From positions 8,125,208 to 8,189,207 of the forward strand of contig NC_082619.1 of NCBI RefSeq assembly GCF_030936135.1: a stretch of 64,000 nucleotides of DNA, in the 5' to 3' direction. The translations under genes were made by a program, and so were the position numbers. The notes below the pieces were generated by a model. The model was not told the origin of the DNA, ran no database searches, and saw nothing but the letters and a program-made list of their open reading frames with translations. Shown here in pieces: positions 1 through 64,000 of this stretch (its first letter is position 1; each line of letters begins with the position of its first letter). The stretch is from Gavia stellata. Its lineage: Eukaryota; Chordata; Aves; Gaviiformes; Gaviidae.

Positions 1-36
1 CAGGGCTGACGTCGCGCCCCGCTTTTCCCGCCCCAG

Positions 37-410
37 TGCTGCGGGACGATTTCCGGCAGCCCCCCGGGGACGTGGCGGTGGCGGCGGGCGAACCCGCCGT
101 CCTGGAGTGCGTCCCCCCCCGCGGCCACCCCGAACCCAGCGTCTCCTGGAAGAAGAACGGCGCCCGGCTCAGCGACAAGGACGAGCGCCTGACGGTGAGG
201 GATACCGGGGCGGTGTGGGTGTCCCCCAAAACCAGGGTTGGGGGTGCGGTTTGAGCCCCCCGCCCCGGTTGAGCCGCGTTGCCCCCCAGATCCGTGGTGG
301 GAAGCTGATGTTGGCCAGTGCCCGCAAGAGCGACGCCGGCGTCTACGTCTGCGTGGCCACCAACGTGGTGGGGGAGAGGGACAGCGAGCCGGCCGAGCTG
401 GTGGTCTTTG
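37..410 (+). CDS. ROBO3: ROBO3 Ig2 exons
   Basis: Exons 37-194 and 290-410 encode the second immunoglobulin domain. It opens with [20 protein letters not shown], the typical Robo Ig2 start, and ends with the [20 protein letters not shown] strand F/G region. The first exon begins two bases into a codon, so the preceding exon lies to the left of the window. The intron is 95 bases. Confidence 0.95.
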
Positions 411-3400
411 GTGCGTGGGGACGGGGATGCCATTTTTCGGGGTGTCGTGGGGGGTGTGGGTGCCATCCCGGCGGGACTGACGGCCGCCCCGCAGAGCGCC
501 CGGCGTTCGGCAAGAGGCCTCTCAACCAAGCGGTGCTGGTGGAGGGGACGGCGGAGTTTCCCTGCGAGGCGGTGGGGGACCCCCGGCCGGCGGCTCGATG
601 GCGCAAGGAGGAGGGCGAGATGCCGCCGGGAAGGTAAGCGGTGGGCGAGGGGGCTGGCGCGGCGGGTGCCGGGGTTGGGGTGGGGGGCATCGCTGCGTGG
701 CGGTCTGGTGCGCTTGGAGCGTCGTGCAGCCTCGTTGCAGCCCGCATTCCCGTCGCATCCTGCATCCCCATGGCGTCAAGTATCCATATCACATCCCGCA
801 TCCCTATCACATCCCATGTCCCTATCACATCCCCAATCCCTATCACATCCCACATCCCTGTCACATCCTGTATCCCTATCACATCTCGCATCCCTATCAT
901 ATCCCACATCCCTATCATATCCCGCATCCCTGTCACATCCCACATCCCTGTCACATCCCACATCCCTATCGCATCCCACATCCCTGTCACATCCCACAAC
1001 TCTGTCACATCCCATATCCCTATCGCATCTGGCATCCCTGTCACATCCCATATCCCTATCATATCCCATATCCCTATCATATCCCACCTCCCTGTCACAT
1101 CCCACATCCCTATCGCATCTCACATCCCTGTCACATCCCACATCCCTGTCGCATCCCATATCCCTATCACATCCGGCATCCCTGTCACATCCCATATCCC
1201 TATCATATCCCACGTCCCTGTCACATCCCACATCCCTGTCACATCCCGCATCCCTATCACATCCCACATCCCTGTCACATCCCATATCCCTATCACAACC
1301 TGCATCCCTATCATATCCCACATCTATGTTGCATCCTGCATCCCCATCGCATCCCACATCTCCATTGCATCCCGCATCCCCATCACATCCCACATCCCCG
1401 CGGCATCCCACATCCCCATCACACCCCACATCCCCATCTCATCCTGCATCCCCATTCCATCCCACATCTCCATTGCATCATTGCATCCCACACCTCCATT
1501 GCATCCCACATCCCCATTACATCCCACATCTCCATTGCATCATTGCATCCCGCACCTCCATTGCATCCCACATCCCCACTACATCCCACCTCCTCACCTC
1601 ATCGACATTCCCGCTGCACCCCACATCCCCGTGGCATCCCGCGCCCTCCCGGCGCCCCGGCACCCTGCCGGCGCCGCGGCCTCGCGGGGTTCCCCCGCCC
1701 CCAGGTGGGAGGTGCTGCCCGACAACACCCTACGGATCATCCGGCTGCGGGCGGAGGACGAGGGCACCTACACCTGCGTGGCCGACAACAGCGTGGGCCG
1801 GTCGGAGGCGTCGGGCACCCTCACCGTGCACGGTAAGGGGGGATCCCCAAGGGAGCACCCCAGGGTGCTGGCGAAGCGGCCGGCCAAGCCCTTTTCTCTC
1901 CCCGTGCTGCGGCAGTGCCCCCCCAGCTTGTCACCGGGCCCCGGGACCAGACTGTAACCCCCGGCCAGAGCGTGACCTTCCAGTGCCGGAGCAAGGGCAA
2001 CCCGCCACCCGCCGTCTTTTGGCAGAAGGAGGGTAGCCAGGTCTGTCCCCCTCCCTGTCCCCATCCCTGTCCACATCCCCATCCCCATCCCTATCCCTGT
2101 CCCCATCTTGTCCTCATCCCCATCTCCATCCCCATCCCCGTTCCTATTCCATCCCCATCCCATCTCTGTCCCCATCCCATCCCTGTCCCCATCCTTGTCC
2201 CCATCCCCATCTCCATCCCCATCCCATCCCCTTCCCCATCCCCATCCCTGTCCCCATCCCCTCCCCACCCCTGTCCCCATCCCCATCTCCATCTCCATCC
2301 CTGTCCCTATCCCATCCCATCCGTGTTCCCATCCTTGTCCCCATCCCTGTCCCCATTCCATCCCCATTCCTGTCCCATCCCATCCCATCCCATCCCATCC
2401 CTGTTCCCATCCTTGTCCCCATTCCTGTCTCTATCCCCACCCGCATCCCCATCCCATCCCCACCCCTGTCTCCATCCCATCCCCATCGCATCCCATTCCC
2501 ATCCCTGTCCCCATCCTTGTCCCCATCCCTGTCTCCATCCCCATCCCTGTCTCCATTCCATCCCCATCCCCGTCCCATCGCATCCCATCCCTGTTTCCAT
2601 CCCATCCCCATCTCATCCCATTCCCATCCCTGTCCCCATCCTTGTCCCCATCCCTGTCTCCATCCCCATCCCTGTCTCCATTCCATCCCCATCCCCGTCC
2701 CATCGCATCCCATCCCTGTTTCCATCCCATCCCCATCTCATCGCATTCCCATCCCTGTCCCCATCCTTGTCCCCATCCCTGTCTCCATCCCCATCCCTGT
2801 CCCCATTCCATTCCCATCCCTGTCCCATAGCATCCCATCCCTGTTTCCATCCCATCCCCATCTCATCCCATTCCCATCCCTGTCCTCATCCTTGTCCCCA
2901 TCCCCGTCTCCATGCCTATCCCCATCCCATCCCATCCTATCCGCATCCCATCCCATTCCCAAACCTGTCCCCATCCTTGTCCCTGTCCCTGTCTCCATCC
3001 CCGTCCCCATCCCCATCCCCATTCCATCCTGTCCCATCCCATCCAACTCCATCCCCATCCCATCCCATTCCCATCGCTGTCCCCATCCTTGTCCCCATCC
3101 CCATCTCCATCCCCATACCTATCCCATCCCACTCCATCCCCATCCCCATCCCATCCCACCCTATCCCATCCCATCCCCTCCACCGTCCCCCCCCACTCAG
3201 CAGCCCTCTGCACCCCTCCCTCCCCCCCAGACCCTGCTGTTCCCCGGTCAGCCCCCGCACCCCACCAGCCGCTTTTCGGTCAGCCCCGCCGGCGCCATCA
3301 CCATTGCCGACGTGCAGCCCGCCGACGCCGGTTATTACCTGTGCCAGGCCATCAGCGTGGCCGGCAGCGTCCTGGCCAAGGCACGGTTGGAGGTGGAAGA

Positions 3401-6400
3401 GGGTAAGTCCCGCGCTGGCAGAGAACGGGCACATTCAGTGCACGAGTGGCACCCATCCCGGCAGCGAGGCGTTACCGGGGAGGGGTGCAAGCGCTGGATT
3501 TCCCCCGCTCTTCACCCTAGTGCCGGCTGATGACCGACCGCCGGTGATCCGCCGGGGTCCTGCTAACCGGACGGTGCTGCCGGTGGGGGCCACGGCACAG
3601 TTGCCGTGCTGGGTGGGGGGCGGTGACCCCCCGGCCAGCGTGGGGTGGCTGAAGGACGGGAGCGCCCTGGTGGGTGCCCAGCCCCGTGCCAGCTTGCTGG
3701 AGAACGGCACCCTACGGATCACCGGCCTCCGGGTGAGCCGGCCTGGAGCGGGGGCTCAGGGCACCCACCCCCGGGGGCACCCGTGGGGCGGCAGTGCGGG
3801 GATGGGAGGGGCTCCAGGGGGTGGGGGGCACGGTGGGTGCAAAGGGTGGGTGGGTGCAAGGGGTGGTGGGGGCAAAGGGTGGTGGGTGCAAATGGTGGTG
3901 GGTGCTCAGGGTGGTGGCTGCAAGGGTTGGTGGGTGCTCATGGTTGTGGGTGCAATGGGTGGCGGGTGCTCGGGGTGGTGGGTGTAAAGGGCAATGGGTG
4001 CCCGGGGTGGTGGATGCAACGAGTGGTGGGTGCAATGGGTGGTGGGTGGTCAGGGTTGTGGGTGCAAAGGGTGGTAGGTGCAATGGGTGGTGGGTGCTGA
4101 GGGTGGTGGGAGCTCAGGGTGGTGGGTGCAAGAGGTGGGAGTGCAATGGGTGGTGGGTGCTCAGGGCTGTGGGTGTAATGGGTGGTGGGTGCTCAGGGTG
4201 GTGGGTGTAAAGGGCAATGGGTGCCCAGGGTGGTGGATGCAACGAGTGGTGGGTGCAATGGGTGGTGGGTGGTCAGGGTTGTGGGTGCAAAGGGTGGTGG
4301 GTGTTCAGGGTGGTGGGTGCTCGGAGCAGTGGGTGCACACAGCAATGGGTGCTCAGGGTGGTGGATGCAAGTGGTGACGGGTGTAAGGGGTGGTGGGTGT
4401 AAACAGTGGTGGGGGCGAGGTGAGGAGGGTGCTCAGGTTGGTGGGTGCTCAGGGTGGTGGGTGCAAACGGTGGTGGGTGCTCAGGGTGGTGGCTGCAAGG
4501 GTTGGTGGGTGCTCACGGTTGTGGGTGCAATGGGTGGCGGGTGCTTGGGGTGATGGGTGTAAAGGGCGGTGGGTGCTGGGGTGGTGGGTGCTCGGGGCGA
4601 TGGATGCTCAGGTGGGTGGGTGCTCAGGGTGGTGGGAGCTCAGGGTGATGGGGGCAAAGGGTGGTGGGTGCTCAGGGTTGTGAGTGTAATGGGTGGTGGG
4701 TGCTCGGGGTAGTGGGTGTAAAGGGCAATGGGTGCCCAGGGTGGTGCATGCAACGAGTGGTGGGTGCAATGGGTGGTGGGTGGTCAGGGTTGTGGGTGCA
4801 AAGAGTGGTGGGTGTTCAGGGTGGTGGTTGCTCAGAGCGGTGGGTGCACATGGCAATGTGTGTTCAGGGTGGTGGATGCAAGGGGTGGTGGGTGTAAGGG
4901 GTGGTGGGCGCTCAGGGTGGTGGGTGCAAAGGGAAATGGGTGCTCAGGGTGGTGGGTGCACCAGGTGGTGGGTGCTCAGGGAGGTATGTGCTCAAGGGTG
5001 ATGGGTGCAAAGGGGACAGGTGCTCAGGGCAGCGGGTGTTGAGGTGACGGGTGCTCAGGATGATGGGGCAGGAGCTCTTCCCCTCGCAGGTGACGGACTC
5101 CGGGCACTACGAGTGCGTGGCCACCAGCTCGGCGGGCGAGACACGCTGGGGTGGCTCCCTGGAGGTGCAAGGTGGGTCGCAGGGATGTCACTGCACCGGG
5201 AACACCGTGGCACCGGGGACGAAGCCAGCCCAGATCTCCACACATCTCCCCGCAGATGACAGATCCAGCCTCTCCTTGCCGTCCCCTGAGCCCGGTGTCC
5301 TCCCTGGGCCACCCTCCACCCCCGTGGTCACCAACGTCACCAAAAGCAGTGTCACCCTGAGCTGGAAGGGGAACGAGGACAGCGGTGCCACCGATGTCAC
5401 CTCCTACATCGTGGAGGCTTTCAGGTATCACACAAGCGTCCTCTCCGGGTGCAGGGGTGACGTGGTGGCCCAGTGCCACCCAGCCACGGGTCACCCCTGT
5501 CCCCTGGCAGCCAGGCGGCCGGTGGCCCATGGAAGACGGTGGCGGCTGACGTGGAGGGTGAGACCCACACGGTGAGCGGCCTCGTCCCCGACACTGTCTA
5601 CCTCTTCTTGGTGCGGGCGGTCAACGCCTACGGGCTCAGCGACCCCAGCGGCGTCTCGGAGCCCGTGCGCACCCAAGGTGAGACCCTGTGGTGACACCGG
5701 CGGAGGTGTCCATGCACCCACCGCCCTTGGGTGCATCTCCACTCAATGATGCTGATGGAGATGTCCGTGCACCCACCGCCCTTGGGTGCATCTCCACTCA
5801 ATGAGGCTGATGGAGATGTCCATGCACCCACCACCTTTGGGAGCATCCCTGCTTGGTGATGCCAGTGGAGGTGTCCATGCACCCACCACCCTTGGGTGCA
5901 TCTCCACTTGGTGACACCAGTGGAGGTGCTCAGGCACCCACTGCTCTCGGGTGCATCCTTGTTTGGTGATGCTGATGGAGGTGCCCTTGCACCCAAAACC
6001 TTTGGGTGCATCCCCGCCCAGTGCTGCCAATGGAGGTTCCCGTGGATCCACCACCCTTGGGTGCAACCCCACCTGGTGACACCAGTGGAGTTGCCCAAGG
6101 ACCCACCACCCTTGGGTGCATCTCCGCACCAACGATGCTGATGGAGGTGCCCACGGACCCACCGCCCTCTCATGTTTTCGGCAGACGCCAGCCCCACGCA
6201 GCAAGGGCTGGACCCCGAGCAGGTGCAGCGGGAGCTGGCGCAAGTGGCCGTGTACCTGCAAGAACCCGTGGTGCTGCCGCCAGGCTCCGTCCGCCTCTCC
6301 TGGACTGTGAGTGCTGCGCCGCGCCACCAGTACAGGGCTCCTGGTGCCGAGCATCCCCCCTGCATCCCACCCTCCCCTTGGGTCCCCAGGTGGAGCGCCA

Positions 6401-9400
6401 AGCACCCTTCCTTCAGGGCTACCGGGTGCTGTACCGGCGGCGCGGCGGGCGCTGGGAGGAGGCGCGGGCGGTGCAGGCACCGGGGGAGCGGGGGGCCCTG
6501 CTCACGGAGCTGCGCCGGGGCCAGGACTATGAGGTCAAGGTCCGACCCTACTTCCATCACCTCCACGGCCCTGACAGCGCCGTGCGAGCCCTGCGCACCC
6601 CCGAGGCGGGTGAGTGTGGGGTTGGTGGGATGGCGGGGGTCCCCGGGGAACCCCTGGAGGTGAAAACCCACGTGTCCCCCCGGTAGCCCCCAGCGCCCCA
6701 CCGCGAGCCGTCAGCGTGGCCGGTAACGGCACCAGTGTCCGCATCTCATGGCAGCCACCGCCGGCAGCCGAGCAGAACGGTGTCATCCGTGATTACCGGG
6801 TAAGGATCGGCAGTGGTGGGAACACGGCGGGTCCCCTCTGTCCTCCATGACACTGTGTCATGGTGTCCCCATGGGTGTCCCCATCATGTCCCCCCTCAGA
6901 TCTGGTGCTTGGGCAACGAGAGCCGCTTCCACATCAACCAGAGTGTGGAGGGGACGGTGCTGGCAACGGTGCTGCGGGGACTGGTTCCCGGCGTCCCTTA
7001 CCGTGCCGAAGTCGCTGCTGCCACCGGCGCTGGCGTGGGTGCCCGCAGCGCACCGATCCCCATCCGCATCGGTGAGTCACTCGTCACCACCGCCACACCC
7101 ATGGGTTGCGGGGTGGAAGGGTTCACCCCGGTGCTGGGGACCGCTCCTCGGCACCCCTGCCGCGGTGTCCCCTTCCTTCCCATGTCACTTGCAGCCCCCC
7201 CGGCAGAGCGGGACGCGGGGCCGGCAGGCGGGAGCAGCGTGGCCGAACGTTTGGCCGAGGTGGCCAGGCAGCCGGCCTTCATCGCCGGTGTCGGCGGTGC
7301 TTGCTGGGTCATCCTTGCCGCCTTCGCCGCTTGGCTCTACGGCCGCCGTCGGAGGAAGAAGGAGCTGAGCCACTTCACCGGTACGGGGAGTGCTACCCCT
7401 GGGACACCCCCACCCTGGCACCTATCACCCCACCAGCCACCCACTGCCTCTCTCTTTACAGCATCCTTCGCCTATACGCCCACCGGTAAGCCTATAGGTG
7501 CCCCGGGGCCCCGGCGCGGCCCCTCGCCACCCTCACCCCCACCTCTTTCCGCAGTCGCCTTCCCAGCTCCGGTGCGCGGCAGCCCCAGGTAACCCCTCGG
7601 TATCTCTCCCACTTCCCGGGACCCCCAGAGTGGACCAGCGGCATCCTTTCACCCTGTCTCCTTGCAGGGCAGCCGCTGGCGGTGGTTACCCGTGGCTGGC
7701 GGACGCGTGGCGCGGCAGCGGCGGTGCAGCTGGGGGCACTGGTTGCTTGGGGGCCACTGAGAGATACTACAACGGTGAGGAGCCATCATGGGGACGGGTG
7801 GCTTGGATCGGGGGGGGTCATGGTCAGCCCTGACGGTGCCGGCCGCCCTCCACAGACACTGGCATCACCCGTTACATCACGCAGACGGAACAATTTGGGG
7901 TGGGGGCCAGCGAGGGGCCGGTTTACAGCACCATCGAGGTGGGCGGCGAGGAGCTCCACACCTTCCCCCGTCCCTTCTCGCAGCATGGGACTCCCTACGC
8001 CGGGGGGGTTCCCCAGCCGATGGATGCCCCGGCCCCCCAGGTGCCCCGTGGCCGGGCAGAGCACGGTAGGGCGGTGGGATGGGTGGGGGGACACATGGGT
8101 GCCAGTGGCACGGTGCCCTCCCCACAGCCCCCCCGGCATACTTCATCACCGCAGGGGCCAAAGGGAAGAAGCTGGGGCAAGCAGTGAAACCGCCGGCGGT
8201 GAGCTGGACGGAGCTGCTGCCCCCACCACCCTCGGCCAGCGAGCTCAGCCAGTGCGCCCAGGAGGAAGAAGAGGAGGATGAAGAGGAAGAAGCAGCTGGC
8301 GGGTGAGTGTGGGTGGCTGGGGGGGCCGGGGCATGCTGGCCCCAGCACCCACCCTGTGGCCCCCTCCCCACAGGTTGGGGACGGAGGAGTGGTACCCTGG
8401 TGAGGATGTCCACTGTGCCACTGCCGCATCCTCGCCCGCCGCCTCCTCCGGCTGCCGGTCCACCGCCACGCTGACGCCATCACCCCGCGCCGCCGAGGAC
8501 ATCCCCCGTCTCCGTGACTTCGATAGCCCCCGCCTGCCCCGGTAGGAGATGGGCCTTGCTTGGTCTGGCTGTGCCATCGGGGTCTGGCTGTGCCATCAGG
8601 GTCTGGATGTCCTATTGGGGTCTGGATGTCCCACCATGGTCCGGGTGTCCCATCGCAATCCAGCCATGTTGTCATGATCTGACCTTGCCATGCCATCATT
8701 GTCCAGCTCTGTCATTGGGGTCCAGATGTCTCATAGGGATCCGGATGTCCCACCATGGTCCGGATGTTCCACCATGGTCCGGATGTCCCATGACAATCAA
8801 CCATGTTGTCACGATCCGGCCCTCCTGTGCCACCATAGCCTGGACATGCCATTGGGGTCTGGATGTCCCATCGGGGTCCGGATGTCCCATCACAATCCAG
8901 CCATGTTGTCACGATCTGGCGCTGCCGTGCCATCAAGGTCCAGCCATGCCATTGGGGTCTGGATGTCCCACCATGGTCCAGATGTCCCTTTGTGATCCAT
9001 CCATGTTGTCACCATCCATCCCTCCTGTCCAGTTGTGCTCTGGCCATACCGTCACGATCCATCCGCCATGCTGTGAGCTGGCCGCGGCATGACAATCCAG
9101 CTGTGCTGTCGCGATGCAGCTGTGCTGTCATGAGCTGGCTGGGACATTGCTGTCCAGCTGTGCTCTCATGGTCCAGCTGTGCCGCGATCCAGCGGTGCTG
9201 TCACAATCCAGCTGTGCCGTTGCGATCCTGGCATGCCACTGCAATGCAGCTGTGGCATCAGGGGCCAGCTGTACCATTGCAATCCAGCTGTGCGCTGGCA
9301 ATCCAGCTGTGCTGTGATCCATCTGTGCAGTTGCAATCCAGCTGTGCTGTGATCCAGCTGTGAGGCAACCCATCCGTGCAGCTGCAACCCAGCTGTGTCA

Positions 9401-10581
9401 TTGCAATCCTGCTGTGCTGTGATCCAGCTGTGCGGCTGCAATGCAGCAGTGTGGTTGCAATCCAGCTGTGCTGGCAATCCAGTTGTGCTGTGATCCAGCT
9501 GCACAGCTGCAACCCAGCTGTGCTTGCAATCCAGCGGAGCAATTGCTATCCAGCTGTGCTCCAGCCATGCCATCGCAACCCTGTCGTGCAGCTGTGATCC
9601 AGCTGTGGCCCTGCCATCCAGCTGTGGCCCCTCCACCCAGCTGTGCCACTGCACTCATCTAGTTGCGCCGTTGCAAGTGCAGCCGTGCAGCTGCAATCCA
9701 GCTGTGGCGCTGCCAGCCAGCTGTGCTGCTGCCAGCCAGCTGTGCCACCACAACACAGCTTCCCCCTGCTCCGGCACAGCACAGCACCACGGTGAGGCCC
9801 CCACCCCAGCTTCACCCCACACCCCATCTTTGCCAGGAGACCCCCCCATGGCGCCGGCACCCCTCCGCGGGCACCCAGCCCCTCTCTGAGTCCAGATGCG
9901 GGCGAGGGCCACCCGCCCCGAGCCCGCCGCCCCCCTGGCACAGGTGAGCCCTGGGGAGCATTTTGGGTGAGTGGGGGGCTCACCGGCTGAGGGGGGGCTG
10001 ACACTGCCATCACCCCCAGGGAAAACCCGCGGGGAGACCCCAAAAAGTCGCCCGAAGCCCAAATGCAGCCGCTACCGCCGGGAAAAGCAGCCAGGAGGTG
10101 AGTGGGGGGGGGGGAAATTGGGGGGTCCAGGGTGGGTCCAGGGGGGGCTCAGCCCTCTCCTCCCTCTCCGCTGCAGATCTGCCACCACCGCCGCTGCCGC
10201 CACCGGGCGAGACCCCCGGCCCCTCGCCGGAGAGGGAGTCGAGTGGGGCCGAGCGCAAGGTCACCCATCGCCCGCCCCGTGGCGGTAAGCCGGAGCCACC
10301 GACCGTGTGCCAAAGGAGTTGGGGGGCTGTCACCGCCAAACCCCAGCCTTGTCCCCTCCCTTGCAGACGAGGTCATCCCGTACGGCAAACCCTCCTGCCT
10401 GTCCCGGGGTCAGGCATCCGGCAGCTGCTCCACGACGGGCAGCGTCTCGTCCCGTGGCTCCACTGGCTCCCGTGGCCATGGCTCGGGGCGCAGCCAGACG
10501 TCGGGGGACCGCGGCGAAGGGACCGGCCATCGCCGCCGCCCGGGTCCCCCATTTCCTTGCCCGTCACAGGAGAAGCGATGA
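37..10581 (+). CDS. ROBO3: ROBO3, roundabout guidance receptor 3 (5' partial)
   Basis: Single-pass axon-guidance receptor of the Roundabout family, which controls midline crossing of commissural axons. Twenty-five exons are visible: 37-194, 290-410, 495-633, 1705-1832, 1916-2040, 3231-3402, 3521-3732, 5090-5171, 5256-5424, 5511-5677, 6185-6306, 6390-6609, 6687-6799, 6900-7071, 7195-7380, 7462-7485, 7555-7588, 7668-7774, 7856-8065, 8128-8302, 8374-8541, 9837-9943, 10020-10097, 10177-10284, 10367-10581. All junctions are GT/AG and in phase, giving about 1169 residues: Ig2-Ig5, three FN3 domains, a membrane helix and a cytoplasmic tail. Signal peptide and Ig1 lie before the window. ROBO3 rather than ROBO1/2 is argued by tail motifs ([27 protein letters not shown]) resembling remembered human ROBO3, and by convergent ROBO4 next door. 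The Slit-binding Ig1 cannot be judged here. Confidence 0.95.
495..1832 (+). CDS. ROBO3: ROBO3 Ig3 exons
   Basis: Exons 495-633 and 1705-1832 encode Ig3, starting [20 protein letters not shown] and containing [20 protein letters not shown] and [20 protein letters not shown]. The two halves are split by a 1.07 kb intron filled by an 18-base minisatellite. The split codon (AG|G, Arg) is in phase across it. Confidence 0.94.
776..1620 (+). repeat. 18-base minisatellite in ROBO3 intron (Ig3)
   Basis: Roughly 45 degenerate copies of an 18-base unit such as CATCCCACATCCCTGTCA. The last third drifts to CCATTGCATCCCACATCC variants. Because the unit is a multiple of three, several frames stay open for hundreds of codons, which is a repeat effect and not coding. 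Confidence 0.95.
1916..3402 (+). CDS. ROBO3: ROBO3 Ig4 exons
   Basis: Exons 1916-2040 ([20 protein letters not shown] to [10 protein letters not shown]) and 3231-3402 ([20 protein letters not shown] to [11 protein letters not shown]) encode Ig4. The [14 protein letters not shown] and [18 protein letters not shown] motifs are close to mammalian Robo Ig4. The donor CAG|GTCTGT at 2041 is immediately followed by a CATCCC-type array that fills the 1.19 kb intron. Confidence 0.94.
2041..3190 (+). repeat. CATCCC-type array in ROBO3 intron (Ig4)
   Basis: C-rich array of CATCCC, CATCCCTGTCC and CCATCCCCATCT variants starting at the donor site and ending about 40 bases before the next exon. A higher-order unit of about 125 bases is visible: the phrase CCCTGTTTCCATCCCATC recurs near 2590, 2716 and 2840. 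Confidence 0.95.
3521..5171 (+). CDS. ROBO3: ROBO3 Ig5 exons
   Basis: Exons 3521-3732 and 5090-5171 encode Ig5: [20 protein letters not shown], the Cys in [20 protein letters not shown], then [20 protein letters not shown]. The 1.36 kb intron between them is a G-rich minisatellite. Phase 0 is kept across this intron. Confidence 0.93.
3790..5060 (+). repeat. G-rich GGTGGGTGC minisatellite in ROBO3 intron (Ig5)
   Basis: About 1.27 kb of units such as GGTGGTGGGTGCTCAGGG and GGTGGGTGCAAAGGG. Longer blocks repeat: a copy of GCAACGAGTGGTGGGTGC occurs near 4016, 4240 and 4750. The transcribed strand is G-rich and could form G-quadruplex RNA. Confidence 0.95.
5256..5677 (+). CDS. ROBO3: ROBO3 fibronectin III domain 1
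   Basis: Exons 5256-5424 and 5511-5677. Key stretches are [38 protein letters not shown] and [20 protein letters not shown]. They follow the first Robo FN3 domain closely. Choosing the acceptor at 5510 rather than the later AG restores AFSQ, the family sequence at this junction. Confidence 0.95.
5695..6172 (+). repeat. ~60-base minisatellite in ROBO3 intron between FN3-1 and FN3-2
   Basis: About eight copies of a roughly 60-base unit containing GATGCTGATGGAGGTG, CCATGCACCCACC and CCTTGGGTGCATCTCC. It fills almost the whole 507-base intron. Confidence 0.93.
6185..6609 (+). CDS. ROBO3: ROBO3 fibronectin III domain 2
   Basis: Exons 6185-6306 ([20 protein letters not shown] to VRLSWT) and 6390-6609 ([20 protein letters not shown] to [14 protein letters not shown]). 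The [17 protein letters not shown] segment is the conserved end of Robo FN3-2. The intron is 83 bases. Confidence 0.94.
6687..7071 (+). CDS. ROBO3: ROBO3 fibronectin III domain 3
   Basis: Exons 6687-6799 ([20 protein letters not shown] to NGVIRDYR) and 6900-7071 ([20 protein letters not shown] to RSAPIPIRI). [21 protein letters not shown] is the strongly conserved Robo FN3-3 junction. The membrane-proximal exon follows. Confidence 0.95.
7195..7380 (+). CDS. ROBO3: ROBO3 transmembrane exon
   Basis: This exon encodes a juxtamembrane segment ([20 protein letters not shown]) and the membrane helix [16 protein letters not shown]. An RRRRKKE stop-transfer cluster and ELSHFT follow. Outside is N-terminal and the Robo cytoplasmic tail begins here. 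Confidence 0.95.
7462..7588 (+). CDS. ROBO3: ROBO3 micro-exons, first conserved cytoplasmic segment
   Basis: Two tiny exons, 7462-7485 (24 bases) and 7555-7588 (34 bases), encode [19 protein letters not shown], matching the juxtamembrane SFAYTP motif of mammalian ROBO3. Polypyrimidine acceptors and GTAAGC/GTAACC donors are clear. Skipping the 24-base exon would remove eight residues and keep the frame. Confidence 0.85.
7668..8065 (+). CDS. ROBO3: ROBO3 cytoplasmic exons with conserved tyrosines
   Basis: Exons 7668-7774 (GYPWLADAW to ATERYYN) and 7856-8065 ([37 protein letters not shown]). PWLADAW, ERYYN and PVYSTI are Robo cytoplasmic landmarks, and the tyrosines sit in contexts expected for Abl/adaptor signalling. 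The introns on either side are 79-81 and 62 bases. Confidence 0.92.
8128..8541 (+). CDS. ROBO3: ROBO3 cytoplasmic exons, LPPPP motif and acidic run
   Basis: Exons 8128-8302 and 8374-8541. The first holds [20 protein letters not shown] (the Ena-binding-type CC2 motif) and a Glu/Asp run; the second holds GTEEWYPG and STATLTPSP, both conserved in Robos. The donor at 8542 (G|GTAGGA) is less typical, but its phase 2 fits the next exon. Confidence 0.9.
8555..9075 (+). repeat. GGATGTCCCACCATGGTCC minisatellite in ROBO3 intron
   Basis: Tandem 19-20 base units (GTCCGGATGTCCCACCATG and relatives) interspersed with an ATCCAGCCATGTTGTCACGA spacer unit. It occupies the left half of the 1.3 kb intron 8542-9836. 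Confidence 0.92.
9076..9770 (+). repeat. CAGCTG (E-box) rich minisatellite in ROBO3 intron
   Basis: Tandem variants of AATCCAGCTGTGCTGTGAT and TGCAGCTGCAACC. By eye there are about 27 copies of the palindromic E-box CAGCTG in 0.7 kb. It fills the right half of intron 8542-9836, ending about 65 bases before the next exon. Confidence 0.92.
9837..10284 (+). CDS. ROBO3: ROBO3 distal cytoplasmic exons, CC3-type proline motif
   Basis: Exons 9837-9943, 10020-10097 and 10177-10284. The first is a low-complexity Pro/Arg exon supported mainly by splice sites and phase. The second encodes [14 protein letters not shown] and the third [12 protein letters not shown], matching the Robo RRE and CC3 polyproline segment bound by srGAP proteins. 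The first exon is the least certain. Confidence 0.82.
10367..10581 (+). CDS. ROBO3: ROBO3 last coding exon
   Basis: Begins [20 protein letters not shown], matching the Robo C-terminal (I/V)(L/I)PYxKPS motif, and continues Ser/Gly/Arg-rich to EKR and TGA at 10579-10581. Confidence 0.93.
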
Positions 10582-10652
10582 AGCGGAGGGCGAGCTGGTG
10601 GCAGGGTTGGAGACACGGGGATGGGGACATGGGGGGGACGGGGGGAATGCTC

Positions 10653-10658
10653 TTTAAT
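10653..10658 (-). other. ROBO4: Candidate ROBO4 polyadenylation signal ATTAAA
   Basis: No AATAAA or ATTAAA occurs on the minus strand between the ROBO4 stop and this point. If used, the ROBO4 3' UTR would be antisense to nearly all of the ROBO3 3' UTR. Weak evidence. Confidence 0.3.
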
Positions 10659-10689
10659 TTCTGAGTGGCACCATGTAAATAGGGTTGCA

Positions 10690-11525
10690 CAGAGCCAGCG
10701 GCCGGTGGGTGGCAAGCGGGAGGCAGGGACAAGGATGCTCAAGGGGGGGACAAGGACAGTCAGGATGGACAAGGATGCTTGGGTCGGACAAGGATGCTCC
10801 GGAGGGATGAGAATGCTTGGGAGGGGTGAGAATACTCGGGGAGGGATGAGGACCCTGGGGACAGGGACAGTTGTTTGGGATGAGGACGCTGGGGAGGGAC
10901 AAGGGTGCTCAGGAGGGATGAGGACCCTGGGAAGTGATGAGGACGCTGGGGAGGGATGAGAACGTTCAGGAGGGACGAGGGCACTCAGAGGGGGCACAAG
11001 GACATTCAAGAAGGACAAGATGGCTTGGGAGGGATGAGGACACTTGGGAGGGCCAAGGACGGTCAAGGTGGGACAAGGATGCTGAGAAAGGACACGGACA
11101 GTCAGGAAGGATGACGACAGCCAGGAGAAATGAGAACAGTCAGCGGGGATGAGGACTGTCAGGGGGGACAATGACCCTGGGAAAGGACAGGGACACTTGG
11201 AATGGACAACGGTGCTTGGGCTGGATGAGGATCGTTGCGGGATGAGGATGCTGGGGAAAGAGGACGACACTGGGGAGGGACGAGGACATTTGGAGGGGAT
11301 GAGGACACTTGGGGAGGATGAGTATGCTGGGGATGGATGAGGAATTTTGGGAGGGATGAGGACACTGAGGAGGGATGGGGACACTGGGGAAGGATGAGGA
11401 CACTTGGGGAGGACAAGGATGGGGACACTGGGGAAGGATGAGGACGCTTGGGGAGGACAAGGATGGGGACACTGCGGAAGGATGAGGACGGTTGGGGAGG
11501 ACAAGGACACTGGAGAAGGAGGGAC
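10690..11525 (+). repeat. G/A-rich minisatellite in ROBO3 3' UTR
   Basis: Degenerate units of GGATGAGGACACTTGGGG and GGACAAGGATGCTC, with a cleaner 59-base repeat (GGACAAGGATGGGGACACTG) near 11410-11510. It lies between the ROBO3 stop codon and its polyadenylation signal. Confidence 0.92.
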
Positions 11526-11599
11526 ACCCGCCCACCTTGGTGCCACCCACCCTTTGTGGGTGGCTTTTGCTAGCAAAGAGCCCCTTTTTGGGGAACCAC

Positions 11600-11976
11600 T
11601 TAATAAAGCTGGATTTTAGCTGAGCCAAGGGAACTCTGGCCTTGCCGCGTCCTGCACCCTGGCGACCGCCACGCTCCTGTCCCTCCTGTCCCCGGCTCGC
11701 CACCTGCCCTGGCCCAGGGGCTGCCGCTCCCCAACCCGTGTCCACCTGGAAAGAAAAGGGGACATTTTCCAGCACCCCGCAAGGGATGACGCCCCGTACC
11801 ACCCCTGGTGCCCGTCACCCTGGCGTTGGGGCATCACTCACTGTGCTGCGGTATGCCCGTGGCCGCCTCTGTCCCAGCTCTCCGTGGGATCCCCAGCACT
11901 GTCCCCCAGTCCCAGGTGGGGATGGGGACCCCGGGTGAGAAGACGCCCTCTAAGGGTGATGGTGGCAGTGAGGGAC
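11600..11976 (-). CDS. ROBO4: ROBO4 C-terminal exon(s)
   Basis: Exon 11976-11842 encodes [20 protein letters not shown] and WDWG, matching human [22 protein letters not shown]. A strong donor (CACA|GTGAGTG) and a strong acceptor (TTTTCTTTCCAG) 96 bases on suggest splicing to 11745-11600, ending [11 protein letters not shown] and TAA. Without that splice the donor bases themselves read Ser-Glu-stop, giving a shorter end at 11834. I favour the spliced form. Confidence 0.6.
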
Positions 11977-14900
11977 CTGCCGGGGAGAAGGCAGGAGATG
12001 GTGGCATCACTATGGCATCACGATGGAGCCACCTCCCTCGGGGAGGTGAGGATGTGTGGGGTTGGCGGGGGGTCCGGGGACACTGCACTCACCCCCATAG
12101 CCCCCGTCGGCGTCCTCAAGGCCGAAGCAGAGGCCATCGACGGCCACTGCCAGTGCCCGGGCAAAGCTGGCGTCCAGGAGGAAGGAGCCATCGCAGGAGC
12201 TCACCAAGCTGCAGCGGGCGCTGGCGAAGTTGTCCTCCGAGACGGACCCCCAGCCGTTCAGCAGCGACCCCCCCGGTGAGCCCCTTGTCGCTTGCCGCTC
12301 TTCCTCCTCCTCCTCTTCCTCCTCCTCGCCCAGCTCAGAGGCTGGTGGCCCGTAGATGTAGCCGTAGGTGTGCAGCGGCGAGAAGGACCGTGGTGTGGTC
12401 GGTGCTGGGGGGCTGCGGGGGACATGGCAGGGCTGCCGCTGGCACCGGGGGATGCTGCCACCATCGTGGTGTCCCGGGGGGACGGAGCGTACCTGGGGCA
12501 GGTGGTGCCCTGGTCCATCTCCAGGTCCTCAGCCACCCTCTGCGGCGTGAGGACCCCATCGCTGAATGCCGGCGAGAGGCGCCCGGTGACTGGGGACATG
12601 TCCCTGGGGTGTCTGGTGGCTGGGGACATGTCCTTGGGGTACCTGGTGGCCAGGAACATGTCCCTTGGTGCCAGGTCACCAATGACAGGTCCCTGGGGTG
12701 CCTGGCGGCTAGAACATGTCCTTGGGGTACCTGGTGACCGGGGACATGTCCTTGAGGTACCTGTTGCCCAAGAAGATGTCCCTCTGGTGACCAGTGACTG
12801 AGGACACCTCCTCAGGGTGCCTGGTGACTGGGGATGTGTCCCTTGGGTGCCCGCTGGCTGGTGTTGTGTCCTTGGGATGCCTGGTGACCGGTGGCATGTC
12901 CTTTAGGTATCTGGTGGCCAGAGATGTGTCTCTTGGGTGCCTGGTCAATGGTGATGGGTCCCTGATGGGTCCCTGGGGTGCCTGGTGGCTGGGGACATGC
13001 CCTTGGGATACCTGGTGCCCAAGAACATGTCCTTGTGGTGACCGGGGGCTGGGGACATTTCCTCAGGGTGCCTGATGACCGGAGATGTGTCCCTGTGGTG
13101 CCCGGTGGCTGGGGAAGTGTCCTTGGAATGCCTCATGCCTGGTGACATGTCCTCAGAGTACCTGCTGGACAGGAACATGTCCCTTGGGTGCCTGGTCACC
13201 AGTGACAGCTCCCGGAGGCACCTGGTGGCCAGGGACATGTCTTTGGGGTACCTGGTGGCCAAGAACTTGTTCCTGTGGTGCCCGGTGGCTGGGGACTTCT
13301 CCTTGGGGAGCCTCATTACTGGGGACGTCTCCCTTGGGTGCCCGCTGACTGGAGATGTGTCCTTGGGGTGGCTGGTGGCTGGTAACATATCCTTGGGGTA
13401 CCTGCTGCACGGGAACGTGTCTCTGCGGTGACCGTGGACTGGGGACATGTCAGGATGCTTGGTGACCAGGGACATATCCCTGGGGCACCTGGTGACCGGG
13501 GACATGTCCTCAGGGTGTTTGGTGGCTGAGATTGTGTCCCTCTGGTGCCTGGTGGCTGGTGATGGGTCCTTGGGGTGCCTGGTGGCTGGGGACATGTCCC
13601 TGGGATGCCTGGTGACTGGTGACACATCCTTGGGGTGCCTGGTAGCCAGGAACTTGTCCTTGGGGTGCTCAGTGACCAGCGACATGTCCCTAGGGCGCCT
13701 GGTGACCGGTGACACATCCCTGGGGCTCTCAGTGACCGGGGATGTGTCCCTGGGGCACTGGGTGGCCGGGGACATGTCCTTGGGGATCCCAGTGACTGGG
13801 GATGTGTCCCTGGGGCACACGGGGGCTGGGGACCTGCAGGTGCAAGGGACACGGTGGCTTTTGCAGCATGGGTGGGGTGCAGGGCACCCATCTGCGTCCC
13901 CAGGGTGGGGACACCCAAACTCACCGGGTCACTGGCGGGTGCCATGCATGGGGTGGTCTTGGGGGTGTCACTGGTGACCCGGTGACGCTGGAGGAAAGCA
14001 AGGCGCTGCCCCGCCGCGGTTTCGGGGAGCTGAAGACCGGCAGCTGCCGTGGGTCCCCTCCGGCCATCAGGGCGGTGTCAGTGTCACCATCATGTCCCCT
14101 TTGCTGAGGCCACCCGGCTGCCAGCCCAAAATCTGTCCCCCACTCACCTCTGCTCCCGGTGACTGGGACGTAGCCGGGGCCACCCGCGAGCACCGGGGTG
14201 CTGTGCACTTGGTGCAGCTCTGCATGGGGTGGGGGGACACAGAGCCATGAGCCACCTCCCCGGTGCCTGCCATGTCCCCCCGCGTCCCTCCCCTACCCAC
14301 CTCGCTTGCGGATGCGCTCCCAGGGTGCTGGGTTTGGGGTGCTGGGCGAGGTGTGCACCCCGGGGTGCCCCCCGCCACAGCACCCGGTGTCCCCAAGGGG
14401 CGGTGGGTGCCCCCCACGGAGGCTGCTGCGGTTGGGGGGCGTGGGGGGTCCGAGGCTCGGCGGCTCCAAGGACAGAGCTGGAGGGGTGAGAGCGGTCAGG
14501 GCACCCATGGGTGCTGAGCTGGGTGTCCCTTGTCCCCTCCATCCTCAGCTCTGGCTGTACCCAGGTCCCTGCTGCCTGCAGAGAGGGTCCCATGGAAATG
14601 GGGGGTCCCAGGCATAGGTTGGGGGTATCTGGCACACTTTGCTGGTCCCATAGCACGCAGGGGGGGTTCCAGGCACTGGGTGGGGGTCCCGTGGCAGTGG
14701 GTGAGGGGTCCCATGGAAGTGGGTGGGGGTCCCAGGGCACTGGGTGGGAAGTCGAGTCCCATGGCATCATGTGGGGGTCTCACTGGGATGGGTGGGGGTC
14801 CCATGGCACCAGGTGGGGGTCCCAGAGCACCCTGTGGGGGGGTTCCATAGCACTGAGTGGGGGTCCCATGGCTCTGGGTGGGGGTCCCAGCCCTGGGGCT

Positions 14901-17900
14901 CACTGGAGGGGTGGGGATCCCATGGCACTGGGTGAGGGTCCCAGCTCCCATGGGTCTCACTGGAGGGGTGGGGGTCCCTGCCGTCGCTGCCCAGGAGCCG
15001 GCTGCTAAGGCTGCTGTTACTGCTGAGGTTTTGGGGGGCACAGCCGGGTTTCCAGGGGCCACTGAGCCACGGTGAGTCACCGGTCACCAGCCTGCAAGGC
15101 AAGGGGTGCCATCAGGGTGTCTTGTCCCTACCACGCGAGGGACTCCCCATGTGCCCCACCCTACGGCCACTCACCTGTGGCGAGCCGCGGCGTCTTGGCT
15201 GGCACGGCGCTGGCAGAGGAGGAGGAGGAGGGCGAGCAAGGCCAACCAGAGCAGCGAGCCAACAGCCGCGATGACAGCGGGCTGCCGCAGCACCCGCACC
15301 ACCCCATTGCTCCCCGCCGTCAGACCTGCAAGGGTCCCACCAACGTCACCCCTGTGCCACCACCTTGACCCCCACCTGCACCCCACCTTGTTCCCCATCC
15401 CCTACCTAGGACACTGCAGGTGGCATTGCTGCGGACCCCCAGCCCTGCGCTGTTGAAAGCCGCCACCTGGACGCAGAATTCGGCCCCAGAGCTTGGGAGG
15501 AGGGTTTCCAGGCGGCGGGTGCCTCCGTCCACTGTCCTGTTAGTGGGGTGCTGCCAGCCCTCTCCCATTGACCAGACCTGGTATGCACCAAGAGGAGGGG
15601 CCCTCTTAGATGAATCCCCTTGATGGACCCCCATTGATGGATCCCTCTTGGACAGACCCCTTGGATGACCCCCTTAGAGGAATCCCTTAGGTTGAAGCCC
15701 CCTGGATGGACCGCCCTGGGTTAGATCCACGTGGATGACCCCCTTCCTTAGGTTGACCCCTTGGATGGATCTCCTTGGATGGATTAACCCCTTAGATGGA
15801 TCTCCTGGGATGGACCTCCACCTTGGTTGGCCCCCTTGGATGAACCCCCTTGTTGAGATCCCTCTTGGATGGACCCCTTATGTGCATCACTTTTGGATGG
15901 ACTGCTTGGGTGCCACTCCCCCAGCTTGGACAGACCCCCACCTTTGAATGGCTCCCTCCTCAGATGGATCCCCCTTAGACAGACCCCTTGGATGGACCCT
16001 CCTTGGCCAGAAGCCCCCCAGACTCTCCCCACCACATCACCCCAAACCTTGTAGCCCCGAATGATGCCATTGTGGGCCTCAGGAGGAGGTGGCTCCCAGG
16101 TCACCACCACGGTGCCGTTCCCCGTCTCAGCCTGGCCCACGGTGACGTGCTGGGGCGCCGCACTTGGTACTGCCGGGACAGGGGTGCTGAGAATCCTGGA
16201 ACCCCCAGCCAAACCCCCATCCTTCACCTGGACATCCCTGGGGACACCTCACGCCCAGCACACCTTCCTCGGGTATCCAGAGGTGCCTGCTGTTGCTGTC
16301 CAAGCCTTGGGTCCCTCCAGTGTAGGGTCGGACCTTGAACTCGTACTTGTAGCCCCTGCGGAGCGCAGGGATGATGGTGCTGAGCTCCCTGCCTGCGTCG
16401 TGTTGGACCCAGGAGGTGCTGGCAGGGAGCAGGCAGCGGTACAGCACCATGTAGCCCTCCGGCACCGGCGCTGGCATCAACATCTGGAGGGGATGGGAAG
16501 GGTTACGAGGCGTGGTGGGATGCAGATGGGACATGGGGATGGAGCTCCAGCCTCATCCCTATGTCCCATCCCACCCTTCTGGTGGGGACGTCCCGGCATC
16601 ACACCAACCCGCCAGTGGAGCCGGATGGCGGCGGTGGGCAGCGCGGTGCCGTTGTCCAGGTGCAGACGCACGGCCAGCAGGTCCCGTGGCGCAGCCTCCC
16701 ACCGGCCCGTCGGCAGCTGGTCTGTGGGTAGAGGGAGGCTAACGGCAGCACCAGGCAGGAGCAAGGTCCCTTAGCACCCACCCCAGATACCCATGCCTGG
16801 AGATCCTGAAGTCTCCTTAGAAAGACCCACTCAAACAGACCCCTTGGATGGACCCCTTCGGACAGACACCCTTTGATGAATCTGTCTTGGATGGACACCT
16901 CTTGGATGGATGTCCTTTGATGGACCCCATGATAGACTCCCATTGATGCCTCCCTCTTAGATGGACCCTCTGGATGGATACCTCTTGTTGGATCCTCCTT
17001 TAATGGACCCCCACCTTGGACAGACCCCCTTAAATAGATCCCCTTGGAGGAACCCCCTTGGATGGAACCCCTTTAGATGGACTCTCTTGAATGAATCCCC
17101 TTGGATGGACCCCCACCTGGATGCATCCCCTTAGATGGATCCCCTTACACGGACACGCTTGGATGGACCCCTTGGATGGATCCTGTTGGATGGATGCCTT
17201 TAGATGGACCTCCTGAGATGGTCCCCCCTTCAGAAGTACCCCCTTTGATGGACCCTCCTTGAATGGACCCCCTCAGATGACTCCGTTGCATAGACCCTTT
17301 TTTGATGGACCCCCTCGGATGGATGCCCTTGCATGGACCCCCCCTTGGATGGACTCCCCTTGGATGACGTCCTTGGATGAACCCCATTAGATGGGATGGA
17401 CCCTGTTAGATGGATGCCCTTGCATGGACCTCCGGATGGCCCTGGGTGCCCGTGGCGGTTGGAGGCCATGGAGGTCTCACCACTGACCCTCCACGTGGAG
17501 GCGGGCGGTGGCAGCAGCGGTGCCCAGCTGGCTCTGTGCCGTACACACGTAGGTGCCGGCGTCGGCGGGCGTCACGGCGTAGAGGCGCAATGTGTACTCC
17601 GGGTCCACCTCGTGCCTGCGGGTCACCAGCTCTCCATCAGCCCCATCACCGCCCCACCCTGGGGATGGGACACCTCCACCCTGCCACCACCTACCTGCCC
17701 CAGGGCAGGTCCCCACGCTCCTTGTGCCACTGCACCCGCGGTGCCGGGTCACCTTGGGCGCCACAGCCCAGCTCCACGGTGCTGCCGGCAACCGCCACGG
17801 TGTCGCTCGGGCGCCGCACGATGGTCGGCTTCTCTGCAGGGTGACATCAAGGATGTGCCACCAAGGCTGGACATGACATGTCCACCACCCATGGGAGACC

Positions 17901-18501
17901 CTTGGCTTACCCAGGACGGAGACACGGGCGCCCCGGCTCTCCCTCTTGCCTGCCGCATTGGCCGCCACGCAGATGTAGAGCCCGGAATCGCTCCGTCGCG
18001 CTGGTGCCACCCGCAACTTCCCATTGGTGACCATGTACCGGTCACCGGTCAAGTCCAAGGTCACCCCGTCCTTCTTCCAGGTGACGTGGGGTTCGGGGTG
18101 CCCCGAGGGTGGCACGCAATCCAGCTCCAACGCTTGCCCCGCCGTGGCCACCAAATCACCCGGCTGCAGGCGGAAATTATCCCGCAGCACTGCGGTGGGG
18201 AAGGGACACCATGGGTGGGGGGGACACACACAGGATATTTTGGGGCCCCCCCACCCACATCATCCCCATGGGGTGTCCTTACCAGCTGCGGTTTGGGGTG
18301 CCGTGGCTGCGCCAGGCGGGTGGCAGCCTGTGGGGTGACGTGGAGGCTGGTGGGTGCACTGAGCAGGCACGGTCTCAGCCCCCGGGAAGCGGGGGCAGAG
18401 TTAAGGGTATTTTGCCCCTCTCGGGGGCTGCACTCACCTCCTTGGCGCAACGCGGTGAGGCAGAGCCCCAAGCCCAGCGCCAGCGCCCAGCTGCCCGCCA
18501 T
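11600..18501 (-). CDS. ROBO4: ROBO4, roundabout guidance receptor 4
   Basis: Endothelial Robo-family receptor acting in vascular guidance and barrier stability. Exons in transcript order: 18501-18438, 18189-17911, 17833-17695, 17615-17488, 16721-16609, 16483-16264, 16169-16048, 15577-15406, 15325-15175, 15091-14961, 14477-14301, 14219-14148, 14117-13925, 12561-12493, 12412-12093, 11976-11842, 11745-11600. All junctions are GT/AG and in phase, giving about 876 residues (human about 1007): signal peptide, two Ig, two FN3, membrane helix, tail. ROBO4 is identified by two FN3 domains, [73 protein letters not shown] and [20 protein letters not shown], which match remembered human ROBO4 in order. 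Two points are uncertain: the acceptor of exon 12561 and the final splice. If intron 11841-11746 is retained, the protein ends at TGA 11836-11834. Confidence 0.92.
11602..11607 (+). other. ROBO3: ROBO3 polyadenylation signal AATAAA
   Basis: Canonical AATAAA about 1.0 kb after the ROBO3 stop. Read on the other strand, the same bases overlap the TAA that ends the spliced ROBO4 frame (11600-11602). Confidence 0.7.
12093..12561 (-). CDS. ROBO4: ROBO4 distal cytoplasmic exons, VLTPQ and TYGYI blocks
   Basis: Exon 12561-12493 encodes [20 protein letters not shown]. Exon 12412-12093 encodes [20 protein letters not shown], a run of ten Glu, [20 protein letters not shown] and [20 protein letters not shown]. 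These align with human [47 protein letters not shown] and [20 protein letters not shown]. The start of the first exon is uncertain: 12561 keeps phase with exon 14117-13925, whereas 12589 would only keep frame if that exon were skipped. Confidence 0.85.
12592..13830 (-). repeat. 30-base minisatellite in ROBO4 intron
   Basis: About 40 copies of a 30-base unit; on the ROBO4 strand one version contains CACCCCAAGGACATGTCCCC followed by AG. Each unit thus carries a CCCCAG 3'-splice-site consensus, and the copy nearest the exon (12590-12591) abuts the VLTPQ exon. Its frame encodes a 10-residue period (for example [10 protein letters not shown]) but shifts between blocks, so I treat it as intronic. 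Confidence 0.93.
13925..15091 (-). CDS. ROBO4: ROBO4 proximal cytoplasmic exons
   Basis: Exons 15091-14961 ([40 protein letters not shown]), 14477-14301 ([20 protein letters not shown] to APWERIRKR), 14219-14148 ([20 protein letters not shown]) and 14117-13925 ([20 protein letters not shown]). They follow human ROBO4 landmarks (DSQWLADTWR, SSSSSLSSRLG, WKAKKKQELQHANSSPLL, KLLSSSNELVTRHLPPAP) in order. The acceptor at 14118 has a weak pyrimidine tract, and the 14961 donor has an in-frame duplicate 57 bases on. Confidence 0.82.
14585..14985 (-). repeat. Minisatellite GGGGTCCCATGGCACTGGGT in ROBO4 intron
   Basis: About 17 units of 22-25 bases between exons 14961-15091 and 14301-14477. A 57-base sub-repeat near 14904-14985 duplicates the exon's 5' splice site. 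Confidence 0.92.
15175..15325 (-). CDS. ROBO4: ROBO4 transmembrane exon
   Basis: Encodes [20 protein letters not shown], then the helix [18 protein letters not shown] and a basic [13 protein letters not shown] stop-transfer segment. It occupies the same position relative to FN3-2 as in human ROBO4. Confidence 0.92.
15406..16169 (-). CDS. ROBO4: ROBO4 fibronectin III domain 2
   Basis: Exons 16169-16048 ([20 protein letters not shown] to NGIIRGYK) and 15577-15406 ([20 protein letters not shown] to [17 protein letters not shown]). [13 protein letters not shown] equals the human NGIIRGYQVWSLG junction. The GTTTGG donor is weak but conserved in phase. The intron is largely a minisatellite. Confidence 0.93.
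15615..16015 (-). repeat. TGGATGGACCCC minisatellite, copy A (ROBO4 FN3-2 intron)
   Basis: Degenerate 17-23 base units such as TTGGATGGACCCCCTT and TAGATGGATCTCCTTGG. The same unit family fills another ROBO4 intron at 16.79-17.41 kb. Confidence 0.9.
16264..16721 (-). CDS. ROBO4: ROBO4 fibronectin III domain 1
   Basis: Exons 16721-16609 ([20 protein letters not shown] to IRLHWR) and 16483-16264 ([20 protein letters not shown] to [14 protein letters not shown]). [20 protein letters not shown] corresponds to the YEFKVRP motif of human ROBO4. Confidence 0.92.
16790..17410 (-). repeat. TGGATGGACCCC minisatellite, copy B (ROBO4 Ig3/FN3-1 intron)
   Basis: About 30 degenerate units of the same family as 15615-16015 (GGATGGACCCCTTGGATGGA). 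Three coding exons, 16048-16721, lie between the two arrays. Confidence 0.9.
17488..17833 (-). CDS. ROBO4: ROBO4 second Ig domain (Robo Ig3 type)
   Basis: Exons 17833-17695 ([40 protein letters not shown]) and 17615-17488 ([40 protein letters not shown]). The order, exon split and phase match Robo Ig3 (compare ROBO3 at 495-1832). Human ROBO4, as remembered, passes from Ig2 straight to FN3. Confidence 0.9.
17911..18189 (-). CDS. ROBO4: ROBO4 first Ig domain (Robo Ig2 type)
   Basis: One exon encodes the whole domain: [40 protein letters not shown] and [20 protein letters not shown]. The LRDNF opening and [13 protein letters not shown] are signatures of Robo Ig2, as in ROBO3 at 37-410, not Ig1. 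Confidence 0.93.
18438..18501 (-). CDS. ROBO4: ROBO4 first coding exon, signal peptide
   Basis: Start codon at 18501-18499 gives [20 protein letters not shown], a classic signal peptide, ending in phase 1 at a GTGAGT donor. It splices in phase directly to the Ig exon at 18189. The 248-base intron contains no Ig-like sequence. Confidence 0.9.
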
Positions 18502-19010
18502 GCCGGCCCTGGCCAGCCTTCCCGCTTCCTCCCTAAATCCCGGTCCCTCCCCGCCAGCACCGGGGCCGGATCCGGCTCCGGATGGGGGGGGACAATAGCC
18601 GGACGTGGGGACCGGGAAGTGATGGGGGAGCGGGGAGGGGGGTGGATGCACAAACAGCTCAGCCAACCCACGGCGGTGGGAGCGCCGGGGTGCGGTGGCA
18701 CCAGCAGCAACCGGAGGCAGTGGGGCTGGGGACGCTGGCGGTTAATGAATTTAATTAATCAGAATAAATTCCATCCCCCACGGCCATATTCAGAGGAAGA
18801 CAAATTAAGAAGAAACAACCTCTTGGCTGGGGATGTCATCAGTAGGGACCAGAGTGAATGGTCCAGAGTGTCCCAGGCTCTGCAAGCTTAAATTTGGGTG
18901 CCAGCCAAGTGTGTCGAGCTCATCCATTCTCAGCTGCCACCCGCCTCTCGTGTGTGTCCCCCCACCCCGGGGGGGCACCCTGTCCCACAAAGACACCCAA
19001 GGGTGCCACC
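18502..19010. promoter_or_regulatory. ROBO4 5' flank / HEPACAM 3' end interval
   Basis: GC-rich sequence directly upstream of the ROBO4 start (to about 18720), then AT-richer sequence around TTAATGAATTTAATTAAT at 18740-18757. A GGGAAGTG ETS-like core lies near 18615; ETS/GABP sites are known in mammalian ROBO4 promoters, but this single match is weak. No coding sequence recognised. Confidence 0.4.
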
Positions 19011-19032
19011 ACCGGCCGGGTAGTATGTTTAG

Positions 19033-19038
19033 TTTATT
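19033..19038 (-). other. HEPACAM: HEPACAM polyadenylation signal AATAAA
   Basis: TTTATT on the + strand within AGTTTATTGG, the first canonical signal downstream of the HEPACAM stop. Confidence 0.5.
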
Positions 19039-19324
19039 GGTTAGTAGTGCACCCTAAGCGCCCCGGGGTGCCCCGGCACCCACCCTGGGTGCCCAGGGGC
19101 CCAGCTCGCTCGGACAGCCGCTCTCCGGTTTTCATCCTAAACCTATTTCCCGGGAAGGCCTGGGGGAGAGGCGACGGTGCGCGCCCCAAAACTGGGGGAT
19201 TTTCACAGAAAATTCAGGCGCGGTGGAGGGCCAGCGCTCGGGCCAGGGGTTTGAGCCCACGTTTAGGGGACGGTGCAGCCGGGGAGCGGCAGGGAGGAGG
19301 GAGCCCCCCGTTTAGGCCTTCTGC

Positions 19325-20790
19325 GTGTGTGCACGCTTGGGTGAGCTTGCATGCTAGCGTGCCCCTGCTCCGCGCAGCGCCGGGCACCTGTGTGCACGCA
19401 TCCGTGTGCAGCGGCAGGCGGGCACGGCGCTCTTGCATGCACCGGGTGCGGGTGTGCTCGTTCGGCGTGCTGCGCACGTGCTCCCCGCACGCTTGTGCAT
19501 GTTCCGTGCACGACCTTAGCTGCACGCTTCGTGCATGCTCTTATCACACGCTTTGTGCACGCTCTTTCCACACGCTCCATGCACGCTCCTTCCGCATGCC
19601 CTGTGCGTGCCCTCTGCAAGCGTTGCATGCATGCTCTCTCATGCTCTTTGCAAGCTCGCTGCGTGCTCCATGCATGGCCTATGCAAACGCTGCATGCCTG
19701 CTCTCCTCGCACGCTCTGTGCATGCTTTCTTGCAAGCTTCACGGATGCTCTTTTCTCACACCTCGTGCATGCTCTCCCTGCACGCTCTGTGCAAGCTCTC
19801 TGCAAACACTGCATGAACGCTCTCTCCACACGCTCTCTCCACGCGCTCTGTGCACGTTCTGCACAGACCCTCTCTGCATACTTGTGCTCTCTGCACGCTC
19901 CATGCACACTCGGAGAGCACTCCGGATGCTGGCACGCTTTCTCTGCAAATGCCATGCACAGTCTTATCTGTGCATGCACACTCTGCATGCTCCATGCATG
20001 CTTTCTGCATGCTCCGTGCATGCTCTCTGCACACTCCGTGCACGCGGTCTCCATATGCTCTGTGTGTACTCTCTCCACACAATCCATGCAGATTGTGCTG
20101 CACACTCTCGTTGCACACTGCATGCAGGCTCTCTCTGCACTCTTTATGCACACCCTTGTGCATGCCCTCTTGCACCCTTTGTGCACGCTCTCTCTGCATG
20201 CTCTATGTGCATGCTCCATGCATGCCCTCTTTCATGCTCCGTGCATGCTTTCTCTGCACACTGCATGCATGCCCTCCGGCACGCTCCATAATTGCTCTCT
20301 CTGCACACTGCGTGCACACTCTCTGCACGCTGTCTCTGCATGCTCCGCGCATGCCCTCTTGCATGCTCCGTGCATGCTTTCTCTCTGCATTGTGTGCACG
20401 CTCTCTCTGCACGCTTTCTGCATGCTCTGTGAATGCCGTCTTGCAGGCTCTGTGCATGCTCTGTCTGCGCACTGCATGCATGCTCTCTGCATGCTCCGTG
20501 CACGCCCTCTTGCATGCTCTGTGCACGCTTTCTCTGCATACTGCATGCATGCCCTCTTGCATGTTCCATGACTGTCCTCTCTGAGCAGCGAACTCAAGCT
20601 CTCTCTGTGCGCTTTCTGCATGCTCCATGCGTGCACTCTCTGCACACTGCATACGCGCTCTCTCTGCATGCTCCATGCATGCCTTCTTGCACACTCTCTC
20701 CATGCACTGCGTGCACGCTCTCTCCCGCACGCTCCCAGCAAGCGCCCATGCATTCCGCACGCTCCCTGCACGCTCGTCCCGGCGAGAAAG
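19325..20790 (-). repeat. TGCATGC-rich tandem repeat in HEPACAM 3' UTR
   Basis: About 1.45 kb of interlocking units such as GCATGCTCCGTGCATGCCCT and CTCTCTGCACACTGCATGCA. Dominated by TGCA, GCATGC and ATGCAT palindromes with alternating purine-pyrimidine runs. Long open frames on both strands result from the repeat. Confidence 0.93.
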
Positions 20791-20963
20791 CCATTAAAGC
20801 GACGCCCCAGGAAGGCGGGGGACGGAAGAGGGGAGCTCCGGGTGGGATCAATAGCAAATTAGTGACTTTACGCCCAGCCGAACGATGCCCGGTGGCGGGA
20901 GCGGGGCCGTGCCGGTGTCCCCGCTCGCTTGCCAACACCGAAGCGCGCACGTGTCCCCCCTGC

Positions 20964-22588
20964 TCAGGCGCTGATCTCCACGGCATTGGCCTCCTCCTGC
21001 TCTCGGATGACATGGACTCCGGCAGTCCGCAGCAGCCGTGGGGCGCCGCGGGAACGCGCCGGCGAACCCGGCGGCGACCTGTGCGTCCTCGTCGAGGCGG
21101 GAGAGCGAGCCGGTGAGCGATGGTAGCGACGAGTCGAACGCCCCACCGGTCCTGGCGAACGACCGGCTGCCGGTACCGGCGAGCTGGTGTAACCCGGTTC
21201 AACCGTGCCGCGGGGTTCAGGCGACGAGTCCTCCTCCGCCTCCGGCGAGTCCTGCCAAAAGCCAAGGGTAGATGAGCGTGCGAAGCGTGCGAGACCCGGC
21301 GCCGCGGTGCAAAGCCGGCACGCTACCGGCACGCTACTGGCTGCTCACCTTGTCCTTGAGGATGTACAAGGCCACCGGGTTTTTGCGCTCGTGCTCGCCG
21401 CTCCGCGGAATGCCCTCGGCTGCGTGGAGGCAAGGTGTTGCTTACCACGCCTGCGGTGTTGGCGTTCCCCAACCCGCCGCGCCAGGGCCGGCACTCACCC
21501 TCGTGCTTCAGGCGCTCCTCGTCCTGCTCGGTGTATTCAGAGGCCGGTTGCGTCTCCGCTTGCCGCTTCTCCCTGGGGAAGGCAGAGAGGTGGAGCACAG
21601 TGCTGTGGTGAGGGAGGGATGGGATGGGATGGGATGGGGTGGGACGAATGGGTCAAGGTGGGATGGGATGGGACAGGATGGGACAAGATGGGCTGGGATG
21701 AGGTGGGATGAGATGGGATGGGGTGGAATGGGACAAGATGGGATGGAATGGGACAAGATGGGATGGGATGGGATGAGATGGGATGAGATGGGATGGGATG
21801 GAATGGGACAAGATGGGATGGGATGGGGTGGGGTGGGATGGGATGGGATAGGACGGGATGAGATGGGATGAGATAAGATGGGATGGGATGGGATGGGACG
21901 GGACAGGACGGGACAAGACGGGATGGGATGGGGTGGGGTGGGGTGGGTCAAGATAGTATGGGATGGGATGGGATGGGATGGGATGGGATGGGATGGGATG
22001 GGATGGGATGGGATGACATGGGATGACATGGGATGGGATGGGATGGGATGGGATGGGACGGGACGGGACGGGACGAGACGAGATGAGACGAGATGAGACG
22101 AGATGAGGCGAGATGAGACGAGATGAGACGAGACGAGGCGAGATGAGTCAAGATGGGATGCGATGGGATGCGATGGGATGCGATGGGATGCGATGGGATG
22201 CGATGGGATGCGAGATGAGATGAGATGAGATGAGATGGGTCAAGATGGGATGAGGCAAGATGAGACAAGATGGTGTGGTGTGATATAGTACAGTAGAGTA
22301 TGGTATGAGACGGGGTGAGGTGTGATCTGATGTGATGATGTGATGGGACAGGACAAGATGGGATGAGATGGGACAGGATGGGATAGGACAAGCTGGGATG
22401 GGAGGAGATGAGACGGGACAGGATGGGATGGAACAAGACAGGTTGGGACAAGATGGGACAGGATCAGAGGCTCCCACGTTACCCCCAGCCGTACTTCTTG
22501 GAAGGTTTCCAGCAGGCACAAACTGTCACCAGGGTGACAAGGAGGAAGATGCCGCCCGTGGAGAGGATGATGTAGAGGGAGCTACGTC
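20964..22588 (-). CDS. HEPACAM: HEPACAM transmembrane and cytoplasmic exons
   Basis: Exon 22588-22483 encodes [20 protein letters not shown] then [11 protein letters not shown]. Exons 21572-21499 ([13 protein letters not shown]), 21419-21349 ([19 protein letters not shown]) and 21251-20964 ([10 protein letters not shown] and [19 protein letters not shown]) form the tail. The last exon ends AVEISA-stop as in mammals. Confidence 0.96.
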
Positions 22589-25500
22589 CTGGGGGAGAAG
22601 AGTGAAGGGGGACAACCCCCCCCAAAATTTTAGCTGGGAACATCTGCAAGGGATGGCCAGCCCTGGGGGTGTGGAAGCAGGGAATGGGTGGCTTACGGTA
22701 GACGGTGAGCTTCACGGGGACGCTGCGGCCATGGCTGATGGGGTTCTCCACCAGGCAGCTGTAGACATCATCATCAGCCATGAGGACGCGGGTGATGGTG
22801 AGGATCTTCTGGTCGGGGGAGAGGAGCAGGCGGGAGTCGTTGCTCAGCGGCCGTCCATCCTTCAGCCAGGTGTAGGTGGGCTTGGTGCCATTTTCATGTG
22901 AGCAGTTGAGGGTGAAGAACTCGCTGAGCTCCAGCACCGTTGAGGAGGCCACCAGCACTTGCGGCTTCGAGATGGGGACTGCGGGCGAGTGGGGGAACCA
23001 GGGTGACGCCATGTCTCGGGGGATGGATGGGCCCAGGGAACAGGAAAGGGGACAGCAAAATCCCACCGGGGATATAGCTTGGCTGCATGGGGTGGCTGAA
23101 CCCCAAAACCCACCTCCCAGTTGGAGAAAGCCCTCCCAAAAAGTGGTCAGGGAAGACGTCCCATGGAGAACCCAGTCTCCGCTGGACGTCCTTCTTGTGC
23201 TTACTGTCCACAGTGAGGTTGATGGTCTTCTCGCCGGTGAAGGTGTCATCGGTGATGGACACCTCCACCTCGTAAGCGCCTTCATCGGCCAACTGCAAGG
23301 GGCTGATGAGCAATGAGCCGTTCTCCAGCACCCGGATGCGGTCGCGGTAATCGGGCCGTAGGTTGCCAATGATCTCAGTGCCGATGGACTGGACGACGGT
23401 GACAGGTTTGTCACGCTTCAGCTGCCACTTGACCACCGGCTTGTCGGCGCTGGCGCTGGCGTAGCGCACCGACAGCAGCGCCGCTTTGCCAGCCGTGCCG
23501 CGGACCAGCGGCGTGGGGCTGGTGATGTTCACCCCTGCCAGCAGACCTTGGGGTGGGGAGAGACAGTGGGGCACCGAGTCCGGGCAGGCTGCCTGGTCCT
23601 TTGAGCCTGGAGAAAAATGGGGAACCCCCCTCCCGGAGCAGTGCTGAGCACCCCCAAAATGCTTCACCCCTGCCGGGATGCCCCACCAGCATGCAAGCTG
23701 GCCGTTTGCGTAACCCTTTGCAAAGATGCATGCATCGCCCTGCAAAGTGCATGGGGGGTGGGAACTCTCCTGCACCCAGGTCAATGCAACGCTTTGCAAA
23801 AATGCATGCATCACCCCCCAAAATTGCATGGGGGGTGGGAGCGCTCTTGCAGCCGAGTCAATGCAATGTTTTGCAAAAATGCATGCATTGCTCCAAAAAC
23901 TGCATCGGGGGTGAGAGCGCTCCTGTGTCCACGTTGATGCAACCCTTTGCAAAAGGCATGCATGACCCCCAAAAAGTGCATGGGGGGCTGCGAGTGCTCC
24001 TGCAGCCAGGTTGATGCAACCCGCCCTCTGCAAAAATGCATTCATCACCCCCAAAAATGCATGAGGGGTGTGAGACCTCCTGTTGCTGGGTTGATGCAAT
24101 GCTCTGCAAAAATGCATGCATTGCCCTCCAAAATGTGCATGGGGGCAGGAGCTCTCCTGCAGCTGGGCCGATGCAACCCTTTGCAACAATGCACGCATCA
24201 TCCCAAAAAAATGCACGGGGGGTGGGAGCCCTCCTGTGGCCAGGTCGATGCAATGCTTTGCAAAAATGCATGCATTGCCCCCAGAAGCTGCGCTGCTGCA
24301 GCCAGGTTGACGCAACTCTCTGCAAAGACGCATGCATCACCCCCCAAAATTGCATAGGGGGGGTGAGAGCCCTCCTGCACCCAGGTCAACGCAACGCTTT
24401 GCAAAGATGCACGCGTCACCCCAAAACTGCATCAGGGGTGGGAGTGCTCCTGCGTCCGGGTTGATGCAACCCTTTGCAAAATACATGCATGCATCTCCCC
24501 CCAAAATTGCATGGGGGGGTGAGAGGCCTCCCCTGCCTGCGTCAACGCAATGCTTTGCAAAGATGCGTGCATTGCCCCCCAAAATGGGGGGGGGGGGATG
24601 GATCTTTGCATCCCACCCCCAGCGCCGTTGGAAGTTCTGGTCCAGCCAAACATCCCCCCCCCAAGATGCAAAACTGCATCACGGGGGTCGGCGCACGTGC
24701 ATTGCTCCTCATCGCTGGTTTTAAGCCAAAAAGGGCAGGGAAAAAGTGGAAAAACATGTTTTTTTGGGGGGGGACCCCCAAAACAGCCTCTCTCCCCAAA
24801 ACACCGTAGCCTCATCCCTCCCCCTTGCCAGCCTAGGGGTTCCAGCGGTGAACCCCCATCCCGATGCCGTCATCCGACGGCGAACAAACCCCATATTGAA
24901 GAGGGGGGGAGAGTGGGAAAACCAGCTGGGGAGGGCGAAGCGGGAGCAAGAAAGGCTTTAAACAAGCCCGAAAAGTCATGGGACCTATTGGTATGCAGCG
25001 TCCGTCCGTCCGTCCTCCCCAGCAGTGCAGCGCTCAGCCCCGAAAACATGCCCTGACCCGAAAGATTTAGGGGACCCCCACAGGGAAAACCCAGGCACGG
25101 GATGGGGATGCGGCTTTTAATGCACCCTTGCACCCAGTGCACCCCCGAATCACCGCTTTTTAAACGTTTCTTCCCTTTTTTAACCCAATTGCTAATTTTT
25201 TTCTCCGCTCCGGGTAATAAATGTGGGGGTTAATTAATAAATCAGGCAATATTCCCGTCTTCCACAGCATCCCTGGCTTAGGGATGGAGACGTCCCACCC
25301 TTCCTGGCTGGCTCTTGTTGAAAAGACCCCCAAAAATCCTCATTTTCCCACAATTTCATGGACTAAATCCCTATTTCTTTGGAAAAAACCACAGCAGCAT
25401 TTTTGGGGTGCCCTGGCTGCAACCCAGGCGCTTTTTTGGGGTGCAAATCAAAGCCGGTGGTGTGCAAAACCGACTCGCTTTGCTTTGCATCCTTGGCTCA

Positions 25501-26177
25501 TCCGGAGGGAAATGGGGCCTCCCCGGGGCTGGTTTTGGGTCCGAACTATGGTAAAATGGTGCAAAATTGTTGCAGGTGATTTTCCGCATTGCCGGACCCG
25601 GGATGGGGTTGTTTGGGGCTCAGCGAACCCCAAAATGTGGGTGTTTAGGAAATAAATGGCGGATGCAACCGGGGTTGCAGCGGGATGGGGCGAACAGGAG
25701 CGAACCTAGAAATGGGGTGAAAAACGGGCTTTTTGGGAAAGCTGAAGGATGGGTAAGAAAAGAGAGTTGGGGATGCTGAAAAACGGGGAAAAAAAGGGGG
25801 TTTGGGGAAGCCGAAAAGCTGGGGAGAAGCTTGGTGCCGGATCCACCCCCCCAGCAGGACCCGCTTGGCTCCGGAAAAGTGTTTTTCCCAGTTTTTATCC
25901 ACAATTTTCCCCCCTTTTTTCTTCTCCCAAGCGGAGGGGATGCTTGATGGGGCAGCACCCTCCCTCCCAGACCCCCTCTTCATGGGGTACCACCACCCTC
26001 CTCACCCCCTCGCACCGCACCCTCCATCCAGATACCCCCCAAAACTCATGGAAAAATAGGAAAACCCATGGAAAAATAGGAAAACCCCCTACCTGCGTGC
26101 AGCGCCAGGAGCCAGGTCACCGGCAGCAAGCAGGGGGGAACGGGGTGGCCCCGCGGGACGGTCGGCGCTCCCCACAT
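20964..26177 (-). CDS. HEPACAM: HEPACAM (GlialCAM), hepatic and glial cell adhesion molecule
   Basis: Type I Ig-superfamily adhesion protein; in glia it anchors MLC1 and ClC-2 at cell junctions. Exons in transcript order: 26177-26093, 23546-23205, 22978-22697, 22588-22483, 21572-21499, 21419-21349, 21251-20964, all GT/AG and in phase, giving 415 residues (human 416). Order: signal peptide, V-type Ig ([38 protein letters not shown]), C2-type Ig ([40 protein letters not shown]), membrane helix and an RS-rich tail ending [21 protein letters not shown]. Near-identity to human across both Ig domains makes this secure. The first ATG with a downstream hydrophobic segment was taken as the start; the N-terminal 20 residues are diverged. 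Confidence 0.96.
21605..22465 (-). repeat. GGGATG-type satellite array in HEPACAM intron
   Basis: Array of GGGAT/GGATG pentamers; 21956-22016 is nearly pure. Blocks of GACGGGACGG, GAGATGAGACGA and GATGCGATGG follow. On the HEPACAM sense strand it reads CATCC(C), like the ROBO3 arrays at 0.8-3.2 kb. Confidence 0.95.
22697..23546 (-). CDS. HEPACAM: HEPACAM Ig V-type and C2-type exons
   Basis: Exon 23546-23205 holds the complete first Ig domain ([35 protein letters not shown]). Exon 22978-22697 holds the second ([40 protein letters not shown]). NGT, NDS, NGS and NLT sequons are conserved glycosylation sites. The intron between them is ordinary 226-base sequence. Confidence 0.97.
23690..24600 (-). 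repeat. ~80-base tandem repeat in HEPACAM intron 1
   Basis: About eleven copies of an 80-85 base unit containing TTTGCAAAAATGCATGCAT, CACCCCCCAAAATTGCATGG and GGGAGCGCTCCTGCAGCCAG. TTTGCAAA and ATGCAT palindromes recur in every copy. Confidence 0.93.
24601..26092 (-). other. HEPACAM intron 1, right part
   Basis: About 1.5 kb without tandem array or recognisable gene; contains homopolymer-rich (GGGGTTTT, CCCCAAAA) sequence only. Confidence 0.6.
26093..26177 (-). CDS. HEPACAM: HEPACAM first coding exon, signal peptide
   Basis: [15 protein letters not shown] then the hydrophobic [14 protein letters not shown], ending in phase 1 at a GTAGGG donor. It joins [11 protein letters not shown] in the next exon, equivalent to human PLEGVNITSP. 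Ends match, but the N-terminal residues are unlike human, so the exact start is inferred. Confidence 0.8.
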
Positions 26178-26899
26178 TTCGGGCAGGCTCGCCCCCCGAA
26201 TCGCTCCGCTTCCCCACTCCGGGCACGTCCCTCGGCGCTCCCGGCTTGGCGTGCGGCCCGGCTAATTTATTTCTTTTTTCCCTTTTTTTTTTTTTTGTTC
26301 TTTCCTTGCTCAATAGAGCCCTGTGTCCTGGCGGCTTTCGCCTCCCCGGCGGCCTCGAGCTGACATTTATTTGGGGCAAAACCACTCAGATTTGCAATTT
26401 TCAAACCCCCCCCCCCATTACAACCCCCCCATTCCCATGTTTTCCCCATCCCGGGGAGATGCTCGAGGTCGGGGGCATCACCCTACCGAGCCTGGCTAAG
26501 GTTTGCCATCCCCTCCACGGACAATCCCATGGGATCTGGGGCTCTGAGCATCCTGAAAATTGGGGTTTTTTTTTTGGGGGGGCGTTTTGCAAAGCTGGCC
26601 CCCCCCAATAAGGCTCCCCACCCCCTTTTTTTTTCTCTTCCCAGGCTTTAAAGCGAAGCTGAGGCCGTATCCAGGCTTCGTTCCAGCTCCGGTGCCAATT
26701 AGCGCTGGTTCCCCGGGGAATGGCTGAATAGGGCAGCGGGGATGCGGGGCAGGATGCCCGGAGCCGCTTCCCACCCCAGTGCTGAGACCTGCCAAGCTCA
26801 TCACCCCAGTGAGCCACTGCCCACCCCCCGAAGAGGCTCCCCAGCCCCGAAACGGGGGTCGAGGCCTCCGGCACCCTGTCCCAGCGGGATGGAGATGCT

Positions 26900-28140
26900 T
26901 TGGGGGAGATTTTTTTTTTTTTTTGGGGGGGGGGGATGCTATGGGGAGGTGTTTAGGGGGGGACTTTTTGGGAGGACGCTATAGGGGGAGGCTATAAGGA
27001 GGGATTTGGGGGATGCTATGGGGGGATGCCTTGAGGGATTTCGGGGGGGAGCATTAAGGGGGGGTAGTATAGGGGGTGGGGGAGATGTTTTGGGGTGATG
27101 CTATAGGGAGATGCCATGGGGGGGGGGTCTTGTGGGGGGGGCACCGCAGGGGGATGTTATAAGAAGATATTTTAGGGGAGTTCAGGGACGCTGTGGGGGA
27201 TACTTTAGGGATATTTTGGGGGGGGGTGTTTCAGGGATGCTGGGGGGGTTGTTTCGGGGACGCGCTGGAGGGGAGGCACAGCAGTCACCGCCCCCCCGCC
27301 CTCTCACGCCGGCGGCGGGACGCGAACCCGCGGCCCCGAGGACAGCAGCGGGGGGCGGGACAGGGAGGGGCTGGAGCGAGGCGGGGGCGGAGCCGGAGGC
27401 GGGGCCAGAGGGCAGCCGGGGCGGGGCCGGGGGCGGGGCCGGGGGGGCGGAAGTGGCGCCGGGATTCAAAGCGTCGGTTGAGGCGGAAGTGGCGGTTGGT
27501 GGGGCCGGGGGGGGGTGAAGGGCATTTTGGGGGTCAGGGGAGGGGGGTATGAGGGGTGGGGGGGGGCCCAGGGGGTGCTCAGGGCTTGCGGGGGTCGGGG
27601 GAGGGAGGTGTGAGGGTTGGGGGGGGCCCAGGGGGTGAGGGAGGGCCCAGGGGGTGAGGGAGGGCCCGGGCTGAGGGGGCCCAGGGGTTGGGGGGGGGGT
27701 GGCCACGGCCTGGTGGGGGTGGGGGGGTGTGTGTTATGGGAAGATGAAGGTGCAGGGGTTATTATGGGATGCCCAAGGAGTGAGGGAATTGGGGGGAGGT
27801 ATGTGGTAAGGGGAGGGGGGGTGCCTGGTGGGTGAGGGGAGCGTGGGGGGGCCACAGTGGGCTGTCCAGGGGGTGGGGGCTGATAGGGATGGGGAGATGG
27901 GGGTGGTTTGGGGTGCGGGGGGGTGCATGGGGGTACTCAGCCGTGAGGGGTTGGGGGTCCCCAGTCAGTATGGGGACGTGGGGGGTGCCCTGGGGGTGAA
28001 TAACCGCGGTGGGGGGGGTATAGTGGTGTGGGGGAGCAGTGGGGTGCACTGTGGCTGAGGGGGGGTGGGCACAGGGGGCAGGTTGGGGGGCTATGGGTGC
28101 AGGTCAGGGTGCCTGGTGTGTGTGGGGGGTACGCTCACCT
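26900..28140. repeat. G-run-rich low-complexity interval
   Basis: Two G-rich blocks (26915-27260 and 27500-28140) with many runs of 5-10 G on the + strand (for example GGGGGGATGCTATGGGGAGG), flanking a CpG-rich core. No stable tandem unit is apparent. Strong G-quadruplex potential upstream of CCDC15 and behind the HEPACAM start. Confidence 0.8.
27270..27520 (+). promoter_or_regulatory. CCDC15: CpG-rich promoter core, probably CCDC15
   Basis: Dense CpG with repeated GC boxes (GGGGCGGGGCC at 27420-27441) and two identical ETS/GABP-type sites, CGGAAGTGGCG at 27448 and 27484, 36 bases apart. No TATA box. Located 0.7 kb before the CCDC15 coding start and 1.1 kb behind the HEPACAM start. The transcription start and noncoding first exon are inferred, since the coding exon begins with a splice acceptor at 28159. 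Confidence 0.6.
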
Positions 28141-28183
28141 CCTTCTCCCTCTTCCCCAGGGCCGAACCCAGCGCTGGGCCGGG

Positions 28184-31100
28184 ATGTTGCCACCCTCGAA
28201 GGAACGGCCCCGGAGAGCCGGGGAGCAGCTGGGTGGGCGTCAGGAGAGACCCCCGCCCCAGAGCTGGCGGGTGCTGGCTGAGAGGAACCAGACCGTGGCC
28301 CCCGTGGGCGTCTGGGTGGAAAGCGCCCCGGGGGAGCCAGAGGAGAGCCTGGCCTTCGTGAGTGCTGCCGCAGAGGGTCCCGGGCTCCCTCCGGGCTTAC
28401 GGGTCTTGCCAGGGATGTCTCCAACGCCCCCCCCAGTTGTGCCAGTAAACCCCGCGGGGGCAGTCGGAGCTGAAAACAAGCTTTTTCTCCGTTTGAAGGC
28501 AGCCAGGAACACTGCTCCTAAAAAGAATAGTTTATTTTAATGATTTTTCATAGGGACAAAAGCCACTGTGGTGTTCGCGTAGCCTGGCGTCCCGTTTACA
28601 CAAGGCCTGAGTTGATTCCCCTCAAATAAGCTGCGTTTTTTTACAGAATCACAGAATCATTAAGGTTGGAAAAGACCTGTAAGATCATCAAGTCCAACTA
28701 GGAGAAACGCGTCGGTTTTAAAAATCAGTCAGGTGCGGAATCCAGGCAACGCTCTAATCAGTTGCTGTTTATTACTTAATTCTTTGTAGTGTGCGCTCTG
28801 CACTTTTAATTTTAACCGGATCTATAGATTTTTAACATTTTTCTAGAAGGTGCCTTCCAGCGTAGGTAGCACAGCTAAGACTTAGAAGGTTTGTGCCCCC
28901 CTCCACGTGAGTTTTTTCTTGCTATTCCCAGATTTTCCTGGTTTGGAGCTCCACACCGTTGCTTTGAATTTGAGGTGCCCGTGCCGTACCCGGCTGCCCT
29001 GTGTCGATGCTGCTCTTTGCCTTCCTCTTCATCCGTAAGGGGTGTCAGTGAACCGAGATTTTAACCCATGTTGCTGATTTAAAAAAAAAAAAAGTATTAA
29101 ATAAGCTGAATGTTTCAGGGTCTGGAGCCAATCTCCGCTGTACCCCATTAGAAACACTTAAGAAAATCTTTACCGATGCTCATCTCAGGGATTTCTGCTT
29201 TGAGGGTTATTATAAGAGGACTAAAAGTGCATTAAATATAGGATGATGAGTTCAGTCCCCTGTAATTAATGTCTAAATGTTACAGAAGCTCCTGCCCTTC
29301 TGAGATGATTTATTTCTATATTGTAATTTAAATCCTGAAAGGCTGAGATAATATATGGAAATGAATCATCTCCATATTCCACATAACTTCCATCTCGGCA
29401 CCGTGAAACTTCTGGGGGAGCCGGAATTGACTGCTTCAGGGGGCCTGGGTGCTGCCGGTCTTCCACCCCAGCACAGGAGCTTTCAGGTGCCTTCAGGTGT
29501 GGATGAAGGTGCGCAGGGTTATTGGAGCTTATTTAATACACTTTTATACCCCAGCAGATCATATTAAATATATATATATATAAAAATGCCTCCTGCATCA
29601 GAATTGCTAATGAGGTTGCTAACGGGGAGTGGAGCCAGCTCTCGATGGCACTGTTTCGTGTAGCTCTGGCTTGGTTTCATCGTTAACAGTGCGGATTTCT
29701 CCCCGTCTCCGTGCTTTGTTCGGTTGTGCTGACCTTGCTTTGCTGCTGGTGATGTTCCTGGCAGTCGGCGGGATGTACGGAGCGTCCGACCCAGCATTTA
29801 CTAAGTTGATTTGCAGACTCGCCCCTTTCCTCCGCTCCTTCAGACTCTGATTTTTCGTGCTTTAGGCCGTGTTACGGTGGCAGCCAGGAGAGCAATACCG
29901 GTTTTCTTTAAACCGTGGTAGTATCAGCAGAATTGTTTGGCATGACTTCAAGTGAGAACCTCAAAAAAACCTCAAACCCTGATATTTTTTTTTTAGGTCA
30001 TTGCTTTTAATCTTTTGCTTCAGATGGTAGAAATGTTCTTGGAGCCGTAGCCCTGCCTGTGCTGTGCTCTGCAAACTGCTTCTCTGATACGCTTCCAGCC
30101 TTGCTCTTGCAGAGCGTTAATGGGATCAGAGGCCGGCCTGTTCCTTTCGGATCCGAGCTTTGAGTATTTGAGCATCCCTTCGTGGTCGCTGTATGAGGCT
30201 GCCTTCTTTTTTTTTCTGTGTGTGTTGCAGGCAGTTAAAGGAGGAGGTGTGCGCGCTCCATGTCTGGCTGGCTAGATTCAATCCGAGCTTAAAATAATTC
30301 AATAGGCGTTGTCCAAGCTGTTACTGCACACATTTTGAAACAAAACATCATTATGTTTGCTCTGGGTGCTGCTTGCCTGCCTCGTAGATGCAGGTGTGGG
30401 AAGGGAGGATGGAATACAAGTCGCTGTAATGTTGCGATGTCACAAAACTCACGTAAAATCTGCTTTCGCCTCTTGCAGGCTTCAGCGTTTCAGGTGGAGG
30501 AGGAGCTGAAGGAGCAGCAACGGGAGAAGGCAGCCAGCCTGAAGCGTTTCCAGGGAGAGGTGAAGCAGCGGGTGAACCAGCAGGTCAGGATGCGAAGAAA
30601 GCAGCAGCTGCAGAAGTCCTATGAAGCGGTAAGCAGATCTCCGTCCCTGCCTCGCCAGGAGTCTTGCCGGAGAAACTCCTCTGAAACCAGTGTAAATTGG
30701 AAAAAAAAAACACTAGACCTCAAGTCAAGGTGTTAATAAGAAAAAAAGAGGAAAGTCGTGGTGACGGCAGACTCTGTGGCCACAAACGGTGTCCCCTCAA
30801 GCGAGGTCAGCGTGACACCTTGGCTCGCTCTGGCGCTTAAGGTGCTTTAAGCCCTTTGCCTCCCTGCGGAAAGGTCGCTGGCTCTCTCGGGCAGCAGCAG
30901 AACAGAGTCCCGGTGCCCTGTGCAGAATTGCACGGAGTTAAAAAATAGCCAGGCCAGAGTTGTGAATGACGTGGATGTCTCCTGGTTGAGCTTTAAACTA
31001 AGCAGCTCATTTCTGCTATCCCTTTTCCAGGGCAGTCAAATAGTTCGCAAGCAACACTTAGACGTTGTCTCCACATTCCCGTTTCCCCCGTGGGCTTGTT

Positions 31101-34100
31101 TTAGGTTATCCTGTGAATATATTTAATCCTTTCTACTTTTAAACAACTGCCTGGGAGACTTGCCAGAAACTTGCTGTGGAGCAAGAAGGGAACGCTCTGA
31201 AATGTCAATGGTTTTGGCCACGCCTGGGGTGTTTGGGCTGTTTCCAGGGCTTGGGAGGCATGGTTGAGCGGGGATGTCCTCACGTAACTCTGCTAACACC
31301 GCTCCGAACTGAAAGCCCGCGGATGCCTTCAGCCCCTGAGAGCCTGATGGCTCTTTGTGCCCCTCTCAGCATGGAGAGCAAAAATGTCCATTCCAAGAAA
31401 TGCCACCAAATTGAGCCAGCAGCTCCCACGCAGTACGGGTGATGGCCTGCTAGATGATGGTTGTGAGATTTGCGCATGGCTTTTTAACTCTGGGGTCTGC
31501 GTCCCGGCAGGCAGAGAGGGAGAGCTGTGTCACCATGCAGTACTGGGACTCCGCGCTGCGCTTGACCCCCAGGAAGAACACGTGCCTGTTTCGGAGCCAC
31601 CCCGCACCCGCCATCTGCGGTCCTGGTGTTTGTGCTGTCTGGGCACAGCGGCAAGGGATGCAAAGCGAGCCGTTCCAGCAGCAAGCCGCCAAGGTGAGCG
31701 GTTCCCCTCCTGCATTTTTCATCCCTGCTTTGTCACGCTGGGTGCTCGTGGTTTGAAAGGGAGGACAGGCAATATTTTTTTCTTTTATGATGCATCCCTA
31801 ATATTTTTTTTAATGTTGAATGAAACATTGGCTTATTTTTTCACTCTGGTTTACTGCATATTGTTGTACTCCTCCCTAGCTCTTATCAGAGCCTCAAAAC
31901 TGATAGTAGATGTCTTCTTGGAGAATGCTGTGGTTGTACTTGCCCCGCTGCTCGTAGGTACAGTGAATTTTCCCTCCGCACGCAGGGACTTGTTGCTGTG
32001 CAGGCGTGTCGTGCCGGAGAGGTGGCACTAGGTGGTGCCACCTCATTGCAGCTTGTCTCCTGCAGCCCAGGAATATGGGATCGTGAAATCTTGGAAAACC
32101 TGCCTTAGGCACTGTTTTAAGTTGGTTTTTTTTTTAATAATGATGCTTATGCTGCATTCGGCATTTTAGAAAGCACATGCGTTCGCCTAGGAGCTGGAGG
32201 GTTGAAGTACCGCTTCCCTTGGGGCAGAGAATCCCTTCTGACTGGACATGGGGCAGGACAATCAGGGATCTGGGACTTCAGGCATCTCAGCAAAGTGTTT
32301 TGGGAGCGGATGAGCTGTAACCACACCGTTTACCATGCCTGGATCAGGATTTCAGTGCATTGGGGCAGGTCTGAAAGACACCTTGGGTTGCAGGTTACCT
32401 TATACCTATTTGTGAAGCTAATTATGCGTTGAGTTACGCTCCCTTGATAAAGCACCTTGGTTGAAGCAGGGTACATTGGGAGATCTCTTGTGCAGCTAAA
32501 CTTCTTGGCGTAGCCCTCACAGAAAACAGCTAGTGACCTCTTGTTTTCTCTTGTCTTTACCTTCCTTCCGAACGACAGCTTAGCAAAACCGTGAAGCAAG
32601 TTCGGCGCAGGCTGGCGTCCTGCAAAACCGTGCCCCAAGGAGCGGGTCCTCCCGAACTCCCTGGTGGCATCTGGAGGCGAGAGGTGAGTGAGGGGTGCCT
32701 AGGGTAGGGTGAGAGGAATTACCTTGCAAAGGGTTGAAGGTCTGGCTCTAATTAGCAAGTCCAAAGCGTAGTTCAGTGAGTTTCTCCAGCAGAAGTGAAA
32801 CAAACTGGGCTTTTGTGACTTGCCTGATGATTAGCCCATGCATTTTGGTGGCCTGAGGGCTGCGTCGCTCTGTTCTTGCTGCCTTTCAGAGAAGGCAGCA
32901 GGATGAAGTGGGTGAAGATGTCTCTGTTTGCAGAGACTAATGAGAGATGAACCAGGAAACAAGAATTCAAAAAAGATTTTTTTAAAGGCTGAGATTGTGA
33001 TCTGGGTATCTGGGAGGAATGTGATGATCAGCCTTCCCCTTAGGTGCCTTTATTTCTTCAACAAACCTCAGCAACTCTTGCCCTTGCATCAATACCTTGT
33101 TTTGTGTGGGTGGCAAAGATCTGGAGGGTTTTCCTCATCTAGGGCTGGCTTCTGGTAGAGAATTGTTGGCACACATCTGCTTTCCTAGAAGCAGTGCATA
33201 GGAGCCATGTAAGGAGGTCAGTCCCGAGCACTTCACTTCTTGTTCTGTTGAATTTCATCCTGCTTTTGTCACTCCAGTTCTCAAGAGCAGCTTTTTGTCG
33301 CAGCTATTGTCCTGCTTTCTGTGCCAAGACCTTTCTTAAACTGACATACTTCGTCCACCCTGGAGAACACCAGCAGCAGCCCAACCTGGTGTTTTGTCTT
33401 ACTGCCTCCTCCGGAGCCGGTTTCCTGCCCGTCTTGCAATTCTTCATTCCCATCTCTTTCTCGGGTTCATCAAAGGTGAAGTAGATCTTGGCTGGCTGTT
33501 ATCTAGAAAAATCCTTTTATATAAGGGCTGATCCAGCTCTTCTGCCTCTGTGTGCTGTTTGATTTCTGTTCAAGGAAGTCAGCTTTGCGAATAAGAGTTA
33601 CAGAAACAGTATAATTATGGGCTTGAAAACTTTGTATCTGTTTCGGACACTGAACATACCTTCTGTTTAAGTCTTCAGTGCATTCAGGCTGCTCAGCAAG
33701 ATGGAGTGATTCATTACTTGGCTATTAGCAGCACTAAAGCCTCGCATGAATAATAGTCGCTGCCCATGCAAGCCAGAGGGTTACGGAAGATAGCAAGCAG
33801 GATGCATGGGAGTCCTGTGGCAAGTCATCCACAGCAGTGAGAAGCAAGGCTGGGAGGGATCCTGGGCCATCCTCCCACCGGAACTGCATGGGAACTGAAC
33901 TGCAGCTACAGTTAATCGACGCTCTTTTCACATCCCTGGCAAGGAGGGTTTAACAGCTTCTCTAGGCAATTTATTCCGGGAGGAATTTATTGATTTATTC
34001 CATTACTCTTTTCCTCCCTTATCTTGGAGTAATAAAACAAAGCTCTAATATTAATTTGACTCCTTCTCCCTGTATGAAGGTGGAACATGTTCACGGCTAT

Positions 34101-37100
34101 GCAGGACAGCGGCTTATTCCCTTCTCTTCAGATGCAAAAGGCTGCTGTGGATTTAACCACCCTGGTAACTGCTGCTGTAGCGCACTGCCTTGCCCTTTGC
34201 TTTTGACCTCACTGAATTTCCTTGTGCTGTCTGTTCCAGCTGATTTCTTTGGTTGGAACCCAAGCATTTTTAGCCTGTTCTCAAATACTTCTGCAACTTC
34301 AAGTGGCTTGGTGGGGTCAGTAAATGTAATCAAGATGCTCCTTTCTTCCATCATCCAGGCCGATAACCAAGCAGAGCCCACCTAGTTCTTAATCTGTTTT
34401 TGCGCAGTGAACTCCTGCGACTGAATCTGAGTAGTGTTTTTAATCAGTATCGCACCTTCCGTATAATAGTTTCATCTAACGTATTTCTTTACACAAGTGT
34501 TGGATTAGGCCATGTCAAAAGCTAAGCTAGAATCGAGATGCCTTCTGCGCTTTGCCTGAGGCCTCTTTCTTCTGTTGTAGGAGAAATGCAAACCAGTTAG
34601 ACATGACTTGCTCTTGACAAATTTATGCTGGTTGCTGCTTATCTTGTTTTCTAGCAGCTTACAGGCAGTTTGCAAGGTGATTTCCTCTTGTTTTTTCCCC
34701 CCCGAAGTCAGGCAGTTAAACTCTTGAGGCTAACATCTTCTCTCTAGTATTGCCTTCTCCCCTCCTTTAAATAGACACTTCTTGTGCCCTTTTCTGAGAA
34801 TCTGGACCTCCACAGATTTTTGGGGTAGGGGGGCTGTTAGCAGCTTGTTTTCCACTCCTGGCAGTAACCCAGGGCAGATTCTTCCTGCTTAAAAACTTCA
34901 GCTTCTAGGAATAATCTGTCTTTTTCTTCCCAATAATAATCCAAGATTTTTCTTGCTGCTGCTGTTAGCTCAGAGCAAGCCTTTGGCTGAACACTGATGC
35001 CCAGAAGCATAAAACACTGTTGTTCTTGGTGTCCTCTGGCAGCTGTCCTTTGAGTAGCAAGTCCTTTAGTCTCTCTTGCTAAAGCCTGACTTGTTACCTT
35101 GATCTGTCTTGTTTTACTTAAAGCTTTGGCCTTTCTGGCATTTGTTTTGGTGGGTTTTTTGTCCCCGCGTGCTTGTGTTGTCTCCTGCGTGATTCTTCAG
35201 TAATCTGACCCGTGCTCCACTTCCTCCATGCTCGCATGGATCGTGGGCGTGAGAAGAGCTTGGGATTTAGCCAGGGTTGTCTTGCACTGCGCTCCTTGTC
35301 TTTCCATTCTAGCTGGGTAGTTTGCATTTGCCCAGTTTAAAGGAACTGTTGCTTCTCCTTCACTCCTGTTTTCTGTGTTTTTTGTCTTTTTTTTCTTTCC
35401 CCTCCTTCTTCCCTCTAAAGAGTTGCATTCCCTGCAGTCAGTAATCCATGTTCCCAAAATCGTTGCTCTTCCTCTCTCCCAGAGATTTCTTTTCAGGTCA
35501 AAAACATTCAAAGAGTTTCTTTCCTGCTTTCCCAAGCAGATACTTAGATGGTAATCGCATGGAAATGACCTGTCCAGTGTTTCAGATGATCCTGTTCACC
35601 AAGTCTTCAGCCGCTTTGCCTCTAGGGTTTGGTAGACTGCTGTAGGTCCCCAGCATGACAGCACCCAAATTCTTTTCCCCAACTGATCATTCCCCAAAGT
35701 TGGGTTTTTTTCCCACAGTTTCATTTCCTTCTGCCTCCAGGGCTTCAGAGCACCCTTGCAAAGCAATAACTGCTCCTCTCTATTCCCTTGTCCTCACCGA
35801 AGAAGCTCTTCTGTGTTGTGTTTCTGTCTTAACAGGGTTGATAGAGTAATTCCTACCCCTATCAAATAATTTCATGTTCAGACTAACTCCAGGCTATCCT
35901 CCGTCCTTCCTGTATTCCGGCAGAGCCACCTCAAGGGACCCCTGGCGTGACCTGCTCTCCTCCTGGTGATCCATCCTCTCCCTCTGTCAGCAATCCTACT
36001 CTTCCCTTCCTAGCACACTGAAGGGACAGCAAGGCAGGGAAAAAAAAAATATAATCCTGGCTCCGAGCTTGCTTCTGGCATTTTGATTTTTTTAGTTTGT
36101 AGGAAACAATCTGCTGCCTCTCAAAATATTGTTAATTGCCACCAGGGAGCCTGCCCACTTACCATCTGAAGGAGCATGCTACATACTCCAGTGTCACTCC
36201 AGAGATCCCACCGCCCCCCCCAACTCCTTGCAGTTGTGAAACGGTGCCTGGAGAGGTCTTTTCCTTGTCTTCCCTTCGCCCCCCACACGTCTGTCCCTCT
36301 GTTTCTGCAGTTGGTGAGAACGCAGTCACGAGTTACCCTGCTAAATTCAGATTTTCTGGCTCTCGTGCCCTGTGGCAATGCTTGAACACATTGTGTAGCT
36401 GCTGCTCACCAGATCTCAACCAGCTCTACAGAACAAGCGCCCTCGGGTTAAAGCTACTTCTAACCCATGGGTGAGGATGTTGAATTTGCCCTTCAGCACT
36501 AAAGCAGACGCATTTGAATTTCATATTTACACCCGTCTCCTCCAGAAACCAGAGTCTTGCAAGGCAGCCCCAGTGCCCGCGGAAGATGAGAGTGAGGAAC
36601 TGCTTCTAGCAGGACATCATGATCTTCCAGCTGAACTGCAAGACCAGGGGACGGCCCCGCATCAAGCTGAGCGAGACGATGACTTCTATATCAAAATTGA
36701 ATTTGAAAAAGTAAGGCTCGTACGGGGCTGGGCCAGTTGGGCTTAAGAGGTTCGAATAATTGGGATTTGGGTTTCTTTCGGCGGAGACGGGGAGGCTGCT
36801 GTTGTAGTAGAGCAGTTGCTCCCTCAGACCTGGTTAACTCGTAAACCTACTGTCGTCGAAACAGGCTCGAGAGCGGTGTCAAAGCTAAGCGAGATTGGCG
36901 GCTTCTGTTTCGCTGCTTTCATCTTACAGCTGTGGCTTCAAAAGGGGTTTTATTTGTGCCTGCCTCGTGATGCCAGTTGGCTGGCGCTCAGCGGAAATCT
37001 GAAACTGAGGCTGCAGTTGCATCGTACGCTTAACCGAACTCCAGACTGCAGCCGGCAAGACCTGCAGCTGCCTCTGGTCGGGCTGCCCTGCTTGGAGGCA

Positions 37101-40100
37101 GCAGCTGGGTGGAAGAGCTGCGGGTAGTATATCAAATCAGCCAGAAACCTCCTAGAAAAGAACAAAAAAAAAAAAGCTTTGCATCAGAGGAATGAGCTGG
37201 CTGTGACGATTCCTGTGCCTCGGGGCTGGCGAAATGCCTCCCTTAGAGGCAGCGTGAATGTGTCTGCTTCTGAGGACTCAGCTAATGTATTTATCGATTC
37301 CTCTTTTGTTTTCAGGCAGGCTTTCGTTAAGCATCTGAGATGTGGAAATGTTTTGCCCTGATTACCTGGAGTAGTTAGCAAATACTTCATGGCTACAGCA
37401 GCATGTGCCCGACCTCAGCTAGTGATTAGTCCAGCTAGGAGCGGAAATACTGGCTTGACAAATATCGAGCGGAGGGAAGAAGGTGGAGGTTTACGCTGAG
37501 GTTTTGGGAGACGTCGGCTGTGAATTCCCCTGACGCTTTTGTTATTTTTATTATTTCTATTATTGTTATTTTTCTTGCACTTCACAAAGGTCAGAACGAA
37601 GATTTGGGGAGGCGAGGTGTGAATCCGTATGTAAACTGAACCAGAAGCTGCCTCCAAGGATATCTTTAGAAGTGTTTTGACAAAGCGTTGGTGCTCAGGC
37701 TCCCGCACGGAGATGTCACACGTGTCTCTCTTGCCTATAGCCAACCTATACCCCGAAAAAAGCGCAGCTCATAGATGGGTTGCCCTGTTGAGGACTGTGG
37801 GGATCACGTGTAGAGGAGTATTTTGCTGAGAGAAGATGAGAAACTTGACCCTGAAGATGCTGATGCTGCTTTCTTACGTTATCTTCCAGTTCTGTGACAG
37901 ATCAGAGAAGGACTCGAGCTTGCCCGAGCCTCCCCAGAGGCTGCACACCGATTACCCAGCTCCCCTCGTACTCTGGACCGGCGCAGACCAAGAGGAAACC
38001 AAGAAGCAGGTTTGTCCTCTGGAGCCAAATCCTCATTGTTTGGTCTCCGCTTCGGGACTGAAAGGTATTGAGCGTAGGGGATGCTGCTAGCTCAGATAAG
38101 AAGCCTCAAGAGCAGCCTTAATGTATGAAGCATCTAGGTTTGTAAGTTTGTCAGCGTTGATGGTGTCTCAGGCCTTGGGCAAACCTACTGGGTTCTTTTT
38201 TTAAGGTCCGTCGTGACGGTAAGTGCAGCCGTTACGTGCTCCTCCTGCAAAATCTGGGACCTGAGTAACACTGAAGGGTCGGAGGAGAAACAGGCTTCCT
38301 TCATTTTGCCTGGCAAAACAGAAGTGTCGCTTTCTGTAGTTGCATGGAGGGAGAGGAGCTGCCAAAAATGCTTAAAAAAAATATAAAAAGAACAAAACCC
38401 ACTTTATCTTGTTTGGGTATGAGGCTGGGAATATAAAGGTTTCTGCCATATCAGCACCTAACAGGCATCGGGGTGGTAGCTTTCAAGCACAGACTGCAAG
38501 CCTGATGCTGAGCGTCTGATTTAACGACGAGGGCTTACTAGCCTGCGTCCAGGACGGTTGGCTCACGCTAATCTAGGCGATGCAAAGAGATGATGTTGCT
38601 CTTGGATGCTTAAAGGAAGTGACTTTTATTTTCCTGCTTCCTTCTGACGTGAAGAGGAACACTTCCTTCTTCTTTTCTCGGCTTCCTTGCAGCTTACAGC
38701 ATAGAAGTCAAAAGGACTTTGAACGAATTGCTTTTTTTTTTTGTTCCTTGCATGCATTTTTTGCAACACGCTGATCCACCAAAATCCAGTTGTGGTTTCT
38801 AGACGGCGTGACAGCAGCTGGGGCCCGTCAGGCTGTTCCTTCCCCCAGCAGTTCCCTCTGCCCCTTACTTTTTATCTCCTTGGCTCTGATCCACCCTGAG
38901 ATAACCGGTTTTGCAGCACTCTCTTCGGCATGGGTTTTTTCCATCCCCTTTCAGCCGGGTGATCTCTCCTGCTCCTTATCTCCAGCTGTGCGGGGCTCTC
39001 TCTGCTGGGTGAGATGGACAAACTCAGCCCAAAACTCTTGGCGTTGATGAGGTAAAATCCACGCCTTAAACTTTCTGGCATCGTGGAGCTCAAACCAGCT
39101 GTGTACCGACTGATTCCCATGCGGCTGGGAGGGCTTTTGGTGTGAGCTTTAGCCAGGAGGTTTCCCTACCCTTGCTGCATCCGTGAGGTTAAGCTGAAGC
39201 CCAGATATTAAACCTCTTCATGTACGGGAGTTGTTCCCCACAGGGCTCTTGGATTTCTCTTGGTGATGAGTTTACCACCTCTGTGGTTCTGCGTGTAGTG
39301 GGTCCAGCTCGGTGTTGTATGTTCATTTTTTTGGGGGGAGATACAGGCTTCCAGTGAACCGTGGAGGACCGCCAGTCCCCAAGTGGATCAACATTCTTGG
39401 ACTGTAGCTTGTGGCGCTCTGGTGAAGTGGGTTGAGGTGGGAAACCAGCTCTTTTACCCCCAGGAAAGTGAGAGTTTAGGAATTTGTCAGGTGGCAGAGC
39501 TTCCGTCCATAGGAAGGTTCAGTCAAGGGATGCTGGTGCAAAGCTCTCTGATGCTCCGAGGTGTCCTGGTCCTCCTCTCCTAGCTAACCGCTGTCTCTCC
39601 AGCTTCTCGGTCCTGGGGCATGTGCACTAGGAGGCATCCGAGGATCTCTTGGGGAAGGAGTGAGGTTTCTATCCTGATAGACGTGGGCTCCAGAAATCAA
39701 GCTGAGCGCTGATATCACTTGATATCGATCCCAGCCTGCCCCCAGACGTCCTTCTCAAAGGTGCCTCTTCTTTCCTGCAGCGTCAGAACGAGTACCTGAG
39801 CTACAGGCGCCTCTTCATGAACATCGAGCGAGAGCAAGTGAAGGAACAGCAGAGGCAGAAAGAGAGGCAGAAGAGAATCGCCGAGTGAGTACGTGTGGAT
39901 GAGCGCCAGCTGCTCGGTATCGCCTCCTTCATCGCAGGCAGGGCCCTTCTTAAGGCTGGAAAGGTCCGGTGTGCTTCTCTGGTGTGAACCAGGCAACGGT
40001 ATTTTGGAAAGCACTTCCGCAGCCCAAACGGAGAGGCTTTGAGAATACTGTCCAGCTTGAGAGGGGAAAAAAACCCAACCTCACGTGATGGGTAGCTTTC

Positions 40101-43100
40101 TGCCTTCTTGGCCCCAAGCTGCCCCTGATGCATTAAAAGCGCTGCTTGATCAACTTTTTTAAAAAGCAGGGAGTGATTTGAAAGAAGCCCTGTGATACGA
40201 ATGCCAGTTGTAAAGCCTTGCTTTTTTTTTTTTGCCCCAATCTATTAACCCCGGGGTGGGATTCATTCGACCGACCTCACCAAGAGAGACCCTTGGGCCA
40301 CGTCGAGTCCTTCAGAGGTGCTTAGCGCTTCTCTAGCTACTTTCTGAGTCCCCGTGCAGCTTGGATAGGAGTCGGGAGCCAAAACATCAGGCTGGGAGAG
40401 TTGCAGCTCACCAAACCGTGACCCTTGGGAACTGATCCCAAGACCTCGTGCTACAGTCCGTGTATAGAAACTTTGGGGTGAGGTCACGTTGTCGTTGTTA
40501 AAACTGATCTTATCTCTGGGGTTTTTAATATCAGACCCTTCACCCTCACAGCTATAAACGTATATAGCGTAATAAAAAGCTTTCTCAGCGTTTGTTCCAG
40601 AGTTAAACTCGATATCTGTGTAAAAGTATCGGTACTTGTTTTGGTGGTTTAGTCATTTTCTCCCTTTTAAGGGGTTCGTTAAGGAGGAGCTCTGCAAATT
40701 CACACCAAAATAAGGAAAGAGACTCTGGATTTTTTTTTTGTCTCTGCCTTGCTCTAAAATAAAATGATGTAGCTCTGACTATCTGGGTCTCTAACGCCAG
40801 CTCTGCAGCGGGCAGGCTTTGTGGGAGCAGCACAGGCACCCCAGGGCAGGATTTTCCTGGTCGCTTTTCGGAGAGAAATTGCCAGTCTAAAGCAACGATC
40901 TTCCAACCACATTCCTGACTTTTAAATCAACGCTCAGGAGCTTCAGAGACCTTTTCTTGCCCTGCGAGCGCTGGCAAGACACGAGGGACTTCCTAGTTAG
41001 TGTGATATCTCTTTATTATATTTTTTTTTTCCTGGTTGCAGAGGTGCTGCTGGAGCTGCAAGCCGCTCGGAACGTATGCAGAAATGAGCTGATTTTGTAA
41101 TTACTTAGTGTAAAGCCTTAAGTTAGCCTTGGCCTTAGTTTCTACAGCAGAAGATTTATGGTGGGGTAGTTAAGGCTCTATTACCACTTCATTTAAAAAA
41201 CATTTTGGAGTTTATAACTTGACTAGAGAAGTTTGACTTCAGCACTTTCCTTCTTGATGTAAAGGTTTCGCCCCCCAAATGGAGTAGCATCCGAAATGTC
41301 TCGTTCGATTAAGCTTTCTCCCCCTGGCTTCCACCCAGCCTTGATATTTATTTATTTTTTGAATGCCTTTTGGCAGTGATCAGCCTGTAACGTGTTATTG
41401 CATTTGGTACTCATCAGCGGGAATAAAATAGCAGATGCTTCAGTTTAAAGTCTTTGTGCTTCCTAATTGCTGCTTGTCAAGGGAACGTGCTTTGCGTTTG
41501 GTGTGACTTATACAACCCAGATTCCACTGAAAGGGCTGGAGTGCCATGTAGGTGCAAGGGAGATTGAGGAAATAGAGGAAGATTTGGTTAAAAATGCCTC
41601 TTAAAGCCTATTTTGGAGTAAGTGTGCGATCCTTGGAGCTTCTCTGCTGTACCCTGCACTCTTCTACAGCCCTGTTACGCTCCCCGTCCTGGAAGCGGCA
41701 AGGACAGCTTATGGTGGGATCCAAGCTGCCCTGTGGCAGCTGTTGAGTCCTTTCTGGTGGATCTGAAAAAGCCCAGGCACTGCTCTTCGTTTCGGAAGGA
41801 CGGAAGAGCTGCTCTTTTGGGGAATTGCGGGTGGGAGCTGGAAGGAGAAGGCCACGATGGTGAGAAAACTAGCAGGCAGGAGGAGGTGAAGGGCAGGAGA
41901 GCATTCACAGGCTGGTATTTCCATACGGGGGAAGGAAAGGAGGCTCGGAAAGCATTTTTAACCATTTTAAAGCTGTTAGAAAGTCAATGCCGCAATTAGC
42001 GCAGAGTTCCTTTCGCCTGTCGTGGGTAGTTCGGGCGAAAGCAGCAGCATCTGGATCCCCTTGCCCTGATCTTACAACCCGGGGCCGGTGGGGAATGGAG
42101 GTTGGGATGGGGAAGCTCCTTCTCTAAGCGTGTGTGTGTCCGCAGGATTAAAAGCAAGAAGGAGAACCAGCGCCGGGCGGAAGAGCAGAGGATGCGGGAG
42201 ACAGCTCATCAGCAAGAACCCTCCCTGGGAGAGGGAGCCTGTGAAACCCTGGCCCGGCTTAAACTGGAGGAGAGGAGAGTGGAGAAGGTGAAGGAAAAAC
42301 AGCAGCGAAATAAGGAATACGTGAGGTACGGCTGGATTCCCTTCTCCTTGCGCAGAGCTGGGTGTTACTGGCAAAGGTGAATATTTTATCCCTTGCAGGT
42401 ACATCGAAGCTCTAAGAGCCCGGATGCGAGAGAAGATAAAACTATATAACATCGACTTGCCCCCGCTGTGCTCCTGCGGGTCCGATTTCTGGGACTCCCA
42501 CCCGGATACCTGCGCCAACAACTGCGTCTTCTACAAAAACCACAAAGGTAGGAGCTCCCGCTTCTGGAGAGGAGGCGCCTAGACCCGGATCCCTGATTAT
42601 ACAGGGAGAAATCAAACCTGGCTAGAGGTTTCCGTGGTCCTGGGCTGCCGTGCTCCTATAAATATACTTCAGAGAGGGCAAGTTAGGTGCTCTGCTGCTT
42701 GTTTCTAACCCAGCCTGTCCCTTCAGGGAGCTTAGTGGCATCCGCAGCAAAAGCACCAGCTTCTACATGTTAAATAACGCTGCCGTAATACATACGTAAG
42801 GAAAACACTGCCAAAACAGGCTCTTTATTAGGGCACAGAAAACCCCTTTGCCTTAAATGATGAATCTTCTGCTGGGAGGGTGCAAGAAGGTGGTGGAAAT
42901 TGTCTTCGTTAGGTGACGGAGTGCTCTGATCTTGAGTACAACTTGGAAAAATACATGGGTGAGCAACTGGGAGTTGTCTTCTAGGGGGAAAAAATAGAGA
43001 AATTGGGCTTTTTATAAGAAATCTTTTGGCTTTCCTGCTTTGGCTCATATACGGCTTTGTACTCAGGAGTGTGTAGAGCGCGCAAACAAGCCCGTGGAAA

Positions 43101-43362
43101 ACTACAGGCATGTCGATTTATCTTAAAAACCAGTTCTTCTCTCTCCGCTTTACAGTAAAAGGCTCAAGCCGAGCCCAGTTTCGGGCCATAAGTGAAACTC
43201 TCATCTCGTAACGCTCCTTCTGTGTCCCCTTCCCGCTCAGCCTACAGCCACGCTCTGCACTCTGTCATCTCGTCCTGCGACCCCGCGGGCAGGAGCCCCT
43301 CGGCGAGGCTGCCGCTCCGCGACCTGGCCGCTCTCTGCGCTCGCTGGGGGAAGCATCCGTGA
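28184..43362 (+). CDS. CCDC15: CCDC15, coiled-coil domain-containing protein 15
   Basis: Centriolar coiled-coil protein reported at the centriole inner scaffold. Coding exons: 28184-28357, 30479-30628, 31511-31693, 32579-32683, 36546-36710, 37890-38009, 39781-39884, 42146-42325, 42399-42547, 43241-43362, all GT/AG and in phase, giving 483 residues. Family signatures: VLAERNQTVAPVGVWVES, VEEELKEQQREKAASLKRFQ, RVNQQVRMRRKQQLQKSYE, LSKTVKQVRRRLASCKTV, IEREQVKEQQRQKERQKRIA and DFWDSHPDTCANNCVFYKNH. Human CCDC15 is about 951 residues; the difference falls in the middle, where no large exon was found. Start chosen at the first ATG after the acceptor at 28159. It is divergent from HEPACAM, as in mammals. 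Exon 37890-38009 is supported by phase and LVLWTGADQEE similarity. Confidence 0.92.
28358..30478 (+). other. CCDC15 intron 1 (2.1 kb)
   Basis: Ordinary AT-richer intron with the short CR1 tail at 28644-28699 and a small (AT)n tract near 29568-29583. Composition changes sharply from the G-rich DNA left of 28.15 kb. Confidence 0.7.
28644..28699 (-). mobile_element. CR1 LINE 3' end fragment
   Basis: Contains CAGAATCACAGAATCATTAA, GGTTGGAAAAGACCTGTAAG and ATCATCAAGTCCAAC, the hallmark 3' end of avian CR1 elements read in reverse. Only about 56 bases remain, in CCDC15 intron 1. It is the clearest bird marker in the window. Confidence 0.9.
30479..32683 (+). CDS. CCDC15: CCDC15 N-terminal coiled-coil exons
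   Basis: Exons 30479-30628 (50 codons), 31511-31693 (61) and 32579-32683 (35) are all phase 0. The first is a continuous Glu/Lys/Gln-rich heptad segment. The second has ALRLTPRKNTCLF and EPFQQQAAK, matching the human LTPKRTSVF and LFHQQAQ regions, and the third is basic. Confidence 0.9.
32684..36545 (+). other. CCDC15 intron 4 (3.9 kb)
   Basis: Apart from the CR1/L3 relic at 34.5-34.8 kb, I see no exon, RNA gene or tandem repeat. Open frames such as 33990-34385 (+) and 34097-34381 (-) show no family signature. Confidence 0.6.
34497..34815 (-). mobile_element. Ancient CR1/L3-type LINE relic, reverse-transcriptase region
   Basis: On the minus strand, degenerate matches to the CR1-family RT segment appear in the expected order. 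These are a remnant around GHKKCLF (family TPIFKKGKK), then NQHKFVKSKSCLT (family QHGFTKGKSCLT), then a possible AFD (family KAFDT). Heavily decayed with many indels; found by eye in CCDC15 intron 4. Confidence 0.55.
36546..38009 (+). CDS. CCDC15: CCDC15 central acidic exons
   Basis: Exon 36546-36710 (ESEELLLAGHHDLPAELQDQ, DDDFYIKIEFEK) and exon 37890-38009 (APLVLWTGADQEETKKQ). Both are phase 0 with good acceptors. This stands where mammals have several hundred additional residues. Confidence 0.82.
38010..42145 (+). other. CCDC15 introns around exon 39781-39884
   Basis: Introns of 1.8 kb (38010-39780) and 2.3 kb (39885-42145). No repeat arrays, mobile elements or extra exons recognised. Confidence 0.6.
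39781..43362 (+). CDS. CCDC15: CCDC15 C-terminal coiled coil and Cys-rich end
   Basis: Exons 39781-39884 and 42146-42325 encode a long charged coiled coil (IKSKKENQRRAEEQRMRET, RLKLEERRVEKVKEKQQRNK). Exon 42399-42547 encodes CSCGSDFWDSHPDTCANNCV, a compact Cys/His/Asp cluster, and exon 43241-43362 encodes AYSHALHSVISSCDPAGRSP to TGA at 43360-43362. Confidence 0.93.
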
Positions 43363-43606
43363 CGAGGGCAGCCGCGTGTCGTCGTTGTCGTCCCCCTCCT
43401 GTATTTCGGCGACTGTTGTGAGTAGAGAGCAGGGCTGTACCCTGTCCCTCCACTCCATCCAGGATGGCACCTTCGCTCTCCTACTCCTTGTGCTCTTATT
43501 TTGCACCGCGTGCGTGGTTGGCCGGACCAGGAGCGCGGGAGCGATGGTAGGTGCGGAGGAGCCCGTTGCTCTTGAGTTGCACTTGAATTTTGGCATTCAG
43601 CTGCGG

Positions 43607-43612
43607 AATAAA
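43607..43612 (+). other. CCDC15: CCDC15 polyadenylation signal AATAAA
   Basis: AATAAA in GCGGAATAAACTG, 245 bases after the CCDC15 stop, the first canonical signal downstream. Confidence 0.75.
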
Positions 43613-43639
43613 CTGTTTTCGAGGGTTGCTTTGTCTCAG

Positions 43640-44900
43640 TGGGAGCGTGAAATAAGGAGAAACAAGGTATGTGTGGTTGAGATCTCTTAGGGGTAGAAAC
43701 CCTCCCCCTTTCTAACCTCTTCCTCCCCTTCCTTCCCTTTTCTCCATTTCCCTATGGCTCCTGCCAGCCTCTCAGGTCACGCGTCACAGCCAGGTATTTA
43801 TTGCTCCTTCGCTTTCTTCCGCCTGAGGACCTCTCCTCCAGTAACATCCACCCAGCCCCGTACCTGACCCATGTTCCCGTGGCCTCTGTTTTGCTCCGCA
43901 AAGGAGCTTTTTTTTCTTAGGGGGAAAAAAATAAATCTGTATTTAATCTCTGCTGAGCTGTGCTGCTGCAGCCCCTCGGCAGGCGTTGCTGGAAAAAGAT
44001 GGTATTTACCAAAAAATGACACCGGTGGCGTAACGTGTTCTCGCGTGGAGGTTGCACCGTAACCTCGTCATTAAGATTTCTTGCTCGCTGGCTGCCCTCC
44101 CATCATCTCTCTAATATTAACAGCGCCAGGAAGGATGGGCGCCCGAGCGTGCCCAGCCCTGCTTCCCCGCTCCTCACCCCGTAATTTCTTTTTCCCCTTC
44201 CTGGCACGCTCCGTTACCATCCTCTGACCCTGGTCCAGAGGTAGCAGGGAGGCGCTGAGCCGTGGCCAGGGATGCTCCTCTGTTCCCGCTGGAGAATCAT
44301 TTACCGGCTTATTTGTGGCGGCCGGTGCTATTTATTAACCGCCGCTTGCGTCAGGGGAAGATGCCGTGGACCTAATAAGGGGTGTTGAGGCGGATTGGTA
44401 ATGGGCAGGATCCGGCCGGGGAGGTTTTTGCACGTGCCGGGGCTGGGGAAGCAAGTGGTTTTTAACTGATTTCAGGGCAGGGCTTTGTGCCGGGGCAGCT
44501 GAGGACAAGCGTTTCCTTGGCAGGTCCCCAAGCCCTTGCTCACACCCCGGGGCCCCCCATTTCCACCTCTCCCAAGGGGCTGCAGCGGCCCCCCCCAAGG
44601 GCTGGGGGCTGGTTTGGGGTTCAGATCAAAGGAATGATGGTTCAATAAAGCTCTTGCTGCTCCTCCACCTCCTCCTCTGCCCCTCGCTCGGCTCCCTGCC
44701 GGCGGTGTAAATGGGATCCTTGGATAGCAGGGGGGGATTTCACTGGGGGAGCGGGGAGCAGGGCTCCCCAAATCTCTGCAAATAACCCCAAAAGCAGGGC
44801 TGGGGTGGCTTAGCTGAAATCGGGGCACCAAAGCCCTTTTGGGGCGGGGGGTGGTGGTGATGGAAAAGCGAGTTGAAAAGTTAAACCCAGCATTTTTCAG
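43640..44900. other. CCDC15-SLC37A2 intergenic region
   Basis: About 1.3 kb without recognisable gene. GC content rises to the right. An isolated AATAAA near 44644 has no associated frame. Confidence 0.6.
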
Positions 44901-44929
44901 CTGGAAAAGCAGCATCTGGGGAAAAATCC

Positions 44930-45270
44930 CGGGGAGAGGACGGGGGCAGGTGGGTCCCCCCGGGTCTGTCCGTCCCCCCCCCCCCGCCCCGCTCTGCTTT
45001 TCCCCCCTTCAATCGGCTTTTAAGTGGATTTTTTTTGTTGTTTTAACCGGAGCCGGGGAGCGACGGGGGGGGGAAGCTCCGGTTTCGCACCTCGGGGCTG
45101 GAGGCGAGGACGGGCGAGGGGCTCCGCGGGGCCGCACCCGGGGAAGGAGACGGGGCCGGGGCGGGACCGGGGCCGGACCGGGGCGGGGAGCGGCGGCCCC
45201 GCGGGGCGGTGAAAAGGAGCGGCGGGGTGGCGGGGGGGGGGGGGGGCCCGGAGCTCCGCCGCCGCCCGCC
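44930..45270 (+). promoter_or_regulatory. SLC37A2: SLC37A2 CpG-rich promoter and 5' UTR
   Basis: CpG-dense sequence with repeated GGGGCGGGA/GGGGCCGG GC-box-like motifs (45150-45190) and G/C runs immediately before the ATG at 45271. TATA-less CpG-island type. The exact start site is not determinable. Confidence 0.6.
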
Positions 45271-48200
45271 ATGAGGGCAGCGCTCGCTCCCGGCGTCCGT
45301 CTGCTCCGCGCCCTCCCCCGGGACAGCCGGTGAGCCGGGACCGGGGGGCGAGCGGGGACCGGGGCAGCCGGGCTGGGGGGGCGGGGAGGGGGGGGTGACC
45401 GGCGCTGGAGTAGGGACCCGCACCGGGATGGGGACCGACCCCGGACCGGGGGTCGCTGGGATGGGGACCGGCCCTGGAGGGGGGGTCACTTGGCAGAGGA
45501 CCGGGATTGGGATCGACCCTGGATTGGGGGTCACTCTCCCGGGGACTGGGACCGGGATGGGGACCGACCCTGGACCGGGGGTCACTCTCTCGGGGACCGG
45601 GACTGGGATGGGGACCGACCCTGGACCGGGGGTCACTCTCCCGGGGACCGGGACCGGGATGGGGACCGACCCTGGACCGGGAGTCACTCTCCCGGGGACC
45701 GGGACCGGGATGGGGATCACTGTCTTGGGGACCGGGACCGACCCTGGACCGGGGGTCATGCTCCCAGGGACCGGGACCGGGATGGGGACCGACCATGGAC
45801 CGGGGGTCACTGGGATGGGGATCGACACTGGACGGGGTTCACTTGCCCGAGGACCGGGACTGGGATGGGGACCGACCCTGGACTGGGGGTCACTCTCCCG
45901 GGGACCGGGACTGGGATGGGGACCGACCCTGGACCGGGGGTCACTTGGCCGAGGATCGGGACCGGGACCAACCCTGGATTGGGGGGTCACTCTCCCGGGG
46001 ACCGGGACCGGGATGGGGATCACTGTCTTGGGGACCGGGACCGACCCTGGACCGGGGGTCATGCTCCCAGGGACCGGGACCGGGATGGGGACCGACCATG
46101 GACCGGGGGTCACTGGGATGGGGATCGACACTGGACGAGGTTCACTTGCCCGAGGACCGGGACTGGGATGGGGACCGACCCTGGACTGGGGGTCACTCTC
46201 CCGAGGACCGGGACTGGGATGGGGACCGACCCTGGACCGGGGGTCACTTGGCCGAGGATCGGGACCGGGACCAACCCTGGATTGGGGGGTCACTCTCCCG
46301 GGGACCGGGACTGGGATGGGGATCACTGTCTTGGGGACCGGGACCGACCCTGGACCGGGGGTCATGCTCCCAGGGACCAGGACCGGGATGGGGACCGACC
46401 ATGGACCGGGGGTCACTGGGAGGGGGATCGACCCTGGACGGGGTTCACTTGCCCGAGGACCGGGACTGGGATGGGGACCGACCCTGGACTGGGGGTCACT
46501 CTCCCGGGGACTGGGACCGGGATGGGGACCGACCCTGGACTGGGGGTCACTCTCCCGAGGACCGGGACTGGGATGGGGACCGACCCTGGACTGGGGGTCA
46601 CTCTCCCGAGGACCGGGACTGGGATGGGGACCGACCATGGACCAGGGGTCACTCGCCTGGGGACCAACCCTGGACGGGGGGGTCACTTGCCCGAGGACCG
46701 GGACCGGGACCAACCCTGGATTGGGGGTCACTCTCCCGGGGACTGGGATGGGGGTCACTGTCTCGGGGACCGGGACCGACCCTGGACTGGGGGTCATGCT
46801 CCCAGGGACCGGGACTGGGATGGGGACCGACTCCGGACCGGGGGTCACTGGGATGGGGACCAACCCTGGACCGGGGGTCACTGGGATGGGGACCGACCCT
46901 GGATTGGGGGTCACTCTCCTGGGGACTGACTCTGGACTGGGGGTCACTGTCCCAGGGACCGGGACCGGGATGGGGACCGACCATGGACAGGGGGTCACTC
47001 GCCTGCAGACCAGGACTGGGATGGGGACTGACCCTGGACCGGGGGTCACTGGGATGGGGATCGACCCTGGACGGGGTTCACTTGCCCAAGGACCGGGACT
47101 GGGATGGGAACCGACCCTGGACAGGGGGTCACTCTCCTGGGGACTGTCCCTGGACTGGGGGTCAGTCTCCCGGGGACTGGTACCAGGATGGGGACCAACC
47201 CTGGACCGGGGGGCACTTGCCCAGGGACCAGCATCGCTCCTTGGTCACCGGTGAGACGGGACCCAGCGCAGCACCAGCACTGAGCCCGGGGGTTTCGGCA
47301 TGACCCGGGAACCATCCCCGTCCCAGGGACGGAGGGCCCCGAGCCCTGCTCAGGCCCCAGGGATGTGGGGGGGACCCCAAGATGGGCAGCAGCGCCCGGT
47401 GAGCCTCAAGCTGTCCCTCCCGCATGTGCCAGGCCCTCACCGTCAAAATTTGGTGGGACGTGGTCAGCACAGAGATCCCGCCAGTTCCCTCGCTTTTGGC
47501 GAGGTGACCAGCCTGCTGCCGGTTTAATTTTATTTCATATATTTCTTTTTTTGGAGGCCTGTTGCCAAACAACCCGGGTGCTTTGCCATCAGCTGCAATT
47601 TTCCCTGCCAGAACACATGGGACAAAAAAAAATAATCCACCACACCCCCAAACTGCCCAGCATCCAGCCGAGTCGGGTACCGCACATGAAGTTCCTCTTC
47701 CCCTTCCTCACCGCCCCCCTCGATCAGCCCTGCAGCCATCAGCAGTGATTTTTTTTTAGAGGGGGGCAGATGTGGTATTTATTTTTTTTGGGGGTGAAAA
47801 GCAGGAATTTTTCAGCTGCGGTGCAGTCTCGCAGCCGGCACCCCGGAGCGGAGCGCTGCCCTGGATTTTGCGGGGTGCCTGTAATTGCTGCAATTTCATG
47901 AAGAAGTGAAACTGCGAAGAGGCGTGGGACAGGCTAAAACTGCCAAAAAAAAAAAAAAGCCTTTTTATTCTTTTTTTTCGTCTAAACTTGGAGCAACCCC
48001 GTGACACGTCTCGGCGCTGCAGCCGCCCCAACCGCTCTCATCCCCTGTGCTGCCATAAAAACGCTCTGCAAACCACCCCCCCAAACACAGGATGAGGCCC
48101 CTTGGAGGTGCTCACCCCGCTCCAGAGGGTGCCAGGTCCCCTTTGGGATTCTCCAGGCTTTATCCATCAGCTTTACTGGGAGCAGCATCCCCATCCCCGA

Positions 48201-51200
48201 GCGCAGACCCCATTTTTTCCCCTATTTTCCTGCATTTAAATTGAGCAAAAGGGATAAAGTCGCTCTTCGGTGGAGGAACGGGAGCGGGTATTGCTCAGGG
48301 CATTCCCCCCCCCCCTTTTTTTTTTTTCCAGCTCCTCTTTACTTAACCCCAGGAGTGATGATGAATCAGCCGCAGTCTCGTGCCCCGTTTCCACCCGTGA
48401 CGCCAGGAAGGCGCTTGCTCACCCCGCGGTTTGCCGGGATGGTGGCTCGGGAGGGGGAAACACCGATTACCGCTCCCCCTCGAAAACTCAGCTGCATCCT
48501 TTGCTATTTTAGGGGGGGGCTGGTCACCTCCCTACCGCCTCGCCTGAGCCGGTTTAGCTCACTGATCCGGCAGAAGAGTCCCCTTGGTGTCAAGGGGTAT
48601 TTTGCCAGGGAAACGAGCAGAAACGACCCCGGTTTTTTTTCCCCTTTCCCACGTGTTTCTAAGACCCTGCGGGTTAAATAGCGGCAGAGCTGTGTGTACG
48701 CATCCTAAATTTGCATCCGCATCCCGAGCGGATTCAGTGGTGGTGGCTCTTATCCCCCTTACCCCGTGTATTTCTCCAAAAAAGCATGAATTTTGGGGAG
48801 GGGGGGAAAAGAAGAGCACAGCTAACGCCAAGACTGGAGATGTCCGAGACATGCCCGCCGGGCTGGGCTTGGCCGGCTGGGACGGTGACAGGCCACCCAG
48901 CCCTGTCCCCAGCCCTGTCCCACCAACCCTGATCCCTTCCGCTCCCTTTATCCCGCAGGTATCGGGGACTGACGCTGGTGCTGACCTTCCTCTGCTACAC
49001 CAGCTACCACCTCTCCCGAAAACCCATCAGCATCGTCAAGGTTAGCTCCAACCTCACCCCAGCCGCGGGGAGAGGGGACACGGGGGTCCCTCCAGCACCC
49101 TGATTTCGCCCCTTCTCTCTCTCCCCGCAGAGCCAGCTGCACCCCAATTGCTCGGCCTTGGGCCCAAACCCCCGCAACGACTCCAACAGCAGCACGTGGT
49201 GCAGCTGGGCACCCTTCGGTAAGGCTGAGCCTCCCCCCAGTCACCCTAAAAACTACCCTCACGGCAGCCAAGACGGGCTCCCCCCGCCATGCCCTAAGCT
49301 CGGTCGTGGCTGGAGGTTTTGGCAGAGGGCCGGCTGCTCATTAGGCACCCGGAGGTAATTAAGCAGCGTGCGTCTGCCCTGTGCCCCCGGGCCAAAGGGC
49401 AGCAGTGGATGGTGAAATTGGGACCAGGTCCCAACGCCAATGGCACCCGGCCACGCTCTGATCACCCCCACCCCCCGGGAGGAGGGTTTTGGGGACAGGG
49501 GACAAGGGCGAGCCAGCAGCCATGGGGAGGGAAAACGAGATGGGGGCCAGGCTGACGTGGCCCTATTATTTCTTTACCAGATGGGGACAACTACAAGGAG
49601 CTTTTTGGGGCGCTGGATAACGCCTTCCTGGTGGCCTACGCCATCGGGATGTTTATCAGGTACCCAGGTCCTTTGCACCCCTTTTCCTCTGCAGACCAGT
49701 TTGCACCAGTGCGCCAGAAAACTGGTTCCCATCGGGCTGGGGTTGTGCTAACGGGAAAGCAGCCAGGCACTGGGATCCACTTGGGATTTGGGCACTGGCT
49801 CCGTGCAATAACACCCGTGGGCGGCATCACCCGTGACACCTCCTGTCCGTGCTCTTCTCTCTCTCCGCAGCGGCATTTTCGGGGAGCGCCTCCCACTGCG
49901 CTACTATCTGTCGGCGGGGATGGTGCTGAGCGGGCTCTTCACCGCTCTCTTCGGCTTCGGCTACTTCTGGAACATCCACGCCCTCTGGTACTTCATCATC
50001 GTGCAGGTGCGTCCGCGCTGGAGGATGCCCAGGCTCTGGATTTCACCACCGCGGCCTCATCCTGGTCTTTCGGTGGCTATCATGGATTGGGGTGGCCCAG
50101 TTTCCGAGCAGGAGAATTCGGGGTATTTCCACTCCCCGCAAAACCCAGTTGCACGTGGCGTGGGCGCCGAAACCACCAGCCGCGCCCGTCTTGCCAAGCA
50201 GGGCGGGTGGCCGGTTTGGCAACACCAGCCGCTCCCAATTTAGCCACGGGAACGATGAAGATGGCTCTGGGATTGCCCCAGTGGAAAAAAAAGAAACCAA
50301 ACCACATGTTTTCTCGACAGCTTTGGGATGGGGGTGGCTACTTTTGAGCCCGGCTACCCGAAACGGCGCAGGGGCTGCACTCCATGGATCAAGTCAGCAC
50401 TCAGTGGGTGCCGTGACGCTGTGTGATGCTGCCTATCTCTTGCCAGGTCTGCAACGGGCTGGTGCAGACGACTGGCTGGCCCTCCGTCGTGGCATGTGTT
50501 GGCAACTGGTTTGGGAAAGGAAAGTGAGTGTTTCTCTGGCGTGTCCCCCCTCGTCTTCATCCCTGGTGGCCCCAGCAGCCGCCCCGGCGATACCAACCCC
50601 GGCTCTGTCCCTGCCAGGAGAGGTTTGATCATGGGCATCTGGAACTCGCACACCTCCGTCGGCAACATCTTAGGGTCGCTCATCGCCGGTGTCTGGGTTT
50701 CCTCCGCCTGGGGTCTGTCCTTCATCGTGCCTGGCATCATCATCGCCGCCATGGGCATCATCTGCTTCTTCTTCCTCGTGGAATGTGAGTGGCGTGATCC
50801 GGGCTGCAGCAGCCGCCTGGCGTAATGCTGAGATCAGTGGGGCCGCAATTTTAGTCCTTACCCACCTCCAAGCGTTTTTGGCAATCCCAAATACTTATTT
50901 CCATCTTGTGGCAAGCAGGGATGTGGACCCGACCACCACGGGGGTGCTCAGCATCCTTTGGGATCATCCAGGCAGGCTCAGCCCCTGTGCCGCTTGCTCC
51001 TCTCAGCCTGTCTTTCTAGGAAACCTTTGGGAAGCCCTTTGGGATTTTACTGGGGCTTTTCGCTGCCGGGAAGTGGGTACCTGGAGATGCAGCCCAGCCC
51101 TGGGGGGTTCCCAGCCCCACATCTCTCCCCTGTGGCGTGAGATGCTGGAGGGAGAGCAGGCAGAACCGGGCTGGTCCAGGCTCTTATGGGTTCTCATTTC

Positions 51201-54200
51201 TCCCTGCAGATCCCGAGGATGTCGGCTGCAGTCCGCCTCTACATCACGTGAGTTGAATCGATTTCCAGTGGGCTTGTCCTGGGCTGGGTGGTCACTCAGT
51301 TTACAGCAAAACAACCTGAGCATCAGGTCATAACGTCAGAAATTAGAGCGATGTTCAGTTATCACAGAGGATGCTCGTTGCTATTGCAGTGAGAACATTC
51401 TCCAGGTCACGTCCTGGCAGCAAATCTGAAGTTTCAGCCCCTCCCAGCAACGAGAGCCACATCTCCTGCCTTTGGCTTGTCTTTTAGATGGCCTCCGACG
51501 AGGACGACGCCGGAGGGGTGACCTCCAACGAGAAGGATCCTGAAGCGGTTACCTCCAACGAGGGGCCGCTGAGCGTCTCAGGCCAGAGCAGCGCAGATCG
51601 CTCTGACAGCCCCAAAGAGCCAGCCGAGGAACCCGAAGCCATCAGCTTCCTCGGAGCGCTCCGGATACCTGTGAGTCGCAGGATGCCCCTTGCATCATGA
51701 CGGGGCTGGAGGAAAGAGCAAAGTTGCAGCAGTTCACCCCAGCAATGGGGTGCCCACCGGGCAGAAAACGGGGAAAAACCACCATCTGGAGGAGGCCTGG
51801 GGGAAGGAGGCTCCTCTGATGTCTTCTCCTCTCCTCCCAGGGCGTGGTGGAGTTCTCCCTTTGCCTGCTGTTTGCCAAGCTGGTGAGCTACACCTTCCTC
51901 TACTGGCTGCCCCTCTACATCGTGAACGTTGGTGAGTTTTTGGGGACAGCGAGGTGGGAGCGAGCCCGGCAAGGGGAGCATCTCTTCACCCCTCTCCTCT
52001 CCCTCGCAGCTCATTTTGGTGCCAAGGAAGCTGGGGACCTGTCAACCCTCTTTGACGTCGGGGGCATTTTAGGTTCGTGACATACCTGGTCGGAGGGGGT
52101 GGATGGGGGATGATTTGGGGACAATCCTGGCTTTGATGGAAAGTCCCTTCCACGGAGCACTGCAGTGAGGTTTATTCAGCATTCCTAGCCCTCAGTAGGC
52201 AGCAAACACACCTTGCTTTTATTTTGCCGGACAGGTGACCAACGCAACAACTTTCCTTGGGTCTCGCTTGCTCAGGCTCTTCTTTTTCTTAGATAAATAA
52301 TACATTTTGTAAGTGTGGAGGGGACCAGACCCGCGTGCAGGTGTAGGAAAACTATGTGCAGGGAGAAAGCAGTGTGGATAAATCAAACCTCTTCACTCTG
52401 ATATTAGTATATGAAACCTTGGGGGCATCTCGCTGGAAAGGTGGGGGATGAAAGCATCACAGTGCAGCATGCCGTTGGATTTTGGGTTAAGCCAGGGTGA
52501 AGCTTTTCTGCTGGGGCGGCATGACTGACACCTGCGACTCCTTCTTGCAGGGGGGATCTTCGCCGGCCTCATCTCTGACTACACCGGCGGCAGAGCCACC
52601 ACGTGCTGCGTGATGCTGGTTGTGGCTGCTCCCATGGTGTGTTGTCACGCGGGGAAAAAAACCTGGTCATGAGGGTTTCCTCTGCTCTGGCTCCTTTGAG
52701 TCACGGCTGCCTTCCTCTTCCCAAGTGCCCGGGATGAGCTGGTCATGTGCTTGGCTGAGACAAGAGCTGGGATCGATCCACGTGCCCAGATGTTTGCGGG
52801 GTAGACGTGCAGATCTGGGGGCTGGGAGGGGATTGTAGCATCCTTTAGGGTTTTTTTTTTCCCTCCATCCTGCCATAACCCTGCTCCATCTTAAAGCCTT
52901 GGGGGTCCCACTGAGCTGGTCCAGCTTTCGTCTCTGCTTTGCATCCCGAAAGCCCCCATGCCGACGGCCTCACGCTCCACCGATGCTTGGCCAGAGCGTC
53001 CTTCCCGAGCACCTGCACAGAGCTCGTTTGGCTTTGCTGCCACAAAACCGTGGCTAATTAGCTGTAATCCAAGCCTGGCTGGCTCGGGGTCGCGAGCCTC
53101 TCCCCTCCAAAGAAGCTGGCGCGCACTGAAAAGCATAGAGGCCGCGTCACGTCCGCGTCCCCCGATAGCGCCGGCGGGGCAAATTACCGTCTGGCTTCAG
53201 CCGGCGGGGAGGCGTGCGAGCCTTGCCGGGCCATAAATCGCGGCAGCACCTCTGTTTGCCAGCTGCCAGGTATTTCATCTGGCAGGCAGACAGCAGGATG
53301 TGGAGCCAAGGGCGCGCTCGGCTCCCCGTCCCGGCTGGTGCTCTCCTCTTCAAACACTGCATAGAGGGGGGGGTCTGCGAAGCTTGGCGCCAGTGATAAT
53401 TCAGGTCCCCACCTTCTCTGTCCAGTCCCCAGGGTGCTGCCGCAAGGAAAACACTTGGGCAAACAGCTGAAATAGCCGTAACTGGTTCATCTCATGTCTT
53501 TTCCAGCTGTTCCTGTATAACCACGTCGGCCAGAATGGCATCGGCACATCAATAGGTAAGGAGCTCCTTGGCGCAGCTGGCTCCCACAACTGAAGGGACG
53601 ATGGGAGATGCTGTGGACACACCTGCCTTTATTTCTCCTCTCAAGCCGGGCTCCCGGTCCGGGATTTGGGGGAGGGTGGTGCTGGGTGGGATCTCCTGGG
53701 GAAAACGGAGAGGAGCAGGCGGCGGATGCGCTGGACAGCAAAGTCCGCACACGGGCCGGGGATGATGGATCGGACGTCCTGCTGCTCCCTGCACTTCAAG
53801 ATTTAATCTCTTCTCGGGTACCTCCACGGCCATCTCGTTCCTCGCAGCAATGCTGATCATCTGCGGCGCTCTGGTTAACGGGCCCTATGCTCTCATCACG
53901 ACAGCAGTTTCAGCAGACTTGGTAAGAGGTGCACCTCGGACCCCTCGCCCCAGCTGCCCTTGCACACCCAAAGGTTGCTCCCTCTTTCCTGGAGGGATGC
54001 TTGCTGGGATTTTTACATTTTAGCTTTGTTTTCGAACGCCTCTGAAGCCCAGCGGAGAAGGGCAGGGCTGTGGCACCTCGTGCAGTGGTTGGCACCCTCC
54101 CTTAAACACGGCTTTTTTTTTCTATTGCTTTTTCACCTTGGCTGCACGACTCTGCTTTTGATCTGTCGTGTCTCCCTCTAACCACAATCCTGGTGGAAAA

Positions 54201-56488
54201 ACTTGCTGGGATTGCTGCCTGCTGTTGGTGATCCTGGTTTTGCTGTGGCTTGGCTGCAGGCAGCGTCCGAGTTCGGTCTTTCCATCCATGGCTGGGTCTG
54301 ATGCATGGAAATTGCTGCCCGGGGTGTGAGCGGCCTCACGCCAGGCCTTGCAAGCTGCACACCCTGAAGCCACTTTTCCTCCTTACGTTTTGCTCCTCTG
54401 TCCCTACAGGGAACCCACGAGTCTCTCAAAGGAAACGCCAAAGCTCTTTCTACCGTCACGGCCATCATCGACGGCACAGGATCCATAGGTTCGTACATCC
54501 ATGGGATGCTGAGCACCGATTTCCCCTGGTGCTGCGATGCTGGGGGGGGGGTCCTGGTCCGCTCTCCTCGATGCACAGGGCATCTCCTAACGTGCCTCAT
54601 GCCCCCTTGCAGGTGCCGCGCTAGGGCCGCTGCTCGCAGGGCTCATCTCCCCCACGGGTTGGAATAACGTCTTCTACATGTTGATAGCAGCCGACATCTC
54701 GGCTTGCCTGGTAGGTCCCTCCCCAGCAACAGTCATTTTGCTACCCTGGATATTCAGTGGCTCCATTTTAGCCACCCGCTTGCCGGCGGAGGGCAGGGAC
54801 GGTCCTCGGGAGACAGCCGGCCGAATTGCAAAGCCCCCTATCGACTCCAAACCTTTCCCTGCATCCACTTGGCTTTTCACAACGACCTCCTCCACACATG
54901 GTTTTAGTTCACGTGATCTTCCCTAGGAAGAGCCTTAAAATTTATCTCCTGGCAATGGAAATGCTCACGCCGAGGCTGGTGGCTGCAGAGCTGTCGGCCC
55001 AGCAGTGATCCTCCACCTTTCCTCTTGCAGCTCCTCGCTCGCGTGGTGGTCAAAGAGGTCCGTGGGTGGTGCGGCTGCATAGCGAGAAAGAGAGGGTACG
55101 TACGTACCGCCCTGGGGCGGCCTCCGGTCCCACAATGCCAAAACACGGCATTGGTGCTGCTCCAGAAAGACGTTTGTTATCCCTTGCTGTCACTGCTGCA
55201 TCTCCGCGTGGGCATCACGGCGGGCTTCACGAGGCCGTCTGCCTGACGTCTCACTCCTGCGGGCGCAAAGAAACATGTCGACCTCGAGCCAGGGCAGCAC
55301 CCGGGGGATTTTAGCCATCCGCACCTCGCGAAACTCTCTCGGTGCTAAGCGTGCCGTCCTTGTGTCTTTGTAGCTCTAGCGTGCAGCTAACAGAGTCAGT
55401 GCTGGATGGGAAGTAGCTCGGTGTGAGTATCTCCGCTTGAGCCCTGAGGATTAAATGCAAACGCAAGCCTGATTTGCCCTGATTTCGAGTTTCACCTGGC
55501 AGGCTCAGCCTAGAAACAGCCACTCCCCTGATAATTTAAGGGCCAAGATCAAGATTTGGGAATCAAAGGATCAAATTGCGATGGCCAGGGAAGAGAGTGC
55601 GGACGGGCGGGTGGGCAGCGCGTCCTTGTCTCCGGCTGACTTACAAGATGTTAGCTCAGATGCCCGGTTGATTGGCATTGATTAATGCACTTGAAACGGA
55701 CGAATTTATAGGCTGACTTGCCCACCTGCGCTAATGAGCTTGATTACACAGAGTCCGGGCTTGCTAATCAAATCCGGGGCCATATCACTGCAGCGAGGGT
55801 GTAAATAATCTCCAAATCAGCACTGGCCCATCTCCGATTGCCACCAAAGCCGCCCCGCGAGCACTGGGGGGGAAGGGGCTGCAGCCAGTCCAGCGGTGGG
55901 GGTACCAGACCCCGGACTCCCCCGCGAAAACATTTGGTCCTTTATGTCTTGTGTTTGCAGGTGAAAGACCAATAGTCTGGGCCTCGCGCTGCGGTAAGTG
56001 CGGCCCAAATCTCCTCCTTCGGCTGCTGGTGGAGGGCTGTCAGGCTCCGTTCTCCTGTGCCGGGGCTGGCTGGGGCTAGGACGGTCCTGGCTGGGTCGGC
56101 ACCGTCCCCATTTGCACCAAAATCCGGCTGTTCTGTGCTGGGGGAAGCAGCTGGCTCGGTGTGTGGAAATACTGCAATGCCTTAGAGGGCTTTGGGGAAC
56201 GTGGTGTCTCCGGAGCAGCTTGTGGAGAGGAGGTGCAAATGCTGGGAAGAGTTTTTGGGGACATTTCAGCTTTGGCTGGAGACAAAACGGTGTCCGGATC
56301 TCATCCTTGCGCCTGCTTCTCCTCCAGGCTTGTGGTGCAGATGAGGCTGGGGTTTCCCGGCAGAGCCATTTTCCCTTTCCATCCCTCCAGCAGCACCATG
56401 GCACCCATCATTGATCCCAACACCTGCCGAATGGCGCCCACCACGCTCAGCCGCTCGCTTCTCTCCCTGCAGGTTTAAGGAGTTTTGA
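45271..56488 (+). CDS. SLC37A2: SLC37A2, ER glucose-6-phosphate/phosphate exchanger
   Basis: Major-facilitator-family sugar-phosphate:phosphate antiporter of the endoplasmic reticulum. Exons: 45271-45329, 48959-49040, 49131-49218, 49581-49659, 49871-50006, 50447-50523, 50618-50784, 51210-51247, 51488-51670, 51841-51931, 52010-52072, 52551-52636, 53508-53556, 53848-53921, 54410-54488, 54613-54710, 55031-55095, then 56473-56488 (509 residues) or 55374-55416 (518 residues); human isoforms are 501/505. Conserved blocks in order: YHLSRKPISIVK, NDSNSSTWCSWAPF, GERLPLRYYLSAGMVLSGLF, TTGWPSVVACVGNWFGKGK, GIWNSHTSVGNILGSLIAGV, LVSYTFLYWLPLYIVNV, KEAGDLSTLFDVGG, NGPYALITTAVSADL, STVTAIIDGTGSIGAALGPL. 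Twelve membrane helices are expected. Start MRAALAPGVRLLRALPRDS parallels human MRSSLAPGVWFFRAFSRDS. Confidence 0.96.
45390..47250 (+). repeat. 51-base minisatellite in SLC37A2 intron 1
   Basis: About 36 copies of a 51-base unit containing GGGATGGGGACCGACCCTGG, ACCGGGGGTCACTCTCCCGG and GGACCGGGAC. A higher-order block of about 300-306 bases recurs, marked by ATCACTGTCTTGGGGACCGG at about 45716, 46018 and 46322. The 17-codon period leaves long open frames on both strands. Confidence 0.95.
47255..48950 (+). other. SLC37A2 intron 1, right part
   Basis: About 1.7 kb of ordinary intron. No repeat array or exon recognised; small homopolymer tracts only (for example T run near 48316). Confidence 0.6.
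51488..51670 (+). CDS. SLC37A2: SLC37A2 central cytosolic loop exon
   Basis: Sixty-one codons encoding an acidic loop between helices 6 and 7 (MASDEDDAGGVTSNEKDPEA, VTSNEGPLSVSGQSSADRSD), ending at the conserved EEPEAISFLGALRIP. The VTSNE phrase occurs twice, suggesting a small internal duplication. The loop is poorly conserved with human except at its end. Confidence 0.92.
55374..55416 (+). CDS. SLC37A2: SLC37A2 alternative terminal exon A
   Basis: After the phase-2 donor at 55096, the acceptor TTTGTAG at 55373 gives G-SSVQLTESVLDGK-stop. As remembered, the longer human isoform also ends with a short SS-initial tail, so this looks like the equivalent alternative 3' end. No canonical AATAAA was noticed close behind it. 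Confidence 0.7.
56473..56488 (+). CDS. SLC37A2: SLC37A2 alternative terminal exon B (FKEF end)
   Basis: Acceptor CTCTCCCTGCAG at 56472, then G-FKEF-stop, directly comparable to the human -GYKEI C-terminus with a di-lysine-like ER signal context. It is followed 235 bases on by AATAAA. Confidence 0.82.
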
Positions 56489-56722
56489 CGTGCCCCCCCT
56501 CGCGAGCTGCCCCGAGCCAAGAGGCCCGGAGGAAGGAGAGAGGCTGGGGCATGCCGGGAGTGTGTTCCTCTCGGCAGAGCCGAGGCACGGCCTCAGGCAC
56601 AGCCCCGCGGGCTCGTACCGCCACTGTGGGTTTGCTTCGGACAGAGGCAGCGGCGAGGAACAGTCCGAGGGTCCCAGCCGACTGGTTTTCTGGGCCGATT
56701 CTTCGCCGTCGGCCGTTTTATT

Positions 56723-56728
56723 AATAAA
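56723..56728 (+). other. SLC37A2: SLC37A2 polyadenylation signal AATAAA
   Basis: AATAAA within TTTTATTAATAAAAATG, 235 bases after the FKEF stop codon. Confidence 0.75.
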
Positions 56729-56749
56729 AATGTGCGAAGCCTGTGTTGC

Positions 56750-59700
56750 CACTCCGTGCCCTTTCCTGGTGGGGCTCGGCCAGGTCTGTGTGAACTTGGG
56801 GGCAGTGATCACACCCTTCTTGCTTTTCTCCTCTCATTTGCAAGCCTGCCCCATCCCAGCGCTCAGTATTTCAGGATATCGGACCAGGAGGACTGCGCCA
56901 AATCACTTAAGTCACTGCCTCACTGACAAAGTGCCACTTATTCTCCACAAAAAGCAATGAAAGACTTTTCACTGAGCCCAGATTAAGCTGATTTTGCTCC
57001 TCATCTCATCCCACTGCAAAAAAAACCCAACCCCAAAACAGCATTTTTCCCAATTACTATGATTCCTAATTCGTACCATTTAGCCCCAAAAGAAGGGCCC
57101 ATAGCCATGCATCAGCCCCTGTGCCACGGCAAACAACTGCTCGCACACCGTGGCCACTCTCAGTCCAGCACAGGCGGCTGATGGTCTTCGTTAGACGCCT
57201 CCTAATTAGGAGCAGCCGTCCGACAGGCACCCAGTACCCCCAGGAGGTTAAATGGGTGCCATTGGCCTGCCGGCCATGTGGGCTCCCCTGGCAGAGGTGG
57301 GTCTGGGAGGCCCTGGCAGCGTCACTTGATTAAGGTGGGGGCCAGCTGTGTGCTCATGGCGGGGCCCCCAACTTTGATGTGAAAGGAGCCGGGGCGCATG
57401 GGGTGTTCGTGAGCCGTGGGGTGCGTTTCCCAGCCTGCTTGCCTTCAAGGGATCGCACCCAGGCAGGCTCCGGCTCTCCACCCAGGGGAGAGCAGCGCTG
57501 CGTACCAGGGGCTGCATTTATGCCCGGTATAAATCTGAACTCTAATTGACTTCACCTCCTTGGATCTTAACCCAAGGAGAAAACATCTGGACCTGATGTG
57601 ATTTTATTAAGTGCTGATTTCATCAACGAAGGGGAAAAAAAGAAGAAAACCTGCTGGCCAGTTGGATCAGCTCCCTGTAAACCCCTGCAAGGTGATGGAG
57701 TGGCATGATGGGGACAGGCAACTTGGAGGGTGGCAGTTGCATGGTCGAGGTGGCTGGACAGTGATGGCCTTCGGTCCCCTCCACACTGACCGGAGATGCT
57801 CGATGGGACTTGAAAACTCACTGGCTGCCTGCAGATCCCTGGGGGAGAATGCAGGAAAAATGTTGAGGCAGGCAGAGAAAAGCAAAATCCCCAATTGCCC
57901 TTTTTCCCAGGAAAAGAAAACGCCCCTGGGGCAAACTCCGACCCAGAGCCATAGGGAGAGGCGTCACGACAGGGTCTGTCCTCAGCAGAGACAAAGGGCT
58001 GACACCACGGCATCCCCAGGCTGCACGACTCTTCGCAAATGTGGCCTCCGGCCACACTAGGGTCAACGATGCCAGCAGAGATGCCACACTGCCCCATGCA
58101 CCAGGCTGAGAACGGTTATTCTGGTGCACGTGTGACTGAGCTTTCGCTTTGCTTAATTGCCAACCAACTTGTGGAGGAGGACGGGGGGGCTTGAAATACA
58201 TTTTCAAGCAAAAAAATCCCACAAACCCTGACACACACACAGGGGTTTATTGCAAAAGCAAGTTGGTTTAGGTTTTCTTTTTCCCTTTCTTCCTTTTTTT
58301 TTTTTGCGCCCAACCTCCTGCATGTTCTTTCAGCTGCTCGTAGATTTTCCGGGACAAATTTAGGCCTGGGCCGTGTCCCACTCGTGTTTGGAAAGTCTGA
58401 GCAGCCTTGGCTGCACTGCCGGGAGTGAGGAGAAAGGGCAGATGGCCCACGGCAGCTTTAAATAAAAAAAAAAAAAAAAAAAAGAGCCAAATGCCAAAGA
58501 AAACCCCAGATCTTGCTGAGATTTCAGAGATCGAAGCAAGGGGGATCCGCTGGGTTTGCCCCAGCCAAAGGACTATTTAAATCGAGCCGAACTCCTCTGG
58601 GAGAAGTCTGCAACTCACCTCGTCTCATTCCTCCTCTGCTGGAGAAGGGGCTGCTGCTTTTCCCCCTGCCACGAGCCCCTTCTGCGTCGCGGCGAGGGGC
58701 CTGTGCGAGCCAGGAGAACGTGAACACGCGTCTGCTGCTGTCCTGTGGATGGGAAAAAACATCGCACCTGAAATGAGCTTGTTAGGAGCCCCTTTGGTAA
58801 ATGCGGAGCCTGCTTTCCTAGCACGCTGCCCGGAAAACCTGGATTTTATAGCTCAAGGGCTCCTCTCTGCAGGCGACGCGGTTGGGGTGAGCGTGGCACG
58901 TGCGGGGAGCATCCGTATTCCCCGATGCCAGCGCTCAACCCTCCCACAGGCATTTTCCGTCTCCAATATACACAGCGCATGTCCCTGTGCGTTTCTCTAT
59001 AGGTGACACCACACCGTCATCCCCGCCCTTCCCAGTGACACCGTTTCGGCTGAGCTTTGCCGGGAGGCAGCCTGGGAAGGGGGTTGCACATATTTTGGAG
59101 GAATGCTGTCGGTCCACTGAGCTGCTGCGAAGGTGAAGAGGTGGCTGGGGCACGGTCCGTAATTACCTATGCAAGGAGCAGCCGGCGAACGCTGAAGGGC
59201 TTTTTAATTAGCAGCCAAAGGCAAAGCGGGATTCAACAGCAGGGAAGCTGAAGTCAGCAAAGTCAAGGTGGAAATAAGAGGCCAGCTTTTACCAGTGAGG
59301 GTAATTAAGTGCCGGCAGAGCGCAGCACGAGGCGTGAGGAATTGCCGTCATTCAAGGACCTTAAATCAAGAAGTGGAGTTTCTCCTGCAGACACTCGCTC
59401 TCCCCCCATCCCTGCTCCAGCATCACCCACCGCCCGGCCTCAGGCAGGAGGGAGCAGCTGCCCTCGGGTCCCATGAGCCCGTGACAAGGTACATCCCTGT
59501 GCGGGAGCATCCCTGCTCATTTCTAACAAGCCAGGCAGGGAATTTAAGGGGGAAAAGGGCTGTTTTCCCACCTGACCTGAAAGCAGCTTGGCCGCCCTCC
59601 TCCTGGCGCGTGCGGTATCTTGCGCAAACATCCCTTTTGGCACAGCAGGTTTCTCTCGCTGGGATTTAGCATGATTTTTCGCCTGCATGGGGCTGGCTCC

Positions 59701-62600
59701 TCGAGACACGGAGCACCCGGCGCTCCCACCCTGCAAGAGGAAAGCTGGGATCATTTGCTTCCAGTTTTGGGAGAAAGCTGGGCCGGAGCAGGGCTCCTTG
59801 GCTGTAACATCTCCTGAACTTCCAACACCTTCACCCGCGACTGAGAAACTGGGATTTATGCCAAACCCACCCTCCTGCTACACATTAATTGCAAAAAAAA
59901 AAAAAAAAAAAAAAATAATCGGGGTGCTAGACGGAGGCAGATGTGCTAGTGAGAGATTCTCCTCCAGGAGCTGGGTGGGGGACGGCAGCAAAAAATCACC
60001 ATTTGGGGCTGGTTGGAAAGCAGCTCCAGCTCATACCAATTCCTTGACGCGGTCTTTCCTTTCCCAAAAATAAACAGGAACCGTCTGGAAAGCCCCTGCG
60101 CCGGGAGGAGCAGAATTGCCCAGAATAAATAAATACACGGAGAGAGCCCGGGTTGAGTTCATCCAGCCGGTCGTTCCCCGCTGCCAAGGTGGCGAAGGAT
60201 GAGGATGGAGCTCGAAATGTTTTGGGAGGGGGGGTGAGAGCACATAGGGCTCTTTCCCCAATTAGTGGGATTTTTGGGAAAGCGCTGAAATGGCTTCCTC
60301 GTGCAAGAGCCACCACGTCCCTCCTGCGGCGTGGCTTTCCGTTCTCTCCAAAGTACCCCCCGCACGATGAGCCTTTTGACTGATTTTAGTTACAAACAGA
60401 TTAAGGGGACGGAAAAAGCAAATATCTTGGGTTTATTTACAGCGCAAAATTGGAAGAAGCTTCACATTTCTGCTTTTAGGGTTGGTTTTTTTTTAGTGCC
60501 CCAGCTGCTTTTGCCACAGTTTCCCCATTCGTCGGACTCGAAGCCTGGCAAAATGCCGCTGTCTCCGGCTGGCACGGTTTGCCGCCGCGGCCTCATCGAG
60601 GTTCTCCAAATCAGCCCACTGCTTTCGCAGAAGCATGGGGAATAAAGACACGGCAGGCGTGGAGCCGGAGCGAGCTACGAGACTAGCTTTGTGTTCATGA
60701 ATGTTATTAAGATGATGAATTAAATATGAATTTTGTTTCAGGCATAACTTCAAAATCACCAAGAGACCCAACGTGCTTGTGTTGCATAAATGCTCGGCGT
60801 GTTCCCTAACACGATAGTTCGACTCCCTTGGACATAGGCTTCAGGATAGGAAGGAATTGAGCGTTTACGCAGCTCGAAAAGCAGATACACCTCTCCTCTG
60901 CGTTTTTTTGAAATGTACTTACACGTTTTTAGCTGACCGAGTTAGGGCTCCTGGGTGCTGGGGCATTTTCTGCAGGGGAAGCGTCATCTCCGAGCCTGCT
61001 AGCTCTGCCTTATAAATCTTTCATGTCCTGATAGTGATATTTTGTGACTGACAGCCGTCAGGACAGGGCTGGAAGAAACTGGACGGTTCTTTTATTTACT
61101 GTTCACCATCTTCAGTTCAAAATGAAAAAAAAAAGGCCAAAAGAAAAGTCTCTAAAATGGGAGAAAAAAATAAAAATCTGTATGAGAGAGTTTCTTGTCC
61201 TCAGGTTTTTGGCTATATTGCCCTGAACGCAGCTCAGAGCTGCGGCACAGTCTCGTACTCGGCTTTAACCTCACAGCAATACCCACTGCCCGCTCAACCG
61301 TGAAAGGCTGAGCGGCTTCATCCCTCCAGGGCTGGAAAACGTGAGCCGTAATGTAACTCACCTCACCCAGCACCTGTGGGAACCTCTCCCCAGCGCAATA
61401 TCGATGGTAAAGGCTCCTTCCCGGCTCCGAAACCGTCACACGATGCTCCGGGCCACTGAAATGCTTTTCTCCTGCAAGCAATTTAAAATCCTTGTGAGAT
61501 TTCATGCAAGAAAATAAACCACCGCTATTGAGGGATTGCTAAGACAGCGCAAAGCAGTAATTATTGCTAGTTAAGTACAGACACCCAGCCTGTGCGAGCC
61601 GCTGCTATCAACAGATTGATTTGCAGCACCGGCAGGACGCCGAGCTATGTGCCAGCTTGGCCCAGCCTTCACGCTCTGCTTCAGAGGGGCTGTTCCCCCT
61701 GGTTTCCATGAAAAAAATAGGGAGAATAATGGGATTTGACCCCATTGCTGCTGCTGCAAAACATAAACAGTGGGTTTCCCCCAAGAGGAAAGGTAGTGGA
61801 GTTGACTACCGGCTTCAGCCAGTGATCCATACTAGCGTGAGCACTACTTTTACATTTTAGGGTAGCAGAAACTGTAAGCCTTCGGCTCCCCACCCAGGAT
61901 GACAACTTGGGGTCCCGACACGGGTGGGAGACACTCAGGTATCAGCATGGTCCTTGAAAAAGAGGGGTTTTTCGTGGGCTGGCAGGATTCTTTACCGCAG
62001 GGAGGCGAGACCTGGTCTAAAAAAAAATAGGATTAGGAGAAGCGAGCATTGCTCCCTTGCATTTATCATTTTAAATGAAGTGCTTTTTGGCTCCCCAAAG
62101 TTTGCCACCTCTCTTGATACTTCCTGAAATTAAGTTAACATGTTACAAAATCGAAACTTCCTCCCATCAAAAGCAAGTTTTCACACAAACCTTAGACCTC
62201 TGCATCCTTGTGGAGGGGAGATTTTAATTTGCCCGTTTTGGCATTACTCGACGCGTTGTTCCCTCCCCACTCCAAAGCCTCAGGTTTCCAGTCAGCCTGG
62301 AAACAAACCTCCTCTTGATCCTCTGATTTTAGGGAACAGGGATTACTCCCCTGTTTCAAATCCCTCATCAAACGAAACCAGATCATTCAGCTCCTTCCTG
62401 GGAATGCTGCAGGAAGGCTGAACAGTGCCAATTACAGAGACAACAGAGGAGTAAACAGCCACAGGGACTGTCCCCAATGATCCACAACCACACGCTGAAT
62501 TTCCAAAAATCCCCACGTCTGCCATGAGAAGAGGCGGTTTTCAAAGACACGGTCACCAAAGGGCGGCAGAAGGTGGTGTTCCTGGAGAATAAATAAAGAC
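56750..62600. other. SLC37A2-TMEM218 intergenic region
   Basis: About 5.85 kb in which I see no conserved exon, RNA gene, tandem array or identifiable transposon. Two poly(A) tracts stand out (about 58461-58483 and 59893-59915) but no retrocopy could be recognised beside them. A + strand AATAAATAAA near 62588 has no associated frame. Confidence 0.6.
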
Positions 62601-62604
62601 GGAG

Positions 62605-63026
62605 GCAGGGGTTTCTCAGAGAGTTTTATTGAACTAAGGTGAAAAAGGAACAGTAACAAACCATCTCTTGCAGATAACGATAAAAAACCATCTCGGCTCA
62701 GTTCAATTCATTGAATCAAGCGTAGTGCAAAGTGCATGGATTTCAACTCTCCTGTAAAAGAGAAGAGAAGAGAGAGGTTAAAGCACCTTTGCAGTCTGCA
62801 GAGTCCCTGGAGAGGAAGGCGCTCATGCTCAGTCCAAACTTCGCTTTTAAAGATGAAAGACGCAGCGCTGGGTGCAAGCAACACACTTTGCTTGCTTCGA
62901 CAGCTCTTTCCGAGCTCGGAAAAACCGACGCGTTCACCTCCGGTACAGTCTCCTGGTCTCCCTTCCTGGTTTATTGCCATGAAATTGGGATTTCCTCTTC
63001 GCAGGGATTGCTGCCTCTGGCTGCTG
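62605..63026 (-). other. TMEM218: TMEM218 3' UTR with polyadenylation signal
   Basis: Runs from the stop codon at 63027 to just past a minus-strand AATAAA at 62625-62630 (TTTATT on +). Extent inferred from the signal. Confidence 0.7.

Positions 63027-64000
<974 letters not shown>

What the first reader, a model, noticed from the sequence alone, without database searches (positions are those of the whole stretch)
17488..18501. Bird ROBO4 ectodomain appears to be Ig2+Ig3, without Ig1
Human ROBO4, as remembered, has Ig1 and Ig2 followed directly by FN3. Here the signal-peptide exon splices in phase, across only 248 bases, to a domain with Robo Ig2 signatures ([18 protein letters not shown]). A second domain with Ig3 signatures and the Ig3 exon split follows. 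If right, the two lineages kept different pairs of Ig domains, with consequences for ligand binding.
Basis: partly seen in the sequence, partly recalled or inferred. Interest (0 to 1): 0.7.

Follow-up and report, generated by a model that had tools for sequence, protein, structure and literature searches.

The report
ROBO4 with Ig2–Ig3, no Ig1
In this genome, taken to be a bird's, the blood-vessel receptor gene ROBO4 carries the second and third immunoglobulin domains of the Robo family and lacks the first, whereas the human protein carries the first and second, so the two lineages seem to have trimmed the same receptor from opposite ends.

Summary
On the minus strand, 18501-17488, a signal-peptide exon splices in phase 1 over 248 nt to one Ig exon, then a two-exon Ig, then FN3-FN3-TM. 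Profiles, PDB alignment and a tree class the two domains as Robo Ig2 and Ig3. No Ig1 exon was found in the gap-free window. A genome-wide search with a recalled human ROBO4 Ig1 gives the ROBO1, ROBO2 and ROBO3 Ig1 exons as its three best hits and none in the window. Zebrafish Robo4 is reported with three Ig and human with two (PMC2613885), the human pair resembling Robo1 Ig1-Ig2 (PMC6620384). Reciprocal loss from an Ig1-Ig2-Ig3 ancestor is therefore the simplest reading. The Robo Ig1 exon is symmetric (phase 1-1), so its removal keeps frame. Intron 1 holds a 45-nt phase 1-1 candidate exon (18327-18283) whose peptide resembles the start of the ROBO3 Ig1 exon, though not of ROBO1/2. It may be an Ig1-exon vestige. 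Not shown: transcription, that the genome is a bird's, spread to other birds or reptiles, and ligand effects.

The parts
18438..18501 (-). ROBO4 exon 1: start codon and signal peptide ([21 protein letters not shown]), ends in phase 1
   Evidence: hydrophobic core mean Kyte-Doolittle 2.15 over 11 residues
18283..18327 (-). candidate 45-nt phase 1-1 mini-exon [15 protein letters not shown], possible vestige of the Ig1 exon; use in mRNA unknown
   Evidence: acceptor CACCCCACAG, donor GTAAGG; resembles ROBO3 Ig1-exon start GSHPQLEDTAPRIVE but not the ROBO1/2 start; 55 of 2552 248-nt stretches hold any such candidate
17911..18189 (-). ROBO4 exon 2: complete Ig domain of Robo Ig2 class
17695..17833 (-). 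ROBO4 exon 3: first part of Ig domain of Robo Ig3 class
17488..17615 (-). ROBO4 exon 4: second part of the Ig3-class domain, split in phase 2 as in ROBO3
16609..16721 (-). ROBO4 exon 5: linker and start of first FN3
   Evidence: FN3 by eye against recalled human ROBO4
16264..16483 (-). ROBO4 exon 6: rest of first FN3
   Evidence: FN3 by eye against recalled human ROBO4
16048..16169 (-). ROBO4 exon 7: start of second FN3
15406..15577 (-). ROBO4 exon 8: end of second FN3
15175..15325 (-). ROBO4 exon 9: transmembrane segment
14961..15091 (-). ROBO4 exon 10: membrane-proximal cytoplasmic part; 3' boundary tentative
12070..12560 (-). conserved C-terminal cytoplasmic part of ROBO4 in two pieces of different frame, joinable over an 80-nt GT-AG intron; not fully modelled
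   Evidence: tblastn with recalled human ROBO4 cytoplasmic sequence, 50% identity in each of the two pieces; frames and intron read by eye

Best explanation
This is the ROBO4 orthologue of the genome, and its ectodomain is signal peptide - Ig2 - Ig3 - FN3 - FN3 - TM. Shown here: the open, spliceable gene model to exon 10, the Ig2 and Ig3 identity, and that no Ig1 exon is detected in the window or beside ROBO4 in the assembly. Inferred: the ancestral jawed-vertebrate ROBO4 had Ig1-Ig2-Ig3 (zebrafish is reported with three Ig); the mammalian line lost Ig3, and this line lost Ig1 through an in-frame deletion that took most or all of the symmetric phase 1-1 Ig1 exon, perhaps leaving a 45-nt stump. 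Inferred function: the receptor should not bind Slit through the canonical Ig1-LRR D2 contact and should act instead, as proposed for mouse Robo4, through its ectodomain as a Slit-independent partner or ligand. If UNC5B binding is kept it must use Ig2 or Ig2-Ig3 rather than Ig1-Ig2.
For: Exon phases and open frames through TM. Colinear alignment to Ig2-Ig3 of Robo2 and Robo1. Class HMM scores. Tree 99/100 for Ig2 and 100/99 for Ig3. Shared Ig3 intron position and phase with ROBO3. No Ig1 in six-frame ORFs (15 aa or more) of the window; the ROBO1-3 profile finds recalled human ROBO4 Ig1 at 2e-15. Genome search with recalled human ROBO4 Ig1: 42 matches at E<=0.1, of which the three best (9.8e-13 to 1.1e-11) are ROBO1-3 Ig1, the next is 9e-7, and none lies in the window. 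Tail-to-tail ROBO3-ROBO4, as in other vertebrates (PMC6389290 Table 1). C-terminal match to recalled human ROBO4. Literature passages: PMC2613885, PMC6620384, PMC7580999, PMC5123080.
Against: No RNA evidence. One genome, species not named. AU tests of single 90-residue domains are weak (p 0.049, 0.11, 0.168). One search did not list the in-window ROBO4 Ig2 or Ig3 exons, so its reach stops near E 0.1 and a very divergent Ig1 elsewhere could escape it. Donors of exons 4-7 are partly weak (GTCAGT, GTTGGT, GTGTGC, GTTTGG). PMC8921330 (passages) reports Slit3 binding to human Robo4 Ig1-Ig2, so a Slit-free ROBO4 is not agreed even in mammals; the passages seen do not say which of the two Ig binds. 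The CC0-like and middle cytoplasmic pieces were not found. A review (PMC12308364, passages) counts three Robos in chick, whereas PMC6389290 lists a chicken ROBO4 record of 1064 aa.
Confidence: 0.83

Rival explanations
1. An Ig1 exon exists but is missed: too divergent, lost in assembly, or far upstream.
For: The region is rich in tandem repeats (51 rows in 10500-25000), of a kind that can be misassembled; fast-evolving gene (PMC6389290, abstract and part of section 4); the genome search reaches only to about E 0.1.
Against: 0 N in the window; the profile detects human-like ROBO4 Ig1 at 2e-15 yet finds only known Ig exons as significant matches here; genome-wide search; exon 1 with its own signal peptide sits 248 nt from Ig2 and splices in frame.
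Confidence: 0.07
2. The loss is real but private to this species or individual, or is an assembly collapse, not a trait of birds.
For: Only one genome could be examined.
Against: The rest of the ectodomain is intact and the 45-nt candidate exon, if a vestige, suggests an older event. Neither point is decisive.
Confidence: 0.2
3. The Ig1 exon was lost whole and the 45-nt candidate exon is a chance resemblance.
For: The peptide matches ROBO3 only: 572 of 5691 sites score as well against the ROBO1/2 start and 2772 of 5691 against recalled human ROBO4 (15 residues). The comparison was made after seeing the segment.
Against: 1 of 5691 other open AG sites and 0 of 716 pyrimidine-rich ones reach the ROBO3 score; 1 of 4415 stop-free shuffles. 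Only 55 of 2552 stretches of 248 nt hold any such candidate exon. Register, phase and 3n length fit an internally deleted Ig1 exon.
Confidence: 0.4
4. The second domain is a duplicate of Ig2 or another Ig acquired secondarily, not Ig3.
For: AU p 0.049 (0.056 before mending one residue) for grouping it with Ig2 and 0.11 with Ig1: not strongly rejected.
Against: Ig3 profile 90.5 bits against 22.7 for Ig2; same intron position and phase as ROBO3 Ig3; colinear with Robo Ig2-Ig3; 100/99 support.
Confidence: 0.03

Closest known systems
Human/mammalian ROBO4 (Magic roundabout)
   Same: Two Ig, two FN3, one TM, tail-to-tail with ROBO3; Ig2 54% identical (50/93) to recalled human ROBO4 Ig2; conserved C-terminal part.
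   Different: Human has Ig1+Ig2 (PMC6620384, PMC7580999 passages); this gene has Ig2+Ig3.
Zebrafish Robo4
   Same: Same gene family; reported with two FN (PMC2613885 passage).
   Different: Reported with three Ig; this gene has two. Zebrafish sequence not examined here.
ROBO1-ROBO3
   Same: The two domains match Ig2 and Ig3 of ROBO1-3; the Ig3 intron position is shared with ROBO3.
   Different: ROBO1-3 have five Ig and three FN3 (papers), and ROBO3 has Ig2 in two exons; here Ig2 is one exon.
Bombyx BmRobo1a/b
   Same: Another Robo with reduced ectodomain.
   Different: Described as missing Ig5 and Fn1 (PMC7580999 passage), not Ig1.

Membership tests
ROBO4 orthologue | Tail-to-tail neighbour of ROBO3 | tested here: met
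   ROBO3 on + (window start to about 8 kb) and ROBO4 on - (18.5 to about 12 kb); arrangement as in PMC6389290 Table 1
ROBO4 orthologue | Shortened ectodomain, two FN3, one TM | tested here: met
   Two Ig stretches and one FN3 by Pfam; the other FN3 only by eye against the recalled human sequence; TM exon
ROBO4 orthologue | ROBO4 C-terminal sequence | tested here: met
   E 1.9e-24 to recalled human ROBO4 cytoplasmic part
ROBO4 orthologue | CC0 and CC2 motifs | tested here: inconclusive
   No convincing match to the recalled human CC0-like stretch (best 22 of 86) or to the middle pieces; CC2 not tested as such
ROBO4 orthologue | Endothelial expression | not testable with these tools
   No RNA data
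Mammalian-type ROBO4 ectodomain (Ig1-Ig2-FN3-FN3) | Ig1 present | tested here: not met
Mammalian-type ROBO4 ectodomain (Ig1-Ig2-FN3-FN3) | Ig2 followed directly by FN3 | tested here: not met
   An Ig3-class domain intervenes
Slit-binding Robo (via Ig1) | Ig1 domain that contacts Slit LRR D2 | tested here: not met
   No Ig1 exon found; role of Ig1 from PMC7580999 passages; binding itself not tested

The most novel reading that the evidence does not exclude
ROBO4 was shortened reciprocally: mammals dropped Ig3, and birds (or a wider sauropsid group) cut Ig1 out by an internal in-frame deletion that left its exon as a 45-nt spliced stump, giving a blood-vessel Robo that cannot use the canonical Slit site and that shows which domains vessels really need (Ig2 and the FN3 pair).
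Probability: 0.4. Interest if true: 0.68.

Novelty: new variant of a known kind. Interest (0 to 1): 0.52.

Why it matters
Whether ROBO4 is a Slit receptor is disputed: PMC5123080 states that Slit2 does not bind it in Biacore assays, while PMC8921330 reports Slit3 binding to Ig1-Ig2. A natural ROBO4 that lacks Ig1 altogether, with the rest of its ectodomain intact, would argue that the conserved vessel function does not need the Slit-binding domain. It would also map UNC5B binding, attributed to Ig1-Ig2, by natural deletion. It further suggests that the description of Robo4 as 'missing Ig3-5' (PMC7580999) does not hold for all vertebrates.

Tried and rejected
A cryptic or decayed Ig1 exon in intron 1, upstream of exon 1 or elsewhere in the window was sought with profiles of ROBO1-3 Ig1, with and without recalled human ROBO4 Ig1. 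Matches with E below 0.001 fall on known Ig exons (ROBO4 Ig2 and Ig3, ROBO3 Ig exons, and a HEPACAM-like Ig; exon names assigned by me). Weaker ones are further ROBO3 Ig exons or scattered short pieces, none in intron 1 or between exon 1 and the HEPACAM-like gene.

A tree with Ig4 and Ig5 of ROBO3 and the recalled human rows gave weaker support (second domain in a six-row group with Ig3, Ig4 and Ig5, 78/90) and a long-branch warning. It was repeated with 11 of the 15 rows, and again after I found one wrong residue at the exon join of my hand-made ROBO3 Ig2. The result did not change, but the AU value for 'second domain with Ig2' moved from 0.056 to 0.049.

The two C-terminal pieces lie in different frames. 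I checked this as a possible sign of decay: a GT-AG intron of 80 nt reconciles them (read by eye).

A test that the genome is a bird's, by a feather-keratin search, did not complete. A genome search with the Ig3-class domain likewise did not complete. Other birds, crocodiles, turtles and lizards could not be examined: the genome has no relatives here, and the other collections hold microbes, plasmids and viruses.

Papers: in the listings and abstract beginnings of seven searches (one search found none) and in the passages that I opened, nothing described an avian ROBO4 lacking Ig1. Seen as passages: PMC12308364, PMC7580999, PMC5123080, PMC3933320, PMC2613885, PMC3520763, PMC7083938, PMC6620384, PMC8921330, PMC4290089 (no mention of ROBO4). 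Seen as abstract, part 1 of section 4 and passages: PMC6389290. Subscription papers are mostly missing from the library, and supplementary files were not readable. Zebrafish and chicken ROBO4 records were seen only as accession and length. Structure prediction was not run: a spliced protein is not letter for letter in the DNA.
Full report
Observation. The window is gap-free. On the minus strand the reported stretch 18501-17488 is exactly exons 1-4 of a ROBO4 gene: a 64-nt signal-peptide exon ending in phase 1, a 248-nt intron, a 279-nt exon with one whole Ig, and a second Ig in two exons of 139 and 128 nt. The frame then runs on through two FN3 (exons 5-8), a TM exon (9) and exon 10, a 506-residue open model. 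Pfam reports two Ig stretches and one FN3; the other FN3 is by eye. A C-terminal block matches recalled human ROBO4 at 50% identity in each of its two main pieces and 43% in a short third, E 1.9e-24; the two pieces lie in different frames that an 80-nt GT-AG intron joins. ROBO3 lies tail-to-tail on the plus strand from the window start, as PMC6389290 Table 1 reports for other vertebrates (section 4, part 1).

Identity of the two domains. phmmer against the PDB puts Robo chains first to fourth of 238 matched sequences and aligns query 18-202 with Robo2 116-300 and 17-203 with Robo1 100-286, i.e. Ig2-Ig3 in order. Profiles built from ROBO1-3 (Ig4 and Ig5 from ROBO3 alone) give the first domain 29.2/101.7/42.9/31.9/37.1 bits and the second 35.1/22.7/90.5/51.5/24.3 bits for Ig1/Ig2/Ig3/Ig4/Ig5; recalled human ROBO4 gives Ig1 for its first (51.0) and Ig2 for its second (98.6) (after mending one residue of ROBO3 Ig2; before). 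An 11-row tree joins the first domain to Ig2 (99/100) and the second to Ig3 (100/99). AU tests give p 0.049 for the second domain with Ig2, 0.11 for it with Ig1 and 0.168 for the first domain with Ig1, so the tree alone is not decisive (0.056, 0.118, 0.175 before mending). With Ig4/Ig5 and the recalled human rows included, support is lower. The Ig3 intron falls at the same residue and phase in ROBO3 and here. Together these make Ig2-Ig3 secure.

Is Ig1 really absent? Six-frame ORFs of 15 aa or more of the whole window, searched with Ig1 profiles without speed filters, give as significant matches only known Ig exons; the profile from ROBO1-3 alone finds recalled human ROBO4 Ig1 at 2e-15 in a search space of the same size. 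In the 1.32 Gb assembly the recalled human ROBO4 Ig1 gives 42 matches at E<=0.1 (128 of 128 candidates scored): the best three are the Ig1 exons of ROBO1, ROBO2 and ROBO3 (9.8e-13, 2.9e-12, 1.1e-11; identified through), then 9.0e-7, and none lies in the window. That search did not list the in-window ROBO4 Ig2 and Ig3 either, so its reach is limited. The Ig2 query found ROBO4 Ig2 once at 100% among 55 matches (150 of 263 candidates scored), so no second copy was seen.

How it was lost. In ROBO1, ROBO2 and ROBO3 of this genome the Ig1 exon starts and ends in phase 1 (read), so removing it leaves the signal peptide in frame with Ig2. Intron 1 also holds a 45-nt open segment, 18327-18283, with a good acceptor and donor and phase 1-1. 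It would leave introns of 110 and 93 nt, like six of the eight other introns modelled (77-125 nt; the other two are 470 and 766). Its peptide [15 protein letters not shown] resembles in exact register the start of the 327-nt ROBO3 Ig1 exon, GSHPQLEDTAPRIVE. BLOSUM score 27 is reached by 1 of 5691 other open AG sites in the window, 0 of 716 pyrimidine-rich ones and 1 of 4415 stop-free shuffles. Only 55 of 2552 stretches of 248 nt hold any such candidate exon. Against this: it matches ROBO3 only, not ROBO1/2 or recalled human ROBO4, and I compared after noticing the segment. I put it at about 0.6 that this is the Ig1 exon with 282 nt (94 codons) deleted; whether it is spliced in is unknown.

Comparison. 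Zebrafish Robo4 is described with three Ig and two FN, human with two and two (PMC2613885, passages). The human pair is most like the first two Ig of Robo1 (PMC6620384, passages), and Robo4 is described as missing Ig3-5 and Fn1, with UNC5B binding attributed to Ig1-Ig2 (PMC7580999, passages). A review words it otherwise, Ig4-5 and the first FN missing in mammals, and counts three Robos in chick (PMC12308364, passages), while PMC6389290 lists a chicken ROBO4 record. The simplest history is an ancestor with Ig1-Ig2-Ig3, then loss of Ig3 towards mammals and of Ig1 towards this animal. That zebrafish's three are Ig1-Ig3 is inferred.

Function. Slit binds Ig1 of Robos (PMC7580999 passages). [quoted passage not shown] PMC8921330 (passages) reports Slit3 binding to Robo4 Ig1-Ig2. 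A ROBO4 without Ig1 should lack the canonical Slit site and act through Ig2-Ig3 and FN3, with UNC5B as the first candidate partner. This is inference.

Limits. One genome; no RNA; 'bird' not tested; no orthologues of other sauropsids available; human ROBO4 sequence recalled. Nothing seen in the listings of seven searches or in the passages opened described the avian ectodomain.

Noticed in passing
window 12581-13833, minus strand of ROBO4: A 30-bp minisatellite (41.6 copies) lies between exon 10 and the conserved C-terminal block; frames through it are open for up to 327 aa (12945-13928). The recalled human CC0-like motif and middle cytoplasmic pieces were not found, so the cytoplasmic part may also be altered.
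   Followed up: partly
window 17911-18189 versus ROBO3 at about 36-409: ROBO4 Ig2 is a single exon, while ROBO3 Ig2 is split in two; an intron seems to have been lost in ROBO4.
   Followed up: partly
L022 (ROBO1 Ig1 exon): ROBO1 Ig1 in this genome is identical to the human PDB sequence over 88 of 88 residues, in contrast with the loss of Ig1 in ROBO4.
   Followed up: no
window 16840-17394: Intron 4 of ROBO4 (766 nt) is largely a degenerate 14-bp repeat (38.9 copies).
   Followed up: no
window 19505-20682, 21612-22239 and 23712-24585: Dense simple and minisatellite arrays (TGCATGCTC-like, GGGAT pentamers, units of 77-79 bp) in and around the HEPACAM-like gene (name recalled from synteny).
   Followed up: no
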